Shown one piece after another: positions 1-64,000 of a DNA stretch of 64,000 bases (within the stretch, counting starts at the first letter, position 1; every line of letters starts with the position of its first letter). The stretch lies in contig NZ_CP009920.1 in assembly GCF_000832985.1 (NCBI RefSeq), forward strand, positions 434,001 through 498,000. Direction: 5' to 3'. This DNA comes from Priestia megaterium NBRC 15308 = ATCC 14581. GTDB lineage: Bacteria > Bacillota > Bacilli > Bacillales > Bacillaceae_H. The position numbers and the translations under genes were made by a program. The notes beneath the pieces are model-generated. The model did not search any database. It was given only the letters and a program-made list of their open reading frames with translations, and was not told the origin of the DNA.

Positions 1-52
1 ATGTAACATACTATACAATAGAGAAATATTAATCACATGAAGGAGCAGGATC

Positions 53-1012
53 ATGATTCGAACAATCGCTATTACACAAGACTTACACGTCAAAGAAGAT
101 GTCCCCCTTGATCACTTATCTGATCCTTCAATTAAGTGGTTCTGGGTAGATCTTGCCTCTCCATCTGAAGAGGAAGCAAAAGTGTTAGAGACGTTTTTCC
201 ACTTTCACCCTTTAGCTATCGAAGATTGTCTTCATTTATTACAACGTCCTAAACTTGATTATTATGAGGGTTACAGCTTTTTAGTTCTTCATTATTTAAA
301 TAGCAACACGTTAGATGTTGAAGAAGTAGACTTATTTATTGGGGAAAATTATCTAGTGACCTTTCACTTTAAACCGGTACTCAGTATTGAAACAGTCCGA
401 CAACGCCTTTTACAGCATCCTAGTGGATTTAATAAAGGAGTGTCCTATATTGCTTATGCGGTTCTAGACCAATTAGTGGATGATTACTTCCCAATCGTAT
501 ATGAAATTGAGGATAAATTAAATGAAATTGAAAGCAGAGATGCCAAAAAATCAATTGCTTTACTAATGAATGATGTTTTTGATATCCGAAGTGATTTATT
601 AAAGCTCAGAAAAACCATTCTTCCTATGCGTGATCTGCTATATCGAATTATTAATTCTGAACGTTTATATATACCTGCGGAGCAGAAAGCCTATTTCAAT
701 GACATCTATGACCACTTGATAAAATTAACAAGCATGGTGGAAGCCAATCGAGATATGACATCTGATATGAGAGATAATTACCTTTCACTTAACGCCAATC
801 GGATGAACTCCATTATGATGACATTAACGATTATTTCCTCTATTTTCATCCCCCTTACATTTGTCGTAGGGTTATATGGGATGAACTTTGATCATATGCC
901 AGAACTTCACTGGCACTACGGGTATTATATTGTTTTAGGAATTATGGCTTTAATGACAATTGGCATGATTCTCTGGTTTAAACAAAAAGGCTGGTTTAAT
1001 GTAAATAAATAA
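53..1012 (+). CDS. corA: CorA family Mg2+/divalent cation channel
   Basis: This 319-residue protein has the CorA layout: a long acidic soluble N-terminal funnel with helical, charged repeats, then two C-terminal membrane helices. The first helix ends in the family signature YGMN (GMN at residues 276-278), followed by the acidic loop FDHMPELHWHYG and the second helix. The length is normal for the family. It should sit in the cytoplasmic membrane as a pentamer and carry Mg2+, possibly Co2+ or Ni2+, into the cell. The start has an AAGGAG site 8 nt upstream. It stands alone and is followed by a clear terminator. The family call is secure; the exact ion is inferred. Confidence 0.93.
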   Translation: MIRTIAITQDLHVKEDVPLDHLSDPSIKWFWVDLASPSEEEAKVLETFFHFHPLAIEDCLHLLQRPKLDYYEGYSFLVLHYLNSNTLDVEEVDLFIGENYLVTFHFKPVLSIETVRQRLLQHPSGFNKGVSYIAYAVLDQLVDDYFPIVYEIEDKLNEIESRDAKKSIALLMNDVFDIRSDLLKLRKTILPMRDLLYRIINSERLYIPAEQKAYFNDIYDHLIKLTSMVEANRDMTSDMRDNYLSLNANRMNSIMMTLTIISSIFIPLTFVVGLYGMNFDHMPELHWHYGYYIVLGIMALMTIGMILWFKQKGWFNVNK

Positions 1013-1053
1013 CCTCAACAATATGCTGACGTATCTTCCAAAAATGCTTAGTT

Positions 1054-1085
1054 AAAAGCAGCCCTAAAGAATGGGGCTGCTTTTT
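1054..1085 (+). terminator. Rho-independent terminator of corA
   Basis: An AGCAGCCC/GGGGCTGCT stem with an 8-nt loop is followed by a T-run, 42 nt after the corA stop. Confidence 0.85.
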
Positions 1086-1140
1086 AAGATTTCCAATAAT
1101 TACGAATATATTGACCAAAGCATATATTTAAAATAGATTT

Positions 1141-2496
1141 TTAACCAATAAGAATCTTTTCTTCTGCATACCGAATTTTAGCTTGCTTATTTGAGCGAAT
1201 TGCAAGTACGAACCCAATAGTAAGAGGACCTACTCTACCAATAAACATCATAACCGTAATGAGAATTCGGCCGATAGGACTTAAGTCGCCTGTAAAGTTA
1301 GCACTTAATCCAACTGTTCCAGAAGCAGAAAACGTTTCAAACAAAAGAGTAGCCATATCTACACCTTTTTCTGTAATTGTAAGTAGAAAGAAAATAATAG
1401 AAACAAAAATAATTCCAGAAGTAGTAATAGAAAAAGCTCTATAAACAAGTGATTTAGGAATTCGGCGTCGAAAAACATTAATCTCTTCTTTATTTGTCAA
1501 TACTGACCATAAAGCAAACAATATTAAGACAAACGTCGTTATTTTGATTCCACCACCTGTCGAACCTGGCGCTGCTCCAATAAACATGAGCCCCATCATA
1601 TACACTTTTGAAGGTAATGTGAGCGCCCCAATATCCACGGTATTAAAACCAGCAGTACGAGGAACTACTCCCTGAAAGTATGCTGCCCACCATTTATCGC
1701 CCATGCTCAATTCACCTAAAGTATGAGGATTATGATATTCTAAAGCAAAAATAATCAGTGTGCTTACGACATTTAAGAGGATAGTTGAAACTAATACAAT
1801 TTTAGTGTGAAGAGAAAACTTCCTTATGTTTCGTTTTCGAAAAATATCTGCAATGACAAAAAATCCAGTCCCTCCTATTATGAAAAGTGACGTAATCATA
1901 ATATTTACGGTTGGATCTCCTACCCATTTACTTAAATTATCTGGTTCCAAACCAAATCCTGCATTGTTAAAAGCAGAGACAGAATGGAATATGCCATAAT
2001 AGATTGCTCTTCCCCAGCTCATTTCTTGCGACCAACGAATAGCTAGGATAAGGGCTCCAATCCCTTCCACAGCCAATGTAATTAGCACAACACGTTGGAC
2101 TAATGCAATAACGCCTTGTAGCGAAAAAGCATTTAGAGATTCCTTAAGTATTAGCCTTTGTTGTAATCCGATTTTTTTACCTAGCACAATAAACATGAGT
2201 ATACCAATAGTCATGAATCCCCAGCCACCAACTTGGATGAGCACAAGCAAAATGAGCTGTCCAAATAAAGTAAATGTAGTCCCCGTATCTACAACAGCTA
2301 GTCCGGTTACACATACAGCAGAAGTGGCTTCAAAGAGAGCATCAATAAAGCTTAAATGATGTCTATCACTCGTGGCAGCAGGAATCATTAATAAGCAGGT
2401 GCCGAGTAATATTAATCCTAAAAACCCAACGAACAAAATACTTGCAGGTTCCAGATGCTTCACTTTATGTTTTTTACGTGGCTTAGAAATTATCAT
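1141..2496 (-). CDS. KtrB/KtrD-type potassium uptake membrane subunit (TrkH superfamily)
   Basis: This 451-residue polytopic membrane protein has the four pore-loop repeats of the Trk/Ktr/HKT superfamily, visible as VCVTGLAVVDTG, FNNAGFGLEP, VPRTAGFNTVD and SASGTVGLSANF, each with the selectivity-filter glycine. KtrB subunits import K+ with Na+ when paired with a cytosolic RCK-domain subunit (KtrA or KtrC). No such subunit is next to it, so it is an orphan KtrD-like gene whose partner must lie elsewhere. The basic N-terminus (KPRKKHKVKH) is typical. The start has a GAAGGG site about 10 nt upstream. KtrB versus KtrD cannot be settled from this window. Confidence 0.88.
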   Translation of the reverse strand: MIISKPRKKHKVKHLEPASILFVGFLGLILLGTCLLMIPAATSDRHHLSFIDALFEATSAVCVTGLAVVDTGTTFTLFGQLILLVLIQVGGWGFMTIGILMFIVLGKKIGLQQRLILKESLNAFSLQGVIALVQRVVLITLAVEGIGALILAIRWSQEMSWGRAIYYGIFHSVSAFNNAGFGLEPDNLSKWVGDPTVNIMITSLFIIGGTGFFVIADIFRKRNIRKFSLHTKIVLVSTILLNVVSTLIIFALEYHNPHTLGELSMGDKWWAAYFQGVVPRTAGFNTVDIGALTLPSKVYMMGLMFIGAAPGSTGGGIKITTFVLILFALWSVLTNKEEINVFRRRIPKSLVYRAFSITTSGIIFVSIIFFLLTITEKGVDMATLLFETFSASGTVGLSANFTGDLSPIGRILITVMMFIGRVGPLTIGFVLAIRSNKQAKIRYAEEKILIG

Positions 2497-2673
2497 ATTA
2501 CATTTCCCTTCAAAATGTTTTGAGTAAAGATTTATTATATATCATACCCATTTATTTCAAAAGATGGTCATTGTTTTTATTGCCTTCAGTGTTTACGGTA
2601 AAATCCATTGTGTAAACTAATTTTTGTATATGATATATGTTTGATTACACTCAATATTTAATTAAGAGAACAT

Positions 2674-2710
2674 AAAAAAAAGAGCACATCCAAAAGGTTT
2701 GCTCTTTTTT
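2674..2710. terminator. Bidirectional-looking hairpin terminator
   Basis: An AAAAAAGAGCA stem arm pairs with TGCTCTTTTTT, giving a T-run on both strands. It lies in the intergenic space upstream of the ktr gene and has no adjacent gene end, so the transcript it stops is unknown. Confidence 0.55.
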
Positions 2711-3204
2711 ATTGTTTAAATCTTACGCTGTTTGTACTCATTTCTTTTCTACTGTTTTTTGTTTCGTTATATAAGCAGCAGCTAAAAAAAGAAAGAACCA
2801 CTCGTTCTTTGCCAAAGGCAAACAGAACGTTCCTTTTTTAACCTTGCATTTTATCTGTTTATGTACTATTTCATTTAGTATCTATATTGCTGTTAGTTTT
2901 CAAGGATTTGCACCTTAAGAAATATTTATATATAAAAAAAGAAACCCTTGTCTATATAGACAAGGGTTTTCAAAGTTTATTGGAATTGGGGAATACGTTA
3001 TTAGTCTGGCCAGATTTGTAGATTCATATACATATATCTTCAAAAATAAATCTTGTATCCGACTATAATTTCATAAAATAACTTTAATATTTATCATAAT
3101 CTGTTATGTAAATATTAAAGTATTTTATATATTATTAATGTTTTATCATTTACTTGTAATAGATGATATAGCAGCATGGATTTGGAAAGCATAAAAGTAA
3201 ATAT

Positions 3205-3264
3205 GGCTCTGGTGTGAAAAATTCAAAGTGCTTGAAAGTAAATTGAATTTTTTACACCAGAACC
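3205..3264. repeat. 60-bp inverted repeat resembling paired insertion-sequence ends
   Basis: Two 22-bp arms, starting GGCTCTGGTGTG and, on the other strand, GGTTCTGGTGTA, are nearly perfect inverted copies around a 16-nt centre. Ends starting GG-TCTG-TGT recall ISL3-type terminal repeats. I see no target-site duplication (flanks gtaaatat and agatagat) and no transposase, so this would be a solo-end or MITE-like remnant. It could instead act as the terminator for the aroQ-like operon. Confidence 0.45.
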
Positions 3265-3325
3265 AGATAGATGATTAACTTCTTCATACTATTTGAAATT
3301 AGACTTGCCCATTTCTTGTTTGCTT

Positions 3326-3802
3326 CTAAATAGAAGTATTAAGTTCTCCTTTTCTATTTTTTTCATTCATTAAGGTTTTTGCAGCTCTTAACGCTAAAAG
3401 ATAGCTGTCAAAGCCAAAACCGCAAATTTGTCCCTGCGCAATTTCCGCAAATACAGAATGATGTCTAAATTCATCTCGGGCATGAATATTAGACATATGA
3501 ATCTCAATAAACGGGACTTCAAGAATGTCCAAAGCGTCTCTTAATCCATAACTATAGTGGGTCCATGCACCAGCATTAATGATCACTGCATTCACTTTAT
3601 CAAAATACCCTTGATGAATTCGATCAATCATTTCACCTTCTGAATTTGTTTGAAAAACCTCTAATTCAAGTCTCAGCTCTTTAGCTAGTTGAAACATACT
3701 CTCATTAATTTCATCAAGAGTAATAGATCCATAGATTTTAGGATTTCTTTTTCCAAACATATTATGGTTTATCCCATGCAACATCAGTACTTTCCCCATC
3801 AT
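3326..3802 (-). CDS. aroQ: Type II 3-dehydroquinate dehydratase-like protein
   Basis: Type II dehydroquinases interconvert 3-dehydroquinate and 3-dehydroshikimate. Counting from the chosen start, the family residues Arg19, Tyr24, Asn76, His102 and Arg113 are present in the motifs KRNPKIYG, IINAGAWTH, EIHMSN and FRHHS. The usual GPNLN-LG loop is changed to GINHNMFG, so the active-site loop is atypical. A longer frame reaches 3844, but a GGAGTG site precedes the paired ATGs at 3802/3799, so the start is placed there; the longer reading would overlap the VOC gene. It is the last gene of the operon. The catabolic context suggests quinate/shikimate use rather than aromatic biosynthesis; that role is inferred. 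Confidence 0.85.
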   Translation of the reverse strand: MMGKVLMLHGINHNMFGKRNPKIYGSITLDEINESMFQLAKELRLELEVFQTNSEGEMIDRIHQGYFDKVNAVIINAGAWTHYSYGLRDALDILEVPFIEIHMSNIHARDEFRHHSVFAEIAQGQICGFGFDSYLLALRAAKTLMNEKNRKGELNTSI

Positions 3803-3828
3803 AATCACTCCAATGCTATTTAAAATAG

Positions 3829-4221
3829 TTAGTCTTCCATCCATGGATATACAGTTAATGCTTCTTCAACGGAACCTTCTTTTGCCTGGATCAGTTCCAG
3901 ATTTAAACCATCCGGAAGGACCACCCAATTATGTCCTTTAGGTAATTCGGTAACATTCCATTTATAAACTTCTTCCATAGCAGCCTCTAAATCTTCCACC
4001 ATGATTCCTAAATGCGCCAGTCTTCCTTCGACACCTGAGAAGTTAGGATCTGCGATCAGTTGAACTCCACCAATAGTCCATATTTGTCTAGGGTTATCTT
4101 TTCCCCCATCCATTTTACGAATCGACATATTTAATGCCTCTTTAAAAAAACGAATGTGCCAATCAATATCCTTTACACGAATAGCTGAATGTTCAAGATA
4201 TGCTTTTTTCTGATAGGGCAA
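3829..4221 (-). CDS. VOC (glyoxalase/dioxygenase fold) family protein
   Basis: This 130-residue protein has the two beta-alpha-beta-beta-beta modules of the vicinal oxygen chelate fold. Likely metal ligands are the His in LEHSAIRV (near residue 11), the His in LAHLGIM and the Glu in LNLELIQ. VOC proteins of this size include lactoylglutathione lyases, epimerases, dioxygenases and resistance proteins, and nothing here fixes the substrate. It lies between a ketopantoate-reductase-like gene and the dehydroquinase-like gene, in the same operon, which suggests it acts on an intermediate of that pathway. The family is clear; the reaction is unknown. Confidence 0.75.
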   Translation of the reverse strand: MPYQKKAYLEHSAIRVKDIDWHIRFFKEALNMSIRKMDGGKDNPRQIWTIGGVQLIADPNFSGVEGRLAHLGIMVEDLEAAMEEVYKWNVTELPKGHNWVVLPDGLNLELIQAKEGSVEEALTVYPWMED

Positions 4222-4241
4222 ATTTCAGTCATCCTTCCTTA

Positions 4242-5180
4242 TCAAGAATTTATGTATTTTTCCACCCAAGTTTCAATCCCTTTTACGTTCGCAACCAACG
4301 CTTTATTAACTGGTGTTGCGACATTACTTTTCTCTCCCCATCGGACAATTGCTCCATTGATATAATCGATTTCTGTTTTTTGGCCTTTTTCAAGACTTTG
4401 CAGCATGGATGTTTTAAATTCATATGGTAATCCTGCTGCTGCTTTCAACCAAATATCTTCGGGGTCCTCCGTTGATAAAATAATGCCGTTTGCTTTAGCA
4501 ACATTTATACCCTCTAAAATAGCTTCAAAAGCACAATCTCTAATTTCAGGAATTTGGTATAAATCTCCATATGGTAATTTCGTAATACCACATAAAGCCC
4601 CCGTTGCCACATTAATTAAAAGTTTGTCCCAAATCATTCCTGTGGTATTACTACTAACCTCTGTTAATAACCCACATTTTGTCAATATATCTGCGACTCT
4701 CTGAATCCTTTTTGTTTTTTCGCCATTCATCTCACCAATAAAAGTAATCTTTCCCTTTGTTCCGGCAATCACATGTCCTGGTCCAAGTAATACGCCGCCA
4801 ACATAAGTTTTTCCACCGATAACACGATCGTTGCCGATAACCTCGGCAATAGTTTCCTCATTTCCAAGACCATTTTGCAATGACATGACCAATGTATCTT
4901 CCCCAATAATGGATGAAGCATTTTCAATCGCATTTCTTGTATGAAAAGACTTCACCAATACTATTACAAGATCCACTGCTCCAATTCCCTCACAGTTTGT
5001 TTGGGCATTTACCCTAACAGCCCTATCATTCGTTCCATCCCTAAGAATCAACCCCTTTGTATTGATTGCATTCACATGATCAGCCCGTTGATTTATTAAA
5101 TAAACATCTTGCCCTCCCTCCGCCAGAGTGCCACCAATGGAACTTCCTAGAGCACCTGCGCCAAGTACACAGATTTTCAT
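4242..5180 (-). CDS. 2-dehydropantoate 2-reductase family protein (ApbA/PanE)
   Basis: This 312-residue protein opens with a Rossmann dinucleotide motif, MKICVLGAGALGSSIGG, and carries the family's catalytic Lys region IWDKLLINVATGALCGI in the C-terminal helical domain. True PanE reduces ketopantoate with NADPH for pantothenate synthesis. Here the gene sits in an operon with a CoA-transferase, a MaoC hydratase and quinate-type enzymes, so it more likely reduces another 2-keto acid or beta-keto compound. Many PanE paralogues in Bacilli are of unknown substrate. The start follows a GGAGTGAG site. Family is confident, substrate is not. Confidence 0.8.
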   Translation of the reverse strand: MKICVLGAGALGSSIGGTLAEGGQDVYLINQRADHVNAINTKGLILRDGTNDRAVRVNAQTNCEGIGAVDLVIVLVKSFHTRNAIENASSIIGEDTLVMSLQNGLGNEETIAEVIGNDRVIGGKTYVGGVLLGPGHVIAGTKGKITFIGEMNGEKTKRIQRVADILTKCGLLTEVSSNTTGMIWDKLLINVATGALCGITKLPYGDLYQIPEIRDCAFEAILEGINVAKANGIILSTEDPEDIWLKAAAGLPYEFKTSMLQSLEKGQKTEIDYINGAIVRWGEKSNVATPVNKALVANVKGIETWVEKYINS

Positions 5181-5202
5181 TTATCTCACTCCTTTGCATT
5201 GT

Positions 5203-5631
5203 TTAATTTTCAAAAAACTTTAATGTATGCTGTGCCACCACGCACAATTCTTTATTTTGATTGTAAATTTCAACCTTGGCATATGACTTCAATGATTCTT
5301 GATCAACTTCAGTAATCGTATAAACAGCTGTAACTGTATCGCCAAAATATACTGGTCTTGTAAAACGTAAACGATCGTAGCCATAGGACACACTTGGCAT
5401 TTCTGATCTCGCTTGGGTTTGAATTAATGTTGATGCCGTACTTCCAAGTGCAAAAGTTAATACCCCATGTACAATCCGTGTTTTATATGGCGTTGTTTTC
5501 ATAAATTCTTCATTCATATGCATTTGACTAAAATCCCCGGTAATCCCAGCAAACAAATAAACATCTGATTCACTAATTGTCTTGGTATAAGAAACCGTAT
5601 CTCCTACTTCAAAAGGAACTTTCTTACTCAT
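5203..5631 (-). CDS. MaoC-type dehydratase / (R)-specific enoyl-CoA hydratase-like protein
   Basis: This single hot-dog domain protein of 142 residues has the hydratase-2 motif region FAGITGDFSQMHMNEEF (catalytic Asp and His) and the following IVHGVLTFALGS segment. MaoC-type enzymes hydrate or dehydrate enoyl-CoA thioesters. The frame is open to 5652, but a perfect AGGAGG lies 6 nt before the ATG at 5631, which fixes the start. It follows the CoA-transferase gene, so a thioester made by that enzyme is a plausible substrate. Confidence 0.82.
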   Translation of the reverse strand: MSKKVPFEVGDTVSYTKTISESDVYLFAGITGDFSQMHMNEEFMKTTPYKTRIVHGVLTFALGSTASTLIQTQARSEMPSVSYGYDRLRFTRPVYFGDTVTAVYTITEVDQESLKSYAKVEIYNQNKELCVVAQHTLKFFEN

Positions 5632-5675
5632 AATCTTCCTCCTAGCAATCATTTAATATAGTATGAACAAATCTC

Positions 5676-7277
5676 TTATACTTCCATTTGCTCCCAATCC
5701 TTTTTAATTCCCATATCCTCTGCAAAAAATAATCTGCTATGCATTTCTTTTAAATCAGCAGAAATTTGAGGTCTAAATGACATTTTCTCAATGATTTGAG
5801 TTTCTATATCAATTCCAGGTGCGACTTCACATAATTCCAGTCCGTCTGTTGTTAAGCGGAAAACGGCTCTTTCCGTGATATAGAGAACTTCTTGCCCTCT
5901 TTTTAATGCATCCCTTCCATTAAAAGTAAGCTCTTCAAGTTGAGGAAGAAGTTTCTTAAATCGGCCTTCTTGTTCAATTTGCAGCTTACCTTTTTCAATC
6001 TTCGTTTTAAGGCCGCCGGCTGTCAGTGTTCCACAAAAAACAATCTTTTTTGTATTTTGACAAATATCTATAAACCCGCCTGTTCCCATGATTTTCCCAT
6101 TAAATTTATGCACATTGACATTTCCTGCTTGGTCCAGTTCTGCAAAGCTTAAGAAGCAGACGTCAAGACCACCGCCATCATAAAAGTCAAACTGTGAAGG
6201 CATATCTAACAATGCATGGGTATTGATGCTTGCTCCAAAGAAAATGCCTTGTGCTGTGACACCGCCGATTGGTCCAGTTTCCACCGTTAAGGTAAATTGT
6301 TCATCAACACCTTCTTCACGAGCTACACTTCCAATTCCATCGGCAATTCCAACACCAACGTTTCCCACATTTCCTGGTTTAACTTCAAACAATGCACGCC
6401 GAGCGATCATTTTTCGATGATTAAGCGGAAGCCGGGTAACTTCACTTGTTTCCGCGATATAATCTCCTGACATAAAACGATTAACTCCACCCGTGTACAG
6501 CTGTGATTGTTCTTCATCAACAACGACAATATCGATGTTGTAGCCTGGAATTTTTATCGATTTTGGATGAAGAGTATTTGACTTTACTACCCTTTTTACT
6601 TGTGCAATAACAAGCCCTCCATTGTTATGGACAGCCTGGGCCATCGCTAAAGTATCCAGATACGCAATTTCATCTTCCATACTGATATATCCTTCACGAT
6701 CTGCAGTTGTTCCGCGGATAATGGCAACATCAGGTCGAATCGCTGGATAGAACAGCCACTCTTCACCATTAATTTCCATTAATTTAATAAGATCTTCTTT
6801 GGTACAATCATTTAGTTTTCCACCCTTTTGCCGTGGGTCAATAAATGAACCTAAGCCAACATGGGTTAATATTCCAGGATGTCCAGCTGCAGCGGCTCTA
6901 AATAATTGACAAAGTACGCCTTGCGGGAAATTATATGCTTCGATTTCATTATTTTCAGCCATTTCACAGAGTCTAGGGGATTGTCCCCAATGTCCTCCAA
7001 CTATTTTTCGTACTAGTCCCTTTTTAGCAAGTGGTGACATTCCTCTGTCCGCCCGGTCGCCTAATCCTGTTGTATGGATAAACGTTAAATCTTTTGGCAA
7101 GTGTGTTTCTTCATATCTTTTTGACAATGCTTCTATAAGCTTAGTAGGCTCTAATAGACCCCCACCAGCTCCACAGATAGCAACTATTGCTTCATTTGGG
7201 ATATACTTTACAGCCTCTTCAGCACTAAGTACTGACACTAAATTCCCCTTTTTCTTTGGCTTTTCCAAGATAGTCAC
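5676..7277 (-). CDS. Acyl-CoA:acetate/propionate CoA-transferase family (YdiF-like)
   Basis: The 533-residue single chain carries both halves of a family I CoA-transferase. The N-terminal half has the GAGGG loop near residue 37; the C-terminal half has the catalytic Glu333 in LTVETGPIGG, followed by QFDFYDGGGLDVCFLSFAELD and GNVNVHKFNGKIMGTGGF, all strongly YdiF-like. It moves CoA from a donor such as acetyl-CoA to a carboxylic acid. A GTG start overlaps the stop of the upstream dehydrogenase gene (GTGA), so the two are translationally coupled; a TTG four codons in is an alternative start. It probably activates the acid consumed by this pathway. Confidence 0.88.
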   Translation of the reverse strand: MTILEKPKKKGNLVSVLSAEEAVKYIPNEAIVAICGAGGGLLEPTKLIEALSKRYEETHLPKDLTFIHTTGLGDRADRGMSPLAKKGLVRKIVGGHWGQSPRLCEMAENNEIEAYNFPQGVLCQLFRAAAAGHPGILTHVGLGSFIDPRQKGGKLNDCTKEDLIKLMEINGEEWLFYPAIRPDVAIIRGTTADREGYISMEDEIAYLDTLAMAQAVHNNGGLVIAQVKRVVKSNTLHPKSIKIPGYNIDIVVVDEEQSQLYTGGVNRFMSGDYIAETSEVTRLPLNHRKMIARRALFEVKPGNVGNVGVGIADGIGSVAREEGVDEQFTLTVETGPIGGVTAQGIFFGASINTHALLDMPSQFDFYDGGGLDVCFLSFAELDQAGNVNVHKFNGKIMGTGGFIDICQNTKKIVFCGTLTAGGLKTKIEKGKLQIEQEGRFKKLLPQLEELTFNGRDALKRGQEVLYITERAVFRLTTDGLELCEVAPGIDIETQIIEKMSFRPQISADLKEMHSRLFFAEDMGIKKDWEQMEV

Positions 7278-8168
7278 TTCCTTTCTGTTTTTTGAGACAT
7301 TTGTTCCTTTACATAATAAACGGGCATTTCTTCACATGTCCAAAGTTCGAATGCTTTAGCTCCCTGCCATAGCATCATGCCCAATCCATTGATTGCTTTA
7401 CAGCCAACAGATTCAGCCATTTCAAACAATTTCGTTTTTCGGGGATTATATATAACGTCTGAAACGATTAACTCTGGACGAAGCCATGATGAGTCTGGGA
7501 TTATACTCTGTCCTTCAAGAGGATTCATCCCACCCCTGGTTGCATTTGTTAAAATATCACTGCTTCCAATAGACGATCTAAGAAGTTCTGTATCTTCGAT
7601 ATGATGAACCGTTGCCTTACAATTACCATCGATTTCATTGTTAATAATGTCCGCATTTTTTAAAGCCCGTAGATATGATTCATCCTCCCGGTTGAAAATG
7701 TAAATTTCAGATGCACCGTCAATAGCACATTGAATCGCTACAGCGGAGCCAGCACCTCCCGCGCCCATAAGTGGCATTTTCTTTCCTTGAATGTCTACAC
7801 CACTTTCCTTTAATCCACGTACGTACCCTATACCATCTGTGTTATAGCCAATTAATTTTCCATTTTCATTCACGACGGTGTTTACCGCACCAACAAATCT
7901 TGCAGCTGGTGTTACCTCATCTAAGTAAGGTAAAATTTTCATTTTGTTAGGCATAGACACATTAAAACTACGCATGTTTAGTGCACGGAATCCTGCCAAT
8001 ACATCTTCTATTTGTTGATTCGCCACTTCAAAAGCCATATAAAGATAGTTAAGACCTAGTTTACAAAATGACGTATTATGGCATCACCGGTGATAAAGAG
8101 TGTCCAATCGGGGTTGCAATTAATCCTATTAATTGAGTTCTTCCATCAATTCGTCCTTGATCTGCCAT
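7274..8168 (-). pseudogene. Quinate/shikimate dehydrogenase (YdiB/AroE family), frameshifted
   Basis: The 254-residue open frame from an ATG at 8038 lacks the first part of the AroE substrate domain. Upstream, from an ATG at 8168 with a good AAGGAAG site, another frame reads MADQGRIDGRTQLIGLIATP then IGHSLSPVM before a stop at 8076-8078. Removing one base of the GG at 8080-8081 joins them as SPVM-HNTSFCKLGLNYLYMAFEV, the canonical shikimate dehydrogenase N-terminus. The rest is intact: VSMPNK (catalytic Lys), GYNTDG (Asp), GAGGAGSA nucleotide loop and GLGMMLWQGA. It resembles YdiB more than biosynthetic AroE. It is the first gene of the operon. The lesion is either a real mutation or a sequencing error. 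Confidence 0.82.
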
Positions 8169-8209
8169 AAAAAAACTTCCTTATATTATCCTTATTTTTA
8201 ATACCTAAT

Positions 8210-8223
8210 TTAGATTAATCTAA
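8210..8223. promoter_or_regulatory. Palindromic LysR-type operator candidate before the quinate-type operon
   Basis: TTAGATTAATCTAA is a perfect 14-bp palindrome 42 bp upstream of the repaired dehydrogenase start. Its core TAGATTAATCTA recurs as TAGATTGATCTA ahead of the neighbouring lysR gene (9490-9501). Shared cores at a regulator and its neighbour operon are typical of LysR autoregulation plus target control. Confidence 0.55.
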
Positions 8224-8244
8224 CTTCTTCATAACCAATACCTA

Positions 8245-8258
8245 TGAAAACGATTACA
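8245..8258. promoter_or_regulatory. Catabolite-responsive element (cre)
   Basis: TGAAAACGATTACA matches the consensus TGWAANCGNTNWCA at every position and lies about 77-90 bp upstream of the operon's first start. This implies CcpA control, as expected for a carbon-source catabolic operon. Confidence 0.7.
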
Positions 8259-8417
8259 AATTGATCATTTAAAAAACTTAATTAAATATGAACTTACTGC
8301 CTTTTGAAATCATTTTATTATACGTTGCAATCAATAATCCAATTGGTAATTATTATTCACTTATAGGTTTTGTCTATAATTTATCAAAACAAAGTGTATT
8401 TATTACTAATGAAACAG

Positions 8418-8465
8418 AGAGAGCTAATTATAACAGTTTATCTTTGTCATAATTAGCTCTCTTTT
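8418..8465. terminator. Hairpin between lysR and the operon
   Basis: AGAGAGCTAATTAT pairs perfectly with ATAATTAGCTCTCT around a 17-nt loop. It lies just downstream of the minus-strand lysR stop. The T-rich tail (CTTTTAATT) is on the plus side, so efficiency for lysR is uncertain. Confidence 0.5.
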
Positions 8466-8479
8466 AATTACTATTTCAA

Positions 8480-9379
8480 TCAAATTTGCTGATTATTATT
8501 TTCTATGATAAAGTCTCGAAACTGTTGAACAATTGGAGGCAAATATCTGTTTTTTCTAACTGCCATGTAAATAGACTGCTGATAAATAGGCTCTTTAGTA
8601 GGAAGGATTTTTATATCAAAATAGTTCAATGTGGAAACAAGCGGAAGAATCCCAATACCTTGATTTGCTTCGACTAAACCTATCAATGCATTATCTTCTG
8701 CTACCTCACAAGAAATTTCAGGGACAATCCCTGCTCCTGCAAACAATTTATCTAAAATCGGTCGCAGGCCACTGTTTTTATTAAAGCAGACAAGCTTGTA
8801 ACCTGCGATATCTTTTAATTCAACAAATTCGCGTTCTGTCAGTGGATGATTCTTATTAGTGATTAACACGATCTCTTGTTTGGCAAGCGGTAGCAATTCA
8901 ATATCTGGTTCATTTTCAATGTTAGTGCAAAACGCAATATCATAATTTTCTTCCTTGAGACCTTTAATGACCATTTGTGTTGTCCCCTGATAACAGGAAA
9001 AAGCAATTTCCGCATTAGAGTTTTCATTTACAAACTGTTGAATCAATGACGGTACAAAATTGGTTCCCAATGAATAAATAAAAGCAAGGTCGATTACACC
9101 AGAGGTTGTACTTATCAATTTTTGAAGGTTTCTCTCCCCCTTTTCAATTTCAGTTAGTCCTTTCTCAACATACGGTAAAAACGATTGTCCAAATTTGTTT
9201 AACTTTACATTACGCCCTTTTCTTTCAAAAAGCTTAACACCTAACTCTTTTTCAAGTTCTGAAATAGCTTGGCTAAGACTGGGCTGTGTAATAAATAGCT
9301 GCGAAGCTGTCCTTGTAAAATGTTCCGTTTTAGCTAATAATCGAAAATATTGTAATTGTTTAAGATTCAAACGTGCCAA
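8480..9379 (-). CDS. LysR-family transcriptional regulator
   Basis: This 299-residue protein has an N-terminal winged HTH (LNLKQLQYFRLLAKTEHFTRTA, then QPSLSQAISELEKELGVKLFER) and a C-terminal periplasmic-binding-like effector domain, the normal LysR length and order. LysR proteins bind T-N11-A dyads and respond to a pathway metabolite. It lies directly upstream of the quinate-type operon on the same strand, and matching palindromes precede both, so it most likely activates that operon and represses itself. The inducer is unknown; quinate, shikimate or a related acid is a guess from the enzymes. Confidence 0.88.
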   Translation of the reverse strand: MARLNLKQLQYFRLLAKTEHFTRTASQLFITQPSLSQAISELEKELGVKLFERKGRNVKLNKFGQSFLPYVEKGLTEIEKGERNLQKLISTTSGVIDLAFIYSLGTNFVPSLIQQFVNENSNAEIAFSCYQGTTQMVIKGLKEENYDIAFCTNIENEPDIELLPLAKQEIVLITNKNHPLTEREFVELKDIAGYKLVCFNKNSGLRPILDKLFAGAGIVPEISCEVAEDNALIGLVEANQGIGILPLVSTLNYFDIKILPTKEPIYQQSIYMAVRKNRYLPPIVQQFRDFIIENNNQQI

Positions 9380-9489
9380 TCCCTTTCAAAAGGATTAATC
9401 TCACAAAAATATGTTATTAATCACTTTTTATTTTTTTTCTTCTCTTTTTATTATTTTACTATGATGTTTCAAATACAATAAATTTTCAC

Positions 9490-9501
9490 TAGATTGATCT
9501 A
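9490..9501. promoter_or_regulatory. Palindromic operator candidate upstream of lysR
   Basis: TAGATTGATCTA lies 111 bp before the lysR start and matches the core of the palindrome at 8210-8223 in 11 of 12 positions. Confidence 0.5.
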
Positions 9502-9573
9502 AAGTGGTTCTTTATTAACATAAAAATCAAATCTCAATATGTAATTAAGTAGATTTGATGCTATCTGTAAGAA

Positions 9574-9612
9574 CAAAAAAAACACAAACCACTATATATG
9601 GTTTGTGTTTTT
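9574..9612 (+). terminator. Hairpin with T-run
   Basis: AACACAAACC and GGTTTGTGTT form the stem, followed by TTT. No plus-strand gene ends here, so it may be a bidirectional or relic terminator. Confidence 0.5.
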
Positions 9613-10017
9613 GGAGCTAAGAAATAGCATTAAAAGAAAGATTGTCTAATAACATAGTAACAATTTAACGCTTTAAAGAATTATTGTATTCATAAAAATT
9701 GTACAGAAAATATATAAGCATTTAATGTTAACACATTTTAAATAATGTAATCTTTATTAAAGACACAAGATGAAAGTTTTTTATTTTCAATTTTATTTAT
9801 CTTATTAAAAACACATTAACGTTACATACTTGTATTTTTTCTATTATTCCTTTTTTCTTTTTCATGCCTAAAAGAAAAAAAGGAAAGTTAGGATATATTT
9901 TTTGCTTAGTTTGACAACTATCTTATTTTTAATATTATTTTCCCTTTCGCCCTTCCTGACTCCGCATTTAATTAAGATAAATGCTAGTTAACATAGTCAC
10001 CATCTTAGGAACTAGAC

Positions 10018-10051
10018 AAAAAATAACCCTTGTGACAAGGGTTATTTTTTA
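10018..10051. terminator. Bidirectional terminator after the FAD monooxygenase gene
   Basis: AAATAACCCTT/AAGGGTTATTT forms a stem with a 5-nt loop and T-runs on both strands, about 90 bp after the monooxygenase stop. Confidence 0.75.
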
Positions 10052-10140
10052 TCTCAACAATTTTTGTTTAGTTTAAATATTTAATTATCATTACTTAATC
10101 TTTAACTAATTTTAAATCAGGAGCATGCTTATTAGTTTAT

Positions 10141-11757
10141 CTACCGTAGTATGCTAGCCATGACCTGCTTAAGAAGCAGATGAGGATTTGATGCCCCCTC
10201 TTTTGTACGCCATGCTACAAAACCGTCTGGTCTTATCAATACAGCTCCTTGAGAGGTAACATCGTACAATGCTTCCCAGCTATCCTCATACTCAACACAA
10301 TCTCCTTGTGAACCGATTCCATAAACGTTAATAGGGACACCTAAGTGAGAAGATACATTTCGGGCAGCAGTGCGCCACGGGCTATTATCTTTTCCCGTAA
10401 ATAAGACGAAATTTTCTCCTATTAAATCCAAGGTAGATATACGCTTACCTTGATACCTCAACCACATATGTGGAGCACGTGTACCTGGTTTTCCGTTTAG
10501 CTCTAATTGGTCCATTCTATGTGTTGTATCGGAGTTTTCCTCAATAATGGCTGTTGAGTTATATTTATACCCTACAGTAACTGCAAGATGATCCATATTA
10601 TTGAGGGTGCTTACACCTTTCTTAATAACACTGAATAACAAATTACTTGCATATTCCGTTGTTACTTCTGCAGCATAGTGTCTTTCATCATGATAAGTTT
10701 GGAGCAATCGTGAATGGGCTTGTTTGTGTATCACTGCAGCTAACTTCCAAGCTAAATTATGAGCATCTTGAATACCTGTATTCGAACCAAATCCTCCCGC
10801 AGGTGGCATAAGATGCGCTGCGTCTCCAATTAGAAAGACTCGATTATCTTGAAAACGAGTAGCTGTCTGTTCTGCAGCTGCCCAAGGTAAAATACTGAAG
10901 ATGACAATATCAAGATTTGAAACTCCTATAGCTTTTTTTAAAATCTCACAGCATCGCTCTTCAGAAAAATCTTCTGGACTTTCGCCATTTGTGGGATTAT
11001 AGGCCACGTGGTAAATCCATTCATCTCGATTGTTAACGGTGATGAGCGCACCAAATACCTCTGGATTTAGGATTTGAATCCAGCCAAACTGGCTAGGCTT
11101 TAGAAAGCGACTTAGATCAGCCTGAAAATAGATATTAATATAATGTCCTCCGATGACTCCTCTTCCTGTAGTTGGAATTTTTGTATGTTGACGAATTGTG
11201 CTTTTAGCGCCGTCTGCCGCAACTAAATAATCACTTCGAATCTTTTCTTTTGTTCCTGTCTCTCGGTTTATTATAGTGGCTGTTACTCCTAAATCACCTT
11301 GTTGATAATCTATAAGTTCAGTATTATAGCGTATATGCCCTTTTCCCTCTTTAGCAGCTTGAAGAAGGATAGGCTCTAGTTCAATTTGATAACAAGATGC
11401 TGGCTTTGAAGGGCTCACCTTTTCAAAATTTTCTATTCTCTCTTTCTCAAGAGCCTTTTGGGAGTTCTCCGCAGTTTCTAATTTCTCAGGATCTATGCTT
11501 TTGATTGTCTCTACCGCAATCCTTCCGCGAATATTATCTAATGGTTCACTAGCAGTCCGAATAGCTGCCTCTAATCCAAGTTGTCGAAATATTTCCATCG
11601 TACGAAATGTAATCCCTCCGGCTTTTGGATGGATAGCTGTACCAGTGTGTTTTTCAATGAGTAAATAATCAACGTTATGACGTGCCAAAAAGAGAGCAGA
11701 GGTGAGTCCACTAAGACCTCCCCCTACTATTAAAACAGGAACATGTTTGTGTATCAT
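10141..11757 (-). CDS. FAD-dependent aromatic-ring hydroxylase family monooxygenase (PheA/TfdB type)
   Basis: This 538-residue class A flavoprotein has the ADP-binding motif VLIVGGGLSGLTSALFLARH at its start, the YLVAADGAKSTIRQ (DG) motif mid-chain, and the second FAD motif FLIGDAAHLMPPAGGFGSNT. A C-terminal thioredoxin-like extension is as in phenol hydroxylases and polyketide hydroxylases. Such enzymes use NAD(P)H and O2 to hydroxylate phenolic substrates. A longer frame reaches 11790, but AAAGGAA sits 8 nt before the ATG at 11757, which is chosen. No regulator or partner gene adjoins it, so the substrate cannot be named; rifampicin- or tetracycline-type monooxygenases are alternatives within the family. 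Confidence 0.85.
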   Translation of the reverse strand: MIHKHVPVLIVGGGLSGLTSALFLARHNVDYLLIEKHTGTAIHPKAGGITFRTMEIFRQLGLEAAIRTASEPLDNIRGRIAVETIKSIDPEKLETAENSQKALEKERIENFEKVSPSKPASCYQIELEPILLQAAKEGKGHIRYNTELIDYQQGDLGVTATIINRETGTKEKIRSDYLVAADGAKSTIRQHTKIPTTGRGVIGGHYINIYFQADLSRFLKPSQFGWIQILNPEVFGALITVNNRDEWIYHVAYNPTNGESPEDFSEERCCEILKKAIGVSNLDIVIFSILPWAAAEQTATRFQDNRVFLIGDAAHLMPPAGGFGSNTGIQDAHNLAWKLAAVIHKQAHSRLLQTYHDERHYAAEVTTEYASNLLFSVIKKGVSTLNNMDHLAVTVGYKYNSTAIIEENSDTTHRMDQLELNGKPGTRAPHMWLRYQGKRISTLDLIGENFVLFTGKDNSPWRTAARNVSSHLGVPINVYGIGSQGDCVEYEDSWEALYDVTSQGAVLIRPDGFVAWRTKEGASNPHLLLKQVMASILR

Positions 11758-11883
11758 AGAAATTTTCCTTTCAATTTTAAATGTACCCATGGGCCTTACT
11801 GAATTCAGTAATCAAACTATAATATAAAAATAAATGAAATTGTAGACTGTTTTTAGGTTATGTTTTATAATGATAATAGAGTA

Positions 11884-11908
11884 CGCCCCCAAATTAGGGG
11901 CGTTTTTT
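11884..11908 (+). terminator. Orphan plus-strand terminator
   Basis: CGCCCC/GGGGCG stem with a T6 tail, in a region with no upstream plus-strand gene. It lies upstream of the minus-strand monooxygenase start. It could end a short unannotated RNA. Confidence 0.55.
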
Positions 11909-12193
11909 CTATAACTTTTAAAAGAATACTCATTAATGTTAACGGAAACAACAGACACTTCCTGACTTTATACATATTCCATTCCATATTATCTTACTGT
12001 CTGTGTCCTTATATTTTATACATGTTAAGTTCTCATAATGGATTTTATCGGTATGAAATAGAAAAGAAACCGTTTAATTTTAATAAAAAGAAACCGTTTT
12101 CTTTTTTTGCTTTCTCAAAATGATTTAATAGGTTATAATAAATACCTACAAAAATATTAAATGATATGTAAGTAACAAGCAATTACACCCTTA

Positions 12194-12251
12194 ATATTTA
12201 AAGAAGAAAAACCCACCATTCAAATTAGGTGGGTTTTTCTTCTTTAAATAT
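12194..12251. terminator. Long perfect hairpin, bidirectional terminator
   Basis: A 24-bp perfect stem (core GAAGAAAAACCCACC) encloses a 10-nt loop, with T-rich ends on both strands. It follows the minus-strand VOC gene that ends at 12359. Confidence 0.7.
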
Positions 12252-12358
12252 ATGTGATGCACATCCTTAGTTAACATAAAACACATTCCGGAACCCAACC
12301 AAGAAAAGCTCGCAGGAGAAGAACTCTTGAAATAATAAGAATAACGGCTTTTCATTAA

Positions 12359-12790
12359 TTACTCATTATCAGCCGATTGTGTGGAAATTTGCCAAGTAAC
12401 ACCGAATTTATCTGTTACTTGTCCATATGATGGGCTCCAAAAAGTTTCTTGAAGTGGCATTCCTACTTGACCACCTTCTTTCAGCTTTTCGAACACTTCT
12501 TTTGATTTTTCTACACTGTCTATAGTGATAGCTACCGTTACTTGTGATCCAATTTGGTATGGTTGACCCGGGAATGTATCAGAAAGCATCAAATCATTAT
12601 CACCAACTTTTAAGTGCGCATTCATTACACGGTCTATTGCTTCTATAGGAGTAGGGAATTCTGGATTTCCGGGCATTTCTCCGAACGTTTGAACTCCAAT
12701 AACTTTTGCATCCAATGCTTTTTCGTAAAATTTAACAGCTTCTTGTCCATTACCGTTCATAACTAAATAAGGATAAATTCCTAAAACCAT
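12359..12790 (-). CDS. PhnB-like VOC family protein (3-demethylubiquinone methyltransferase-like fold)
   Basis: This 143-residue protein begins IYPYLVMNGNGQEAVKFYEKALDAKVI and ends FWSPSYGQVTDKFGVTWQIS, the pattern of the PhnB/YjdN group of VOC proteins found widely in Bacilli. Despite the legacy name, no methyltransferase motif is present. Function is unknown; roles as small-molecule binding or glyoxalase-like enzymes are suggested for the family. The chosen ATG has AGAGGTG 6 nt upstream; a longer frame to 12799 lacks a site. It is a single-gene unit with its own terminator. Confidence 0.8.
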   Translation of the reverse strand: MVLGIYPYLVMNGNGQEAVKFYEKALDAKVIGVQTFGEMPGNPEFPTPIEAIDRVMNAHLKVGDNDLMLSDTFPGQPYQIGSQVTVAITIDSVEKSKEVFEKLKEGGQVGMPLQETFWSPSYGQVTDKFGVTWQISTQSADNE

Positions 12791-13014
12791 TAAAAACACC
12801 TCTTTTAAAATTTTAGTTAGACTTTACTAAATCAAAGTTAGATGAAAAAAGAACTCACGTTTGATTTAGTCATAACTCTCACTACGTATCTATACAACAA
12901 ATTCATTGGGTTATCCTGCAGCGTTAGTTTATTAAGAAAAAAAGATACACGTACATCTGCAAACGTAGAATTCTATGTACACCATATACAAACCTAGTTA
13001 CCATAAAACCATTT

Positions 13015-13383
13015 CTAGGAATCTAAAACCTCTTTTAGTACAACTTTAAATTTTGGTCTAAATACTAAATCCATAATCGTTATAAAACGGTCAATTCCTT
13101 GATCTATAAATAATCGAATTGCTTTGCTTTCTTTATTATCATTCATGATCTCAATCTTTGTAACCGATTCGAGACTGTAGTAAAAGATCTCATCACCTTC
13201 TAAATCCTTTACTGAAAGCGAGAAAGAATTATAAAATGGTGAGATTTTCACTTCAAACCTGTTCATTTCGCTCGTAAAGATAAAAGTGGATTCATCGTAC
13301 AAAAAGCTCTCATTTTGGTCTTTTTTAAGTGGAATACATTCAAATAATGAAATAAAGTCTAATTCTTCGGGACAATCTCGCAT
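13015..13383 (-). CDS. Conserved-looking hypothetical protein, 122 residues
   Basis: I do not recognise this protein. It is acidic and soluble, with alternating beta-type segments (FEVKISPFYNSFSLSVKDLEGDEIFYYSLESVTKIEIM) and no signal peptide or membrane helix, so a small cytoplasmic beta-sandwich or immunity-type protein is possible. An excellent AAGGAGG site 6 nt before the ATG supports it as a real gene. It is a single gene, on the minus strand, and its neighbours give no functional clue. Confidence 0.7.
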   Translation of the reverse strand: MRDCPEELDFISLFECIPLKKDQNESFLYDESTFIFTSEMNRFEVKISPFYNSFSLSVKDLEGDEIFYYSLESVTKIEIMNDNKESKAIRLFIDQGIDRFITIMDLVFRPKFKVVLKEVLDS

Positions 13384-13871
13384 TTGTTTCCTCCTTGGTC
13401 GTAACTATCTATTTAAATAGCTCCTTTTGCACAGTATTAAAAAACAAAAATCCCTCAATTATTTTCCCATATACTTTAATACTCTTCAATTACCTTATGT
13501 ATATTCCATACAAAGTTATTTAATATAATCACAGTGATTGGTAGCATTTCTAAAATTAATGTTTAAAATGGATGGTTTATGAAGGAATAAAACAGCCTAC
13601 GTATAGTAAGCTAATCATCATTACATACTTATTTTACCTTACCTATTATAAGTAAGGCCAATGCATAACAAAGACAGGATTTATTCAGTTTGTTGATTCT
13701 CTAGGGGAACTATTTGTCTTCATTGATGATGTATTTGAGTTAAAGAACAAAATGAGGTTAAGCGATTTAATCGATGTTCGCTTTGTATAGTGATCCAAAA
13801 CAAAAAATAGCCAACGTAAAAAGCCACTTGTATAAAACAAGTGGCCTTTTGCTACGTTAGATATAAGACTT
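13384..13871. other. Mostly gene-free region
   Basis: No real gene is seen. At about 13663-13788 (+) an open stretch reads TGFIQFVDSLGELFVFIDD and ends SDLIDVRFV, but has no start or ribosome site. It may be the tail of a lost gene. Confidence 0.35.
13811..13860. terminator. Nested hairpin terminator after the MFS gene
   Basis: The inner stem GCCACTTG/CAAGTGGC is enclosed by an outer AACGTA/TACGTT pair. It lies immediately beyond the minus-strand MFS stop. Confidence 0.7.
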
Positions 13872-15062
13872 TTATTTTTCTATACAAAGATTGCTCTGAG
13901 CTTGTTTAGTCTGTTTTCGTTTAGATAGAACGTTGTCGGCAACAATTACTACGACAGAAACGGCAAGAGCAAAAGCCCCAATCCAAGGAATATAATTCAA
14001 CAAGCCATTTTTGACAGCAATACCGCCGATACCAGCTCCAGCTGCCATTCCCAGTTGTCCAGCAGCACTGTGTAAACTAAGCACAATACTTGCTGCAGCA
14101 GGAGCAAGGCTTATAAGCTGAAATTGTATTGGCGCGCCGGAAGACCAAGCTGAAAGCGCCCAGAAAATAAGCAATACATAGAAAAGAAAAGCAAATTGAC
14201 CGATAAACGGGAATAGCAATAGTGCAATAGCATGGAGTAATATTCCTCCAGTTAATGTACGAAATGATCCCCACTTATCTGTACTAAAACCCCCTAATTT
14301 GGATCCAATAGCGCTAGCAATACCAAATATAAAGAGAGCTGTAGTTACCCCTTGATTGCTCATTCCAAATGTATTTAAGAAATACGGTGAAATGTACGTA
14401 AATACAATGGAATATGAACCTAACCATAGAAACGTGATGAGCAAGTATGCTGAGATACGTGGTTTCATAAGAAATTTAAACTGCTCACGCAAAGGTACAG
14501 GTTCTTCAGCAACTGTTTTTGGTATAGTAAACGACGTTAAGGCGGTGAAAAGTAATCCTACTACACCAAGTCCAATGAATATTACATTCCAATCATAATG
14601 CGAAGCCACAACTCTCCCTATAGGTACACCTACAACCAAAGCAGTACTTTGCCCCGTAACAACTGTAGCGATCGCACCTCCCTGCTTTCCTGGAGCTGCT
14701 AAAACTGCAGCAAGGGTTAGAAGCGTAACTTGAATAACGCCGGCACTAAGGGCAGAGATGATTCTAGCTGCCATTAGCATTTCATAACCTGTTATAATCG
14801 CAATAAGAATATTGATGACAGAGAAAACGGTTAAAGCATAGACAAGAAGTTTTTTTCGTTCCAGTCGAGCAGTCATAGCAATTAGAAAAGGTGTCCCTGC
14901 TCCAAAAGCTATTGAAAACACAGTAATTAGCTGTCCTGCAGATGAAACTGAAATGTTATTGGCCTCAGCAATTCTGTCTAAGATTCCGGCAATAACATAT
15001 TCTGATGTACCATTAAGAAAACTAATGGCAGCTAACAAATAAATTTTCCACATATTTGACAA
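13872..15062 (-). CDS. MFS transporter, DHA1-type drug/sugar efflux (AraJ/YdhP-like)
   Basis: The 396-residue protein has 12 hydrophobic segments and the early MFS motif LNGTSEYVIAGILDRIA, then the loop MTARLERKKLLVYALTVF (motif A) and PIGRVVASHYDW (motif C region), typical of AraJ/YdhP proton-coupled exporters of sugars or drugs. The start is a TTG with AAGGTGTGA about 7-9 nt upstream; the ATG three codons later has poor spacing. It follows an ArsR-family repressor gene on the same strand, so ArsR probably controls it. Substrate is unknown. Confidence 0.85.
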   Translation of the reverse strand: MSNMWKIYLLAAISFLNGTSEYVIAGILDRIAEANNISVSSAGQLITVFSIAFGAGTPFLIAMTARLERKKLLVYALTVFSVINILIAIITGYEMLMAARIISALSAGVIQVTLLTLAAVLAAPGKQGGAIATVVTGQSTALVVGVPIGRVVASHYDWNVIFIGLGVVGLLFTALTSFTIPKTVAEEPVPLREQFKFLMKPRISAYLLITFLWLGSYSIVFTYISPYFLNTFGMSNQGVTTALFIFGIASAIGSKLGGFSTDKWGSFRTLTGGILLHAIALLLFPFIGQFAFLFYVLLIFWALSAWSSGAPIQFQLISLAPAAASIVLSLHSAAGQLGMAAGAGIGGIAVKNGLLNYIPWIGAFALAVSVVVIVADNVLSKRKQTKQAQSNLCIEK

Positions 15063-15419
15063 AATAAATCACACCTTTTGTTTTTGTATTTCGGTATTTC
15101 TGGAAATGCAGATTTAAGTTCGTAAATTAACCGAACGTTTGAAAAATTAACTGTAAAGAGCTGATTTTTACACATAGACAAAGTGACCTTTACAGTTTCT
15201 TGAAAAATGTTTTATAAAGGTAACACACCATGAATTTAATGCGCTTATGATAACGATAGGTGATTTGCTTTAGCCTTTTTGTCTAAATTACTAGTAATGG
15301 ATATACTCATAATTTAGATGAGGTTACCTATCAAGCAATTTAGCCATAATCCAGACAAGAAAGATCATATCTCTTATTTCTATATTTTCATAAGTATAGA
15401 AATATAGAAATAAGAGAAA
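15063..15419. other. Intergenic region between arsR-type regulator and MFS gene
   Basis: No gene is seen. It ends with an inverted repeat at 15371-15416 directly after the arsR-type stop and should contain the MFS promoter and operator, but I could not identify an ArsR box with confidence. Confidence 0.4.
15371..15416. repeat. Inverted repeat abutting the arsR-type stop
   Basis: CTCTTATTTCTATATTT pairs with AAATATAGAAATAAGAG nearly perfectly. There is no clear T-run on the minus strand; it could be a weak terminator or an operator for the downstream MFS gene. Confidence 0.5.
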
Positions 15420-15698
15420 TTACTTCATCACATATGGAGCATACTTTCCAATCAACTCACGGTCTAGGCTGTAGTATATATATGTGCCTTCTTTATAAGT
15501 ACTCAGAAGTCTGCAATCAGTTAATTGTTTTAAGTGATGGGATAAAGTTGATCCAGCAATTGATTCAAGCTTTATTCCAATATCCGAACAACATAAATTC
15601 GCTTCATTAGCAAGCAAACGAGCAATTTTTAATCGGGTCGGTTCACCGAGTGCTTTATATATTTTTATCGCCTGCTGTAACTTCGAATTATCCTCCAT
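15420..15698 (-). CDS. ArsR-family winged-helix repressor
   Basis: This 92-residue protein has the ArsR fold: IYKALGEPTRLKIARLLA, a recognition helix region AGSTLSHHLKQLTDCRLL and the beta wing STYKEGTYIYYSLD. An adjacent Cys pair (ANLCCSDIG) precedes the recognition helix, in the place where metal or thiol sensing occurs in some ArsR members, though the classical CVC motif is absent. The open frame reaches 15755, but GGGGTG lies 7 nt before the ATG at 15698. It lies upstream of and parallel to the MFS exporter gene, its likely target. Confidence 0.85.
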   Translation of the reverse strand: MEDNSKLQQAIKIYKALGEPTRLKIARLLANEANLCCSDIGIKLESIAGSTLSHHLKQLTDCRLLSTYKEGTYIYYSLDRELIGKYAPYVMK

Positions 15699-15849
15699 TG
15701 TTAGCACCCCTTTTTCTGAATGAATTAGATACATCACATGAGTACAAGCTAACATTATAGTGGCAAGTATACTATTGAAATCTCATTTTCCTGATGGATC
15801 ATTATAAAGTATTGCTAAAGCCAAATGCACTTTAAGGATAAAATCCTCA

Positions 15850-15900
15850 AAACAGTACTATAAGCATAAATCAAAATAATTTATTGCAATCGCTAATCCT
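15850..15900 (-). pseudogene. Remnant of an MFS transporter 5' end
   Basis: On the minus strand this stretch matches the start of the MFS gene at 18903, including its ribosome site region: CGATTGCAATAAATTATTT here against CAATCGCAATAAATTGTTT there, and CTTATAGTACT against CTTATACTAGCT. The start codon and frame are lost. It sits divergently next to the intact lysR gene, exactly as the intact MFS gene sits next to the dead lysR copy. Confidence 0.6.
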
Positions 15901-15909
15901 AATTATCTT

Positions 15910-15926
15910 CGGTTAATTTCTTGAAG
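15910..15926. repeat. Duplicated 17-bp block upstream of lysR, copy 1
   Basis: CGGTTAATTTCTTGAAG is identical to 18916-18932. Both lie between an MFS start (dead or alive) and a lysR start, so this is the best-conserved part of the duplicated promoter region and a candidate LysR binding site. Confidence 0.55.
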
Positions 15927-16005
15927 TTCAATTCTCTTTCATGATACATTGGATTCTAATACAAATGAAATGCATATTAATTATATAGGAGATAACAAAA
16001 TTGAT

Positions 16006-16884
16006 ATGAACAAATCACAAATTGAACTTATTGTCCGGATATCAGAAACAGGAAGTTTTACAAAAGCCGGTGAAGAACTACATATGACACAACCTGCGGT
16101 AAGTCGTGCTGTAGCAACAATTGAATCGCAACTAGGAACAAAGTTAATCAAGAGAGATAAAAAGAACGGATTATCTTTTACAGATGTAGGAGAGCGAATA
16201 TTAATTACTTTTAGAACAATCCTGAGTGAATTACAAAAAGTAGATGAATTAATTGTGGCTGAACAGGGGTTAGAAATTGGGAAGGTACACATTGGCGCTT
16301 ATCGAACTGCTTGTACTAGGTTTATTCCTAAGATCATACGTACAATGGAAAGTCAGTATCCTGGTATAGAAATCAAGCTTTCAGAAGGTAGTGTAGATCA
16401 AGTAAAAGAGTGGTTACGTTCCAAATGCATTGATGTAGGAATTATTATTCCTCCTGATAAAGATTTTGATACCGTACCTTTAATTAAAGATCAACTGATT
16501 GTACTTATGCACTCAAGCCATCCTTTATCTCAGAAAGAAACAATAAGTATTCCTGACCTGCAAGGTGAAGATATACTAATTGGAAAATGCGGTTATGAGG
16601 TACAGATTCATGCTTTATTCAACGAGTATAACTTGACTCCTAAAGTACGGTTTGAAATGGATTATATAGAGACAGGATTAAGTATGATACAAGAAGGGTT
16701 AGGAATTACCATTACAACGAAACAAAATATTTGGTGGTTGCCAGACCAAGTCGTTGTTCGTGAATTAAAACCAGATACGTATAGAGATATCAATATAGCA
16801 GTGCTAGATATGAAAGATACATCCAAAGCAACAGATGCCTTTATTCAGACAGCTCTCACTCTTTTTGCTCAAGAAGATGCTTAA
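16006..16884 (+). CDS. LysR-family transcriptional regulator (CynR/CysB-like)
   Basis: From ATG 16006 this 292-residue protein has a LysR HTH (MNKSQIELIVRISETGSFTK, then HMTQPAVSRAVATIESQLGTKLI) and a full effector domain ending near LTLFAQEDA. The frame extends to a TTG at 15949, but the HTH register fits the internal ATG; the ribosome site (AGGAGA) is rather far, so the start is not certain. A damaged paralogue lies at 19012-19306 beside the MFS gene starting at 18903, so this regulator may act on that transporter in trans. A terminator follows. Confidence 0.85.
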   Translation: MNKSQIELIVRISETGSFTKAGEELHMTQPAVSRAVATIESQLGTKLIKRDKKNGLSFTDVGERILITFRTILSELQKVDELIVAEQGLEIGKVHIGAYRTACTRFIPKIIRTMESQYPGIEIKLSEGSVDQVKEWLRSKCIDVGIIIPPDKDFDTVPLIKDQLIVLMHSSHPLSQKETISIPDLQGEDILIGKCGYEVQIHALFNEYNLTPKVRFEMDYIETGLSMIQEGLGITITTKQNIWWLPDQVVVRELKPDTYRDINIAVLDMKDTSKATDAFIQTALTLFAQEDA

Positions 16885-16927
16885 ATAGCACTTAAAGAAA
16901 CATGTATTACTATTTAGTGCATATATG

Positions 16928-16966
16928 AAAGACAGCCGTTTGATTCAAAAAGTGGCTGTCTTTTTT
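16928..16966 (+). terminator. Terminator of lysR
   Basis: AAAGACAGCC/GGCTGTCTTT stem followed by a T-run, 44 nt after the stop. Confidence 0.85.
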
Positions 16967-17058
16967 ATTTCTACTATTTTTAATCGTTGTTAATCAAACA
17001 AAAGGATGATGGAAGAATCCGTATAGGACCTAGAGAAAGGAATATTCAGTAACACCGC

Positions 17059-17478
17059 TTATTGTATGCCGTTATATACTTTGTTTAACAATGTCTTTAG
17101 TTGAGTATTTTCTTCATCACTTAATTGACGCGTGACGAAGAGGTGAGCGTCTTTAACTAAAGGTGAAAGAGTTTTCTTTAACTCTTCTCCCCTTTCTGTA
17201 AGAAATAGATAGTGTAAGCGACGATCTCGTTCACTGTACATTCTTTTTATGAGTCCTTTTTCCTCCATCGCATAAATCATTTCTACAATAGTTGTTTGTT
17301 TCTTATCAATTGCTTCTGCTAGTTCTGTTTGGGTTATCCCTTTGTGAGAGTCTAGAACACTAATGATGCTCCATCGTACTGGAGTCATGCCATAAGGTTT
17401 GAGTTTTTTCTTGAAATAATTCATTGCTCTTACATCTGTACGATGAATAAGATGGCTAGTTAAATCATGTAAATCCAT
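17059..17478 (-). CDS. MarR-family transcriptional regulator
   Basis: This 139-residue winged-helix protein shows the MarR core: WSIISVLDSHKGITQTELAEAIDKKQTTIVEMIYAMEEKGLIKR, then the wing SERDRRLHYLFLTERG. MarR proteins repress efflux or stress genes and are released by small ligands or oxidants; no Cys is present, so thiol sensing is unlikely. GAGGTG lies 6 nt before the ATG. It is just downstream of, and parallel to, the CynX-type MFS gene, but separated by a terminator, so control of that gene is possible and not shown. Confidence 0.87.
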   Translation of the reverse strand: MDLHDLTSHLIHRTDVRAMNYFKKKLKPYGMTPVRWSIISVLDSHKGITQTELAEAIDKKQTTIVEMIYAMEEKGLIKRMYSERDRRLHYLFLTERGEELKKTLSPLVKDAHLFVTRQLSDEENTQLKTLLNKVYNGIQ

Positions 17479-17685
17479 AACGTCACCTCAGAAAGATAGA
17501 AAAATAGGTATTAAGCTAATAATCGAGTAATATAAGGCTTTATTAGTAGGCGATACCCACGCGTGATTCTATATAATCGCTACTATTTATCTGACCAAAT
17601 GTATTCATGGGACCAAACCTCCTCTTGCACACAGTAATATCACTCTACACTTTAAAAGTTGTTATATAGGCCTTTTCAAAAGTTA

Positions 17686-17720
17686 AAATAAAAACCACGA
17701 TTTACTTCGTGGTTTTTATT
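17686..17720. terminator. Terminator of the CynX-type MFS gene
   Basis: AAATAAAAACCACGA/TCGTGGTTTTTATTT forms a 15-bp stem that overlaps the MFS stop codon; T-rich on both strands. Confidence 0.8.
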
Positions 17721-18903
17721 TCACAGATAGGCCCTCTGCTTTACCCTTAGCTGATTTTGTGATTTTCCACCCTAATAAGATGGCAATGAATCCTATAATT
17801 ATAAGAAGATATAACGTCGGAACGAAACTTCCTAGATAATCATGAAGAAATCCAATTATGAATGGGCCGACTGCACCGATCATATATCCAATTGCTTGAG
17901 TCATTGCTGACCAAGTACTTGCTTCCATAGGGGAAGATGCCATATCTAATGGTAGCAACAAACTTAGCGACACAAGGCCACCGGCACCAACCCCTAAACA
18001 TATACTTGAAACAATAGGTGTTACGTTTGTAAAACATAAAAGGGATAAACTAATTATTATACTTAAGGTAAAGGTTGTAATCCAAAACCTTCTGCTCGGT
18101 AGCACTTTTAAAAGACTAGGTAATAAAAGAGTAGCTGGTAGCTGTGCAATCATAGCGATTGTACCTGCAAGACCACCAAAAGCTGGCGTCCACCCTTTTT
18201 CCTCTACAATGGCTGGTAGCCATGCTGCAAAACAATAAAATAGAAGAGTTACAATCCCTACAAAAGAAGTTAATAGCCAGGCTTTTTTATTTTTTAATGG
18301 TAAAGAACCCTTCGTCTTTTGTGAAAAATTACTCGCAGGAATACGAGATTGTTTTATTACCACAAGCCAAAGTGGAATAGCGAGTAGAGCAAGAATACTC
18401 CAAAATGCTAATCCATTTTTCCATGAATGATTGAACCAGTGTTGAAGTGGTGTCGTTAGCCCAATAGAAATAGATGCACCCACTACCATTGAAGTAGAGT
18501 ATATGCTTATCATCGATGCTGCCTTGTCTGGAAAATGACTTTTAATGAAACCAGAAAGCAAAGGGCTTACAACGCCAATTCCTGCACCAATTAATAAAGC
18601 TGTTATTAACAGGTAAATTGAGGAATTTGTAAAGGCCCTTAGAAACGTTGCAATACCTATGCAAGTTATAGCCAAAGTAATCATCTTCTCTGATTGATAG
18701 CGATTTGCTAAACGGCCAGCAAATAACGAACAAAAACCAAAACATACCAAAGGAATGGAAGTGAGCAAACTAGCTAAAGTAGAACTCATACCTAGATCCT
18801 TCGTTATTCCATGCAAGACTGGGCTAACTGAAGTTAGACCCGGCCTAAGGTTAAATGCAGCTAGTATAAGTGCAAGTAGAAACAATTTATTGCGATTGAC
18901 CAT
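17716..18903 (-). CDS. MFS transporter, CynX/NimT family
   Basis: The 395-residue, 12-helix protein begins FLLALILAAFNLRPGLTSVSP, the hallmark of the cyanate permease CynX/NimT family (N-L-R-P in helix 1), with the loop LFAGRLANRYQSEK after helix 2. Members carry cyanate, 2-nitroimidazole or unknown substrates. CGGAGGTAATTAGT precedes the ATG. It diverges from a dead lysR copy whose intact homologue is at 16006. This fits a transporter whose dedicated local regulator was lost while a paralogue persisted 2 kb away. Confidence 0.85.
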   Translation of the reverse strand: MVNRNKLFLLALILAAFNLRPGLTSVSPVLHGITKDLGMSSTLASLLTSIPLVCFGFCSLFAGRLANRYQSEKMITLAITCIGIATFLRAFTNSSIYLLITALLIGAGIGVVSPLLSGFIKSHFPDKAASMISIYSTSMVVGASISIGLTTPLQHWFNHSWKNGLAFWSILALLAIPLWLVVIKQSRIPASNFSQKTKGSLPLKNKKAWLLTSFVGIVTLLFYCFAAWLPAIVEEKGWTPAFGGLAGTIAMIAQLPATLLLPSLLKVLPSRRFWITTFTLSIIISLSLLCFTNVTPIVSSICLGVGAGGLVSLSLLLPLDMASSPMEASTWSAMTQAIGYMIGAVGPFIIGFLHDYLGSFVPTLYLLIIIGFIAILLGWKITKSAKGKAEGLSVK

Positions 18904-18915
18904 ACTAATTACCTC

Positions 18916-18932
18916 CGGTTAATTTCTTGAAG
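18916..18932. repeat. Duplicated 17-bp block, copy 2
   Basis: Identical to 15910-15926. It lies between the MFS start and the decayed lysR copy. Confidence 0.55.
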
Positions 18933-19011
18933 CTTAATCCTCTTCTATGGTACATTAGGTTTCGTTATAAATAAAATGCATATTAATTATATGGTATATA
19001 ACAAAATCGTT

Positions 19012-19306
19012 ATGAACAAATCAAAAATTCAACTTATTGTTTAGATATCGGAAACAGAAATTTTACAAAAGCCGGTGAAGAACTACATATGACACAGCAT
19101 TAAGTATGGTACAAGAAGGATTAGGAATTACGATTGCAACGAAAAGAGACATCTTGTCACTGCCAGAACAAGTAGTTTCTCGAGAGTTACAGCCCAACAC
19201 ATTCAGAGAAATTAATATAGCAGTGCTAGATACGAAAGCTACATCAAAAGCAACGGATGCCTTTATCCAAACGGCTCGTGCCCTTTTTACTGATGAAGAT
19301 GCTTAG
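19012..19306 (+). pseudogene. Decayed copy of the lysR gene at 16006
   Basis: The first 81 bp align with the start of the intact lysR gene but carry a nonsense change (CGG to TAG at codon 11) and a one-base deletion. After CATATGACACAG the copy jumps to the part encoding MVQEGLGITIATKRDILSLP and ends FIQTARALFTDEDA, so about 580 bp of the middle is deleted. The upstream 95 bp are also homologous to those of the intact gene. It cannot encode a functional regulator. Confidence 0.85.
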
Positions 19307-19331
19307 GTATCAAAAAGAGAGGAATGGTAGA

Positions 19332-19625
19332 ATGCCATTTGTAGTAGGTTATGGAATTGCAATTATAGGAGCGCTGATCGCTTATCAACTAAGTAAGGGA
19401 AAAACGAAAAAAAGACAATATATTGTTTGGGGAATAACGCTAATGTTAGCTATTTCACCCTTTTTGTCTTTCGCACTTGGCTTAACATACGCAGCTATTA
19501 CAGAAAACGGATGGGCAGCCTTAATAATGTGGTATATCTTTCCCGTAATTTTCGTAATAGGACTTATAGTGTTAGTGATTGGTATTTTCAAGAAGAAAGA
19601 ACAAAGAAAAGAAGCAGACCTTTAA
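19332..19625 (+). CDS. Small membrane protein, unknown function
   Basis: I do not recognise this 97-residue protein. It has three hydrophobic segments (VVGYGIAIIGALIAY, GITLMLAISPFLSFALGL and a long WAALIMWYIFPVIFVIGLIVLVIGIF) and a charged tail KKKEQRKEADL, so it should be an integral membrane protein. The frame is open further upstream into the lysR remnant; GAGAGG lies about 9 nt before the ATG at 19332, which is preferred. A strong terminator overlaps its end. Confidence 0.6.
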   Translation: MPFVVGYGIAIIGALIAYQLSKGKTKKRQYIVWGITLMLAISPFLSFALGLTYAAITENGWAALIMWYIFPVIFVIGLIVLVIGIFKKKEQRKEADL

Positions 19626-19645
19626 TTAAAGGTCTGCCTTTTATT
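19612..19645 (+). terminator. Terminator with a 24-nt perfect palindrome
   Basis: GCAGACCTTTAATTAAAGGTCTGC overlaps the stop of the upstream small membrane gene and is followed by CTTTTATTT. Confidence 0.8.
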
Positions 19646-19791
19646 TCCACTGACAATTCACATTATGTGAACTAGAGTTTTATATTATCGATATAACAAA
19701 AATACACATTAACCTTTTTATGGTAAAATATTCAATGTTTTTATTTTTACATATAATTACACGATTTAAAGTTAGTTATGGAGGACATTTT

Positions 19792-20082
19792 ATGTTGAGA
19801 AATACTTTAAAAATACTATCGATCCCATTAATTTTAGTTCAGTTATTAATTTTATACTTCTGGATTTTTGATTGGGAAAAGTTAGTTACTCAGATTGGTT
19901 TAATTACTTGGATCGTTTCAATTGTTTTAGGAATCGTCATATATCTCCTCTATTTAAAGTTATCTTTAAAGGATAAGAGCAATATAGCTAGTAAGAGAGT
20001 TGTATTATGCTCTACCCTACTAACGATTGCATTGGCTATGGGTGCCTTGCTAATTGAATTTGTTACAAGTTCAATGCCTTAA
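19792..20082 (+). CDS. Small membrane protein, unknown function
   Basis: This 96-residue protein has three membrane segments (ILSIPLILVQLLILYFWIF, LITWIVSIVLGIVIYLLYLKL and VLCSTLLTIALAMGALLIEF). I recognise no family. GGAGG lies 8 nt before the ATG at 19792, so the longer frame from 19720 is rejected. It follows another three-helix small protein on the same strand, but a terminator separates them. A terminator also follows it. Confidence 0.65.
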   Translation: MLRNTLKILSIPLILVQLLILYFWIFDWEKLVTQIGLITWIVSIVLGIVIYLLYLKLSLKDKSNIASKRVVLCSTLLTIALAMGALLIEFVTSSMP

Positions 20083-20127
20083 ATATCTTTTGACTACCTA
20101 TAAGCTGTTTTATGTTAATTAAAAAGT

Positions 20128-20159
20128 AAAAGCTACTGAACAGGGGTCAGTAGCTTTTT
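20128..20159 (+). terminator. Terminator
   Basis: AAAAGCTACTGA/TCAGTAGCTTTTT stem with a 7-nt loop, after the small membrane gene. Confidence 0.85.
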
Positions 20160-20343
20160 AACGAAGCATGTTGTTAACTCAACAAGTAATGAGGATTTCC
20201 AAACAGAAGCTTCACAGCGTCATAAATAGTCTCCCCTAAAAACTATTTGTTATTACTCATTAAAAAAATGCTTATATAAGGTTAGTACAAGCAGGAAATA
20301 TTATTTTGCATTCAAATACTAGTACTATAATTTCAAAACGAAA

Positions 20344-20856
20344 ATGGGGGCTAGTAGGATGCTGGTAAAAAAGATGTTAAATGGAATTATGATGAAAGAA
20401 ATCACCATTAAAGAATTAGCTGATCAGTATGATGTAAGTACTCGTACCATTCAATCAAAGATTAAGAAACTAGGCTATGAATGGGACAGTAAGGAAAGTA
20501 TTTATCGCTACGTTGGAGAAGAATCAGAACCTTTGGATGTTGATTTTAGTACTCTTATTTCTAAAAATAGTAAAATGCCAGCATAACAAAAGCTAGCCAA
20601 TAATGAAATAGCAGCTAGTGTTAGCTATTTAAATGAAAGTGAAAGTAGTAATGGCAGCTTTGAAAAAGCTAGTACAGTAGATGCAATTGATTTGTTATTG
20701 CAAAATCCAAAAGACCGTTCAAAACGAGTGTATCGAGGTTTTTATTTTGATGATGATGTGTTACGTATTATTGATCGAGTCCCAAAAAGTTATAAATCAG
20801 AATTAGTGAATGAAGCTCTGAGAAAAGTGTTTAAGGAAAAGGGATTAGTAGACTAA
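20344..20856 (+). pseudogene. HTH plus RHH-like DNA-binding protein, interrupted by an in-frame stop
   Basis: The first 80 codons encode an HTH (ITIKELADQYDVSTRTIQSKIKKLGYEW). A TAA at 20584-20586 stops it, yet the same frame stays open for 89 more codons, giving KASTVDAIDLLLQNPKDRSK, VYRGFYFDDDVLRIIDRVPK and SYKSELVNEALRKVFKEKGL, which looks like a ribbon-helix-helix segment. Without the stop this would be a 170-residue protein, of the plasmid or phage regulatory type. Either the gene was killed by a nonsense change or the two parts are made separately. A terminator follows the second stop, which marks the true gene end. Confidence 0.75.
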
Positions 20857-20884
20857 AAAAAAGCAGCATTAAGCCTGCTTTTTC
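20855..20884 (+). terminator. Terminator after the interrupted HTH/RHH gene
   Basis: AAAAAGCAG/CTGCTTTTT stem, 8-nt loop, with T-run. Confidence 0.8.
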
Positions 20885-20967
20885 TAGCCTTAAAGGCATT
20901 TATATGATTATGAAATGCGTATTATCTTCTGTGAAGGTTCTTGATGTAGATTTTGAAATTGCTAAAC

Positions 20968-21207
20968 AGCGTCTGTCATCGATTCAGTATTCAATTTCTT
21001 TAAGATACTTTTTCTTTGATTTTTAATGGTGCTTTCTTCTGTATGAAAAAGGCTTTGTATTTTTGAAATAGAATAACCATCAATAGCACGAGCAAAGACT
21101 TCTTGTTCTACTTTAGTAAATTGGTTCATAAAGAATTTCTCTTTAAGGATTTTGCATTCTTCTTCTACATTCTTCAGTCGAACAACTTCATTAACTAAAG
21201 AGGTGTT
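20968..21207 (-). pseudogene. LuxR/GerE-type HTH fragment
   Basis: The minus strand reads about 79 codons including FTKVEQEVFARAIDGYSISK and IQSLFHTEESTIKNQRKSIL, then KKLN, the form of a GerE-type HTH, and ends at a TAG. No start codon precedes it: an in-frame TAA lies directly upstream and the first ATG is inside, so the N-terminus is lost. This looks like a remnant of a small regulator. Confidence 0.6.
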
Positions 21208-21492
21208 ATGTTAACTAGATATGTATGCAATATTCATGTTATTAAATAAGCTTATAAGGATTACCATGCTTGAGATCCAAACGAACAGACCCGTTTGGAT
21301 TTAAATAATATTAATACTGCATTGAATTTACCGATATTGTAAAAAATTTCCCGAAACAGTTTAACACTAACCAAATAAACTGTTTCTATTAAACCATTTG
21401 GATGTTATTTGGCAGAAGTAAATAAAGCTAATACTTCTTGCTTACTCGTGTTTGTTTTACACTATATAATGAAAACAATTAATTGACTATTT
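21208..21492. other. Gene-free region
   Basis: A GAAACAGTTTA/AACTGTTTC hairpin at 21353-21389 and a TTATGTTAACTAG motif copy at 21206-21218 are the only structures noted. Confidence 0.4.
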
Positions 21493-22593
21493 TTATGATG
21501 AAAAGGTTGGAGCAGGAAATTCATCAATTTTGATACGAAGTAAACTATAAGGTTTCTCTCGTAAGTCTTTTCCATAATGAAATCTAGGCTGTCGATGTAA
21601 TTGGTTCACAATGACATACAAATATTGATCCGGACCGATTGAAAAAGTATCCGGCCACAAAATTCTCGGATCATGTGCGATAGTTTCCATTATGCCATTT
21701 GGAAATATCTTACGAATACTGTTGTTTTCGTAATCTCCAGCATAAACAGTTCCCTTTGCATCGGTGATCATTCCATCAGAAGCACCTTTTTCTCCCCAAT
21801 ACTCCACATGATAAATTAAATCTTTATCTGGTATAGTTCGGTTCCTTAGAACTTCTGTTGGAATCGAGAAAAGATGACGACTGGTTAGTGGACAAAAAAA
21901 TAAAACTTTGCCATCGGGAGAAATCGCTATTCCATCAGAAGCCAATCTAAATGGGGAAGTTGAGCCATCTATGTTTCTATTCATCAAAATTTCACCTTCT
22001 ACCTTCGGTAAAAAATAGGGATCGGGTGAAGTTGATTTTGCTCCATTTAACCGTCTAAACGCGTTTCCATTTGATAAATCTACGACAATAATAGCTCCTG
22101 GTCCTTTTGAAGAAGAATCTGTTATATAGGCATAACCTGCTTTTCCAACACGAAAATCAAAACGGACATCATTCAGATAAGTTGTAGGTAGAACAACATC
22201 TTCTGTAAAGGTATATACTTTTCTTATTGTATTGGTTTCTAAATCAACAGCGACTAATTTCGCTCCCCCCTTAATAGGTTCAGAAAAATTGGGTGCTGCT
22301 GTATCTAATATCCAAAGCGTTCCCCTTCCATCAGCGACTACACTTTGGACACTGATGAAAGTCATTGTGATATTTTCGGAGTTAACCAAATTGGTTTGTA
22401 AATTGGGATAAGACTGCAATTTATCTTGAACAATTTCCGCCACTGTAAATTTAACATCGTCTCCCCATTTCGGAAAGCAAATGAAAATACGACCGGTTTC
22501 TGAAACAGTAACACCTGTAGGCATAGCCCCATAAAATGCATAAACTAGTTCTAAATTACCGAAATATTTTTCACTAGGTAACATAGGTTTCAT
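21493..22593 (-). CDS. Major royal jelly protein / SMP-30-like beta-propeller protein
   Basis: This 366-residue protein shows blades of a six-bladed beta-propeller of the MRJP/yellow and SMP-30/gluconolactonase superfamily: GAMPTGVTVSETGRIFICFP, SVVADGRGTLWILDTAAP, YITDSSSKGPGAIIVVDL, SDGIAISPDGKVLFFCPL and WPDTFSIGPDQYLYVIVNQL. SMP-30 enzymes hydrolyse sugar lactones; bacterial MRJP-like members are poorly studied. I see no signal peptide, so it is likely cytoplasmic. GAGGAGG lies before the ATG at 22593. A fragment of a second copy of its 3' end lies at 39961-40072. Confidence 0.8.
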   Translation of the reverse strand: MKPMLPSEKYFGNLELVYAFYGAMPTGVTVSETGRIFICFPKWGDDVKFTVAEIVQDKLQSYPNLQTNLVNSENITMTFISVQSVVADGRGTLWILDTAAPNFSEPIKGGAKLVAVDLETNTIRKVYTFTEDVVLPTTYLNDVRFDFRVGKAGYAYITDSSSKGPGAIIVVDLSNGNAFRRLNGAKSTSPDPYFLPKVEGEILMNRNIDGSTSPFRLASDGIAISPDGKVLFFCPLTSRHLFSIPTEVLRNRTIPDKDLIYHVEYWGEKGASDGMITDAKGTVYAGDYENNSIRKIFPNGIMETIAHDPRILWPDTFSIGPDQYLYVIVNQLHRQPRFHYGKDLREKPYSLLRIKIDEFPAPTFSS

Positions 22594-23018
22594 AATATCC
22601 TCCTCAAACATTCAAACGGGATATCTCATATATATGATTTATATTTTTTCTAATGCATGTTTCTTAATAAGGTTTTCTATACGAAAAGATGATTGAATTG
22701 ATTGTTTTCGAAATTTAATAAGTCTCTCAGAAGGAAGGAAACATTTTAATTTAAAGGTCTCCAGATGAAGTAGAATTCAATTAGCAGGTAGCGAAGTTCA
22801 ATATTCCCAGATCAACGGTAAGCTGTTATAAATAAGAAATTAGGAAAATTTTCTTTTTTAACTTTATGAAGAAATGTATTTAAGCTAAACCGCCTCTTTA
22901 GCAATTTAAGTCCCCTACTCTTTTATCATAGCTTTGCTTTTTAAAAAAATTTCGTATAAAGTGATGATTACATAGAATACTGTATCAGTCAGTGGTTTAA
23001 TAACATTTCGGAGGGAAA
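22594..23018. other. Gene-free divergent intergenic region
   Basis: It separates the minus-strand propeller gene from the plus-strand SDR gene and must hold both promoters. I see no gene or strong repeat. Confidence 0.4.
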
Positions 23019-23804
23019 ATGCCAATGAATACAAAAGAGTTAAGAAATATCCATGCACTCGTAACAGGTGCTTCAAGCGGCCTAGGATTTTCCATGGCGG
23101 AGGCTTTGCTTCAAGGTGGCGCCACGGTGGCGTTAGCTTCTAGAGGTGGAACTAAATTGGATCAAGCAGTAGAGAAATTAAAGCGCGAGGGTTATCCTGC
23201 TGTTGGAATTCCTTTAGATGTTCGATCAGAACAATCCGTCAATAACGCGGTCGAATGGGTGAAAAGAGAATGGGGGAAACTCGATGTTCTCGTCAATAAT
23301 GCGGGAATTGGGATGAGGACAGTAAACCCGCGTTTTTTAGTCGAGCCTCAGCCATTTTTCAAAGTAACACCAGAGGGGTTTCGAGATTTAATTGACATCA
23401 ATCTCACAGGCTATTTTTTAGTAGCTCGAGGGTTTGCTCCTTTAATGATGGAACAAGGTCATGGGCGAATGATTAATATTTCTATGAACCATGAGACTAT
23501 GAAAAGAAAGGGTTTTGTACCCTATGGACCATCGAGGGCAGCTACTGAATCACTCTCATATATAATGGCCGAAGATTTAAAGGAATATGGAATTATGGTG
23601 AATATGCTTTTACCGGGTGGTGCCACTACTACCGGGATGATTCCGGACGAAGTTCGAAAAGAGATTGAATCAAAATTCCAGCTATTAGATCCAAAGGTTA
23701 TGGCCGAGCCGATTGTTTTTTTAGCCTCAGCTGCTGCAGAGGGAATCACAGGTGAAAGAATAATTGCCACCGATTTTCAAGACTGGCTTCTTAAAAGAAA
23801 ATAA
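23019..23804 (+). CDS. Short-chain dehydrogenase/reductase (SDR) with altered active-site Lys
   Basis: This 261-residue classical-length SDR has TGASSGLG (cofactor loop), NNAG and a GRMINIS strand. The catalytic segment reads VPYGPSRAATESL, so the usual Tyr-x-x-x-Lys is Tyr-x-x-x-Arg, and the usual Ser is one residue out of register. Basic residues after the first strand suggest NADP. Related SDRs oxidise sugars or sugar acids (gluconate 5-dehydrogenase type). GGAGGG precedes two possible ATGs (23019 and 23025). It is divergent from the lactonase-like gene, with which it might share a sugar-acid pathway. Confidence 0.82.
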   Translation: MPMNTKELRNIHALVTGASSGLGFSMAEALLQGGATVALASRGGTKLDQAVEKLKREGYPAVGIPLDVRSEQSVNNAVEWVKREWGKLDVLVNNAGIGMRTVNPRFLVEPQPFFKVTPEGFRDLIDINLTGYFLVARGFAPLMMEQGHGRMINISMNHETMKRKGFVPYGPSRAATESLSYIMAEDLKEYGIMVNMLLPGGATTTGMIPDEVRKEIESKFQLLDPKVMAEPIVFLASAAAEGITGERIIATDFQDWLLKRK

Positions 23805-24178
23805 GTTTTTAATCACAGGGGCGGATCCTTTCCTCTTTGAAAAAGTAGAGCTGTCCCTATGATTATTCTTTTATATTTTATAGAATGTCCAGCTCCAGCA
23901 CGGGTATCAGCCAATCCGTCAACAAGACTAAAGAGCAAACCTTCTCGCCAGCTTGTCTAGAGTCACGGTGACCGTTTCTATTTCAAATAAGTGAGAAAGC
24001 GGTTGTACATATTAAGCATTTGCTACCCGTTAGTTTAAGTGAAAATGTTCATAACCTGGAAACAATTTTATATCAAAATAGAACCTTGCTTATTCACTGT
24101 TTACTAATCTAATTATGGAATTTCCTTAGTATAACCTTCTGCATTAAAGATAAACTATCTTTGTGGAGGTGCTAAACA
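23805..24178. other. Gene-free region holding a repeat-like element
   Basis: Apart from the GC-rich element at 23884-23980 I see nothing. Confidence 0.4.
23884..23980. repeat. GC-rich intergenic element resembling a Bacillus dispersed repeat
   Basis: The stretch starting TGTCCAGCTCCAGCACGGG, with GCCAATCCGTCAA and CAGCTTGTCTAGAGTC inside, is much richer in GC than its AT-rich flanks. It resembles a family of about 100-bp intergenic repeats that begin GTCTAGCTCCAGC in Bacillus and Geobacillus. This assignment is from memory and the copy looks degenerate. Confidence 0.4.
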
Positions 24179-24667
24179 TTGGGTCGAAAATTTGAAATAA
24201 ACCTTATAAAATTCCTTTATCTCTTTGGTATTAGTTCTTTTATATATTTAATAAAAAAACCACTTGCAAAGGAATGGCTCCTTGTTTTCTTTATAAAAAG
24301 TTACTATGCATCATTGGTCGATAATCTGATTGTAAAAAGAGGCTATGTTCAATATCCCACCCGATTTCCAAGACAAGTTAAAACAAGCGTGTTGTTTGAT
24401 TACATACTTTTCCCAATTACTTGTGTCTTTTATAATCAACTAACTAAGGATTCCCGCATCATTCAGTGCCTTTTAAAAGTTCTGTATTTCAGTATACCTA
24501 TGACTATTGCTGAGCTGTGGCTAGAAAAAAATACACGCCTTATTAAATATAAAAATGGATGGAATTGGACAACTACTTTTTATTCTCTCTCTTTTTCCTT
24601 ATTATTGGTTAGATTTACAATGTCTGTTATAAGACATATTTTTAATAATGAGTACGATTTATCTTAG
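24179..24667 (+). CDS. CBO0543-like membrane protein
   Basis: This 162-residue protein has several membrane segments, and the motif YPTRFPRQVKTSVLFDYILFPITCVFYNQ fits the CBO0543 family of uncharacterised Firmicute membrane proteins. The start is a TTG with an ideal GGAGGTG 7 nt upstream. It stands alone. A second member is at 55381-55857. Function is unknown. Confidence 0.7.
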   Translation: MGRKFEINLIKFLYLFGISSFIYLIKKPLAKEWLLVFFIKSYYASLVDNLIVKRGYVQYPTRFPRQVKTSVLFDYILFPITCVFYNQLTKDSRIIQCLLKVLYFSIPMTIAELWLEKNTRLIKYKNGWNWTTTFYSLSFSLLLVRFTMSVIRHIFNNEYDLS

Positions 24668-25447
24668 ATAGTGCTTGTTAATCAACAACAAGAGGCAAAA
24701 AAATATAGGAACATTTGAAGAATGATTAAATCTGCCTATTTGTTTCAATTATTCGCAATTTCTTCTCTACATTAACTTAAATATCCTACTGATTTTCTGT
24801 TAATAAACACCAAAAACGGTCAGTTGTATGGAGAATTTTTTTTAATGCGTTAAAGATATCAATCGTTTCTTTAGTCACTTCGATAATTTTGTATGTAGTT
24901 ACAATTCGATTGTTTCTTTTATCAGTTGATACAGCAAGTACTTTTGGTATTATAATTAAGGTTACTGTGCCTATTCTAGCTTTAGCTACAATCTTAGAGT
25001 TTATTTATTCTTTCTTTATCATCAATAGAAGAAACACATCAAAAAAGAGAGCTTTACTCTACAAGAGCAAATAGGTAATTGCTTTATTAAATGTGGAGGA
25101 GATCGCTGACTAAGAATTAGAGCAGCAGGGCTAAGAAAGAAGAGTTATTTATTAATTTTGCATATGAACAACCTTAATACAAGGGATACTTTATTTCTGC
25201 AATTATCTCATTTGATTCACACACTTTAGGCAGAGATTCTTTAAATGGGAGTATAAAATAACTCATGCATTGCTAACATCTCTAAAGAATTCACCTGTTA
25301 ACTTGTCCATTAGGAAAATAAAAAAATCCATGAAATCATTTGAATTTCAAGGACTTTTTTATTATGTTTGTTATATGATATCCACTCACTTTAGTAATTC
25401 GTTAAAACAGTATAAAATCCTGTCTGCCATATTGATTGTCCTTACTT
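24668..25447. other. Region without a supported gene
   Basis: At 24793-25074 (+) an open stretch encodes two hydrophobic segments (FNALKISIVSLVTSIILYVV and VPILALATILEFIYSFFII) but lacks ATG and ribosome site, so it is likely a membrane-protein remnant. An unpaired GGAGGAGATC at 25096 has no frame after it. Confidence 0.35.
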
Positions 25448-26725
25448 TCAACCGACTTGTTTCTCAGGTGAATAACTGCTCTTGTTTTGTTTTTTTTCAC
25501 CTGGTAATTTCATAAATATCATCAAAATAGCACTAACAAAATACAAACCAGCAAATATCCACATGACTCCGTGTACACCCATGCTACCAATGAATGTTCC
25601 TACAATTGCAGGTGCAATAAAGTAAGACATTCCAGCCCCAAAACTTACAATAGCCATAGCTGAGCCTTTCTTTTCGGGTGCTAATGAACTTACTAGAGCA
25701 GAGAGTGGTACATAACCACATAGAACGATTCCAAAAATTATGCCTACCACAGTTAATGCCCAGAAATTATGCCCGAACATTTGAGGAGTATAAAGCATAA
25801 CCAGAGTCATTACACCGCAACCGACACTGCCAATCCACATAATTGTCTTTCGCCAACCTAACCATTTGTCACTGATATAAGGAATGACTAAGTTAAAAGA
25901 GATATTGGCCACCCACATAGTTCCCCATACTTGTAACCATTCTTCTGTACTGTATCCATATTCAGAGGACAAGTATAGAGGGAAAAAGATTGGAAGAGCA
26001 CCTACGCCGGTGGAGTTTATTATACGAACAACTCCGCCTATTGCGATTTTTGGCTTTTCAATACAAATAGTTAGTCCACTGAGTAAACTTTTCAATTTTT
26101 CCTTGCCATTACCCTCACGTTCATGTACTTGGCCTTTTACAACAACAACTCCAATTAATCCACCGATTAACACCCATACGACCGCACTCCACATTAATCC
26201 AATATATCCGATTTTCGGAATCATATAAGCTGGAAAATAACTTCCAACAACATAAAGACCGCCACTCCATGCTGCCCAAAATAGCCCTATTGCCGTAGCT
26301 AAAATACGTTCAGGACTGCGATACGTAACCCAAACTAAAAACGAATAGCAAAATAAAGGATAACCAAATCCTCGAATAGCATAAGTCGGTAACATAACTG
26401 CATAATTATGCGGTTTTAGACCATATTCAATAAAAAGAATTTGACCTACTAACCAGATAACCAAGCCTGCTATCATAACCTTTCTTGGTCCCCATGCTTC
26501 TGTAAGGACACCCGAAAAGTAGGAGGCGATTGCTAATATAGCTCCGTATGCTGCAAAGAGAGTAGAAGATTGTTGAACGGTTAAGCCATGTTCAATAAGA
26601 TATGGTGAAAGCCAACCATGTTCGAGACCATCTCCTACCATAAAAATTAGAGTTGCGATATAGCCCCAAATCATAGCTGATGGAAGACCTTTGGTGTTTT
26701 GCTCTCTTTTTGAAATCGCATTCAT
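25448..26725 (-). CDS. MFS polyol permease, RbtT/DalT/CsbX family
   Basis: This 425-residue transporter starts WGYIATLIFMVGDGLEHGWL then SPYL, the signature of the RbtT/DalT/CsbX group, which includes ribitol and arabinitol permeases and CsbX. Motif A (EAWGPRKVMIAG) follows helix 2. GAGGTG precedes the ATG at 26725; a GTG three codons earlier is less likely. It is the last gene of a minus-strand cluster of isomerases and dehydrogenases and is probably the uptake system for its sugar or polyol, though an inverted repeat lies between it and the next gene. Confidence 0.87.
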   Translation of the reverse strand: MNAISKREQNTKGLPSAMIWGYIATLIFMVGDGLEHGWLSPYLIEHGLTVQQSSTLFAAYGAILAIASYFSGVLTEAWGPRKVMIAGLVIWLVGQILFIEYGLKPHNYAVMLPTYAIRGFGYPLFCYSFLVWVTYRSPERILATAIGLFWAAWSGGLYVVGSYFPAYMIPKIGYIGLMWSAVVWVLIGGLIGVVVVKGQVHEREGNGKEKLKSLLSGLTICIEKPKIAIGGVVRIINSTGVGALPIFFPLYLSSEYGYSTEEWLQVWGTMWVANISFNLVIPYISDKWLGWRKTIMWIGSVGCGVMTLVMLYTPQMFGHNFWALTVVGIIFGIVLCGYVPLSALVSSLAPEKKGSAMAIVSFGAGMSYFIAPAIVGTFIGSMGVHGVMWIFAGLYFVSAILMIFMKLPGEKKQNKSSYSPEKQVG

Positions 26726-26798
26726 TTTAATCACCTCAAAATTATATATTTAACAATGCTGATAGTCACATTTACTCATTAGATGGTTCTCTTCAATG

Positions 26799-26836
26799 GT
26801 TAACGACAAATACCCGATTGGGTATTTATCGTTAAT
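26799..26836. terminator. Inverted repeat between isomerase and permease genes
   Basis: TTAACGACAAATACCC pairs with GGGTATTTATCGTTAA with one mismatch around a 4-nt loop. There is no strong T-run, so it may be a partial terminator or an mRNA processing stem that sets lower permease expression. Confidence 0.5.
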
Positions 26837-26854
26837 TATATAGAAAATATACTA

Positions 26855-27826
26855 TTACGCCCACCACATTTCAGTTAATTGTTCTTTAAATTGTGCGCCT
26901 TTTAATAAAGAGATGGCCTTACTTAATCCTTCATCTAACGAAGCTAGCATATCTTCATGCTCAATAGATATCACATAGTCATATCCTACCGCACGAAGCG
27001 CACTCACCATATCTTTCCATACTTTTTCGTTTTGCCCATATCCTACGGATCTAAATGTCCACGAACGATTCAAAGTATCACTGTAATGTTTTGTATCTAA
27101 TACCCCATTAACACTAATGTTTGCCTGATCCAAATACGTATCTTTTGCATGAAAATGAAAAATAGCCTCTTCTCGACCAAGTTTTTTAATGGCTTCTACT
27201 GGATTAATCCCTTGCCAAATCAAATGGCTTGGATCAAAATTAGCTCCAATACTTGGCCCAGCATGCTCTCTTAATTTCAAGAGAGTTTCAGGGTTATACA
27301 CAACAAACCCCGGGTGCATTTCAAGCGCAATTTGATGGATACCGTGTGACTCTGCAAATTTCACTTCCTCTTTCCAGTAAGGAATGACTACTTCATTCCA
27401 CTGCCAATCTAGGATTTGTGTATATTCCTGTGGCCAAGAGCAGGTTACCCAGTTCGGATTTTTGGCACCTGGGTGGTCACCTGGGCACCCAGAAAATCCA
27501 TTAATCACCGGCACTTCTAAACGTTCAGCTAATAAAACTGTTTTTCTCCACACGTCATGAGCCTTTTTGGCAACCATCTTATTTGGATGCAGTAAATTGC
27601 CATGACAACTTAGACCACTTATTGTAAGTCCTCTACTTGTAAGGGCAGCTTGAAATCTTTTTAATTTCTCTGGGCTCTCTAGTAATTCATCGGGATTACA
27701 ATGACTGTTTCCTGGATAATTGCCTGTGCCCAATTCAACGGCCTCTACACCCATTTCACATAGTTTGTCCAGCATCTCTTCAAAAGGCAAGTTTTGATAA
27801 AGAACTGTAAACACCCCTAATTTCAT
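26855..27826 (-). CDS. Sugar phosphate isomerase/epimerase family (AP endonuclease 2-like TIM barrel)
   Basis: This 323-residue TIM barrel has the metal-binding set of the xylose-isomerase-like superfamily: Glu in IALEMHPGFV, Asp in GANFDPSHLIWQG, His in FHFHAKDT and Glu in ISIEHEDML. Such proteins isomerise or epimerise keto-sugars, or act like IolE/IolI. GGAGG lies 7 nt before the ATG at 27826, which overlaps the upstream dehydrogenase stop (ATGA), so the two are translationally coupled. The pairing suggests that the dehydrogenase product is its substrate. Confidence 0.85.
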   Translation of the reverse strand: MKLGVFTVLYQNLPFEEMLDKLCEMGVEAVELGTGNYPGNSHCNPDELLESPEKLKRFQAALTSRGLTISGLSCHGNLLHPNKMVAKKAHDVWRKTVLLAERLEVPVINGFSGCPGDHPGAKNPNWVTCSWPQEYTQILDWQWNEVVIPYWKEEVKFAESHGIHQIALEMHPGFVVYNPETLLKLREHAGPSIGANFDPSHLIWQGINPVEAIKKLGREEAIFHFHAKDTYLDQANISVNGVLDTKHYSDTLNRSWTFRSVGYGQNEKVWKDMVSALRAVGYDYVISIEHEDMLASLDEGLSKAISLLKGAQFKEQLTEMWWA

Positions 27827-29001
27827 GCACGTACCTCCTGCTTTACCTTCACTTTCATCCATTTTTGTTGTTCATGACTTGCCAAAATGGCGTCGGTAAT
27901 GCACATGGACATATGTCCATCTTCAAATGTCGCGAAAGTCGCTTTATCACTTAAAGGATTTTTACCTTCTCGAATAAAGGTATAGAAATTCAACAATCCA
28001 TTTTTTAATGCATCTGGCCAGCCTTCATTATGGCCCCCCGGATGATGAATGGACGATTTTGCTTCAGAATTAAATAAAGTAGGATCTGCAAGAAGAGTTT
28101 GATTTGGTTGATCTCGATAGCCAATCCACAGCTTTTCTGGTTCTTCTTGATTCCAAAAAGCAGAATTTTGACTGCAAGCGATTTCGAAGCTTAGTCTATT
28201 TTTTCGCCCTGCACTTACTTGAGACACAGTAAATAAGCCTTTTACCCCGTCTTCAAAACGTACAAGAACAGATGCATAGTCTTCTGTGTTAATCGGAACA
28301 TCTTCATATGCTTCTTCTTGTCCTTTTTGTCCCCCAAAAGTAGATCCTTGAGAAGTAGATTTTTTTCTTATTGGTATAACAGTTGCTAAATCAGCAAAAA
28401 CTTCGACGATTTTTTTACCTGTTACATATTGAACTGTATCACACCAATGAGAACCGATATCCGCTACCGCTCGTGATTTCCCTCCGACTTCAGGAGCTAA
28501 ACGCCAATTAAAGTCTGTTTCGAACAATAACCAGTCTTGTAAATAACTTCCGTGCACTAAGTTGACTTTCCCTAACTCACCGTTTCTGATCATTGTTTCT
28601 AATTGTTTTACAATCGGAAATTGGCGGTAGTTAAAGTTTACGCCATGTACGACCTGGTGCTCTTTAGCTAATTTCAATAGCTCGGCTGATTCTTCACTAG
28701 ACATAGCTAATGGTTTCTCCGATAACACATGTTTGCCTGCTTGAATAATTTCTTTATTAATTTGAAAGTGAAGGTGATTAGGTGTACAGTTATGAACAAC
28801 TTGAATCTCACTGTCTTTTAACATGTCACGATAATCCCCATAAGCTTTCGGAATTCCAAGTTCAACCGCTTTTTGTTCTGCTACTTCCTGGCCATGTTCT
28901 GCTAATCCAACTACTTCTACAAAACCGAGTCTTCTGATAGCCTCAATATGAGTAGGTCCAATAAACCCTGTCCCAATAACTCCAACTTTTATTTTTTCCA
29001 T
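27823..29001 (-). CDS. Gfo/Idh/MocA family NAD(P)-dependent sugar dehydrogenase
   Basis: The 392-residue protein has the Rossmann start KVGVIGTGFIGPTHIEAI and the family motif LSEKPLAMS with the catalytic-region Lys, then a beta-sheet substrate domain (NFNYRQFPIVKQLE; DWLLFETDFNWRL; ADIGSHWCDTVQYV with the typical Asp and His). Relatives oxidise inositol, glucose or 3-hydroxy positions of glycosides. The ATG at 29001 has GGTGGAG upstream; a GTG four codons earlier overlaps that site and is rejected. A second member lies just upstream. Confidence 0.88.
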   Translation of the reverse strand: MEKIKVGVIGTGFIGPTHIEAIRRLGFVEVVGLAEHGQEVAEQKAVELGIPKAYGDYRDMLKDSEIQVVHNCTPNHLHFQINKEIIQAGKHVLSEKPLAMSSEESAELLKLAKEHQVVHGVNFNYRQFPIVKQLETMIRNGELGKVNLVHGSYLQDWLLFETDFNWRLAPEVGGKSRAVADIGSHWCDTVQYVTGKKIVEVFADLATVIPIRKKSTSQGSTFGGQKGQEEAYEDVPINTEDYASVLVRFEDGVKGLFTVSQVSAGRKNRLSFEIACSQNSAFWNQEEPEKLWIGYRDQPNQTLLADPTLFNSEAKSSIHHPGGHNEGWPDALKNGLLNFYTFIREGKNPLSDKATFATFEDGHMSMCITDAILASHEQQKWMKVKVKQEVRA

Positions 29002-29188
29002 TTCTTTCTCCACCTTAATAAACTGTATTTTCCATGATTTCTTTTACTTACGTAGTAGCTAAAAAGAGAATTAAAACCTTTATATATAGCCGTTTGCTGA
29101 CTTGCCTCTATTGATCTGAATCACAAATCAACAACTCTATTTCTAATAAAGGCTAGTCTACTAGGACTAGCCACTACTAAACTATTGC

Positions 29189-30370
29189 TTAAGCTTTCAC
29201 TAAATTTTCTGTAAGATTAACCCATACACCTTTTTCAGCTGATTCAAGGATAGCATCTGAAATAACGGCGATTTGATAACCGTCTTCAAAATCTGGTGAT
29301 ACGCTTGTATCTTCAGCAATTGATTTGAGGAAATCATATGTTTCAATAATTTTTGTTTCCCCGTACCCAATTCCTAATGCTGGGATTGGCCATAGACCTT
29401 CTCCATATGGATGTGCAGGTCCTGTATAAACCGTTCTGAATCCGCGGCTATCACTTGGATCATCGGAGAAACATACTTGAAGCTCATCACGGCGTTCATA
29501 GTTAAAGTATAATGAACCTTTCTCTCCGTGAATTTCAAATGTTAAGAAGTTGTTGCGACCCCAGGCATTACGAGTCGCTTCAATGCTTCCAACTGCGCCG
29601 TTATCAAATTTAATTAAAGTTGAAAACTCATCGTCTACATCAACTTTACCTTTTGGTACATCAGTTTCTGCTTTTACAGTTCCTAGTTTATCTACCCCGC
29701 CACTTTGAATCGGTCTTTCACCAATCCATGTCTTTGCAATAGCCATTACTTCTGAAATGTCACCCACAAGATATCTTGCAAAGTCAATCACATGTGTTCC
29801 GATATCACCTAATGCACCTGAACCAGCTCGCTCTTTTTGGAAGCGCCATGATAAAGGCGAGTTAGGATCCGCAGACCAGTCTTGCAGGTATGTGCCTCGG
29901 AAGTTTAAAATCTTTCCGATTCTTCCTTCCTCAATATATTTTTTTGCTAGAGCAACGGCTGGTGTTCTGCGATAGTTAAATGCGACCATATGTTTAACAC
30001 CTGCTTCTTTTACTGCGTCAAGCATTGTTTTTGCTTCTGCTGCAGTTCGTGCTAACGGTTTTTCTGAAATGATATGTTTACCTGCTTTGGCAGCTGCAAT
30101 GGCAATCTCTGCATGAGAGTCATTTGGTGTTACAATATCAATAATATCAATTTCAGGATCTTCTACTACCTTTCTCCAATCAGATGAATAGTTTTCAAAT
30201 CCTAAACGTTCTGCTGCATCTTTTGCTAACTCTTCGGTCACATCAACCACTGTGTGTCGTTGAGGAACTGCTGGTGCCGGCCAAAAAAACATTGGCATAC
30301 CTGCATAAGCAAGTGCATGCGCTTTCCCCATAAATCCTCCGCCAATCATACCTACGTTTAACTTTTTCAT
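29189..30370 (-). CDS. Gfo/Idh/MocA family NAD(P)-dependent sugar dehydrogenase
   Basis: This 393-residue paralogue opens LNVGMIGGGFMGKAHALAYA and has ISEKPLARTA, FNYRRTPAVALAKKYI, DWSADPNSPLSWRF and GDIGTHVIDFARYLVGDI, so all the family landmarks are there. Two such dehydrogenases with two isomerases recall pathways that oxidise a sugar, epimerise or cleave the keto form and reduce it again, as in 3-keto-glycoside metabolism; that is inference. GGAGGAG precedes the ATG. It lies between the upstream isomerase gene and the second dehydrogenase. Confidence 0.88.
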   Translation of the reverse strand: MKKLNVGMIGGGFMGKAHALAYAGMPMFFWPAPAVPQRHTVVDVTEELAKDAAERLGFENYSSDWRKVVEDPEIDIIDIVTPNDSHAEIAIAAAKAGKHIISEKPLARTAAEAKTMLDAVKEAGVKHMVAFNYRRTPAVALAKKYIEEGRIGKILNFRGTYLQDWSADPNSPLSWRFQKERAGSGALGDIGTHVIDFARYLVGDISEVMAIAKTWIGERPIQSGGVDKLGTVKAETDVPKGKVDVDDEFSTLIKFDNGAVGSIEATRNAWGRNNFLTFEIHGEKGSLYFNYERRDELQVCFSDDPSDSRGFRTVYTGPAHPYGEGLWPIPALGIGYGETKIIETYDFLKSIAEDTSVSPDFEDGYQIAVISDAILESAEKGVWVNLTENLVKA

Positions 30371-30501
30371 TTTTATTCTCCTCCTATGAAAGTAGTCTAT
30401 TTATTCTGATCTATTATCTTTTAAATAACATTTTCTATATCGTTATGGTAAATTAGACTTCAAGTTTCTAATATATTATCTCTGCTACTTTCTTCCTGAC
30501 C

Positions 30502-31323
30502 TTAAGACTTATTTGCCGTTTCAAAACTTAATAAGAAGTTAAAACTGATTTCTGCTCCTTTTTTCGGATCATTATAGCTATCTAATTCTACTGTAAGCCA
30601 TTCATCATATCCAATTTCATCCAGAACTTGGATCATTTGATCAAACTTTTGATGTCCTTCTCCTAAAGGAAGAAATTCTCCATTATAATAATCTTTGAAA
30701 TGAATATATTTAATGCGATCTGCATATTTTTTAATTACTTCTACCGGATTCCCTCCACCTGCTTCGATATGCGCTGTATCCGGACATAAATTAATCGTTG
30801 TTAGTGCCATTAATTTGTCCAGCTGGTCTGGGGCCTCTACGTTTGTTCCTAAATGCGGGTGATAACTTGGAATAAGATTATATTTCTCTGCAATTACTAC
30901 TACTCGATTAAGAGCATTGCCTAAATCAGTGTAATCGCTTTCTAAAATACCATTCGCACGGATAGCTCCTCCGCCAATTACTAGATGCTTCGCTCCTAGT
31001 TCAGAAGCAAGAGCTGCAACCTCTTCAATTTTTAATAATTCTTCTTCCAAAATATCTGGAAAAATAAAATTCCCTCCAGTGTAAACTCCAATAAAGTCTA
31101 AAGAGTAACGGTTCAGCAATGCTCTAAATTCTTCTTTTCTATCTTTAAATTCCATTAGATTTCCGTCAAACATTTCAAATCCTTTATATCCAACTTCTGC
31201 AATATCCTTTAAAGCTTCTTCTGTTGATCCATTTGCAAGGTAATAAAGGTCTTTTATCGAAGTGACTCCGGCAGGATGCCCTACTACCCCGCCCCACGTA
31301 TTTGTCTGATATCCTAGTTTCAT
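30502..31323 (-). CDS. Sugar phosphate isomerase/epimerase family (IolE/MocC-like TIM barrel)
   Basis: This 273-residue TIM barrel has the landmarks SYHPHLGTNVE, LCPDTAHIEAGGGNPVEVI, IKYIHFKDYYNGEF and LTVELDSYNDP, close to the IolE/MocC branch (inosose dehydratase-like). It is the first structural gene of the operon after the LacI gene. GGAGAG precedes the ATG. Its promoter region (31324-31676) holds two perfect LacI/cre-type palindromes. Confidence 0.85.
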   Translation of the reverse strand: MKLGYQTNTWGGVVGHPAGVTSIKDLYYLANGSTEEALKDIAEVGYKGFEMFDGNLMEFKDRKEEFRALLNRYSLDFIGVYTGGNFIFPDILEEELLKIEEVAALASELGAKHLVIGGGAIRANGILESDYTDLGNALNRVVVIAEKYNLIPSYHPHLGTNVEAPDQLDKLMALTTINLCPDTAHIEAGGGNPVEVIKKYADRIKYIHFKDYYNGEFLPLGEGHQKFDQMIQVLDEIGYDEWLTVELDSYNDPKKGAEISFNFLLSFETANKS

Positions 31324-31433
31324 GGTTTCTCTCCTATCTTTAAAGATTCCTTATGAGTACATGGTGTATTAATACTGGGATTTCATCACCTCCTTAAATT
31401 AATTTAGATAAGAAATAATTGAATCAAAATACA

Positions 31434-31447
31434 TGTAATCGATTACA
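31434..31447. promoter_or_regulatory. LacI-type operator / cre, site 1
   Basis: TGTAATCGATTACA is a perfect palindrome that also fits the CcpA cre consensus at every position, 111 bp upstream of the first structural gene. Confidence 0.7.
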
Positions 31448-31596
31448 AAGTATTCTAGAAAAAGACTATATTTTTTAATTTATTATAAGAAGAAGCTGTG
31501 TTTACTACCTGTATTTGTAATTGATTGTACTTATCAAGAACCCAAACTAAAAATCCCTTTTTAATCGGATATTAAGCAATTCTTTTTCCAACCATT

Positions 31597-31610
31597 TGTA
31601 ATCGATTACA
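31597..31610. promoter_or_regulatory. LacI-type operator / cre, site 2
   Basis: An identical copy of TGTAATCGATTACA, close behind the lacI-type stop. Confidence 0.7.
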
Positions 31611-31676
31611 TCTTAATTTTTAAAAAATAAGAAGATTTAAATCATCAGATACATTTTCAAAAGAACTCTTATTCCC

Positions 31677-32678
31677 TTATGAAAGATGTGTTGAGCATGA
31701 ATCACGTATGATAAGCTGATCTTCCATTAAATATTGATGTCTTTCAATTTCTTCCTTATTCATCAACTTTATAAGTAATTTCATTGCCATCGTGCCCATC
31801 TCAAAAGCTGGCTGTGAGATGGTTGTAAGAGCCGGTTTGAAAATAGATGAAAATTTTATATCATCAAATCCTACTACGGAAATATCATGTGGAACACTTA
31901 ATCCTTTTGAAGAAATAGCATTTATAGCTCCAAATGCCATCTCATCATTTGCTGCAAACACGGCTGTTGGAGGATGATTAAGATCCAAAAATTGATTCAT
32001 TATATTAAAACCGCTTTCATAAGAAAAATCACCCTCCTGCACTAGAATGGACTCAACTGTCAGGTTGTATCGTGTCATTGTCTGATAAAATCCTTTTAAT
32101 CGATCCTGGCCTATCACTCCATCTAGGGGACCTGATATAAATCCTATTCTTTTATGTCCCAGCTTAACCAAATATTCTGTTGCTTTTTGAGCCCCGCTGA
32201 TATTATTAATAGAAACGGTGGGGATGGCTGAACCTTCTATATATTCACATGCCAAAACTACAGGATATTTGAGAGCCATTTCCTCAATGTTCTTCGATTT
32301 CATTCTCGCCGTTAGTAAAACCATTCCATCAGCTTTTTTTTGGAGAAGTATATTTAAATACCCATTTTCTCTTTCCAAATCATTGCCCGTATCCCCAAGC
32401 AGAACTTGATATCCGTTTATGACGGCTACAGACTCAATTCCTCTTAATACCTTCGAAAAAAAAGGATTTGTTATATCAGGTACAATGACTAGAATGGTTT
32501 TGGTTTCTAATGTTCTTAACTGGCGAGCTAATGCATTTGGCTGATAGTTTAATTCTTTAATTACTTGTAATACTTTCTCAGTCGTTTCTTCCGTTACAGT
32601 GTTAGGTTTACTTAGCACTCTTGACACTGTAGCAGTTGAAACATTTGCTTTTTTTGCTACATCTATTATTCGCACCAT
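31677..32678 (-). CDS. LacI/GalR-family transcriptional repressor
   Basis: The 333-residue protein starts with the LacI HTH and hinge helix (VRIIDVAKKANVSTATVSRV, then YQPNALARQL) followed by a PBP1-type sugar-binding domain (ILVIVPDITNPFFSKVLRGI; GHKRIGFISGPLDG; AVFAANDEMAFGAI; SVVGFDDI). It should repress the downstream isomerase-dehydrogenase operon and itself, since the same palindrome precedes both. The effector is probably the sugar, or its phosphate, used by that operon. Confidence 0.92.
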   Translation of the reverse strand: MVRIIDVAKKANVSTATVSRVLSKPNTVTEETTEKVLQVIKELNYQPNALARQLRTLETKTILVIVPDITNPFFSKVLRGIESVAVINGYQVLLGDTGNDLERENGYLNILLQKKADGMVLLTARMKSKNIEEMALKYPVVLACEYIEGSAIPTVSINNISGAQKATEYLVKLGHKRIGFISGPLDGVIGQDRLKGFYQTMTRYNLTVESILVQEGDFSYESGFNIMNQFLDLNHPPTAVFAANDEMAFGAINAISSKGLSVPHDISVVGFDDIKFSSIFKPALTTISQPAFEMGTMAMKLLIKLMNKEEIERHQYLMEDQLIIRDSCSTHLS

Positions 32679-32717
32679 TTTACGACTCTCTTTTCTTGTT
32701 CTTCTCTATAACAGAAT

Positions 32718-32731
32718 TGTAATCGCATACA
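32718..32731. promoter_or_regulatory. LacI-type operator / cre, site 3 (autoregulation)
   Basis: TGTAATCGCATACA lies 40 bp before the lacI-type start and differs from sites 1 and 2 in two positions. It keeps the CG centre and both TGTAA/ACA ends. Confidence 0.6.
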
Positions 32732-32836
32732 AAAATATTGTCTAATTGGATTCAGACAACATTTTCTGAGGTTCAAACTCTTTAAAAATCCTTTTAAGCG
32801 TCGTTTTTATCCATATAAACAAAAAAACAACAAATT

Positions 32837-32863
32837 AAAAAAACTCAGCACTTATTGCTGAGC
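32837..32863 (-). terminator. Terminator of the two-component operon
   Basis: CTCAGCA/TGCTGAG hairpin; on the minus strand it is followed by a T7 run, directly after the response regulator stop. Confidence 0.8.
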
Positions 32864-32871
32864 TCTATGTT

Positions 32872-33582
32872 TTATAATAATTTGTACCTTTGCAGATTGT
32901 CTACTTTATGCTTGGAAATCCTTGCAGTTTCCTTATAATCTTTAAAATAGGCTTTATACATTTGACCCGTTGCTTCAATTCTTGTTAAAAGTTCCACATT
33001 TATAATATAAGATCTATGAGATATCATAAACCTAGAATCAACGGCACCTTCCAAGCTAGTTAAAGCTTCATTTGTCTCGAATTTACCATTTTTAGTATGA
33101 ATAACAGATTTCCGATCAAGTCTTTCAATAAAGATAATTTCTTCTAATGGAATAAACATTATATTTTTCTGCTGTTTAATCATTAAATCCTTTTTAAATG
33201 AATGTTCTTTATCGACTAGTGAAATAGACACTTGGGAAGCTCTCTCTAAAGCACCATATAAACGATTTCTATCAATTGGCTTTAAAATATAGTCTACTGC
33301 CTTTACGTTAAATGCCTCAAGTGCATAATTATCATGACCAGTAATAAAAATAACTTGTAAAGTCGGGAAAAGTTCTTTACATGCTTTAACCGCTTCCATC
33401 CCATTCAATAAGGGCATTCCGATATCGACTAAAGCAAGATCCGGTTTTTCTTTCGTAACATAGTGTATCAATTCTTCACCGTTGGCGGCCTCTCCAACAA
33501 TTTTATATTTGGATAAACTCCCAATAAAGTACCTTAACAATTTTCTTGAGGTAACATCATCGTCTGCGATCAATACTTTCAT
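32872..33582 (-). CDS. LytTR-type response regulator
   Basis: This 236-residue protein has a receiver domain (MKVLIADDDVTSRKLLRYFI, phospho-acceptor Asp53 in LALVDIGMP, then FITGHD and LKPIDR) and a C-terminal LytTR DNA-binding domain (NIMFIPLEEIIFIERLDRKS; FMISHRSYIINVELLTRIEA). The frame extends to 33678 but GGGGGAA and the receiver start favour the ATG at 33582. This overlaps the kinase 3' end by 26 bp, so the two are coupled. It should receive phosphate from that kinase and act at promoters with LytTR direct repeats, which I did not locate. Confidence 0.9.
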   Translation of the reverse strand: MKVLIADDDVTSRKLLRYFIGSLSKYKIVGEAANGEELIHYVTKEKPDLALVDIGMPLLNGMEAVKACKELFPTLQVIFITGHDNYALEAFNVKAVDYILKPIDRNRLYGALERASQVSISLVDKEHSFKKDLMIKQQKNIMFIPLEEIIFIERLDRKSVIHTKNGKFETNEALTSLEGAVDSRFMISHRSYIINVELLTRIEATGQMYKAYFKDYKETARISKHKVDNLQRYKLL

Positions 33583-36544
33583 CTTGTTGTTCCCCCTTTT
33601 CCCTAGCGTTTCTTGATTTCGCAACACTTTGAATACTATCTGGAGCATCTTCATTATAAACGAGCTGCCAAGCATCAATTACATTTTCTTTCATTACTTT
33701 TAGAGACGGAACGGCTACATAGGGTGGCGCTTGTTTTCCAAGTAGGGCATACCCTGCTAGAATCGCTTCGGCGACTCCTTGCTGGTATGGTAGCTGGGCA
33801 CCTAGTCCTTTAATAGGTCCATCCTGTGCAATTTCCAAGGCGACGTTCATACCCAAATCCATTGTCGTAATGACTAAATTGCTTTTTTTTGCAGTACGAG
33901 TTGCCCTCAAAGCTCCTTCAGCCGGTACATCCCATACAACAAAAATACCATTTAAATCCTGATGTTCAGCAATCATACCGGATGCCACTTTTTCTCCATC
34001 ATTCGAATCAGTAATTCCCCTGCGATCGACAATTTGAATGTCAGGGTACCTTTCCTTTATAGTTTTTTCAAATGCTTCCGTTCTTTGTTTGGTTGCAAAA
34101 AAATCAGCATCATGGTAAATAATCCCGACCTTACCCTTTCTATCTAATTTCTCAGCCATGATATTAGCCGATTCAATGCCATTTCCATAATTGTCAGCAG
34201 AAACAATACTTACATAATCTTTCCCATGCTGCAAACCATTCGGTGTATTGTCCATAAACACCAGCTTGACACCAGCCTGGGCTGCTTTTTGATATACACT
34301 TGCAGTTAATTCTGGATCAACTGGAATGCTCACCAGGATATCCGGTTTTTTGGCTAAAATGCTTTCAATGTCAGCTACTTGCTTTTTCCATTTAAATTCT
34401 GCATTTGTCACGGCTACTACCTCAATGCCCATTTTCTCAAAAGTAGTTTGCATTCCTTCCAATTGAGACCTTGACCAATCACTTCCAGTATAATGCATAG
34501 CAATAGCAGCCTTATATTTCTTTTTCTTAATTTTTTTTAGCTCTTTCAAAGATAAACGAAGTGTTTTTGCTGAGGCAGCTTCCTCGCCATGTGGTCCCGT
34601 ACTTAAAATTTTATGATCTGGAATATTTTGATTAATTGTATTGTTTAGCGTTTCACTTAGGATTGTCAAAAACTCTTGTACATGAATGGGCTTTGTTAAA
34701 TAGTTATCAAATCCTTTATCTAATGTATATTGAATATCCTTTGGCATTGCATTCGCACTTACAGCGATGACAGCAATATCTTTCGTTTCTTTGCCTGCTT
34801 TTAAAATTTCAAATACTTCATATCCATTAATATCTGGGAGGTTAATATCAAGAAGAACCAAATCTATTTTTTCGTTTGCTACAATTTCTATTCCTTCTTT
34901 TCCTGTACGAGCTGATAAGAGCGTATAGGAAGGCTGCGATTTAATGATGTTACTTACTAAGTGCAAGTTGGATTCGTTATCTTCAATATATAGCAAACGA
35001 TAGTTATCTTCCTTCCTATTATTTGTTGGAGGAAATTCAGTTTGTTCACCCCATTGTATGACAGTCTTTGAATCATTTGGAAGAGGAAGGCTAAAACAAA
35101 ACTCACTTCCTGTTCCTTTATTGCTTGTTACATTAATATCCCCACCCATTAGATGCACCAGCTGTTTAACTAAAGATAACCCAATCCCTGTACCTTCTTC
35201 TTTTGTATTTTCGATTCGATAAAATGGAACAAACACTTTAGTATATTCCTCTACAGAAAAACCTACACCTGTATCTACGATATGAATGTACTGCTTATTC
35301 TCTTGTAAACGACAGAAAACAATGACTTTTCCATTTTCTTGATTGTATTTAATAGCATTATCAAGTAGATTTAGCAATATTTGTTTAAGACGTATAGGAT
35401 CAGCAAGAACCATCATATCTTCCCATTGATCCAGTTGGCTATAAATACTAATATTCTTCTTCTTAGCCAATGGTTGTACAATATTGATACATTCCTTGAT
35501 GACAGTTAAAAGATGAACTTCCTCTACAGAAATCTTTAAATTTCCCGTTTCTATTCTTGACACGTCTAAAATATCATTAATTAAACTTAATAAATGGCTT
35601 CCTCCACTTAAAATCTCCTGTACAAAATCACGCTGTTGTTCATTTAAAGATTCATCCATCTCCAATAATTGAGCAAAACCCAGAATTCCATTCAACGGAG
35701 TACGCAGTTCATGACTCATCTTAGACAAAAAACTTGATTTGGCCATGTTCACTTTTTCAGCTTCTTCTTTTGCCTGAACAATAACTCTTTCCATTTTTTT
35801 TTGTTCTGTGATATCCTCAAACTCCCACAAGTAGCCTACAAAATTATTTTTCTCATTTAAGGGAAAACAATTGTAGCGTAGTGTCATACTTGTATCTATT
35901 TTAATTTCTTTCGTAATTTTTGTTAGTTTTTCTGTATTTCCGAGCTTAATTTTATTAATTTCTTTATCAAAAAGGTAATGTAAATCCGAAGCGTGCATCC
36001 CAATATGGCAATCAATTTCACCCTTCAACTGGAAAAGTTCATAAAATTTCCTATTTAAGAGCCTTATTTTTTTATTGCAATCTGTTACTGCAATCCCACT
36101 ATCTAACCAATCAATCAAACTACGCTGGAATGCATAGGAATTCATTAATTTTTGTTCTTGTTCTTTTTGAAGAATGTCCTCTTCCATAATCTTTTTGTTA
36201 GTAATGTCCACACAAGTTCCGACTACTTCAGCTACTTTATCCTTATGAAATAAAGGTCTTAAATAAATTACATAATAAATACCTCTAAATTTACCTTCAT
36301 ATTCAATGTACTGTCCTGCCCATGCTTTTTTGTAATAACTGTTTAGCAAATTGGCAGTGTCAATATCATCCCAATACAAATCATGAAGCGTCTTTCCGAC
36401 GATATCCTCTCGATTAACCCCCAACGTATACAGTAATTCTCCCTCGGCAAAAGTATGAATAAACTCGTTACTTCTTTGTACAAACTTAAAAATCATCCCG
36501 GTATCAGTAAAGCCTGGCTGTGAAATATATCTGAAATCCTTCAT
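33557..36544 (-). CDS. Hybrid histidine kinase with C-terminal sugar-binding-protein domain (PAS-PAS-HisKA-HATPase-REC-PBP1)
   Basis: This 995-residue protein has two PAS regions (about 15-115 and 140-250), HisKA with phospho-acceptor His278 (KMSHELRTPLNG), a HATPase domain (LLDNAIKY at 393-400, DTGVGF at 424-429, GTGIGLSL at 451-458) and a receiver domain with Asp566 (LVLLDINLP) and Lys618. After a short linker, residues about 675-960 form a type 1 periplasmic-binding fold like ribose-type ABC binding proteins (YKAAIAMHYTGSDWSRSQLE; ILVSIPVDPELTASVYQKAA; FVVWDVPAEGALRATRTA). I see no signal peptide or membrane helix, so the sugar-binding part should be in the cytoplasm. The overlapping LytTR regulator is its likely output. 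Confidence 0.88.
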   Translation of the reverse strand: MKDFRYISQPGFTDTGMIFKFVQRSNEFIHTFAEGELLYTLGVNREDIVGKTLHDLYWDDIDTANLLNSYYKKAWAGQYIEYEGKFRGIYYVIYLRPLFHKDKVAEVVGTCVDITNKKIMEEDILQKEQEQKLMNSYAFQRSLIDWLDSGIAVTDCNKKIRLLNRKFYELFQLKGEIDCHIGMHASDLHYLFDKEINKIKLGNTEKLTKITKEIKIDTSMTLRYNCFPLNEKNNFVGYLWEFEDITEQKKMERVIVQAKEEAEKVNMAKSSFLSKMSHELRTPLNGILGFAQLLEMDESLNEQQRDFVQEILSGGSHLLSLINDILDVSRIETGNLKISVEEVHLLTVIKECINIVQPLAKKKNISIYSQLDQWEDMMVLADPIRLKQILLNLLDNAIKYNQENGKVIVFCRLQENKQYIHIVDTGVGFSVEEYTKVFVPFYRIENTKEEGTGIGLSLVKQLVHLMGGDINVTSNKGTGSEFCFSLPLPNDSKTVIQWGEQTEFPPTNNRKEDNYRLLYIEDNESNLHLVSNIIKSQPSYTLLSARTGKEGIEIVANEKIDLVLLDINLPDINGYEVFEILKAGKETKDIAVIAVSANAMPKDIQYTLDKGFDNYLTKPIHVQEFLTILSETLNNTINQNIPDHKILSTGPHGEEAASAKTLRLSLKELKKIKKKKYKAAIAMHYTGSDWSRSQLEGMQTTFEKMGIEVVAVTNAEFKWKKQVADIESILAKKPDILVSIPVDPELTASVYQKAAQAGVKLVFMDNTPNGLQHGKDYVSIVSADNYGNGIESANIMAEKLDRKGKVGIIYHDADFFATKQRTEAFEKTIKERYPDIQIVDRRGITDSNDGEKVASGMIAEHQDLNGIFVVWDVPAEGALRATRTAKKSNLVITTMDLGMNVALEIAQDGPIKGLGAQLPYQQGVAEAILAGYALLGKQAPPYVAVPSLKVMKENVIDAWQLVYNEDAPDSIQSVAKSRNAREKGEQQDESIDRRR

Positions 36545-36856
36545 TTGTTTCGCCCCTAGTTAGTTAAAAAAATATAATATGGATTCTATATGATAAATCC
36601 CTTACTTTACGTTCTTTACAGTGCTTGAAGATTAATTTGAAACCAATTATTCATTCTAATGATTATTGTAATCGCTTTACAAATTATACTTTTATTATTA
36701 TAAGCTTCACTATATTGATTAGTCTAACAATACTTACCCATGAGGCTGTCACGCTTTTATTAAAGAAGGAATGGATCAAAACAGGGGGCGTCTTTTTGAC
36801 ATTCTTAAAAGGAAAGATATGGATGTTGTTAATCCTTCTATAGAGCGTCACATAGA
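36545..36856. other. Upstream region of the hybrid kinase gene
   Basis: No supported gene. It contains the operator-like site at 36667. A 72-codon plus-strand frame beginning at 36625 has no ribosome site. Confidence 0.4.
36667..36681. promoter_or_regulatory. Possible LacI-like half-sites upstream of the hybrid kinase
   Basis: TGTAATCGCTTTACA carries the same TGTAA and TTACA arms as the LacI/cre-type sites but with one extra base in the centre. It lies 123 bp before the kinase start. Confidence 0.35.
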
Positions 36857-37177
36857 AGCATGGAATTATGAATGTCATTTTCCTTCATCTGTTCCTGCTG
36901 CTATCGACGGGTTATCAAAGCCCCAGTGAATTCGTTTCACATGTAAATATTTTACACACAGATACTCTACTGCGTGTCCGCATAGTATCACAACTAAAGC
37001 AGCATTATTAAGAATTTCAGGATTAATTACATGAGATGTTTGGTTTGAGATATCGATTCCTACTTCATTCATTGTTTTTACGGCATTAGGATTTAAAGCA
37101 TGAACTTCAAGTCCAGCACTTTTTACCTCTCACTATTTCCCTTGATACTTTTTAGCCTAACCTTCTTCCATGTCATA
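36857..37177 (-). pseudogene. Decayed arsenate reductase (arsC, thioredoxin-coupled LMW-PTPase type)
   Basis: The minus strand reads, across in-frame stops, [56 protein letters not shown] and [20 protein letters not shown], then a stop where the family has Trp. This tracks ArsC from the end of its P-loop helix to near its C-terminus. The P-loop (CTGNSCRSQ) is missing, the second catalytic Cys region (TLCGDA-DKCP) is altered to [11 protein letters not shown], and three stops break the frame. It is non-functional, probably a relic of an ars operon. Confidence 0.8.
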
Positions 37178-37414
37178 TTTAAATCAAAAAGTTTGATGTA
37201 ATTAAAAGAGTTCTTGTTCGACTAACCTATCTGTTAGCTAACAAGAAAAAGGACCACCAAAGCGTTTAACCCTAACTATTACCAATTAATTTTCCGGATT
37301 ATATGTACATTATAACTACTTAATATAATTCACCTATAAAAACATTATAGAATGTTTCCTCCAATATTCGGAACACTAACATTGTATTCACGTAAAAAAG
37401 GAGGGTAATCAGAA
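37178..37414. promoter_or_regulatory. Promoter region of the yra/adhB operon
   Basis: AT-rich sequence with no gene. A sporulation sigma promoter is expected here. Candidates such as CATTATAA at about 37313 are too weak to call. Confidence 0.3.
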
Positions 37415-37660
37415 ATGGATATTCAAAAATTAGCCGATCATGAGTCATTGGATCTACATGAAGTTATTAATTTTAAAACCCTTTGCTTAGCGAAATCAAA
37501 ACTAATGCAAGGACTTGTATTTGATGATGATTTGAGAGCATTGATGAAAAAAGATGTTGAACAATCGATACAAGCGCTGGGAGAATTACAGGCAGTTTAT
37601 CAACGTGCACCTTTTGAAGCCCCTGTTCCTCAAAACCGGCCAACACCAATAATCAATTGA
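37415..37660 (+). CDS. yraG: Spore coat CotF-related small protein (YraG-like)
   Basis: This 81-residue helical protein ([40 protein letters not shown]) resembles YraG, the N-terminal half of CotF-type coat proteins. AAAGGAGG precedes the ATG. It starts a five-gene set in the same order as the B. subtilis yraG-yraF-adhB-yraE-yraD block, which is expressed during sporulation. Orthology rests on order and size as well as sequence. It is probably incorporated into, or placed under, the spore coat. Confidence 0.7.
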
Positions 37661-37676
37661 AAAGGAGGTAAATTCA

Positions 37677-38045
37677 GTGAATCATGACTATTTAGATCCT
37701 ATAAACTCGCTACACGTACCAGAGCTCGCAGATACTACATTTGCGATGGACTTTCTTCTTCGTGCCAAGGAAGGTGTTCGCAATATCGCAGTCGCATTAA
37801 CGGAGTCCGCATCACCTGATGTTAGAACCCTCTTACGAGAACAGTTAATGCAAGGGATTGCCATGCACCAAGAAATTACAGAACTAATGATTAGTAAAAA
37901 ATGGTTCCATCCATACGAATTAAGTGAACAATATCAACTAGACCAACTCTCTGCCAACAATACATTGATGATTGGCAAAATGAATTTATTTCCTGTTGAG
38001 ACCAACAGAAAAGGTCTGTTTGACCGAACACCTGATGAACACTAA
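37677..38045 (+). CDS. yraF: Spore coat CotF-family protein (YraF-like)
   Basis: This 122-residue protein shows the CotF core: [60 protein letters not shown]. The start is GTG with a perfect AAAGGAGG 7 nt upstream. It is 17 bp after the yraG-like gene and 19 bp before adhB. The paralogue at 39425 is clearly related (AAKSGVRNYAMAVTEAGTPE), so the operon holds two copies of each small coat gene type flanking the dehydrogenase. Confidence 0.75.
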
Positions 38046-38063
38046 CACTGGAGGATATCTATC

Positions 38064-39200
38064 ATGAAGGCAGTAACGTATCAAGGTATTAAAAATGTTG
38101 TAGTCAAAGAAGTTCCAGATCCAAAGATTCAAAAACGAGATGACATGATTATTAAAGTAACCAGTACAGCTATATGCGGGTCTGATTTACATTTAATTCA
38201 TGGCATGATTCCTAACCTGCAAGAAAACTATGTGATTGGCCATGAACCAATGGGAATCGTCGAAGAAGTTGGTCCAGATGTGACGAAAGTAAAAAAGGGA
38301 GATCGTGTTATTATTCCTTTTAATATAGCATGCGGTGAATGTCTTTACTGTAAAAACCATTTGGAAAGCCAATGTGATAATTCCAATGATAATGGTGATA
38401 TGGGTGCCTATTTCGGATATTCTGGTACGACGGGTGGTTATCCAGGTGGACAAGCTGAATATTTAAGAGTTCCGTTTGCCAACTTTACTCATTTCAAAAT
38501 TCCAGAGACTTGTGAAGAACCAGATGAAAAGTTAGCAGTTATTGCCGATGCAATGACTACTGGTTATTGGAGTGTTGACAATGCAGGCGTAAAGGGTGGA
38601 GATACAGTTATTGTTCTTGGCTGTGGTCCGGTTGGCCTTTTTGCTCAAAAATTCTGTTGGCTAAAAGGAGCAAAGCGTGTCATTGCCGTAGATTATGTAG
38701 ATTATCGTTTGCAACACGCCAAACGTACCAACAAAGTTGAAATTGTAAATTTCGCACATTTTGAAAATGCAGGAATGCATTTGAAAGAAATGACGAAGGG
38801 CGGCGCTGATGTTGTCATCGATGCAGTTGGTATGGACGGTAAAATGACTGATATGGAGTTCCTTGCGAGTGGAATGAAACTGCAGGGCGGAGCATTTGGT
38901 GCGTTTATCATGGCTTCACAAGCAGTACGTAAAGGCGGGACAATCCAAGTTACAGGCGTTTACGGTGGCAAATATAATGGATTCCCAATGGGAGATATTA
39001 TGAACCGAAACGTCAATATTCGCTCTGGACAAGCACCTGTAATTCACTATATGCCATATATGTTTGAATTAGTTTCGACCGGAAAAATTGATCCAGGAGA
39101 TGTCGTGAGTCATGTACTTCCACTTAGTGAAGCAAAGCGTGGCTATGAGATTTTTGACACCAAAATGGATAATTGTATAAAAGTCTTGTTAAAACCTTGA
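38064..39200 (+). CDS. adhB: Zinc-dependent alcohol dehydrogenase (AdhB-like)
   Basis: This 378-residue medium-chain dehydrogenase has the catalytic zinc ligands in AICGSDLHLIHG and GHEPMG, the structural zinc Cys cluster CGECLYCKNHLESQC, and the cofactor motif VIVLGCGPVGLFAQ followed by AVDYVDYR, whose Asp favours NAD. It resembles the formaldehyde-dehydrogenase-like branch. Position between CotF-type coat genes matches B. subtilis adhB. It should be made in the mother cell during sporulation; its physiological substrate is unknown. Confidence 0.87.
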   Translation: MKAVTYQGIKNVVVKEVPDPKIQKRDDMIIKVTSTAICGSDLHLIHGMIPNLQENYVIGHEPMGIVEEVGPDVTKVKKGDRVIIPFNIACGECLYCKNHLESQCDNSNDNGDMGAYFGYSGTTGGYPGGQAEYLRVPFANFTHFKIPETCEEPDEKLAVIADAMTTGYWSVDNAGVKGGDTVIVLGCGPVGLFAQKFCWLKGAKRVIAVDYVDYRLQHAKRTNKVEIVNFAHFENAGMHLKEMTKGGADVVIDAVGMDGKMTDMEFLASGMKLQGGAFGAFIMASQAVRKGGTIQVTGVYGGKYNGFPMGDIMNRNVNIRSGQAPVIHYMPYMFELVSTGKIDPGDVVSHVLPLSEAKRGYEIFDTKMDNCIKVLLKP

Positions 39201-39217
39201 GGAAGGAGGTAGAAAAA

Positions 39218-39412
39218 ATGAATTACGCTTTACATGAAGTTCTTGAGGTCCATGAAATGGCTGCATTTAAGACCAATTGTTTGACTAAGTCCAAAACGAT
39301 GAGAGGATTAGTTACAGATCAGCAATTAAAAGATATTATGCAGCAAGACATAGATGTATCTACGAGACAATTACAAGAATATACTTCTATCCTTTCCAAC
39401 GCTAAGCAGTAA
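39218..39412 (+). CDS. yraE: Spore coat CotF-related small protein (YraE-like)
   Basis: The 64-residue product (YALHEVLEVHEMAAFKTNCL, TKSKTMRGLVTDQQLKDIMQ) is a shorter relative of the yraG-like protein. A longer frame starts inside adhB at 39173, but AAGGAGG lies before the ATG at 39218, only 17 bp after adhB. It is followed by the yraD-like gene. Confidence 0.7.
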   Translation: MNYALHEVLEVHEMAAFKTNCLTKSKTMRGLVTDQQLKDIMQQDIDVSTRQLQEYTSILSNAKQ

Positions 39413-39424
39413 AAGAGGAGATGA

Positions 39425-39730
39425 ATGAACATGAATCCAATTATTGAAAATTTAACTGGCATGAATGCCCTATCGGATCAAGTGGTTGCAATGGATTTAT
39501 TGATTGCAGCTAAAAGTGGAGTTAGAAATTATGCCATGGCAGTTACGGAGGCCGGAACGCCTGAAATTAAAGAAATGCTCACTCGCCATTTAGTGGAAGC
39601 TCTTGATATGCATGAACAAATTTCTGCATACATGGTGGAAAAAGGATGGTACCATGCTTGGGATACAAATGAACAAATCACTTTAGATTTAAATAATATC
39701 GATACAGCGTTGAACTTACCTACTCTATAA
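39425..39730 (+). CDS. yraD: Spore coat CotF-family protein (YraD-like)
   Basis: This 101-residue protein has the CotF core (MDLLIAAKSGVRNYAMAVTE, EAGTPEIKEMLTRHLVEALD, MHEQISAYMVEKGWYHAWDT). GAGGAG precedes two ATGs, at 39425 (4 nt) and 39431 (10 nt), so the start could be either. It is the last gene of the operon; an AGGAGCAGTTTA/TAAACTGTTCCT hairpin follows at 39741-39776. Confidence 0.75.
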   Translation: MNMNPIIENLTGMNALSDQVVAMDLLIAAKSGVRNYAMAVTEAGTPEIKEMLTRHLVEALDMHEQISAYMVEKGWYHAWDTNEQITLDLNNIDTALNLPTL

Positions 39731-39740
39731 AAATAAAATA

Positions 39741-39776
39741 GGAGCAGTTTAACATTACCCACCTAAACTGTTCCTA
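39741..39776. terminator. Hairpin after the yra/adhB operon
   Basis: AGGAGCAGTTTA pairs with TAAACTGTTCCT (one G-T pair) around a 12-nt loop, 11 bp after the stop. The T-run is poor. Confidence 0.5.
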
Positions 39777-39960
39777 ATAAACCATTTATATTTAAATAAT
39801 GGAATTCTTTAAAGAAAAGATATCCAATACGATTACAAATTTGATGTCTTTTCTTTTAGAATTAGAGATAAATTAAGCCAATTACGAATTATTGGCTTAA
39901 TGCTTACCCGTTCAAATATAAAAAAATGAACCAATTATTCTTTATACCAAATAGTAGTAT

Positions 39961-40072
39961 AAGGAAATTAATCAATTTTCATATTAAGTAAACTATAAGG
40001 TTCGTGTCCTAAATCTTTTCTAGAATGAAATCTAGCCTGCAGATCTAATTGAGTCAAAATGACATACCAATT
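39961..40072 (-). pseudogene. Fragment of the MRJP/SMP-30-like gene (second copy of its 3' end)
   Basis: The minus strand encodes YVILTQLDLQARFHSRKDLG then HEPYSLLNMKID and a stop, which aligns with YVIVNQLHRQPRFHYGKDLR, EKPYSLLRIKID near the end of the intact protein encoded at 21493. The rest of the gene is absent, so this is a truncated relic of a second copy. Confidence 0.8.
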
Positions 40073-40111
40073 AAATCAACTTATTATAAAAAAGCCGAGA
40101 AACGTAATTCC

Positions 40112-40930
40112 CTAGCTTTTTTGAGTTTCTATCGCTTGTTTAACCGTTGCATAGGTTTTAATAGATGAGAAATCAATTCCATTTCTAACAATGGTTTGGG
40201 CCAATTCAGGTCCTATACCAGTCATCATCACCTCAATACCTTGTAAGCGGAGAACACTGTAAATATCAAAGAGGTAACGTTCAGCTATAGCGTCTATAGT
40301 TAAGATACCTGAGAAATCAACAATTAGATACTCTACCCTCATTTCAAGAATTTTCAAGATAACATTATTCAAGATATATTCCGCTCTTTCTGAATCAATA
40401 GATCCAATTAATGGGAGAACGGCAGTTTTATCTTGAATGGGGACCACAGGAACAGATAATTTCAATACTTCTTGCTGCGTCTTCTGAATAATTTTATCTT
40501 TCACTTGTTCAAATATTATAATGGTTTCATTAATACTTATATCGAGCAAATAGTTAAATCGTTTATTAATAAATACAACTTCTTCTGAAGAAAGTCCATG
40601 CTCTATACTTATGTTAGTAAGGTAATCGATGAAGACTAGGCGCGTAGGAGGATAGCGTGCAATAATAATAGAGACTCTCTCCCCTTGAGATGCTGTACGC
40701 TTACCATTGGTCTTACTCCATTCAACAAGCCCTTCAGGTACGTTGTTTTCACTACTAAAGAGACTCTTTCCTAAAAACTTAATAAATTCAGTATAGACGA
40801 TAATTGCTTGTTCAAGTTCCTCTTGTAAAGCCTCAAAATTGGGTTTCTGAGAAATTTCTTGCACAATTTCATTTGCTAACATTTCTGCATTATCATCTAA
40901 GTACTTAGCAACCCCTATAATCCCTTTCAA
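40112..40930 (-). CDS. RsbR-family STAS protein (stressosome subunit paralogue)
   Basis: This 272-residue protein has an N-terminal globin-like helical domain and a C-terminal STAS domain (LSVPVVPIQDKTAVLPLIGS; YLIVDFSGILTIDAIAERYL; MTGIGPELAQTIVRNGIDFS). RsbR proteins build the stressosome that feeds the sigma-B pathway. The two phospho-Thr positions of RsbRA are changed: GTIDTERA is GSIDSERA (Thr to Ser) and VDTM is IDAI (Thr to Ala), so phosphorylation by RsbT must differ. The start is TTG with GAGGGAG about 10 nt upstream. A dead paralogue lies directly upstream. Confidence 0.85.
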   Translation of the reverse strand: MKGIIGVAKYLDDNAEMLANEIVQEISQKPNFEALQEELEQAIIVYTEFIKFLGKSLFSSENNVPEGLVEWSKTNGKRTASQGERVSIIIARYPPTRLVFIDYLTNISIEHGLSSEEVVFINKRFNYLLDISINETIIIFEQVKDKIIQKTQQEVLKLSVPVVPIQDKTAVLPLIGSIDSERAEYILNNVILKILEMRVEYLIVDFSGILTIDAIAERYLFDIYSVLRLQGIEVMMTGIGPELAQTIVRNGIDFSSIKTYATVKQAIETQKS

Positions 40931-41008
40931 TAATTGTCACTCCCTCATTTTCTTATTCATGAATGCATTTAGGCAGTCGTTTTATTTCTTGCTTTCCTAT
41001 TTATTGTT

Positions 41009-41857
41009 TTAAAAACGAATAAGGAGATTTTCTGTCGCCTTTTGTAAACTTGATTTTATAGTTAAATTATTGAAATCAATAGCAATACTTACAGTAGTCT
41101 GTGCAACTTCCGGACGAATTCCTGTTAAGACTGTTTCTACACCTAGAAGCTTTAACGCGTCTATCACTTTGAAAATCCCATCTGCTACCATGGTATCTAT
41201 AATATAAACACTCTATAAATCTACTATTAAACGTTGAAACTGTAGTCTGTTCGCTGATTTCAACGCTTCCTCCATTGGATAATTGGCTCTTTCCGTATCT
41301 ATATTTCCAATGAGAGGCAAACTAAAAATAGCCATTCCTTTAGCTAAAGGGACAACTGGGACCGATAATTCAAGAAAGGCGGCTTTGCGCACGTTCAAGG
41401 GTTAATTGATAGAAATGCACATAACTTAAACTAAAGGAATAAGCAGCATGATCTAGCAGAGGATCAATAATTCCGCCGACTTCAAATACCGTATCTATTG
41501 ATAGATTATTTTCCTTTATTACTTCCTTCAATATCTTCCATAAGAAAGTGCGATAATCTTTTGTATCTTTTAATGCTTCATCCAATGGCACCTTCAAATT
41601 GCAAAACATTTCCTCTGTTTCTTTTCCCCATTGGGTAAATTTTTGGAGTGCTCTTTCTTCATTTAAGTAATCCCTAAGAACTTCACCAAATAGAATTATA
41701 AAGTGAGCTCGGATATTAATAAGTTCCACTTCGAAAGGAGCCAATTGTTTTTTTCTTCTTCTGTAATATCATCTATTCTATTTTCATGTACTTCATTAGC
41801 GATTTCAAATCTATATTCTAAGATTTTATCCCCTAAAAATCCTATTTCATCTTTCAT
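41009..41857 (-). pseudogene. Second RsbR paralogue, broken by two frameshifts and a stop
   Basis: The ATG at 41857 with CGGAGGAG upstream opens MKDEIGFLGDKILEYRFEIA. In the A-run of EEEKKQLAPFEVEL one A is missing; near LTLERAQSRL/LELSVPVVPL one T is extra; and RLIVDL is followed by TAG before SVYIIDTMVADGIFKVIDAL. Repairing these three lesions gives a full RsbR with intact phospho-Thr sites (GNIDTERA, IDTMVAD). It is therefore a recently inactivated stressosome gene, unless the sequence has errors. Confidence 0.85.
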
Positions 41858-42233
41858 GATCTCCTCCGAAAATCCTGTTGAGGCTATTAATTAATTTTTT
41901 ATATTAATTATATCACCACATGTCAAAATACTTATTTTTTTGTTAATTTCTCAGTATAAAGTTCTCTACTCTAATCTTCATAATTTATTAAACAATTTGT
42001 TACAAAGGATTAAAAAAATCAAAGCCGAATTCACCTTCTGTGATATGATTAATCCAATAAATAGAAATCTTGTATGCTATACACATCATAAAACAGAAAA
42101 TTACTAATCCATTAGTTTTTCTGTATATTAAAGGACATTTAACGTCGGAATATGTAAAATTCACACAAATAAGAATACCTTATTACTCTGTAGATTTTTT
42201 AGAAATTTTACTAAAACCACTCTGAGGTGAACT
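41858..42233. other. Gene-free region before the MEDS gene
   Basis: AT-rich, with no gene or strong hairpin. It should contain the promoter for the MEDS-domain gene; I see no convincing sigma-B boxes. Confidence 0.35.
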
Positions 42234-42794
42234 ATGAAAACAATTAACTCTATATCTAGTTCTAAAAAATTTGATAAAGGTCATGTCTTTTACCGTTTTG
42301 AAGATAAACAATTTTACATAAATAATTTAATGCGTTTTATTAAGAATGGATTAGAGAGTAAACAATGTATATTGATAATTGAGAATATGAGAGCACTTCC
42401 CCTAATAAAAGCTACTATTGATAAAAAGTTTAGTCATAAACAAAAAGAATCTATTCGTTTAGTTAATAATTTTGATTATTACTTGGCAAATGGTGATTTT
42501 CACACAAAAACTATTCTTACTCATTTTCAAGAAGATTTGTCTATATTGAAAATGAAAAATACGATGATAAGAACATGGGCTCACGTAGAATGGGCTTCAG
42601 AGAAACCAGATATTCTTTTACTAGAAGAATTTGAATCAACTGCCGATAATTTTGTTGAGGAGGAGGGTATAGTTTCAGTTTGTGCATATGCTGCTGATTC
42701 TTTATCTTCTACTTTGGATACTACTCTGCAGCAATTACATCAATATATTATGACAGATGATAACCTTTTTATTTCTCCCCTTTACAATGGATGA
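42234..42794 (+). CDS. MEDS-domain sensory protein
   Basis: The 186-residue protein matches the MEDS (DcmR-type sensory) domain: GHVFYRFEDKQFYINNLMRF, IKNGLESKQCILIIENMRAL, then the conserved mid-region and a C-terminal YAADSLSSTLDTTLQQLHQY. MEDS domains bind or sense signals in methanogen and methylotroph regulators, and in Bacilli occur alone. No DNA-binding domain is fused, so it may act through protein contacts. GAGGTG lies 6 nt before the ATG. Its place beside RsbR genes suggests a stress-signalling role; that is inference. Confidence 0.75.
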   Translation: MKTINSISSSKKFDKGHVFYRFEDKQFYINNLMRFIKNGLESKQCILIIENMRALPLIKATIDKKFSHKQKESIRLVNNFDYYLANGDFHTKTILTHFQEDLSILKMKNTMIRTWAHVEWASEKPDILLLEEFESTADNFVEEEGIVSVCAYAADSLSSTLDTTLQQLHQYIMTDDNLFISPLYNG

Positions 42795-43169
42795 ATTTAT
42801 TAGAAGTGTGGCCATGAATTCACTTTTTCTACAAAAGGAATAATAGTTAAAATAATTTTAACGAAAATATTTTAACTATTACTTTTATTTTTAAAGTAGT
42901 TTTATTCTTTTATTTATATTATATTTTAATATTTTACCTTTTACAGTAAATGATTATTCTATGTATATAAAGCTTCTATCTTTCCCTTTATAAGTTCCCT
43001 ATCCATAATATAAACTCTAAAGACATTTCCTGTTTTTTAAATTCCTTCTTCTTTTTATTTCGTTGTCTATAAAAAATTCTAAAGATATTTTATACAATAC
43101 AAAATTAAGTTTTTTAAAAATGTATAAGGGAATAAAGTAAAATAAGAAAATTAGTTAATAGGGGGTTTT
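42795..43169. promoter_or_regulatory. Intergenic region with the cbs-domain gene promoter
   Basis: No gene. A sigma-B-like promoter GTTTTT-N13-GGGAAT lies at 43109-43133, 37 bp before the CBS gene start. Confidence 0.5.
43109..43133 (+). promoter_or_regulatory. Putative sigma-B promoter of the CBS gene
   Basis: GTTTTT and GGGAAT are separated by 13 bp, close to the sigma-B consensus GTTTAA-N12/14-GGGTAT. Confidence 0.5.
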
Positions 43170-43604
43170 GTGGTGAATATAACAGAAATAATGACCAAAG
43201 ACGTTGAGACTTGTGATCTTAAAAGCTCTTGTGGCGAGGTAGCTAATCTGATGAAAAAATTAGATGTAGGAGCTATTCCAATTTGCGAAGGCAATAAGCT
43301 AGTTGGATTAGTAACAGATCGTGATTTAGTTGTGAAGGGGCTAGCAAATAACTGTAACGCTAATACACCGATAGCTGAAATAGTAAAACCGCACGTAATC
43401 AATGGTACTAAAGAAATGTCCCTAGAACAAGTTGCAGAGATAATGGCTCGTTATCAAATACGACGATTACCTATTATGGAAGGTGATAAACTGATTGGCA
43501 TTGTTTCTCTTGGTGATATAGCAACAAGTATTGAAGAAAGTAAAAAAGCAGGTACAGCTCTTGAAGGTATTTCAACCTCAATTAAAACTGAAAATTTAAA
43601 ATAG
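43170..43604 (+). CDS. Tandem CBS-domain protein
   Basis: This 144-residue protein is just a pair of CBS domains (IMTKDVETCDLKSSCGEVAN, IPICEGNKLVGLVTDRDLVV; MSLEQVAEIMARYQIRRLPI, GDKLIGIVSLGDIA). Such stand-alone pairs bind adenosyl nucleotides and are common sigma-B-dependent stress proteins in Bacilli (YhcV/YlbB type). The start is one of two adjacent GTG codons after GGGGG. It lies in the stress island with a sigma-B-like promoter and its own terminator. Confidence 0.85.
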   Translation: MVNITEIMTKDVETCDLKSSCGEVANLMKKLDVGAIPICEGNKLVGLVTDRDLVVKGLANNCNANTPIAEIVKPHVINGTKEMSLEQVAEIMARYQIRRLPIMEGDKLIGIVSLGDIATSIEESKKAGTALEGISTSIKTENLK

Positions 43605-43624
43605 AGATTAAGAAATTTCAAATC

Positions 43625-43668
43625 AAGAAAGAGAACCACTGCTTCTGTAGTAGTTCTCTTTCTTTTTA
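43625..43668. terminator. Terminator shared by the CBS gene and ysnF-like gene
   Basis: AAGAAAGAGAAC/GTTCTCTTTCTT stem with T-run on the plus strand, between two converging genes. Confidence 0.8.
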
Positions 43669-43693
43669 TAGATAACATTTATTACCCTATGGT

Positions 43694-44590
43694 TCATTTA
43701 GCTCTTTTATTATTTGATGTTACATGCTCGCCTTGTTCTTTAATATTCACTTCTTCTTTCCTTAGAGTCTCCGATACTTTTTCATTTTCTTCTTTACGTC
43801 GTTTGCCCACCACTACTTCTTCTGTTACCACAGGTTCTTTTGATACGGTCACTTTCTCTTCTTCAAGGGGGATACGAACAGATTCTTCATCTTCAATAAT
43901 CTGTGTATTGGCTCGTTTATCCGATACAGGACGACGCTCCACATATACTTCATCATGCTCTACAGGAATACTGACCGTTTCTTCTTTATGAAGAACCTCC
44001 TTATCGACTTGAACTTCTCCTGTTTGGACTCTTTCCTTATCTACATGTAATTGTTCTTCTTTTAACTCAATATGTTCTTCTGTATTCTTTGGAACGCCAT
44101 GTTCATGTTCACGATGTTCCCCATATAATGATTTATCATAAACAGAGTCACCTTTGGCAAAAGAAGAATCCCCTCTCTTTTCTAAGAAAGAATTTGTTTT
44201 TGTCTCTCGATTAGCATTTACTAACAATAATACCTTTCCTTTCTGTAAATCATCTGCATAAGGACCTGCTTCTGTGAGTGGAACACCCAGGTTAATTAAA
44301 CGTTGTTCCACTTTAGCTTTGTCTTTATGAGTCTCTTGATGGTGATCTGGTGAAAATACATGTTTAATTTTCTCCATAATCGATTCGTCTTGATGACCTG
44401 TCTCCGTCGTTTCAATTCTCTTTACGTCAATCCCCTCTTTGTTTTCTACTTCTAGATAACCCTCATCATCTATATCATTAGTGGTTACGAGAGAAAGATC
44501 TTTCTCTTGAAATCCTTGAGTCTTTAAGTTTTGAATGGCTGTGACCACAGCCTCCTCATTTTCGTAAGTACCTATCACATTTTTTGTCAT
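43694..44590 (-). CDS. YsnF/AvaK-type stress protein (DUF2382) with YflT-like N-terminus
   Basis: This 298-residue hydrophilic protein has an N-terminal general-stress-protein-17M module (VIGTYENEEAVVTAIQNLKT; LINLGVPLTEAGPYADDLQK, GKVLLLVNA) and a C-terminal YsnF domain with repeated Glu/Val-rich segments (ELKEEQLHVDKERVQTGEVQ; VSIPVEHDEVYVERRPV; VRIPLEEEKVTVSKEPVVTE). AGGAGG precedes the ATG. A sigma-B-like promoter lies 65 bp upstream. It is a non-enzymatic stress-response protein of unknown mechanism. Confidence 0.85.
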   Translation of the reverse strand: MTKNVIGTYENEEAVVTAIQNLKTQGFQEKDLSLVTTNDIDDEGYLEVENKEGIDVKRIETTETGHQDESIMEKIKHVFSPDHHQETHKDKAKVEQRLINLGVPLTEAGPYADDLQKGKVLLLVNANRETKTNSFLEKRGDSSFAKGDSVYDKSLYGEHREHEHGVPKNTEEHIELKEEQLHVDKERVQTGEVQVDKEVLHKEETVSIPVEHDEVYVERRPVSDKRANTQIIEDEESVRIPLEEEKVTVSKEPVVTEEVVVGKRRKEENEKVSETLRKEEVNIKEQGEHVTSNNKRAK

Positions 44591-44654
44591 TAGTAACTCC
44601 TCCTTCTATTATAAAAAGCTATTTAGAAAACTAATTTCATCTGTGTTACTTTTA

Positions 44655-44679
44655 ATACCCGCATGTCCTTTTATAAAAC
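44655..44679 (-). promoter_or_regulatory. Putative sigma-B promoter of the ysnF-like gene
   Basis: On the minus strand GTTTTA and GGGTAT are 13 bp apart, about 65 bp before the start; one of the best sigma-B matches in the window. Confidence 0.65.
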
Positions 44680-44816
44680 TTTTTTTGGAATAGTAAAAAA
44701 CATCCAAATTTGAATTAGAATACGATTAAGGGATAATCTATAAGTTAAATTGAACGAGGTGCTTTTTAAATTTAATGGATAATCCTTAAGCCAGTAACCG
44801 ACATCTAAAAATACAG

Positions 44817-44842
44817 GTTTATTAAGCTATCACATAGGGAAA
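44817..44842 (+). promoter_or_regulatory. Putative sigma-B promoter of the gene at 44885
   Basis: GTTTAT-N14-GGGAAA, 42 bp before the start codon. Confidence 0.55.
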
Positions 44843-44884
44843 ATGAGTTCAAAGTTTAAATAAAAATAGAGAGGAGCAAGTGGA

Positions 44885-45160
44885 ATGCGACAAAAAGCAC
44901 TTATTTCTGGTCTTGCTATTTCAACAGTAAGCGTAGGGATTACAACTTATTTATTGAAGGATAAATCAAACTTAGATAAGGTAAAAGGGTTTGTTCGAAG
45001 TGTAAAAAAAGCTATTCCATATAAGTCATCGACTCAAAAATTGACTTCGTTCCCTATACACAAAGCTGGTCATCCAGACCCTATGGACATTGAAGATAAT
45101 AAAATGGTCTCAGAAGGATCTATGTTCCCTGTACAATATTATAATGAAAAGGAACAGTGA
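44885..45160 (+). CDS. Small stress-associated protein with N-terminal membrane/signal segment
   Basis: This 91-residue protein has an N-terminal hydrophobic helix (ALISGLAISTVSVGITTYLL), a basic amphipathic stretch (KVKGFVRSVKKAIPYKSS) and an acidic C-terminal tail (HKAGHPDPMDIEDNKMVSEG then SMFPVQYYNEKEQ). The tail pattern is one I associate with small Bacillus proteins of unknown role. GAGAGGAG precedes the ATG, and a sigma-B-like promoter lies just upstream, so it is probably stress-induced. The shape recalls YtxH-like proteins without matching them well. Confidence 0.65.
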   Translation: MRQKALISGLAISTVSVGITTYLLKDKSNLDKVKGFVRSVKKAIPYKSSTQKLTSFPIHKAGHPDPMDIEDNKMVSEGSMFPVQYYNEKEQ

Positions 45161-45422
45161 ATTATCAACCTATATCACTAACTATATTAATATACTTGTA
45201 AAACAGTTTAGTTGCATCTCGAGCAGATTTTAACTATTTGAAAGAGGTATGTTTCATCATAGTTATATCTGCTATTTCAATTCCAATAAATATATTTGTA
45301 GGTCTCATATCTTAACTTAGAATGTTTAAATCATAGTTGAAATGTCCAAGAAGATAGGTAGCTAGTTATTCATATCACAAACTTCAATTAAATAGCCTGT
45401 ATGTGATTAAGGAGGTTTTTTA

Positions 45423-45767
45423 ATGGAGAAAATAAGAGCTGTAAAGGATGGTTATGAAGTAAAAGAGGCTATTGAACAATTTTTAAGTCTGGGATTCAGA
45501 AAGGACAATATCTACTTATTAGCACATGAAAGAGATCGCACTGAGGAATTGACAAATGTGTTAAATACAAATGATATCAGTATATCAGAACCTGGAGACA
45601 ACAAACCAATGGCAAATTCACTTCATTTTTATAAAGATGAACTACACACTAAGCTTTACTCCTTAGGATTATCAGCTGCAGAAGTTCAACAATATGAAAA
45701 GGAATTGAATTGGGGCCGTATACTAGTGATTGCAACAAAGGCAGATGATGTTTCTCCTATTGAGTAA
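45423..45767 (+). CDS. General stress protein 17M (YflT) domain protein
   Basis: This 114-residue protein consists of a GSP17M fold (KIRAVKDGYEVKEAIEQFLS, LGFRKDNIYLLAHERDRTEE; LYSLGLSAAEVQQYEKELNW, GRILVIAT), the same module as the N-terminus of the ysnF-like protein. Members are sigma-B-controlled cytoplasmic proteins of unknown action. AAGGAGG precedes the ATG. I did not find a clear sigma-B site. Confidence 0.8.
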   Translation: MEKIRAVKDGYEVKEAIEQFLSLGFRKDNIYLLAHERDRTEELTNVLNTNDISISEPGDNKPMANSLHFYKDELHTKLYSLGLSAAEVQQYEKELNWGRILVIATKADDVSPIE

Positions 45768-45773
45768 TATCAG

Positions 45774-45833
45774 AAAAAAAGCTGTACAAACTTTCTTCAC
45801 CGGTTAATTAAAGAAAGTTTGCATAGCTTTTTT
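45774..45833. terminator. Long bidirectional terminator
   Basis: CAAACTTTCTT/AAGAAAGTTTG inner stem and AAAAAAGCT/AGCTTTTTT outer stem with a T-run; follows the yflT-like gene. Confidence 0.75.
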
Positions 45834-46041
45834 GAAAAAATATATATTTCCCCTGAAAATATTATGGTCTTTATCAAAATGCAAAGCATTATCATTAAGC
45901 AAAAATATAAAAATAAAAAATTGAAATTTGTTGTGATAATAAAATTACCTTGTGAAATATAGGTAAAGAAGTACTCTAAAACCTTAAGTGTTTTATAAAT
46001 AGTTTTTAACTTTAAATAAATATATTTTCACAGATAACGTC

Positions 46042-46728
46042 TTAGGACGTTTCCTTTTCAGCTTTCTCTATTTCTCCCCTAAACTTCTCTTCAATTAACT
46101 GTTTATCCCCATACACCAATAAACGATCCCCTGCTTGAATTTTACAATGAGTAAGTTTCTTTCTTATTCTTAACTCCCCTCGCATTAAGAAAAGTACTAA
46201 TATGTCTTCATCTTCATGTATGCATTCATTCACTGACTTTCTAATATAGGATGACTCCTCATCAATTTTTATTTCTAAAAGGCAATCTGCTTCATTAGTT
46301 AATAAAATTTGATTTACTGGTAATTCGTCTATTTTAAATGATTCCTCTGATTCTTCCTCAAATTTATCTGCTAAAACTTTTTGAAAGAATGGAAGTTTTA
46401 GAAGAAAAAATATGAGAAGCAGTGCTCCTTCTATATATAATACTTTTGGGGTTAGCACATCATTTGATAATATACTACTTAAAGAAGAGATAATAACGGC
46501 AAACGAAAAAGCACCAAATAGTATTAAAAAAATACCTAATCTTCTTCTAAAAGGATGACCTAAAATCAATTCGGATTCTCCTGTGGTAAAACCAGTTCCT
46601 GTCATTAGTGATATTACTTGAAATCGAGAAACAGGCCTTTTTATTCCAGTTATTGTAAATAAAATAGTGTTAATTTCGATTATGGTAGCTATGATAACTA
46701 AATAAATAATTGTAAATGTAAATTCCAT
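46042..46728 (-). CDS. Membrane protein with TrkA-C (RCK_C) domain
   Basis: This 228-residue protein has three or four N-terminal membrane segments (FTFTIIYLVIIATIIEINTI; LGIFLILFGAFSFAVIISSL; VLYIEGALLLIFFLLKLPFF), a loop GTGFTTGESELILGHPFRRR between the first two, and a C-terminal RCK_C fold (LLEIKIDEESSYIRKSVNEC; CKIQAGDRLLVYGDKQLIEE). RCK_C domains gate cation transporters by binding small ligands, including cyclic di-AMP. AAAGGTG precedes the ATG at 46728. The ion, if any, is unknown. Confidence 0.75.
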   Translation of the reverse strand: MEFTFTIIYLVIIATIIEINTILFTITGIKRPVSRFQVISLMTGTGFTTGESELILGHPFRRRLGIFLILFGAFSFAVIISSLSSILSNDVLTPKVLYIEGALLLIFFLLKLPFFQKVLADKFEEESEESFKIDELPVNQILLTNEADCLLEIKIDEESSYIRKSVNECIHEDEDILVLFLMRGELRIRKKLTHCKIQAGDRLLVYGDKQLIEEKFRGEIEKAEKETS

Positions 46729-46915
46729 TTTTTCACCTTTATTTTTCAATAAATTTTCTATGGGAAATTGGCCTTATTAATAATCTCTTTGTATGTTACT
46801 TTTATCTAAAATAATAAGAGATAAACTTCCCACATCCAGGATTGTTTGATAAATGTTCTTTTCATTTAACATATATAAAATAATGACTAATATAGAATAA
46901 TTAAGAATGGAGTAT

Positions 46916-48373
46916 TTATAGATAGTTTTTCTTATTCCGTTTCTTTTCTTTAATATAGGACTTAACAGCTTGAATAGCTATTACGCTAGAAATTCCAATT
47001 CCTGATAATGCTACAAGTAAAGCGATATCTTCAAAAATCGTGTAGTGTAGAACCTTATCCCATTTAATTTTCCCTTCCCAATTTTGAATCACTAGATTCA
47101 TTCCATAAATTCCAGATACAACAGTATATAGAGTTAAGATTTGCAATAAAGAATTATGCCTTTTTGAGGTCATTCTCTCCTGATTTTTATATAAGTCGTT
47201 AAGGGTTTTATTTACCTGGGTAAATAAGTTATCTATGCCTAGAGATTTTTTGAAATAATTAGAAATCTCTTTTCCAGCTAACCTGCTGTTTATTTCAGGA
47301 TTGTATATTTTAGCAGAAAATTCAGTTATTTGAACAATAAGAGTATCCACTTCAACCTCATTTTGTCCCTTATGAATTCTTCTTTGGTCATATGTGAGTT
47401 TCATAAGAATGATTCGATAATAGTAAAAAAGAAGAAATGAGTAATAGTATTGCCCAAACATTTGGTTGGCGAGCATGTGGGCAAGTTCTCCTTGAGATTT
47501 GGTTATACATGCAAACATGTAATCTGTTACCACATAATACGTTTCATCTGCCCACCTATCGTACACATGATCATCATAAAATCGCTCCATGTAAGCAGGG
47601 TTTTTTGCTCCGATAAATGGATGACCTTTGTTGTCAAATCCACTTATGCTTCCTAATCGGTAAAGGTCTTGAACTTCGAGTTTGCTTTCTTCTTGCAATA
47701 CTATACTGCCTACTACATATAGCCTTTCATCTATATAGAATGGTAGGCTTCCAAAATAAGAAGAGTTCGTATTTTTTTCATCAAGAAAATTTTTCATAAA
47801 AGGACATAATGATTCAAAAATGAAAGATTTTATCATTTTATAAGATTGATTTTTTGTCCCTATCTGGATATCTGAATCTTCCTCTACAAGAGGTTCCATC
47901 ACACGAAATAAATCAGTGAATTCTATTACTTCTGAGTAAGACATGTTATCAGGTAATTCAACGCGTATATTCATCATGCCTATTTGAAAAGGACAAATAA
48001 TAATATCTATGGACAATAGTTGAAAAATTGTTTGAAGGTACTTTCCTTTTAGGAAGAATTCCTGATTGAATGCCTTAGAGAATCTTCTAAAACCTTCTTT
48101 TTTGGTTGAGTCGGATGGAAAGATAATGGGTTCAATATTAGGTAGAAAAATTCTCTCCATACGATAATGTGAAACGGTATGGTGGTCACCATAGTATTTA
48201 TCTTGTAAATGGGAATTATCAAGTGTAAAAAAATCATAGCCTTGTTGTTGGAGTAGTTGGGATAAGCTATCTGAACACTCTTCTTTTAAAGTAAATGGAA
48301 AGATAAATTGCAGATATGCCTTTTCGACCTCAAACTCCTTTATAGATTGGTCTTGTTCGTTGAAATTTGGCAT
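46916..48373 (-). CDS. Divergent CorA-like protein with a YGMN motif
   Basis: This 485-residue protein has a long soluble part with no family I know, then two C-terminal membrane helices (HNSLLQILTLYTVVSGIYGM and DIALLVALSGIGISSVIAIQ). The first ends in YGMN as in CorA-type Mg2+ channels, and the second is followed by a basic tail KEKKRNKK. The helices before it (VEVDTLIVQITEFSAKIYNP; NLFTQVNKTLNDLYKNQERM) would match the CorA stalk. The soluble part is longer and unlike corA at 53-1012. It may be a distant 2-TM-GxN family member or a regulatory homologue. AAAGGAG precedes the ATG. Confidence 0.65.
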   Translation of the reverse strand: MPNFNEQDQSIKEFEVEKAYLQFIFPFTLKEECSDSLSQLLQQQGYDFFTLDNSHLQDKYYGDHHTVSHYRMERIFLPNIEPIIFPSDSTKKEGFRRFSKAFNQEFFLKGKYLQTIFQLLSIDIIICPFQIGMMNIRVELPDNMSYSEVIEFTDLFRVMEPLVEEDSDIQIGTKNQSYKMIKSFIFESLCPFMKNFLDEKNTNSSYFGSLPFYIDERLYVVGSIVLQEESKLEVQDLYRLGSISGFDNKGHPFIGAKNPAYMERFYDDHVYDRWADETYYVVTDYMFACITKSQGELAHMLANQMFGQYYYSFLLFYYYRIILMKLTYDQRRIHKGQNEVEVDTLIVQITEFSAKIYNPEINSRLAGKEISNYFKKSLGIDNLFTQVNKTLNDLYKNQERMTSKRHNSLLQILTLYTVVSGIYGMNLVIQNWEGKIKWDKVLHYTIFEDIALLVALSGIGISSVIAIQAVKSYIKEKKRNKKNYL

Positions 48374-48599
48374 TTTTTGCTCCTTTCTTCAAATTAAAGA
48401 TTGATAAATTTTTCACTTTAATTTATTAACCCTTCTGCAAGAGAATTTCCACCTCATCAAGAGAAATAGAATAATTATATAGATGAACAATATGTCTTAG
48501 AAAATTCTTAGTGCATCGTTACTTTCATATTCATTTTTCTAATTCCCGTTTATCCTATCGTAACAAACTGGTAAAAAGAGGATAGATCAGTTAACCCTC
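48374..48599. other. Short gene-free region
   Basis: AT-rich; nothing recognised. Confidence 0.3.
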
Positions 48600-48910
48600 T
48601 TAGATTTTATAGCTACATTGTTATTGAGTAAGCTCTTGGGTAATGCTATCTATGACAAAAATGTTAGAATCACTGAATTTTTATTTGCTACATCATTTTG
48701 GGGAATTATTGTTTTCTTAGTAGAATTTTTCTCTTATAAATATAAAAAAATTAGAAAAATAGCAGAGGGCATTCCTTCAATCTTAATTAACAAAGGAATG
48801 ATAGACTGAAAAGAACTTAAAAAAATAAAATAGAAATGCAAGAATTAATGGAAATGTTATGGGTCAATAGTGTATTTTTCAATCAAGACGTACAATATGG
48901 AACTATGTAA
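48600..48910 (+). pseudogene. Remnant of a DUF421 (YetF/YdfR-type) membrane protein gene
   Basis: The frame reads TEFLFATSFWGIIVFLVEFF, SYKYKKIRKIAEGIPSILIN, KGMID, matching the S-K-R-EG-P-LI-NG core of DUF421 proteins, then meets a TGA where Trp or similar is expected. After a second stop a shifted frame continues MQELMEMLWVNSVFFNQDVQ, which corresponds to the next DUF421 segment. The N-terminal membrane helices and the C-terminus are missing. Confidence 0.65.
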
Positions 48911-48935
48911 AATAATGAAAAAATAAGTATCATGA

Positions 48936-48969
48936 AAAAATCTCGACATAGTAAAATGTCGAGATTTTT
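48936..48969. terminator. Bidirectional terminator
   Basis: AAAAATCTCGACAT/ATGTCGAGATTTTT perfect 14-bp stem with a 6-nt loop; ends the minus-strand gene at 48971. Confidence 0.85.
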
Positions 48970-48970
48970 A

Positions 48971-49225
48971 TTAAGTCGAGATTTCTATATAAGTCTTTTT
49001 TACAGCATCCCACTGAAATTTCCCTTCTTCTACAACAAGGTGATCTTCCGGATTCCAGGGTAAACTTTCTTTAGCGACGTCTAAACGTAAATGTTCAATA
49101 CTTGCTGGAGGAAGTTCACTATCCCACTCATTTAGCCCGATAAAATAAATACTACCTTGTGCTAATACATCTGGATGTAAATGAACAAAGATTGTTTGAA
49201 ATTCTATCTTATCCAACTGTTCCAT
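48971..49225 (-). CDS. Hypothetical protein, 84 residues
   Basis: I do not recognise it. The protein is small, acidic and soluble (FQTIFVHLHPDVLAQGSIYF, IGLNEWDSELPPASIEHLRL, LPWNPEDHLVVEEGKFQWDA), with no membrane segment. AAGGGGTG precedes the ATG at 49225; the GTG three codons earlier lies within that site and is rejected. It belongs to a row of small minus-strand genes in the stress island and is followed directly by a strong terminator. Confidence 0.65.
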   Translation of the reverse strand: MEQLDKIEFQTIFVHLHPDVLAQGSIYFIGLNEWDSELPPASIEHLRLDVAKESLPWNPEDHLVVEEGKFQWDAVKKTYIEIST

Positions 49226-49308
49226 TTTTCCCACCCCTTTAGAGCACTTTTTACCTTTTAGTCTAGTAGGTTGTTAAAGTTTTAGTATCTTATACTATTG
49301 GTTTAACA

Positions 49309-49533
49309 TTAACTCTTCTTATATTTATTTTCAGTTGAGGATTCATTTTTAGTTTTCTTTTTATTTCTTTCGTCTTCCTTTTCTATCTTTATTTCTTCAA
49401 TTGGTATGGAGTCGACTGTTTGTTCAATTTTAAAGCGATCAAATAAGGTTTTATTCTCTGTAGGATAGTGCTCAGCATGATCCCTGCTTTTTGTCTCTTG
49501 GGGATGAGGGGACCTTTTTCTTGATTCTGTCAT
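49309..49533 (-). CDS. Small, highly charged hydrophilic protein
   Basis: The 74-residue product is almost free of hydrophobic residues and rich in Lys, Glu, Asn and Ser (ESRKRSPHPQETKSRDHAEH; KIEKEDERNKKKTKNESSTE), so it is likely disordered, like many stress or hydrophilin-type proteins. Its start overlaps the stop of a 12-codon leader frame (ATGA), and a sigma-B-like promoter lies upstream (49604-49629). GGGGGAG also precedes the ATG. Function is unknown. Confidence 0.6.
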   Translation of the reverse strand: MTESRKRSPHPQETKSRDHAEHYPTENKTLFDRFKIEQTVDSIPIEEIKIEKEDERNKKKTKNESSTENKYKKS

Positions 49534-49568
49534 TCTTTTCTCCCCCTGTGTTGACTGTATACGTTCAT
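49530..49568 (-). CDS. Possible 12-residue leader peptide
   Basis: An ATG at 49568 with a perfect GGGAGGAG site encodes MNVYSQHRGRKE and stops in an ATGA overlap with the downstream 74-codon gene. Such an arrangement would couple translation of the second gene to the first. It is too short to judge by coding statistics. Confidence 0.4.
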   Translation of the reverse strand: MNVYSQHRGRKE

Positions 49569-49603
49569 ATTAATCTCCTCCCATAAATTAAGATATTTTA
49601 CCT

Positions 49604-49629
49604 TTATCCTAACAGGGATAGCTTTAAAC
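49604..49629 (-). promoter_or_regulatory. Putative sigma-B promoter of the leader/74-residue gene
   Basis: On the minus strand GTTTAA-N14-GGATAA; the -35 box is a perfect sigma-B match. It lies 36 bp before the leader ATG. Confidence 0.6.
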
Positions 49630-49802
49630 CTGGGCCTATACTTATTAAAATTTAAATTCAATTACAAAAATAGATAATGGGGGTGTTTTCAGAACTATTT
49701 TTCCTGATCTATATTGTAAGCTGTTTCTTTATAACATCATGCATCGTAAATAACATAACTTCTATCTCAATTTTGCTGTTGGTACATGGAATAATTTATA
49801 TT

Positions 49803-50030
49803 TTACAAATGAGCAAGCTCTTCAGATAATTTTTTTGCTTTAGCTTTTAATTGTTCTTTTTGACCTTCCAAATCCGCCATTACAGCTAGAACCTCTTTAT
49901 TATCAGGTTCTTCTCTAAATTGATTTAATACAGCAACAAGGGATTCTGAGACTTTGATTAAATTCTTGTTCACTTCATCCTGCTTTTTTAAATTAATAAT
50001 TTCAAATTTCTTTTTTTCTATATTATTCAT
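49803..50030 (-). CDS. Small coiled-coil protein
   Basis: This 75-residue protein is entirely helical and charged, with heptad-like spacing (FEIINLKKQDEVNKNLIKVS; VLAVMADLEGQKEQLKAKAK), so it should form a coiled coil. I recognise no family. AAAGGAAGTAGGAAG precedes the ATG. It lies among stress genes on the minus strand and may be one. Confidence 0.6.
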   Translation of the reverse strand: MNNIEKKKFEIINLKKQDEVNKNLIKVSESLVAVLNQFREEPDNKEVLAVMADLEGQKEQLKAKAKKLSEELAHL

Positions 50031-50188
50031 CTTCCTACTTCCTTTCTTTTAATATATAACTGAGGATTAATTACTTAGCTTTTAAAAATTTAAAGTCCGT
50101 ATCAAAAATATTGTAAATATAGGTTCTAGAGAATACCCGAACTATTAAAAACTTGTAATAATATATAATATAATACGGTTTTCATCTT

Positions 50189-51040
50189 TTACATTGATGT
50201 ATCTTGAGCTTGGTTTTGAACTGTAGAGATTTTGCTTCTATGATATGCTGCATTTATTTCTCCACCTATAACAAGAATTAAGCCTGTTAGGAAAAGCCAT
50301 AGCATAAGCACAATCACTCCCCCTAAACTCCCATATGTTGTTGAATAGCTGCCAAAGTTATTTACATAGAAAGAGAAAATAAGAGATGTTAATTGCCATA
50401 AGATAGTTGCCACAACTGCTCCCGGCCATACATGTGCAAAAGGGAATGTCTTGTTAGGAGCAAGATGATATAAGATAGAAAGAATACATATCATAATCCC
50501 AATTGCAACTATCCACCTAAGTATGTCTAAAATAATAGCCGTCCCTGGTGGGAAGGAAAGCCATTCTCTTAACATTTTTAAAAGAATACCTCCAAAAACA
50601 GGAAGAACAAGGGCTACTAAAAGCGTTAAGATTAGCCCAATTGTTAATACAATTGATAGTAATCTTACTTTTATAAACGAACGAGTTTCTTCCACATCAA
50701 ATGCTTGATTTATTGCTTTTATAAAAGCATTTATACCATTTGAGGCAGACCATATAGTTCCTAAGATTCCGAATGTTAGAATTCCACCACTGGGTTTACT
50801 AATAAATTGCACTACATTTTCTTTAAAAATAGTGGCAGTTTCCCCTGGCATTACACTTTGTAATATATGAATGGCTTCCTTCGTTTCAATAGATAAATAG
50901 GGAACAATGGATAAAAGTAAAATAAGCATGGGGAAAATTGATAACATATAATAATAGGCCTGTTCAGCTGCAAGTTCAGTTGCACGGTCTTCTTTCATTT
51001 CTAGTATGATTTTTTTACTAAAAGATATAACCTTATTCAT
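50189..51040 (-). CDS. YihY/UPF0761 family membrane protein (BrkB-like)
   Basis: The 283-residue protein has six membrane helices and the family marks AAEQAYYYMLSIFPMLILLL, TFGILGTIWSASNGINAFIK, LNQAFD-type motif NQAFDVEETR, WPGAVVATILWQLTSLIFSF and YGSLGGVIVLMLWLFLTGLI. Once called ribonuclease BN by mistake, the family is of unknown function in the cytoplasmic membrane; Bacillus members are often stress genes. GAGGGGTG precedes the ATG at 51040. It is divergent from an MscS channel gene. Confidence 0.88.
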   Translation of the reverse strand: MNKVISFSKKIILEMKEDRATELAAEQAYYYMLSIFPMLILLLSIVPYLSIETKEAIHILQSVMPGETATIFKENVVQFISKPSGGILTFGILGTIWSASNGINAFIKAINQAFDVEETRSFIKVRLLSIVLTIGLILTLLVALVLPVFGGILLKMLREWLSFPPGTAIILDILRWIVAIGIMICILSILYHLAPNKTFPFAHVWPGAVVATILWQLTSLIFSFYVNNFGSYSTTYGSLGGVIVLMLWLFLTGLILVIGGEINAAYHRSKISTVQNQAQDTSM

Positions 51041-51209
51041 TACACCCCTCAACTTTCTGAAGTATTATTTAAAATTCTTTTCCCATTATTTAAAATTTTC
51101 AATCTAAAAATTATATAATGCTTCAAAAAATCCACATTTAAATAAAGAAACCTTTTAAGAATAGGGTTTACAGGAATGGTCTTATATATCTTAAAAATAG
51201 GTGATCTTT

Positions 51210-52271
51210 ATGATTAATGACATATTAAAAAATTTATCAATACTCAATGTTTTTTGGTTCATTATTGATTTGAGTTTAATCCTTTTGGGAAATCGATTAC
51301 TTCATTGGACAGTTAACTTTGTTTCTAAAAAGAAGACATATCCATCAAAGAACTTTTTCAATTCTATTGTTTCTTTGTTAAATTGGATTACTATCTATGC
51401 TGTAATTTTTTTATTCTTATTCTCTTTTCCTAATAGAAAATGGATGTTCCGCCCCTTATATTCTCAAGGAGAAATAGATGTATCATTCTTTCTTATTTTA
51501 ATTGTAATTATGAGTATATTATTTGCTCATAAACTCATTAAATTATTGACTACGCATGTATTGAAGCCAGTTTATAAACACTACAATATTAATAACGGTT
51601 TAGGTTATACATTTAATAAAATTATTTATTATACATTGATGATTATAGCCTTAGGAATAAGTTTTAAGAGCGTCGGGATTGACCTAACCGGATTAGGGAC
51701 AATCTTTAGTGTGCTCGGTATTGGAATTGGTTTTGGAATGAGAAACATAGCTGGAAATTTTGTGTGTGGAATTATTATTTTATTTGAAAGACCAATTGAA
51801 GTAGGAGAAGTTATTCAACTTAATGAGGGGATTGGGAGGGTGGAAAATATCAGACTTAGATCTACAATTATTCGAACTGCTAAGGAAGGGACTTTAATTA
51901 TACCTAATCAATATTTTATTGAACACATTATTAAAAATCGAACTGGATCTGAAATGATAGCAGAAGTTACTGTAAGTGTAGAATATGGAGTTAGTACAGA
52001 GAAAGTTGATAAGGTTCTCCACGAAGCCGTATCAAAAGTTAAAGGAAAATCTGAAGGGATATTAAATGAACCAAATCCTACTATTCGATTTGTGAACTTT
52101 CGAAATAGAACTATGGATTTCTTAGTTGAGATTCCAGTAATAAATTTTGAGATTAAAGAACAAATAGAAAGCAAGCTAAGACACTCTATAGTTCAAAGTT
52201 TTACAGAAGAAGGAATTCATCTTGCGCCTTATGAATTTAGCCAAGTCCTTTTAAATAAACTTGAAAAGTAA
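51210..52271 (+). CDS. Small-conductance mechanosensitive channel (MscS family)
   Basis: This 353-residue protein has several N-terminal membrane helices, the pore-lining helix TGLGTIFSVLGIGIGFGMRN with the Gly/Ala-rich pattern, and the following beta domain FERPIEVGEVIQLNEGIGRV, NIRLRSTIIRTAKEGTLIIP (VEI-like core), ending in the C-terminal domain. It opens under membrane tension to release solutes during osmotic downshock. AGGTG precedes the ATG at 51210; the GTG at 51201 is within that site. A strong terminator follows. Confidence 0.88.
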   Translation: MINDILKNLSILNVFWFIIDLSLILLGNRLLHWTVNFVSKKKTYPSKNFFNSIVSLLNWITIYAVIFLFLFSFPNRKWMFRPLYSQGEIDVSFFLILIVIMSILFAHKLIKLLTTHVLKPVYKHYNINNGLGYTFNKIIYYTLMIIALGISFKSVGIDLTGLGTIFSVLGIGIGFGMRNIAGNFVCGIIILFERPIEVGEVIQLNEGIGRVENIRLRSTIIRTAKEGTLIIPNQYFIEHIIKNRTGSEMIAEVTVSVEYGVSTEKVDKVLHEAVSKVKGKSEGILNEPNPTIRFVNFRNRTMDFLVEIPVINFEIKEQIESKLRHSIVQSFTEEGIHLAPYEFSQVLLNKLEK

Positions 52272-52285
52272 TAGCCGAGAAATAA

Positions 52286-52321
52286 AAAGAAGACATTCTA
52301 AATTAGAATGTCTTCTTTTTA
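52286..52321. terminator. Terminator of the MscS gene
   Basis: AAAAAGAAGACATTCT/AGAATGTCTTCTTTTT, 16-bp stem with a 4-nt loop, T-rich on both strands. Confidence 0.85.
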
Positions 52322-52423
52322 TTATAGATGCACGAGCTACATCAAATCCATCAATCTGATATCCAATAAAAGGAGAGTGAACTTTTAAATAAATTCATTC
52401 TTTTAAATTTGAGAGTTTATTCA

Positions 52424-52726
52424 TTATTTACTTGTTCTTTGATTTACTATTGCTTTTTCAATAGTGTTATTCAATGCTTCTATAGTAGAAAAAATTCTTT
52501 TAATTCCACTTATACAATTTCTCTTTGCCTCTGAAGGGTTGTTTTGTAATATAAAAGATTTATTTGTAGTTACTTTTTTTATATCCTTTACAAGTTTATT
52601 TACTTTAGTCCTTGTTCCTTCATTTAACATAGATATAGCTGCTTCTCCAATTATAGTACCTATTGTTAAACCTTTTATAAAATCTCTATTTGCAAATTTT
52701 TCGGTCTTATATACCTGTTCTTTCAT
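52424..52726 (-). CDS. YtxH-like stress protein
   Basis: The 100-residue protein has a basic and charged N-terminus, one short hydrophobic segment (DFIKGLTIGTIIGEAAISML) and a helical, Lys-rich remainder (TRTKVNKLVKDIKKVTTNKS), like YtxH-type general stress proteins. GAGAGG lies about 9 nt before the ATG. It is single in its transcript. The family call is by pattern only. Confidence 0.6.
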   Translation of the reverse strand: MKEQVYKTEKFANRDFIKGLTIGTIIGEAAISMLNEGTRTKVNKLVKDIKKVTTNKSFILQNNPSEAKRNCISGIKRIFSTIEALNNTIEKAIVNQRTSK

Positions 52727-52958
52727 AAATCTGTTACCTCTCTTTATATAATAATTATTTGTATTTTTAAGCTGTTTGTTTCTTTCTCTTTTAATTGAAA
52801 GTATTTGCTTAAGTATCGCATAGAGGTTATTTATTAATATGTTGAGTTTTCATAAACGAATTTTACTATATTTTCTATATAAAAGCCTTCTTATTATAAG
52901 AATGCGAATAAAATGGCCTTGTTTTTTCTATCAATAAGGTTTTAATAATACGTTTAAT

Positions 52959-53912
52959 TTATTTTTTCCAGTTTAATAATCCATCATCTTCATCAAACTC
53001 GATTAAAACATCAGTTATTCCTTTTTCTGTTAAAATCTTTTTTTCTAATCGATCTTTTATATCATCCGCAACGGCGACTGTCAAGGTAGGCTCAATTTCA
53101 ATTTCTATTTCCACATGGAAATCTTCTCCTTCTTTAATAACATTTATCCCTTGTATATCTTTGACATCGGGATCCCTCATTACTAAAGAACCTATCTTGT
53201 CTTCCATTTTTTCATCAGCCTCTCCTATTGCTCCAGCAGCGTTATCTAGAAAAACCTTTCCAACCACAAAGAACATCATTAATCCAATTAAAATTGAGGC
53301 AATTCCTTCAGCTTGATGATAAGATGTGAAATTAGAAATTATTACTGCAATAATAGCTAATATCCCACCTCCTGTTGCTACTAAATCTTCCATAAAAACC
53401 AGCTTTGTTGCCGGTTTTGCATTTCTTAACCTTTTAAAGCTTTGGAATAATATGTTTATCCCTTTAACTTCAATGTCCTCATCATAAACAATCTCTTTCA
53501 TTGCTTTATATAGAACCGTTGCTTCAAGCATAACGGCGATGCCTAACACGCTAACATTTAAAATAAAACCCGAAGATTCCGTGGGATGTAGTATATGACG
53601 AAAACCTTCTCTTATGGTTTCAAATGACATAATTCCTACAATTAATACCGCACCAAGTAAAACTAAATTTACCAGCCTTCCAAAACCATTTGGAAACCGA
53701 GCTGTTGGTGTTTTTTTGCTAAGTGCTGAACCTATAAAAACAAAAAATTGATTGGCAGCATCCCCCAGACTATGCATTGTTTCTGCAAACATAGCAACAT
53801 TACCCGTTAGTATAAAAGTCGCCCCTTTAATGATTGCAATAATGGCATTAACTATCCCTGCTAACAGTGCAGACTTATTTCCTTTTTTTAATAATCGAAG
53901 CAATTCTCCCAT
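52959..53912 (-). CDS. Cation diffusion facilitator (CDF) family divalent metal exporter
   Basis: The 317-residue protein has six membrane helices and the CDF marks KGNKSALLAGIVNAIIAIIK, MFAETMHSLGDAANQFFVFI (metal-site His and Asp), plus MEDLVATGGGILAIIAVII and the cytoplasmic domain VMRDPDVKDIQGINVIKEG, DFHVEIEIEIEPTLTVAVAD. CDF proteins export Zn2+, Fe2+, Mn2+ or Cd2+ by proton exchange. The first site keeps only part of the usual HxxxD set. Metal choice is unknown. A good site precedes the ATG. Confidence 0.85.
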   Translation of the reverse strand: MGELLRLLKKGNKSALLAGIVNAIIAIIKGATFILTGNVAMFAETMHSLGDAANQFFVFIGSALSKKTPTARFPNGFGRLVNLVLLGAVLIVGIMSFETIREGFRHILHPTESSGFILNVSVLGIAVMLEATVLYKAMKEIVYDEDIEVKGINILFQSFKRLRNAKPATKLVFMEDLVATGGGILAIIAVIISNFTSYHQAEGIASILIGLMMFFVVGKVFLDNAAGAIGEADEKMEDKIGSLVMRDPDVKDIQGINVIKEGEDFHVEIEIEIEPTLTVAVADDIKDRLEKKILTEKGITDVLIEFDEDDGLLNWKK

Positions 53913-54299
53913 TTTCTCACGCTCTCTTTGGTTTCTTTATATTTAAGTTTTTTATCCTGCAATGAATAACTACTAAGTAAAATTCTTCATCTTTCAATTT
54001 CCTTTTTTCTGAATAGAATTGTTATAGATTAATATGCTTTTACATGAGGTGGCCTTATACAGAAGTACAATTTAATTAGTATTCGCACTCATTTTTATAT
54101 GTTACTTATTCTCTTATTTACACATGTTTAAACGATTAATTAACAATAACCATTTTCAAATCTAAATAAGCAAAAATGGTTATATAAATTTATCTTTTTA
54201 ACCAAGAAATAAGAATTCTACATAAAAAATTCCATGGTTAATTTGTTTTAGATATGGGTAAAAGTTAATTAAATATTTTAATAAGGGGGTGAATTAACA
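53913..54299. promoter_or_regulatory. Divergent intergenic region
   Basis: No gene. It holds the sigma-B-like promoter of the glsB-type gene near its right end. Confidence 0.45.
54237..54261 (+). promoter_or_regulatory. Putative sigma-B promoter of the GlsB/YeaQ-type gene
   Basis: GTTAAT-N13-GGGTAA lies 39 bp before the start; the -10 box is close to perfect, the -35 box weaker. Confidence 0.5.
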
Positions 54300-54578
54300 A
54301 TGGAAATTCTATGGATGCTAATTGTTGGCGGAATTATTGGTTGGCTTGCTAGTTTAATTACAGGACGAGATGTTCCTGGGGGGATTATTGGTAATATTAT
54401 TGCTGGCTTTATTGGCGCGTGGTTAGGCGGCCTTATCTTTGGAGATTGGGGTCCAGTCGTTGGTGGCTTTGCAATTATCCCTGCAATTATTGGATCAATT
54501 ATTTTGGTGTTAATTATAAGCTTTATTTTACGAAAAGTAGGAAAAAGAGGTAATCAGACCCACCATGATCATGCATAA
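54300..54578 (+). CDS. GlsB/YeaQ/YmgE family (transglycosylase-associated) stress membrane protein
   Basis: This 92-residue protein has three glycine-rich membrane helices with the family pattern MEILWMLIVGGIIGWLASLI, TGRDVPGGIIGNIIAGFIGA, WLGGLIFGDWGPVVGGFAII. Members are small stress-induced membrane proteins; no transglycosylase activity is known. GGGGGTG precedes the ATG and a sigma-B-like promoter lies just upstream. The His-rich tail (THHDHA) is unusual. Confidence 0.88.
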   Translation: MEILWMLIVGGIIGWLASLITGRDVPGGIIGNIIAGFIGAWLGGLIFGDWGPVVGGFAIIPAIIGSIILVLIISFILRKVGKRGNQTHHDHA

Positions 54579-55080
54579 AAGATAGAAAAGTTTCAAATAG
54601 GAGTGGCTAAAACTGAGAAAGAAAAACCAATTTATAATATCGGACTTTACCGAAGAAAATTATTTTGAACTAGATTCTTATCTTACTTATTTGTTTAAAC
54701 AAATTAATAATCATGCTGAAAATGTATCAGAAGCTTAATGATAGTTAAAGTGCTTTATAAAGAGAAAAATAAAAAGAGATTAAATGAGGGTATAAAATAA
54801 GCGACCTTATATTCTAAACTAAACGAATATATAAGGTCGCTTACTAACTATTATGGTTAATTTTTTAAAAAATTTCGATTGTTCTTCTCTACAGGCGACG
54901 ATTCGAAAATTATTTGCACCTTTTCAAAATACATATGCACCATTAAATGAACCGTCCAAATCACATACCTCTAATGAATCACCTATTAAAATGATGATGT
55001 CGAATCCTTGTCCTAGAACCAATTCTTTCTACAAAATTAATTTAATATGCTAAAACCAATTTCTGCAAGGGCTTGTTCCA
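54579..55080. other. 502-bp region without a supported gene
   Basis: At 54604-54738 (+) an open frame encodes about 44 residues (FIISDFTEENYFELDSYLTY) but lacks a standard start, so it may be a remnant. An inverted repeat AAGCGACCTTATAT/ATATAAGGTCGCTT occupies 54799-54842. Confidence 0.4.
54799..54842. repeat. Inverted repeat
   Basis: A 14-bp nearly perfect stem (AAGCGACCTTATAT) around a 16-nt loop. T-runs are weak on both strands. Confidence 0.5.
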
Positions 55081-55335
55081 ATGTGGCAAGAAGATCAAGT
55101 ATTAAAAAAAGCGATGGATGAATGGGAACGTGTAAGTCAGGATCCTGAAGTGCTATTAGCATATGAAGCTCGAAGAAAAGCGTTATTAGATGAAAAATCT
55201 GCATTAAAAAGAGCTGAAAGAAAAGGTATTATAAAGGTAGCTCTAGGGATGATTCAAAAAGGAATAGATGAAGAGACTATTATCGAACTAACAGGACTTA
55301 CAAAAGAAGAAATACAAGAACTTCGTCGACAATAA
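55081..55335 (+). pseudogene. C-terminal fragment of an Rpn/PDDEXK-family nuclease-transposase
   Basis: The 84 residues (KAMDEWERVSQDPEVLLAYE, ARRKALLDEKSALKRAERKG, IDEETIIELTGLTKEEIQEL) match the tail that follows the nuclease domain in Rpn (recombination-promoting nuclease) proteins. The catalytic N-terminal half is absent and the ATG has no ribosome site, so this is a truncated relic, though a small free-standing protein cannot be excluded. A terminator follows. Confidence 0.6.
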
Positions 55336-55347
55336 GTGAAAAGAAAT

Positions 55348-55382
55348 AAAAAGAGCATTGTTATTAATACAATGCTCTTTTT
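55348..55382. terminator. Bidirectional terminator
   Basis: AAAAAGAGCATTGT/ACAATGCTCTTTTT stem, 7-nt loop; lies between converging genes and overlaps the stop of the minus-strand one. Confidence 0.85.
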
Positions 55383-55857
55383 ATTTCTTTCCTGTTAATA
55401 ACTTGTTTTCTAGCTTTACTACCCATTTATAATACCCTAATGCAATAAGTAGAAGTACAGGATCAATGATAGCTGAATACCATAAATTCCACCAACCATA
55501 GTGGAAGTATCCCCAAGGTTCAGGGAGTAATGTAATCATTTCATAAAGCAAAATGGCTACCATCCAAAAGATAAAATAGCAACCCTTGTGAATGATTGAC
55601 ATTTTAAAAGGATACCAATTAAGAAATATCATATTAGCAGGTGGGAGTAATACAGTATGAGTAAGAACTCCCCTCCAATCTGCGTTTTCTGTAAAATACC
55701 AATAGGCATGATATTTGAGATCTATAAAGACATCAAACATATGTTGAAAAGCAATTGTAAACATCCAAATATGAAGAATTTGATTTGCTGTTAGTCTTTT
55801 ATTTGTTTTAAATGCAATAAAATTAAATACAATAATGGCAATAGCAAGTCCTATCAT
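55381..55857 (-). CDS. CBO0543-like membrane protein
   Basis: This 158-residue protein has about five membrane helices (IGLAIAIIVFNFIAFKTNKR; ILHIWMFTIAFQHMFDVFID; WMVAILLYEMITLLPEPWGY; LWYSAIIDPVLLLIALGYYK), and fits the same family as the protein at 24179. AAAGGA lies 7 nt before the ATG at 55857, so the longer frame from 55887 is rejected. No partner gene is adjacent and the function is unknown. Confidence 0.65.
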   Translation of the reverse strand: MIGLAIAIIVFNFIAFKTNKRLTANQILHIWMFTIAFQHMFDVFIDLKYHAYWYFTENADWRGVLTHTVLLPPANMIFLNWYPFKMSIIHKGCYFIFWMVAILLYEMITLLPEPWGYFHYGWWNLWYSAIIDPVLLLIALGYYKWVVKLENKLLTGKK

Positions 55858-55985
55858 GGTTTTTTCCTTTTTAATTAAATATACCATATAATTACATATA
55901 ATGAAATTAAAAACTATTAATGAATTTTATTACTTTAGGTCTTTCTATTCTAAAAACAATCTATGTAAAAATTAAATTACCTTTA

Positions 55986-56020
55986 ATCAGTAACAAAAAT
56001 TAGTCGTTTTTGTTACTGAT
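55986..56020. repeat. Perfect 14-bp inverted repeat
   Basis: ATCAGTAACAAAAA and its exact complement enclose 7 nt. It is more than 100 bp from the nearest start codon; it could be a terminator or operator. Confidence 0.5.
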
Positions 56021-56211
56021 AACTCAAAAGTACAAGGAAGCTCTGAAATCCTTAATCCCTTTATATTGATTTATCAAGGATATAATACATAATCTATGAT
56101 TAAGGCTGTCTAATGTAAATAATCTAAAAACGTATATCTTGACGGACTTTTATTGGTTCTTGTAATCCGTTTTATGAAACTAACTTTGTATATCATATAC
56201 AGCCTAAATAC

Positions 56212-56243
56212 AAAAAACAACTGGATCCGTTCAGTTGTTTTTT
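56212..56243 (+). terminator. Orphan plus-strand terminator
   Basis: CAACTG/CAGTTG stem, 8-nt loop, T6 tail, with no plus-strand gene before it. Confidence 0.55.
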
Positions 56244-56452
56244 CTGTTTCATGAATGATAATCAATGTTTGGCTGACGTTGCAGAACGTCTTAAGTAGTT
56301 TGCTCAAGAGAGTAAAAAATATGTATTTACATTTATGTTTTGAAACATACACAAAAAGGGAAAAGTAACTTAGTTTTATTCTAAATGAATGTTAAATAAG
56401 AAAAATGGTTAATATGGGGAACGACCTATATTAGTGAATCAGGAGGGAAGGT

Positions 56453-56599
56453 ATGTCAATTAATAAAGAAGTTTTATACCGGGGTAAACGATTTAAGATT
56501 ATTCATATTTATAGTTCTGGTTATTGTAAGCTTAGAAAAGTTAATGATCCTTTTAAAGTAGAACTAGCTTTATTGAATGATATCCTACTAACAGGATAA
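56453..56599 (+). CDS. Small hypothetical protein, 48 residues
   Basis: This short frame has an ideal AGGAGGGAAGGT site before its ATG. The product is MSINKEVLYRGKRFKIIHIY, then SSGYCKLRKVNDPFKVELAL, LNDILLTG: a basic first half rich in beta-type residues and a helical end, with one Cys and no membrane helix. I do not recognise it; an OB- or SH3-like mini-domain is possible. It precedes a shared terminator and faces the GsiB-like gene. Confidence 0.6.
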   Translation: MSINKEVLYRGKRFKIIHIYSSGYCKLRKVNDPFKVELALLNDILLTG

Positions 56600-56689
56600 T
56601 GATTACTGCACATTCTTATTTAACTGACCAAACCGACTTCATTTGATTTTGTTATTAATGAAACATATTAATCATTTTTCGATAAAAGT

Positions 56690-56730
56690 AGAAGCCAAAT
56701 TCCTTATATATAAAGAATTTGGCTTCTATT
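56690..56730. terminator. Bidirectional terminator
   Basis: AGAAGCCAAATTC/GAATTTGGCTTCT stem between converging genes. Confidence 0.75.
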
Positions 56731-56803
56731 AATGTTGATTATCCTAACTAAAAAAGTATATGGTATCGAGTGTAAAAACAGAAAAATTCAGTTTTACAAA
56801 CAA

Positions 56804-57073
56804 TTAGTCGTTATCACGTTTGTTAGTGGATTTTCCGCCTTTTTCACCGATTTCCTGATAAAATTCTTTATCCTGGTTTTTAGATGTAGCTTTTCCACCT
56901 TTTTCGCCAATCTCCTGATAAAATTCCTTATCATGATTTTTGGCTGTAGTTTCTCCGCCCTTTTCACCAATTTCTTGGTAAAATTCTTGGTCATGATTTT
57001 TAGATGTAGCTTTTCCACCCATTCTTCCAGCTTCTTCACGGCTCATTTTGTCATTATTTTTATTAGTTGTCAT
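56804..57073 (-). CDS. gsiB: GsiB-like general stress protein with KGG repeats
   Basis: The 89-residue hydrophilic protein has four tandem units with the KGG motif (SREEAGRMGGKATSKNHDQE; FYQEIGEKGGETTAKNHDKE; FYQEIGEKGGKATSKNQDKE; FYQEIGEKGGKSTNKRDND). GsiB of B. subtilis, a hydrophilin made from a strong sigma-B promoter under stress, has the same repeats. The DNA repeats of about 60 bp are nearly identical, so copy number may vary by slippage. AGGAGG precedes the ATG, and a sigma-B-like promoter lies at 57111-57136. Confidence 0.85.
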   Translation of the reverse strand: MTTNKNNDKMSREEAGRMGGKATSKNHDQEFYQEIGEKGGETTAKNHDKEFYQEIGEKGGKATSKNQDKEFYQEIGEKGGKSTNKRDND

Positions 57074-57110
57074 TTTACATTCCTCCTAATAATTTTTAAT
57101 ATGTTTTTTA

Positions 57111-57136
57111 TTTTCCACGTTTAAAAGGAGCTAAAC
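57111..57136 (-). promoter_or_regulatory. Putative sigma-B promoter of the gsiB-like gene
   Basis: On the minus strand GTTTAG-N14-GGAAAA, 38 bp before the start. Confidence 0.5.
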
Positions 57137-57377
57137 TATTTATTTTATTTTCCTAATAATTGAGAATCATGTCTCATTTTTTATTTTGTAACTCCCCTTT
57201 TTTAAAAATCTTACTTATATTTGCTGATATGCTTTCTTTTGATATGAGAGTGCCTATAAAGTACATTACGTTAAGTTATATAGGTTATACATATTTAAAA
57301 TACACACCCTAAATTTAACAAATAACCCAGTTATTTTTCTGAAAAATGATACAATTCTCTAGTGAGGAGGATTGTAT

Positions 57378-57827
57378 ATGAGTACCTATGTTAAAAATGA
57401 TTTTACAATTTCAAGTAACAAAAACTATTTAGATGTAGAGCTAATTTATAATTACCTTCATGATGAAGCTTACTGGTCTAAAGGAATACCTTTACGTTTA
57501 GTAGAAAAATCAATTCAACATTCAATCTGTTTTGGCGTGTTTGCGGGAGATCCTAAAAAGGAAAAATCTAAACAAGTTGGATTCGGAAGAATTATTACAG
57601 ATTCATCAACTTTCGCTTACCTTGCTGATGTATTTATACTTAATGAATTTAGAGGATTAGGTCTTGGCAAATTACTTGTTCAAACTATGATTAATTGTCC
57701 AAGTATTAGAGAGGTACGAAGGATTTTGTTAGCAACAAAAGATGCTCATGGATTATATAAACAATATGACTTTCAAGCTGTTAAAGATAAAAACTTGTTC
57801 ATGGAGATTACAGAAGGATATCTATAA
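57378..57827 (+). CDS. GNAT-family N-acetyltransferase
   Basis: The 149-residue protein has the GNAT core: GFGRIITDSSTFAYLADVFI, then the acetyl-CoA loop NEFRGLGLGKLLVQTMI (R-G-L-G-L-G), and the late strand LLATKDAHGLYKQYDF with the usual Tyr. It transfers an acetyl group to an amine of an unknown substrate. GAGGAGG lies 7-8 nt before the ATG at 57378; the frame starts two codons earlier at a TTG within range but less likely. A terminator follows. Confidence 0.87.
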   Translation: MSTYVKNDFTISSNKNYLDVELIYNYLHDEAYWSKGIPLRLVEKSIQHSICFGVFAGDPKKEKSKQVGFGRIITDSSTFAYLADVFILNEFRGLGLGKLLVQTMINCPSIREVRRILLATKDAHGLYKQYDFQAVKDKNLFMEITEGYL

Positions 57828-57866
57828 TAAGTTATCCTAAGGACCTTTCTTAATATTATGAGCGAC

Positions 57867-57899
57867 AAAGCCTGTAGAATAATAATTCTACAGGCTTTT
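57867..57899 (+). terminator. Terminator of the GNAT gene
   Basis: AAAGCCTGTAGAAT/ATTCTACAGGCTTTT perfect stem with a 4-nt loop and T-run. Confidence 0.88.
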
Positions 57900-57982
57900 A
57901 TATATATAAATACCGATAACTGTGATTATGTTAACTGATATACACTATACAAAATATTTAAACAGATCCAGACTCTTGAACT

Positions 57983-58378
57983 TTAATAATAAGGATATTC
58001 ATCCTTTTGCATGACAACAGAATCCCATATCCAATATATGATTCCTGCACCTGTTGCCCATATAACCATTCTGTCAGGTCGAAATATGGGTGTAGATATT
58101 CCTCCCTCAATTTTATAAGAAACATAAAGAAAAATAATTGCTACAACACAATATATTATTAAATAAAAAACATTAAACTTTTTTGGCCTTTTGTTTACAA
58201 GCAACTGTAAGGGTACGGCAATAATTAAATAAGGGATAGATGCAACGAAGGGAATAAAAAGAAAAGCAATAAGAGCTCTATAACTTGGCTCAATGATAAC
58301 CATAAATACAGCATAAGAAATACTAGAATAAATAACCGTCTTAAAGCTGTAATACAAAAGATCCATAGATTTCAACAA
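57983..58378 (-). CDS. UPF0715-like four-helix membrane protein
   Basis: This 131-residue protein has four membrane helices (FKTVIYSSISYAVFMVIIEP; ALIAFLFIPFVASIPYLIIA; FNVFYLIIYCVVAIIFLYVS; MVIWATGAGIIYWIWDSVVM), a layout like the UPF0715 Bacillus membrane proteins. The start is TTG, with AGAGGGCG 7-8 nt upstream. A perfect 12-bp palindrome lies 27 bp before it. Function is unknown. Confidence 0.6.
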   Translation of the reverse strand: MLKSMDLLYYSFKTVIYSSISYAVFMVIIEPSYRALIAFLFIPFVASIPYLIIAVPLQLLVNKRPKKFNVFYLIIYCVVAIIFLYVSYKIEGGISTPIFRPDRMVIWATGAGIIYWIWDSVVMQKDEYPYY

Positions 58379-58404
58379 TAAAGTACGCCCTCTTTTCTAT
58401 AGTC

Positions 58405-58416
58405 AAGTACGTACTT
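58405..58416. promoter_or_regulatory. 12-bp palindrome, possible operator
   Basis: AAGTACGTACTT lies just before the UPF0715-like gene start. The position fits an operator, but the regulator is unknown. Confidence 0.4.
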
Positions 58417-58564
58417 TTACTATAATGCACAAGTGAATAGGAAACAATTACCTAAAAACAATTCAGGTAATACGTTTTATGGTAATTAAAAGTATATATA
58501 CATAGTGATTTAAATCAATACTATTGATAAAATGGAAAAATAAAGGTAGTAGTGGAGGTTTAAT

Positions 58565-58885
58565 ATGTATATATGGAGTAATAGTGAGGGAGCTATAAGC
58601 CTTTTGTATTCAAGACCATTATTTATATTTTTCATTGTTGTATTGTTTGCTTTGTTCATCACAATTTTAATGCAAAATAAGAAGCAATTAGTTACTGGTT
58701 TGCATGTAATCACTATAGCAATCATTAGTTTATTTATTTCAGGCTTAATCCTTTTCTTAGAAGGGATAATTGTAGATGATCTTAATCTATCAGGAGATAC
58801 GATTTCAACTTATATGTTTTTAATAATAGTGGCCCTATGTCTCATTAACTCAGTAACGTATTCTTTTAAAAATAGAAAGCTTTGA
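58565..58885 (+). CDS. Small three-helix membrane protein
   Basis: I recognise no family for this 106-residue protein. Three membrane segments are seen (PLFIFFIVVLFALFITILMQ; VITIAIISLFISGLILFLEG; TYMFLIIVALCLINSVTYSF). GGAGG lies 7 nt before the ATG. It is divergent from the UPF0715-like gene. A hairpin with a T-run follows at about 58894-58926. Confidence 0.65.
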   Translation: MYIWSNSEGAISLLYSRPLFIFFIVVLFALFITILMQNKKQLVTGLHVITIAIISLFISGLILFLEGIIVDDLNLSGDTISTYMFLIIVALCLINSVTYSFKNRKL

Positions 58886-58893
58886 TAAAGGTT

Positions 58894-58926
58894 AAAAAGA
58901 GGTCTCTTTTAGAGAGCTTCTTTTTT
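58894..58926 (+). terminator. Terminator of the three-helix membrane gene
   Basis: AAAGAGGTCTCT/AGAGAGCTTCTTTT imperfect stem with a T6 tail. Confidence 0.6.
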
Positions 58927-59013
58927 ATTTACTACTTAGAATCCGTTTTATGTTAACTAGAAAAGACTACTTAAACATATACTTTAACACCGCTATATAT
59001 AAGGGTGTTAAGT

Positions 59014-59154
59014 ATGGGTATATCTTTTTATAATGGCCAAATATGCGTTGAAGGGATAATCTGCGGATCGTTTATAGAAATAGGCATTACTTTTATAGCC
59101 CTATTCGTCATATATGTAGCTTACGAAGCAATCTATAAAAAAGACCGTCCATAA
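59014..59154 (+). CDS. Small single-pass membrane protein, 46 residues
   Basis: The product MGISFYNGQICVEGIICGSF then IEIGITFIALFVIYVAYEAI, YKKDRP has one central membrane helix and a basic end. AAGGGTG lies 6 nt before the ATG, and a terminator overlaps the stop, so this is probably a real short gene. I do not recognise it. Confidence 0.6.
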   Translation: MGISFYNGQICVEGIICGSFIEIGITFIALFVIYVAYEAIYKKDRP

Positions 59155-59178
59155 TTTTAGAAATTGTGGACGGTCTTT
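59138..59178. terminator. Bidirectional terminator before the galactonate operon's end
   Basis: AAAGACCGTCCA/TGGACGGTCTTT stem, overlapping the 46-residue gene's end. It also serves the minus-strand MFS gene, which ends at 59231. Confidence 0.75.
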
Positions 59179-59230
59179 GATTTGCTTATTCGTCAATCTT
59201 TACTAAATGTAAATCGCTCTTGATAGTTTC

Positions 59231-60550
59231 TTACACAATATCTCGATTCAATTTTTCATCTTTAACCACTTTAATTCTTTCTACTTTTCCTACAAGGAAG
59301 ATATACGAAAGTGCTCCTAGAAGAGCCAATGCCGCTATGAATACTAGCGCTGGGGCAAAGTTTCCTCCTTTTGCTAAGAAACCAATAACAATTGGAACAA
59401 TAATAGAAGCTAAACCTCCGATAAAGTTAAACACTCCACCCGTTAAACCGACTAAATGTTTAGGCGCTAAGGTTGAGACAAAGACCCACGTAATAGAGGC
59501 CAGGCCATTTCCAAAAAACGCAATAGCCATAAACATGATAATGAGAGATGTGCTATTTACATAATTGGCTCCGATAATTGAAGTTGATAAAAGCAGCCCT
59601 ACGATAATCGGTGTTTTTCTTGCAATCCCTAGTGATACTCCTTTTTTCACTAACGCGTCAGATACAAAGCCTGATAATAATACCCCTACAAACGCTGCTA
59701 AAAACGGAGCAGATGCTAGGAAGCCTGATTTTAAGAAATCTAACCCTCTATATTTCACAAGGTATGTTGGAAACCAGGTAAGGAAGAACCATAAAGTAGA
59801 GTTTACGGCAAACTGACCTAAATAGATGCCCCATAGCTTCCGGTGAGAGAAAGCTTCTTTAAGATTTCCCCATTCAAATTTTGCTCTTTCTCCTTTCTTA
59901 TCCGCAGATTTAACTAAGCCTCCACCTTCTTCGATATGCTGTAGCTCTGCTTTATTTACTTTACTATGCTGAGAAGGATCACGATAAAAAATGTACCATA
60001 TAATGCCCCATGCTATACCGATAATACCTGTAGTAATAAACAGGCCTCTCCACCCTAAAAAGTGCTGAATGGTCACCAATGTAGGTGTTAAAAATGCCAG
60101 CCCTGCAAACTGTCCCGAAGTATAAAAAGCAATTGCTGATGCTCTTTCCTGATTTGGAAACCAGCTGGTGACTACTTTATTATTAGTCGGAAAAGCCGGT
60201 GCTTCGAATGCTCCTGTCGCTAAACGCAGACCAAAAAGACTCACAAATCCCTTAGTAAATCCTTGCAGCAGCGTAACAATAGACCAGGTAATTAGACTAA
60301 CGGTATACGTAACACGAGCACCAAAACGGTCAGCCATTACCCCTCCTGGTATTTGTAAAGCGGCATAAGCCCATCCAAAGGCTGAAAATATAAGGCCCAG
60401 TTCTACTGATGATAGCTTTAAATCCTTGGACATGGCTGTGGCGGCTACAGAAATATTACTTCGATCCATATAGTTGATGACAACGCTTACGAAAATAAAT
60501 GCTAAAACACGAAATCTAACGCGAGTCGGCTTTTCGCTATACCCCTTCAT
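59231..60550 (-). CDS. MFS transporter, anion:cation symporter family, probable D-galactonate permease
   Basis: This 439-residue protein is an ACS-type MFS carrier: MDRSNISVAATAMSKDLKLS, LGLIFSAFGWAYAALQIPGG and the WPGGVMADRFGAR-type motif A (VMADRFGARVTY), LATGAFEAPAFPTNNKVVTS WF. Galactonate and glucarate permeases belong here (DgoT, GudP). Its place at the end of a dgoD-kdgA-kdgK operon supports uptake of galactonate. A hairpin lies between it and dgoD, so it may be made at a lower level. Confidence 0.85.
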   Translation of the reverse strand: MKGYSEKPTRVRFRVLAFIFVSVVINYMDRSNISVAATAMSKDLKLSSVELGLIFSAFGWAYAALQIPGGVMADRFGARVTYTVSLITWSIVTLLQGFTKGFVSLFGLRLATGAFEAPAFPTNNKVVTSWFPNQERASAIAFYTSGQFAGLAFLTPTLVTIQHFLGWRGLFITTGIIGIAWGIIWYIFYRDPSQHSKVNKAELQHIEEGGGLVKSADKKGERAKFEWGNLKEAFSHRKLWGIYLGQFAVNSTLWFFLTWFPTYLVKYRGLDFLKSGFLASAPFLAAFVGVLLSGFVSDALVKKGVSLGIARKTPIIVGLLLSTSIIGANYVNSTSLIIMFMAIAFFGNGLASITWVFVSTLAPKHLVGLTGGVFNFIGGLASIIVPIVIGFLAKGGNFAPALVFIAALALLGALSYIFLVGKVERIKVVKDEKLNRDIV

Positions 60551-60580
60551 TCCCTTATCCCCCTGTATATGACTAGTTTA

Positions 60581-60619
60581 AAAAGAAGATCTGACTGACC
60601 GTTATTTATCAATCAGACC
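60581..60619 (-). terminator. Internal terminator/attenuator between dgoD and the permease gene
   Basis: On the minus strand TCTGATTGA/TCAGTCAGA form a stem (8 of 9 pairs) followed by TCTTCTTTTT, 25 bp after the dgoD stop. Confidence 0.6.
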
Positions 60620-60643
60620 TTTCCAGCTAAAATGGTTTCCCCA

Positions 60644-61792
60644 TTACCATTCTGCTACAGAACCATCTTTATGACGCCATACTGGATTACGCCAATTATG
60701 ACCGATATCAGCCATTTTTCTAACATGGTCTTCATTAATTTCAATACCTAAGCCAGGTCCGTCAGGAATCTTTACGAATCCTTCTTCATATTTAAATACG
60801 TGGTTATCAACAATATAATCTAGTAAATCACTGCCTTGGTTATAGTGAATGCCTAAGCTTTGCTCTTGAATAAATGCGTTGTGGCACGTTGCATCTACTT
60901 GAAGACAAGCGGCTAATGCAATAGGTCCTAACGGGCAATGAGGCGCAGCTGCTACATCAAAGGCTTCAGCCATTGAAATAATTTTCTTACATTCTGTAAT
61001 TCCTCCTGCATGTGATAAATCAGGCTGAATAATATCAACGTAGCCGTCTGTTAAGAGCTTTTTAAACTCCCATTTTGAAAACATTCTTTCTCCCGTCGCA
61101 ATAGGAATGGATACATGGTTGGCAATTTCTCTTAATGCCTCATTGTTTTCGGGCAACACCGGCTCCTCGATAAACATTGGACGATAGACCTCTAGTTCTT
61201 TAGCTAAAATTTTTGCCATTGGCTTATGTACTCGTCCGTGAAAATCAATACCTATTCCTACATAAGGCCCCACTGCTTCTCTGACAGCAGCGATACGTTC
61301 TACTACTTGATCAATTTTTTCATATGAATCCACGTATTGAAGCTCTTCTGTTCCATTCATTTTTACTGCTGTAAATCCTTGTGAGACAACTTCTCTGGCT
61401 GCTTCGCCTACATCTGAAGGCCGGTCTCCTCCAATCCACGAATACACTTTAATGGATTCTCTTGCTTTTCCGCCTAATAGTTGATGTACAGGAGCATCGT
61501 AATATTTTCCTTTTATGTCCCACAAAGCTTGGTCAATCCCGGATATGGCACTCATTAAAATAGGTCCACCTCGATAGAAACCACCTCGGTACATAACGTT
61601 CCAATGATCTTCAATATTTAACGGATCTTTGCCAATAAGATACTCCATTAGCTCGTCTACTGCAGCTTTAACGGTAGAGGCTCTTCCTTCAATAACTGGT
61701 TCTCCCCACCCAACAATTCCTTCGTCCGTTTCTATTTTTAAAAATAACCAGCGTGGCGGCACTTGAAACAATTCATAATTAGTAATTTTCAT
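60644..61792 (-). CDS. dgoD: D-galactonate dehydratase
   Basis: This 382-residue enolase-superfamily enzyme aligns along its whole length with E. coli Dgo[56 protein letters not shown] and the end [14 protein letters not shown]. Metal ligands Asp183, Glu209 and Glu235 and the catalytic His185 and His285 keep the same numbers. It converts D-galactonate to 2-keto-3-deoxy-D-galactonate. The gene overlaps kdgA by 14 bp. Confidence 0.93.
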
Positions 61793-62441
61793 GTAATTTT
61801 CCCCCTTTCGTTATACCATTCACTGCGGCTACGTATGCTTTAGCCTTTTGTGTTAGCTCCTGCAGGTATGCATGAGTAATTTCACGATTTGTATCTACTA
61901 AAGAACTTCCAATCCCAAACCCTACAGCACCTGCTTCTTCGAATTCTTGAATATTGTCTAAGCTCACTCCTCCTGTTGGAAGAAGTGGAATATGAGGAAG
62001 CGGCCCTCGAATATCTTTAATATAGCTAGCCCCCAGCCTAGCAGGAAATACTTTGATAATATCTCCCCCATTTTCAAATGCCGTTAGGATTTCAGTAGGT
62101 GAAAAAGCACCAGGGATACTAACCGCACCGTATCTTTTTGTTAGTTTAATCGTTTCCGTGTTAACAGTTGGAGAAAGGATAAATTTTGCACCTGCTAAAA
62201 TAGCTGACCGTGCTGTTTCAGGGTCAAGCACTGTACCCGCTCCTACTAGCACTTGATCACCAAGCTCTGTAGAAACCTCTTTAATGGCTGAAAGTGCGTC
62301 CGGCGAATTGAGAGTAATCTCTATATTTTTTACACCGCCGTCATTCAGCGCAGAGGCAATTTTCACTACATCCTGCGGTTTGGCTCCTCTAATAATCGCA
62401 ACGATTTTATGCTCTAATAAATGTGATAAACTATCCGTCAT
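61779..62441 (-). CDS. kdgA: 2-keto-3-deoxy-6-phospho-(galacto)gluconate aldolase
   Basis: The 220-residue class I aldolase has [20 protein letters not shown] (Arg18), [12 protein letters not shown] (Glu41), [28 protein letters not shown] and the Schiff-base Lys130 in IIKVFPA, then [11 protein letters not shown]. It splits KDPG or KDPGal into pyruvate and glyceraldehyde 3-phosphate. Between a kinase and dgoD, its substrate here should be the galacto form. Confidence 0.9.
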
Positions 62442-62458
62442 GGGTAAACCCCTTTCTT

Positions 62459-63412
62459 TTATCGTATAACGTCTTCTCTTGTAATCGCATTCATAAATTC
62501 GTAAAGCTCTTTCTTATCAGGCAAGCCTTCAATATCACCCTCTACGGTTACGACCATAGCTCCTATAGCACACCCTCTTCTAACTGTTTCTATCAAAGAA
62601 GAATTATCTATTAGTCCCGATAGTATCCCAGCAGCGAACCCATCGCCAGCTCCTACTGGATCTATCACTCTAGCAACTTTAAAGCCTTCTACGTAAGCGG
62701 ATTCATTTTCAGTTGAATAATAAGCTCCCTCCTCGCCTAGCTTAATAACGACTAGCTCTGCACCTAATTGATGAAGCGCTGATGCAATGTCTTCAGGGTT
62801 ATCTTTCTCAAATAAAAACTGACCTTCATTCACTCCTGGTAAAATAACATCTGCATATGTAGCCATTTTAATGAGTGTTTGACGCGCAGTTTCTTCATCC
62901 CAAAGCGTCTTGCGTAAATTCGGATCAAACACTATTTTTACACCATTTTTTTTAGCTGCTTTCATCGCTTGAAATACAGCTTCGTGGCAGGAATCGCTTA
63001 GTGCAGGTGTAATCCCTGTCACGTATAAGTATTTGGCAGAAGAGATGTACTCTTCATTCATATCATGTGGATTCATAAAGCTTGCTGCTGAACCTTGTCT
63101 GTAATAAAACACTTTACTGTTCATTTCATTTGTTTTTTGCTTTAAAAAAAGACCTGTAGGAGCATGATCATCAAATATCACATGTTTTACATCTATTCCT
63201 TCTCCTTTTATACTTGAAAGAATTCGCTCTCCTAACTCATCTTTTCCTAATCGGCTAACCCACCCCGTTTGATAACCGAGTTTTGACAGGGCAATTAACG
63301 TATTGCTTTCTGCCCCTGCAATTTTCGAAGAAAAATCTTTAGCGTATCGCATCTTTCCATTCGAGTGTGGGGTAAACAGAATCATTGTTTCCCCCATGCT
63401 TATCACGTCCAT
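62459..63412 (-). CDS. kdgK: PfkB-type 2-keto-3-deoxy sugar acid kinase
   Basis: The 317-residue ribokinase-family protein opens MDVISMGETMILFTPHSNGK with GAESNTLIALSKLGY and carries the catalytic C-terminal motif DPVGAGDGFAAGILSGLI (Asp base near residue 250). It should phosphorylate 2-keto-3-deoxy-D-galactonate at C6. E. coli uses an unrelated DgoK for this step, so this operon has recruited a KdgK-type kinase; that it works on the galacto form is inferred from context. It sits 17 bp upstream of kdgA. Confidence 0.88.
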   Translation of the reverse strand: MDVISMGETMILFTPHSNGKMRYAKDFSSKIAGAESNTLIALSKLGYQTGWVSRLGKDELGERILSSIKGEGIDVKHVIFDDHAPTGLFLKQKTNEMNSKVFYYRQGSAASFMNPHDMNEEYISSAKYLYVTGITPALSDSCHEAVFQAMKAAKKNGVKIVFDPNLRKTLWDEETARQTLIKMATYADVILPGVNEGQFLFEKDNPEDIASALHQLGAELVVIKLGEEGAYYSTENESAYVEGFKVARVIDPVGAGDGFAAGILSGLIDNSSLIETVRRGCAIGAMVVTVEGDIEGLPDKKELYEFMNAITREDVIR

Positions 63413-63429
63413 TTTACCCCTCTTTTCAT

Positions 63430-64000
63430 TTATCTCTTCGCCTCTTCATATCCAGCAATAAAAGATATGTTAGTTGCTGTTTGAAGCAGCCTTTCTACAA
63501 TAAACTCCTTATGCTTCAGCATTCTTTCCTTAGGACCAGCTACACTAATAGCAGCTTGAATGCTTCCCTTTGCTCCAAATACAGGTGCAGCAAGGCAAAA
63601 CAACCCTTCCTCATTTTCTTCATCATCAATTGCATAGCCCATTTGGATAAAAGAGTCTAGATTGTCATTAAGAACTTTTTTATCTGTAATTGTATAATCC
63701 GTAATAGGTAGCAGCTCCGTATGTTCAAGCAGCTGTTCTCGCTGATCTTTAGGAAGAAAAGCTAAAAAGGTTTTTCCTAATCCAGTACAATAGAGCGGCT
63801 TTCGGTTACCAGGCTGAGCTGTTGTTCTAATAGAGCGATTATTATCAATCTTAACAACATAGACCAACTCCCCATCCGACAGCAAGGCCATAAACACAGT
63901 TTCTTGAACATCCTCCATCAGCTTCTTTAAATACGGTTTTCCTTCTGAAGAAATATCCAACGATTCCATAGCCGCTGCTCCAATTTGAATTAGCTTTGGC
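63430..64000 (-). CDS. IclR-family transcriptional regulator (partial, cut by window end)
   Basis: The effector domain is seen: LKKLMEDVQETVFMALLSDG, LVYVVKIDNNRSIRTTAQPG, RKPLYCTGLGKTFLAFLP, and GYAIDDEENEEGLFCLAAPV, FGAKGSIQAAISVAGP. The frame continues past residue M-E-S-L-D-I at 63969 to the window edge (KLIQIGAAAMESLDI), so the winged-helix N-terminus lies outside. It is the first gene seen of the galactonate operon, 17 bp before kdgK, and is the likely repressor, with galactonate or its keto-deoxy product as inducer. Confidence 0.88.
   Translation of the reverse strand, partial: PKLIQIGAAAMESLDISSEGKPYLKKLMEDVQETVFMALLSDGELVYVVKIDNNRSIRTTAQPGNRKPLYCTGLGKTFLAFLPKDQREQLLEHTELLPITDYTITDKKVLNDNLDSFIQMGYAIDDEENEEGLFCLAAPVFGAKGSIQAAISVAGPKERMLKHKEFIVERLLQTATNISFIAGYEEAKR

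Follow-up and report, generated by a model that had tools for sequence, protein, structure and literature searches.

A soluble hybrid histidine kinase with a transporter-type binding domain as a candidate cytoplasmic levoglucosan sensor in Priestia megaterium

In the XylFII-LytS and LuxP-LuxQ systems, an external binding protein of the ribose type works with a membrane-spanning histidine kinase, and in LacI-family repressors the ribose-type binding fold is a cytoplasmic sugar sensor. Levoglucosan (1,6-anhydroglucose) is a sugar from burnt plant matter. According to the literature, it is first imported and then oxidized at C3 by a dehydrogenase. In the available portions of two papers on the lgd clusters of Bacillus smithii and Paenarthrobacter (PMC7676230, PMC10066097), these clusters, like the one described here, have LgdA, isomerase-like enzymes, a second dehydrogenase, a LacI regulator, and an ABC or MFS transporter, and no fused sensor is described. 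The term “histidine kinase” has 0 occurrences in the main texts of both papers; one sentence in the available part of PMC10066097 names LytTR factors among the neighbors of lgdA.

Here we describe a 64,000-nucleotide stretch of Priestia megaterium DNA (the window), in which an lgd cluster lies near the gene for a soluble hybrid histidine kinase (Table 1). The plus-strand reading of 33557-36544 is stop-ridden, and the kinase ORF is on the minus strand. A preliminary description of this DNA had placed a ribose-type binding domain C-terminal to PAS-PAS-HisKA-HATPase-REC in one chain, and the order of the Pfam matches confirms it. The Peripla_BP_4 match (residues 680-934; E = 8.4e-42; 143.9 bits, with the cut-off at 35.1) covers positions 2-253 of the 258 in the profile, so that by sequence the binding domain is full-length, and 44 PDB sequences match the domain at E ≤ 1e-5, the best being 2ioy (E = 3.2e-18). 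The chain had also been said to have no visible signal peptide or membrane helix. Hydropathy agrees: the peak 19-residue Kyte-Doolittle mean is 1.17 for the window protein versus 1.85-2.89 for five lipoprotein and membrane-kinase controls. By the same measure, the protein is not a membrane kinase with an external binding protein, of the XylFII-LytS or LuxQ type. Since the binding domain comes after REC and the chain is soluble, reading of the ligand would take place in the cytoplasm, next to the receiver, as originally suggested. AlphaFold2 models built on 3-row alignments reached a mean pLDDT of 57 for the binding domain and 40 for the full-length protein, too poor for packing, and we therefore make no claim about packing or coupling between REC and the binding domain.

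Table 1. Features of the kinase locus and the adjoining lgd cluster (positions in the window).
Feature	Position	Strand	Basis
MFS transporter	25448..26734	-	Pfam MFS_1, E 2e-41
Second xylose-isomerase-like TIM barrel, putatively LgdB-like	26855..27862	-	Pfam
Second Gfo/Idh/MocA dehydrogenase, putatively LgdC-like	27823..29013	-	Pfam
Levoglucosan dehydrogenase (LgdA)-like	29189..30370	-	PDB 6a3f/g/i/j sequence
Xylose-isomerase-like TIM barrel, putatively LgdB-like	30502..31323	-	Pfam AP_endonuc_2, gene context
LacI-type operator TGTAATCGATTACA	31434..31447	.	
LacI-type operator TGTAATCGATTACA	31597..31610	.	
LacI-type regulator of the lgd cluster	31677..32678	-	Pfam
Promoter predicted for the LacI-type gene, TAGACA-17-TACAAT	32716..32744	-	Consensus match only
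Palindrome resembling a LacI-type operator (2 mismatches), overlapping the -10 box	32718..32731	.	
Four imperfect direct repeats, 21-bp period; candidate LytTR array on the lacI promoter	32745..32827	-	
Intrinsic terminator after the regulator gene	32840..32866	-	RNA fold z -2.87
REC-LytTR response regulator	32872..33582	-	Pfam, E 1e-25 and 4e-17
Hybrid histidine kinase, soluble, ending in a sugar-binding-protein domain	33557..36544	-	995 aa, ATG start
Ribose-type binding-protein domain, residues ~640-976	33617..34627	-	Pfam Peripla_BP_4, PDB 2ioy match, tree
Receiver (Response_reg), residues 518-628, Asp566, Lys618	34661..34993	-	Pfam, E 2.9e-22
HATPase_c, residues 382-489	35078..35401	-	Pfam, E 7e-27; N, G1, G2 boxes intact
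HisKA, residues 268-334, phospho-acceptor His278	35543..35743	-	Pfam, E 2.4e-22
PAS 2, residues 139-177 matched	36014..36130	-	Pfam PAS_8, E 4.7e-5
PAS 1, residues 39-115	36200..36430	-	Pfam PAS_9, E 7.7e-7

The fusion is not confined to this genome. It is found in 10 genomes, namely the window's species, a congener (G007; 94% identity), and eight more, and is therefore real rather than an assembly artefact joining two genes. All ten proteins have the order HisKA, HATPase, REC, Peripla_BP_4 (Pfam), and all carry the phospho-acceptor His together with the receiver Asp and Lys, which places them among the hybrid histidine kinases. Their peak hydropathy means are at most 1.34, and by hydropathy alone a signal peptide or membrane helix was found in 0/10. 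An lgd cluster and a REC-LytTR gene lie near the fused kinase in every one of these genomes. PAS content varies across the set (at E ≤ 0.001 the G206 protein shows no PAS match, and that of G013 has no second PAS) while the binding domain is constant, partly by construction because this domain defined membership in the set.

Comparison with 31 separate binding proteins of the lipoprotein type points to the origin of the domain. These are 60-73% identical to the window's binding domain (72% for the Ammoniphilus lipoprotein), and in a tree the ten fused domains form a single clade (100/96) nested among them. Sequence and tree identify the binding domain as an lgd-cluster lipoprotein in its mature form, minus the signal peptide. 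A lipobox pattern is present in 28 of the 31 relatives, which would suit a binding domain that lies outside the cell, or gets there through some undetected export pathway, and senses extracellular sugar. However, the hydropathy of the ten proteins, the position of the domain behind REC in one chain, and the attachment of similar domains to DNA-binding LacI proteins make such a location extremely improbable. The identity of an ABC substrate-binding lipoprotein is likewise ruled out, as the fused copies have no signal and no ABC genes were found in the window's cluster. Fusions of related binding domains to LacI regulators occur in eight genomes and form a clade separate from the kinase fusions. 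A mutual exclusion of the two fusions, which had held among the 31 genomes with matches (at most five candidates scored in each), is broken by an Ammoniphilus genome (G554) that holds both.

In the 31 lipoprotein-type proteins, 125 columns are at least 95% invariant, and 90 of these are retained by all ten fused copies. Eleven residues that we take to be pocket-like (H684, Y685, D689, W690, P741, D765, N785, R821, W871, D896, and Q917) are unchanged in 10/10 fused copies and match the transporter lipoproteins, except that W690 is Tyr in 5 of the 31. For one species pair, dN/dS is 0.146 in the binding domain, 0.121 in the kinase core, and 0.52 in PAS1; by this estimate the binding domain is under purifying selection. 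The conserved pocket-like positions would suit a sugar-binding sensor. An accessory role in dimerization or scaffolding, with the PAS domains as the input, would be in keeping with PAS domains being classical cytoplasmic sensors and with the existence of kinase relatives that have no binding domain (L002, L010, and L019). We consider this role quite unlikely in view of the conserved pocket-like positions, the purifying selection, and a binding domain that is kept, subject to how the set was built, while PAS content varies.

The gene cluster suggests what a sugar-binding sensor would read. The LgdA-like protein matches the sequence of PDB 6a3f/g/i/j with E = 5.8e-195 across residues 1-387 of 393, and 6A3I is named as LGDH in the part of PMC10066097 available to us. 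We thus recognize an lgd cluster from LgdA by a solved sequence, LgdB and LgdC by family only, and the MFS transporter. Because levoglucosan is oxidized after import, a receptor in the cytoplasm should encounter the sugar while it is still intact, and the cluster indicates that levoglucosan is probably the ligand. The fused copies do differ from the lipoproteins: residue 921 is Gln in 10/10 versus Asp in 29/31 lipoproteins, and changes are found at Gly687 (5/10), Asp743 (4/10, one family), and position 811 (3/10). Given those at 921, 743, and 687, ligand or affinity may have shifted. An ABC importer is present in the cluster of 8/10 fused genomes and was not found in the window's genome and G007; a search of the window's species and this congener also found no close lipoprotein that would fix the ligand, and the binding domain is retained even there. 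It is therefore possible, if distinctly the less probable case, that the same cytoplasmic device has drifted since its capture and responds to 3-keto-levoglucosan, cellobiosan, or another cluster-related sugar, though the eleven unchanged pocket-like positions speak against this. We prefer levoglucosan.

The preliminary description had the signal pass to an overlapping LytTR regulator gene. If the MKVLIADD start is used, this gene begins at 33582 and indeed shares 26 bp with the kinase gene. A LytTR gene adjoins the kinase gene in 9/10 fused genomes, while in the other (G067) it is located at the opposite end of the cluster, and the REC-LytTR protein of the overlapping gene is the likely partner of the kinase. 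An intracellular sugar-sensing phosphorelay had been envisaged as well, and of this proposal the cytoplasmic sensing and the likely LytTR partner stand while the phosphorelay does not. We found no HPt domain in the kinase chain (Pfam) or in the cluster, and the two HPt matches in the genome are both outside the cluster. A four-step phosphorelay is thus not supported, although an HPt acting from elsewhere is possible. Direct transfer from His to the LytTR protein, with the internal REC as a modulator, would be simpler.

A candidate target of the regulator is the array of repeats on the lacI promoter. Array repeat pairs are found in 10/10 fused clusters, including that of G013, where lacI is ~24 kb from the kinase, versus 0/8 testable non-fused clusters. 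The motif was initially chosen by eye from the fused set; leave-one-clade-out scores are 16.2-26.5 in the 10 fused clusters versus -1.0 to 3.9 in the 8 non-fused ones. The strongest lag is 21 bp (z = 8.0), with lags of 8, 9, and 11 also somewhat periodic (z of about 5). This period is consistent with the rule in the available text of PMC4847170, in which a LytTR site consists of two 9-11 nt repeats separated by 11-13 nt. The array is likely a LytTR binding site. The selection of the motif by eye, second LytTR relatives in G007 and in G013 (41-42% identity), and a genome-wide search in which the array pattern and a reversed control pattern each match once would all be compatible with an array that belongs to another owner and a kinase that acts neither via the neighboring LytTR protein nor on the lacI promoter. 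The leave-one-clade-out separation and the agreement in period speak against this, and we judge it unlikely.

Upstream of the first lgd gene, a search for LytTR sites with a consensus gave nothing convincing, and upstream of the kinase gene there is no array match among the 12 listed from a whole-window scan. The predicted lacI promoter comes from a scan with 24 promoter-like sites versus 28.8 in shuffles. LacI-type operator matches with at most 2 mismatches number four in the window versus 0.34 expected, the fourth lying elsewhere (8245).

Based on these data, we propose that the kinase senses levoglucosan, or a sugar closely related to it, in the cytoplasm and acts via LytTR on the lgd genes, a reading we hold with reasonable though far from full confidence. 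The lipoprotein of a levoglucosan ABC importer would have been duplicated, lost its signal peptide, and been joined behind the receiver of a soluble PAS hybrid kinase, a course supported by sequence and tree. Sugar would close the two-lobed binding domain, and this closure would be transmitted to the adjacent receiver as well as the kinase core, changing autophosphorylation of His278. The phosphoryl group would then pass to the REC-LytTR protein, the internal REC serving as a modulator or sink, and the phosphorylated regulator would bind the four 21-bp-spaced repeats immediately upstream of the lacI promoter. Binding would raise transcription of lacI and, by read-through, of the lgd operon, since no terminator turned up downstream of lacI before the next gene; the operon's own promoter would be repressed by LacI. 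The PAS domains could bring in another signal.

More broadly, we lean towards the idea that cytoplasmic regulators have repeatedly captured transporter binding proteins, minus the signal peptide, from the cluster they control, that the imported sugar is read with the same pocket, and that in the window's species the sensor has outlived its importer. A hybrid kinase accounts for one capture, seen in 10 genomes; the captures by LacI-type repressors, seen in 8 genomes, form a separate clade. If true, conversion of a transport receptor into a cytoplasmic sensor by signal-peptide loss and gene fusion, with two separate fusion clades in one pathway, would represent a general way in which sugar sensing inside the cell can evolve, and this would be the first histidine kinase reading levoglucosan, as far as the literature searched shows. 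An odd domain order thereby becomes a testable signaling system with a candidate ligand, partner, and DNA target, and raises the mechanistic question of how a kinase is controlled from the “wrong” end by a C-terminal binding domain behind the receiver. A levoglucosan biosensor for biomass-burning tracers or pyrolysis-sugar engineering is a possible use.

How does this kinase relate to known systems? As in XylFII-LytS and LuxP-LuxQ, the signal would run from a sugar-binding protein of the ribose type through a histidine kinase to a response regulator; unlike in these systems, the binding protein is inside the soluble kinase chain, behind the receiver. LacI-family proteins deliver their output through an attached DNA-binding domain, whereas here the output is a kinase, and the window's binding domain, unlike theirs, groups with transporter lipoproteins in the tree. 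Among the matches listed from the open-licence PMC literature, the available text describes no soluble kinase with a ribose-type binding domain. BvgS and EvgS resemble the window's protein as hybrid kinases with binding-protein-like domains in one chain, and in the portion of PMC8534201 at hand their Venus-flytrap domains belong to the PBPb type and are located in the periplasm, with an HPt in the chain; by comparison, the domain described here is predicted to be cytoplasmic, and it is C-terminal and of the ribose type, in a chain with no HPt.

The window kinase is a protein of 995 residues in which Pfam places the domains in the order PAS, PAS, HisKA, HATPase_c, Response_reg and Peripla_BP_4, with the binding-domain match covering residues 680-934 (E 8e-42). 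The preliminary description had put this binding domain behind the receiver in a chain with no visible signal peptide or membrane helix. The domain order agrees, as does hydropathy analysis of ten fused proteins, which detected neither feature in any of them and clearly set apart five lipoprotein and membrane-kinase controls. All catalytic marks of the window kinase are intact (His278, the N, G1 and G2 boxes, Asp566 and Lys618), and the phospho-acceptor His and the receiver Asp and Lys are conserved in 10/10 fused proteins. The adjoining gene encodes the expected overlapping regulator, a REC-LytTR protein, and shares 26 bp with the kinase gene. Structure models were too poor in quality for use.

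Features of the kinase region and their positions in the window
Feature	Position	Strand	Remark
MFS transporter gene	25448-26734
Putative levoglucosan dehydrogenase gene	29189-30370
LacI-type operator palindromes	31434-31447 and 31597-31610		upstream of operon
LacI-type operator palindrome	32718-32731		over -10 box of predicted lacI promoter
Repeat array	32745-32827	minus	candidate REC-LytTR site
Fused kinase ORF	33557-36544	minus
Putative zinc alcohol dehydrogenase gene	38064-39200
Three small ORFs	37415-38045 and 39425-39730		flank the alcohol dehydrogenase gene; possibly coat-protein-like

We next asked how widely the fusion occurs. The congener G007 has an orthologous fused protein (94% identity), while eight further members of the genus lacked the fusion when searched. 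A family-level search found it in genome G013 and in Ammoniphilus sp. YIM 78166. With the binding domain as query (E <=1e-50), an order-wide search of 397 genomes gave matches in 31 and the kinase fusion in nine. A class-wide search of 398 genomes gave matches in 14 and one additional fusion, in G554, where the DNA agrees base for base with the Ammoniphilus locus across the 10,000 bases compared. A phylum-wide search of 398 genomes gave matches in four and, judged by frame length, no new kinase fusion. The searches share genomes, and no more than five candidates were scored per genome. At least ten genomes thus carry the fusion, and Pfam confirmed the order HisKA, HATPase, REC, Peripla_BP_4 in 10/10. 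An assembly artefact, named beforehand as one result that would overturn the observation, does not explain its recurrence in ten genomes. PAS content is variable: the G206 protein has no PAS domain at E <=0.001 and that of G013 has no second one.

The fused domain is kin to transport lipoproteins. Its start matches mature lipoprotein sequence around 'ILS-GPHGE' and 'SAKTL', and 28 of the 31 lipoproteins compared have a lipobox pattern. In a midpoint-rooted tree of 47 such domains, the ten kinase-fused copies form a single clade (100/96) nested among the lipoproteins, with an Ammoniphilus lipoprotein as nearest neighbor (98/98). In 8/10 fused genomes a nearby cluster encodes a separate lipoprotein-type binding protein and an ABC importer, whose ATPase and permease were identified by Pfam in G013 and by similarity elsewhere. 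The simplest reading of these sequences is a single fusion event with the binding protein of a levoglucosan (lgd) importer as donor. Two kinase paralogues without the binding domain (L002 and L010) have hydrophobic N-terminal regions, with MHYT in L010 by Pfam, so the fused kinase may derive from a membrane sensor.

Conservation suggests that the captured domain still works. The 31 lipoproteins share 125 columns with at least 95% invariance, and all ten fused copies retain 90 of these. H684, Y685, D689, W690, P741, D765, N785, R821, W871, D896 and Q917 are unchanged in 10/10; these positions align with what we take to be the ribose-binding-protein contacts, or presumably line the cleft. The single pair compared, window versus G007, gives dN/dS values of 0.146 (binding domain), 0.121 (kinase core), 0.086 (REC) and 0.52 (PAS1). 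The domain therefore looks functional, although variation counts against this: residue 921 is Gln in 10/10 fused copies versus Asp in 29/31 lipoproteins, and changes occur among fused copies at 743 (four), 687 (five) and 811 (three).

The importer appears to be gone from the window species and G007. In the window genome, where all 111 candidates were scored, the best two other relatives of the binding domain show 25% and 22% identity; in G007 no separate relative was found at E <=1e-50 among the five of 17 candidates scored, nor in the 40 kb around the kinase gene. The closest ABC ATPase in both genomes is 46% identical, as against 82% between G013 and G174, and the window cluster has an MFS transporter in the role that an ABC importer fills in most relatives. 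G013 carries one cluster of each type (L024, L025). The sensor would thus have persisted after importer loss, and transport baggage is a poor explanation for a domain retained without transport partners.

A second apparent capture involves LacI-type repressors. In eight genomes a repressor of 662-707 aa with HTH and its own binding fold (L064-L069, L085 and L090) has an extra C-terminal, transporter-type binding domain, 31-39% identical to the window's binding domain. The six from the order-wide search all lie in lgd-type clusters (Pfam run on two), and the two from the class-wide search were confirmed by BLAST. The tree includes six of the eight domains and groups them in a clade of their own with a long branch, so their lipoprotein origin is less certain. 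By sequence, DNA-binding cytoplasmic proteins thus also carry this kind of domain. Among the 31 order-wide match genomes, the kinase fusion (nine) and LacI fusion (six) do not occur together among the five or fewer candidates scored per genome; G554 has both.

The surrounding genes point to a probable ligand. PDB entries 6a3f, 6a3g, 6a3i and 6a3j share one sequence, which the dehydrogenase gene matches at E 5.8e-195; 6A3I is described as the levoglucosan dehydrogenase of Pseudarthrobacter (PMC10066097). The cluster also encodes two TIM-barrel proteins and another Gfo/Idh/MocA dehydrogenase, which probably correspond to LgdB1, LgdB2 and LgdC of the four-enzyme Bacillus smithii pathway (PMC7676230). 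Levoglucosan is presumed to enter by ABC or MFS transporters and is first oxidized at C3 (PMC7676230, PMC10066097); therefore free sugar should occur in the cytoplasm. LytTR factors are named among lgdA neighbors in one sentence of PMC10066097. An annotated levoglucosan-type cluster with LacI, binding-protein and ABC genes also lies on a Klebsiella pneumoniae plasmid stretch (L122); the plasmid is typed conjugative, and insertion sequences flank one side.

A candidate regulator site lies on the lacI promoter. A terminator 3' of the LytTR gene is followed by four imperfect repeats of TGTYTRAANGGA that recur every 21 bp as far as the -35 box of the predicted lacI promoter. Within lags 8-33, periodicity in the fused set peaks at lag 21 (z 8.0 relative to 60 mononucleotide shuffles), with z ~5 at lags 8, 9 and 11. 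Repeat pairs precede lacI in 10/10 fused versus 0/8 non-fused clusters (24 non-fused regions examined, 16 without a matching lacI gene; in G135, one of the eight, the lacI start is truncated), and in G013 they precede lacI although ~24 kb separate it from the genes for the kinase and the LytTR protein. Matrix scores are 16.2-26.5 for fused regions (scored clade excluded from training) versus -1.0 to 3.9 for non-fused ones (full matrix), and 2/2000 resampled sequences score at least 16.2 with the full matrix. A matrix built without the window's genus ranks the array's two pairs first and third in the 64-kb window. Searched as an exact degenerate pattern, the first pair matches the 5.7-Mb genome once, at the array; a reversed control also matches once, so this count alone is not evidence. 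Published LytTR sites have two 9-11 nt repeats with an 11-13 nt spacer (PMC4847170). By arithmetic, the center of the proximal pair falls at about -54 relative to the inferred start site, near the AgrA position of about -60 (PMC4227749). The stretch from lacI to the operon yielded no terminator. G174, G246, G267, G224 and G067 have TGTAAACGTTTAC in place of TGTAATCGATTACA as operator core; the operator has therefore drifted, perhaps together with the repressor.

The sequences themselves show the domain architecture, the absence of membrane segments, the relation to the lipoproteins, gene linkage, conservation, and the joint occurrence of array and fusion. We propose that the fused domain would bind a levoglucosan-type sugar, that closure of its lobes would be the input signal and would alter the kinase, and that phosphoryl transfer from the kinase His to the LytTR protein would activate lacI, with read-through into the operon. 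The earlier term phosphorelay gained no support: no HPt was found in the cluster, which counts against a classical relay. Binding-protein Pfam domains are described as serving in a sensory role in signaling proteins of both the cytosol and the membrane (PMC9602780), and none of the papers listed in our literature searches appears to describe this fused kinase. We consider the kinase itself well supported and its signaling mechanism moderately so. Venus-flytrap hybrid kinases, as described in PMC8534201, hold their Venus-flytrap domains in the periplasm, whereas the fused kinase is a soluble protein with no membrane segments.
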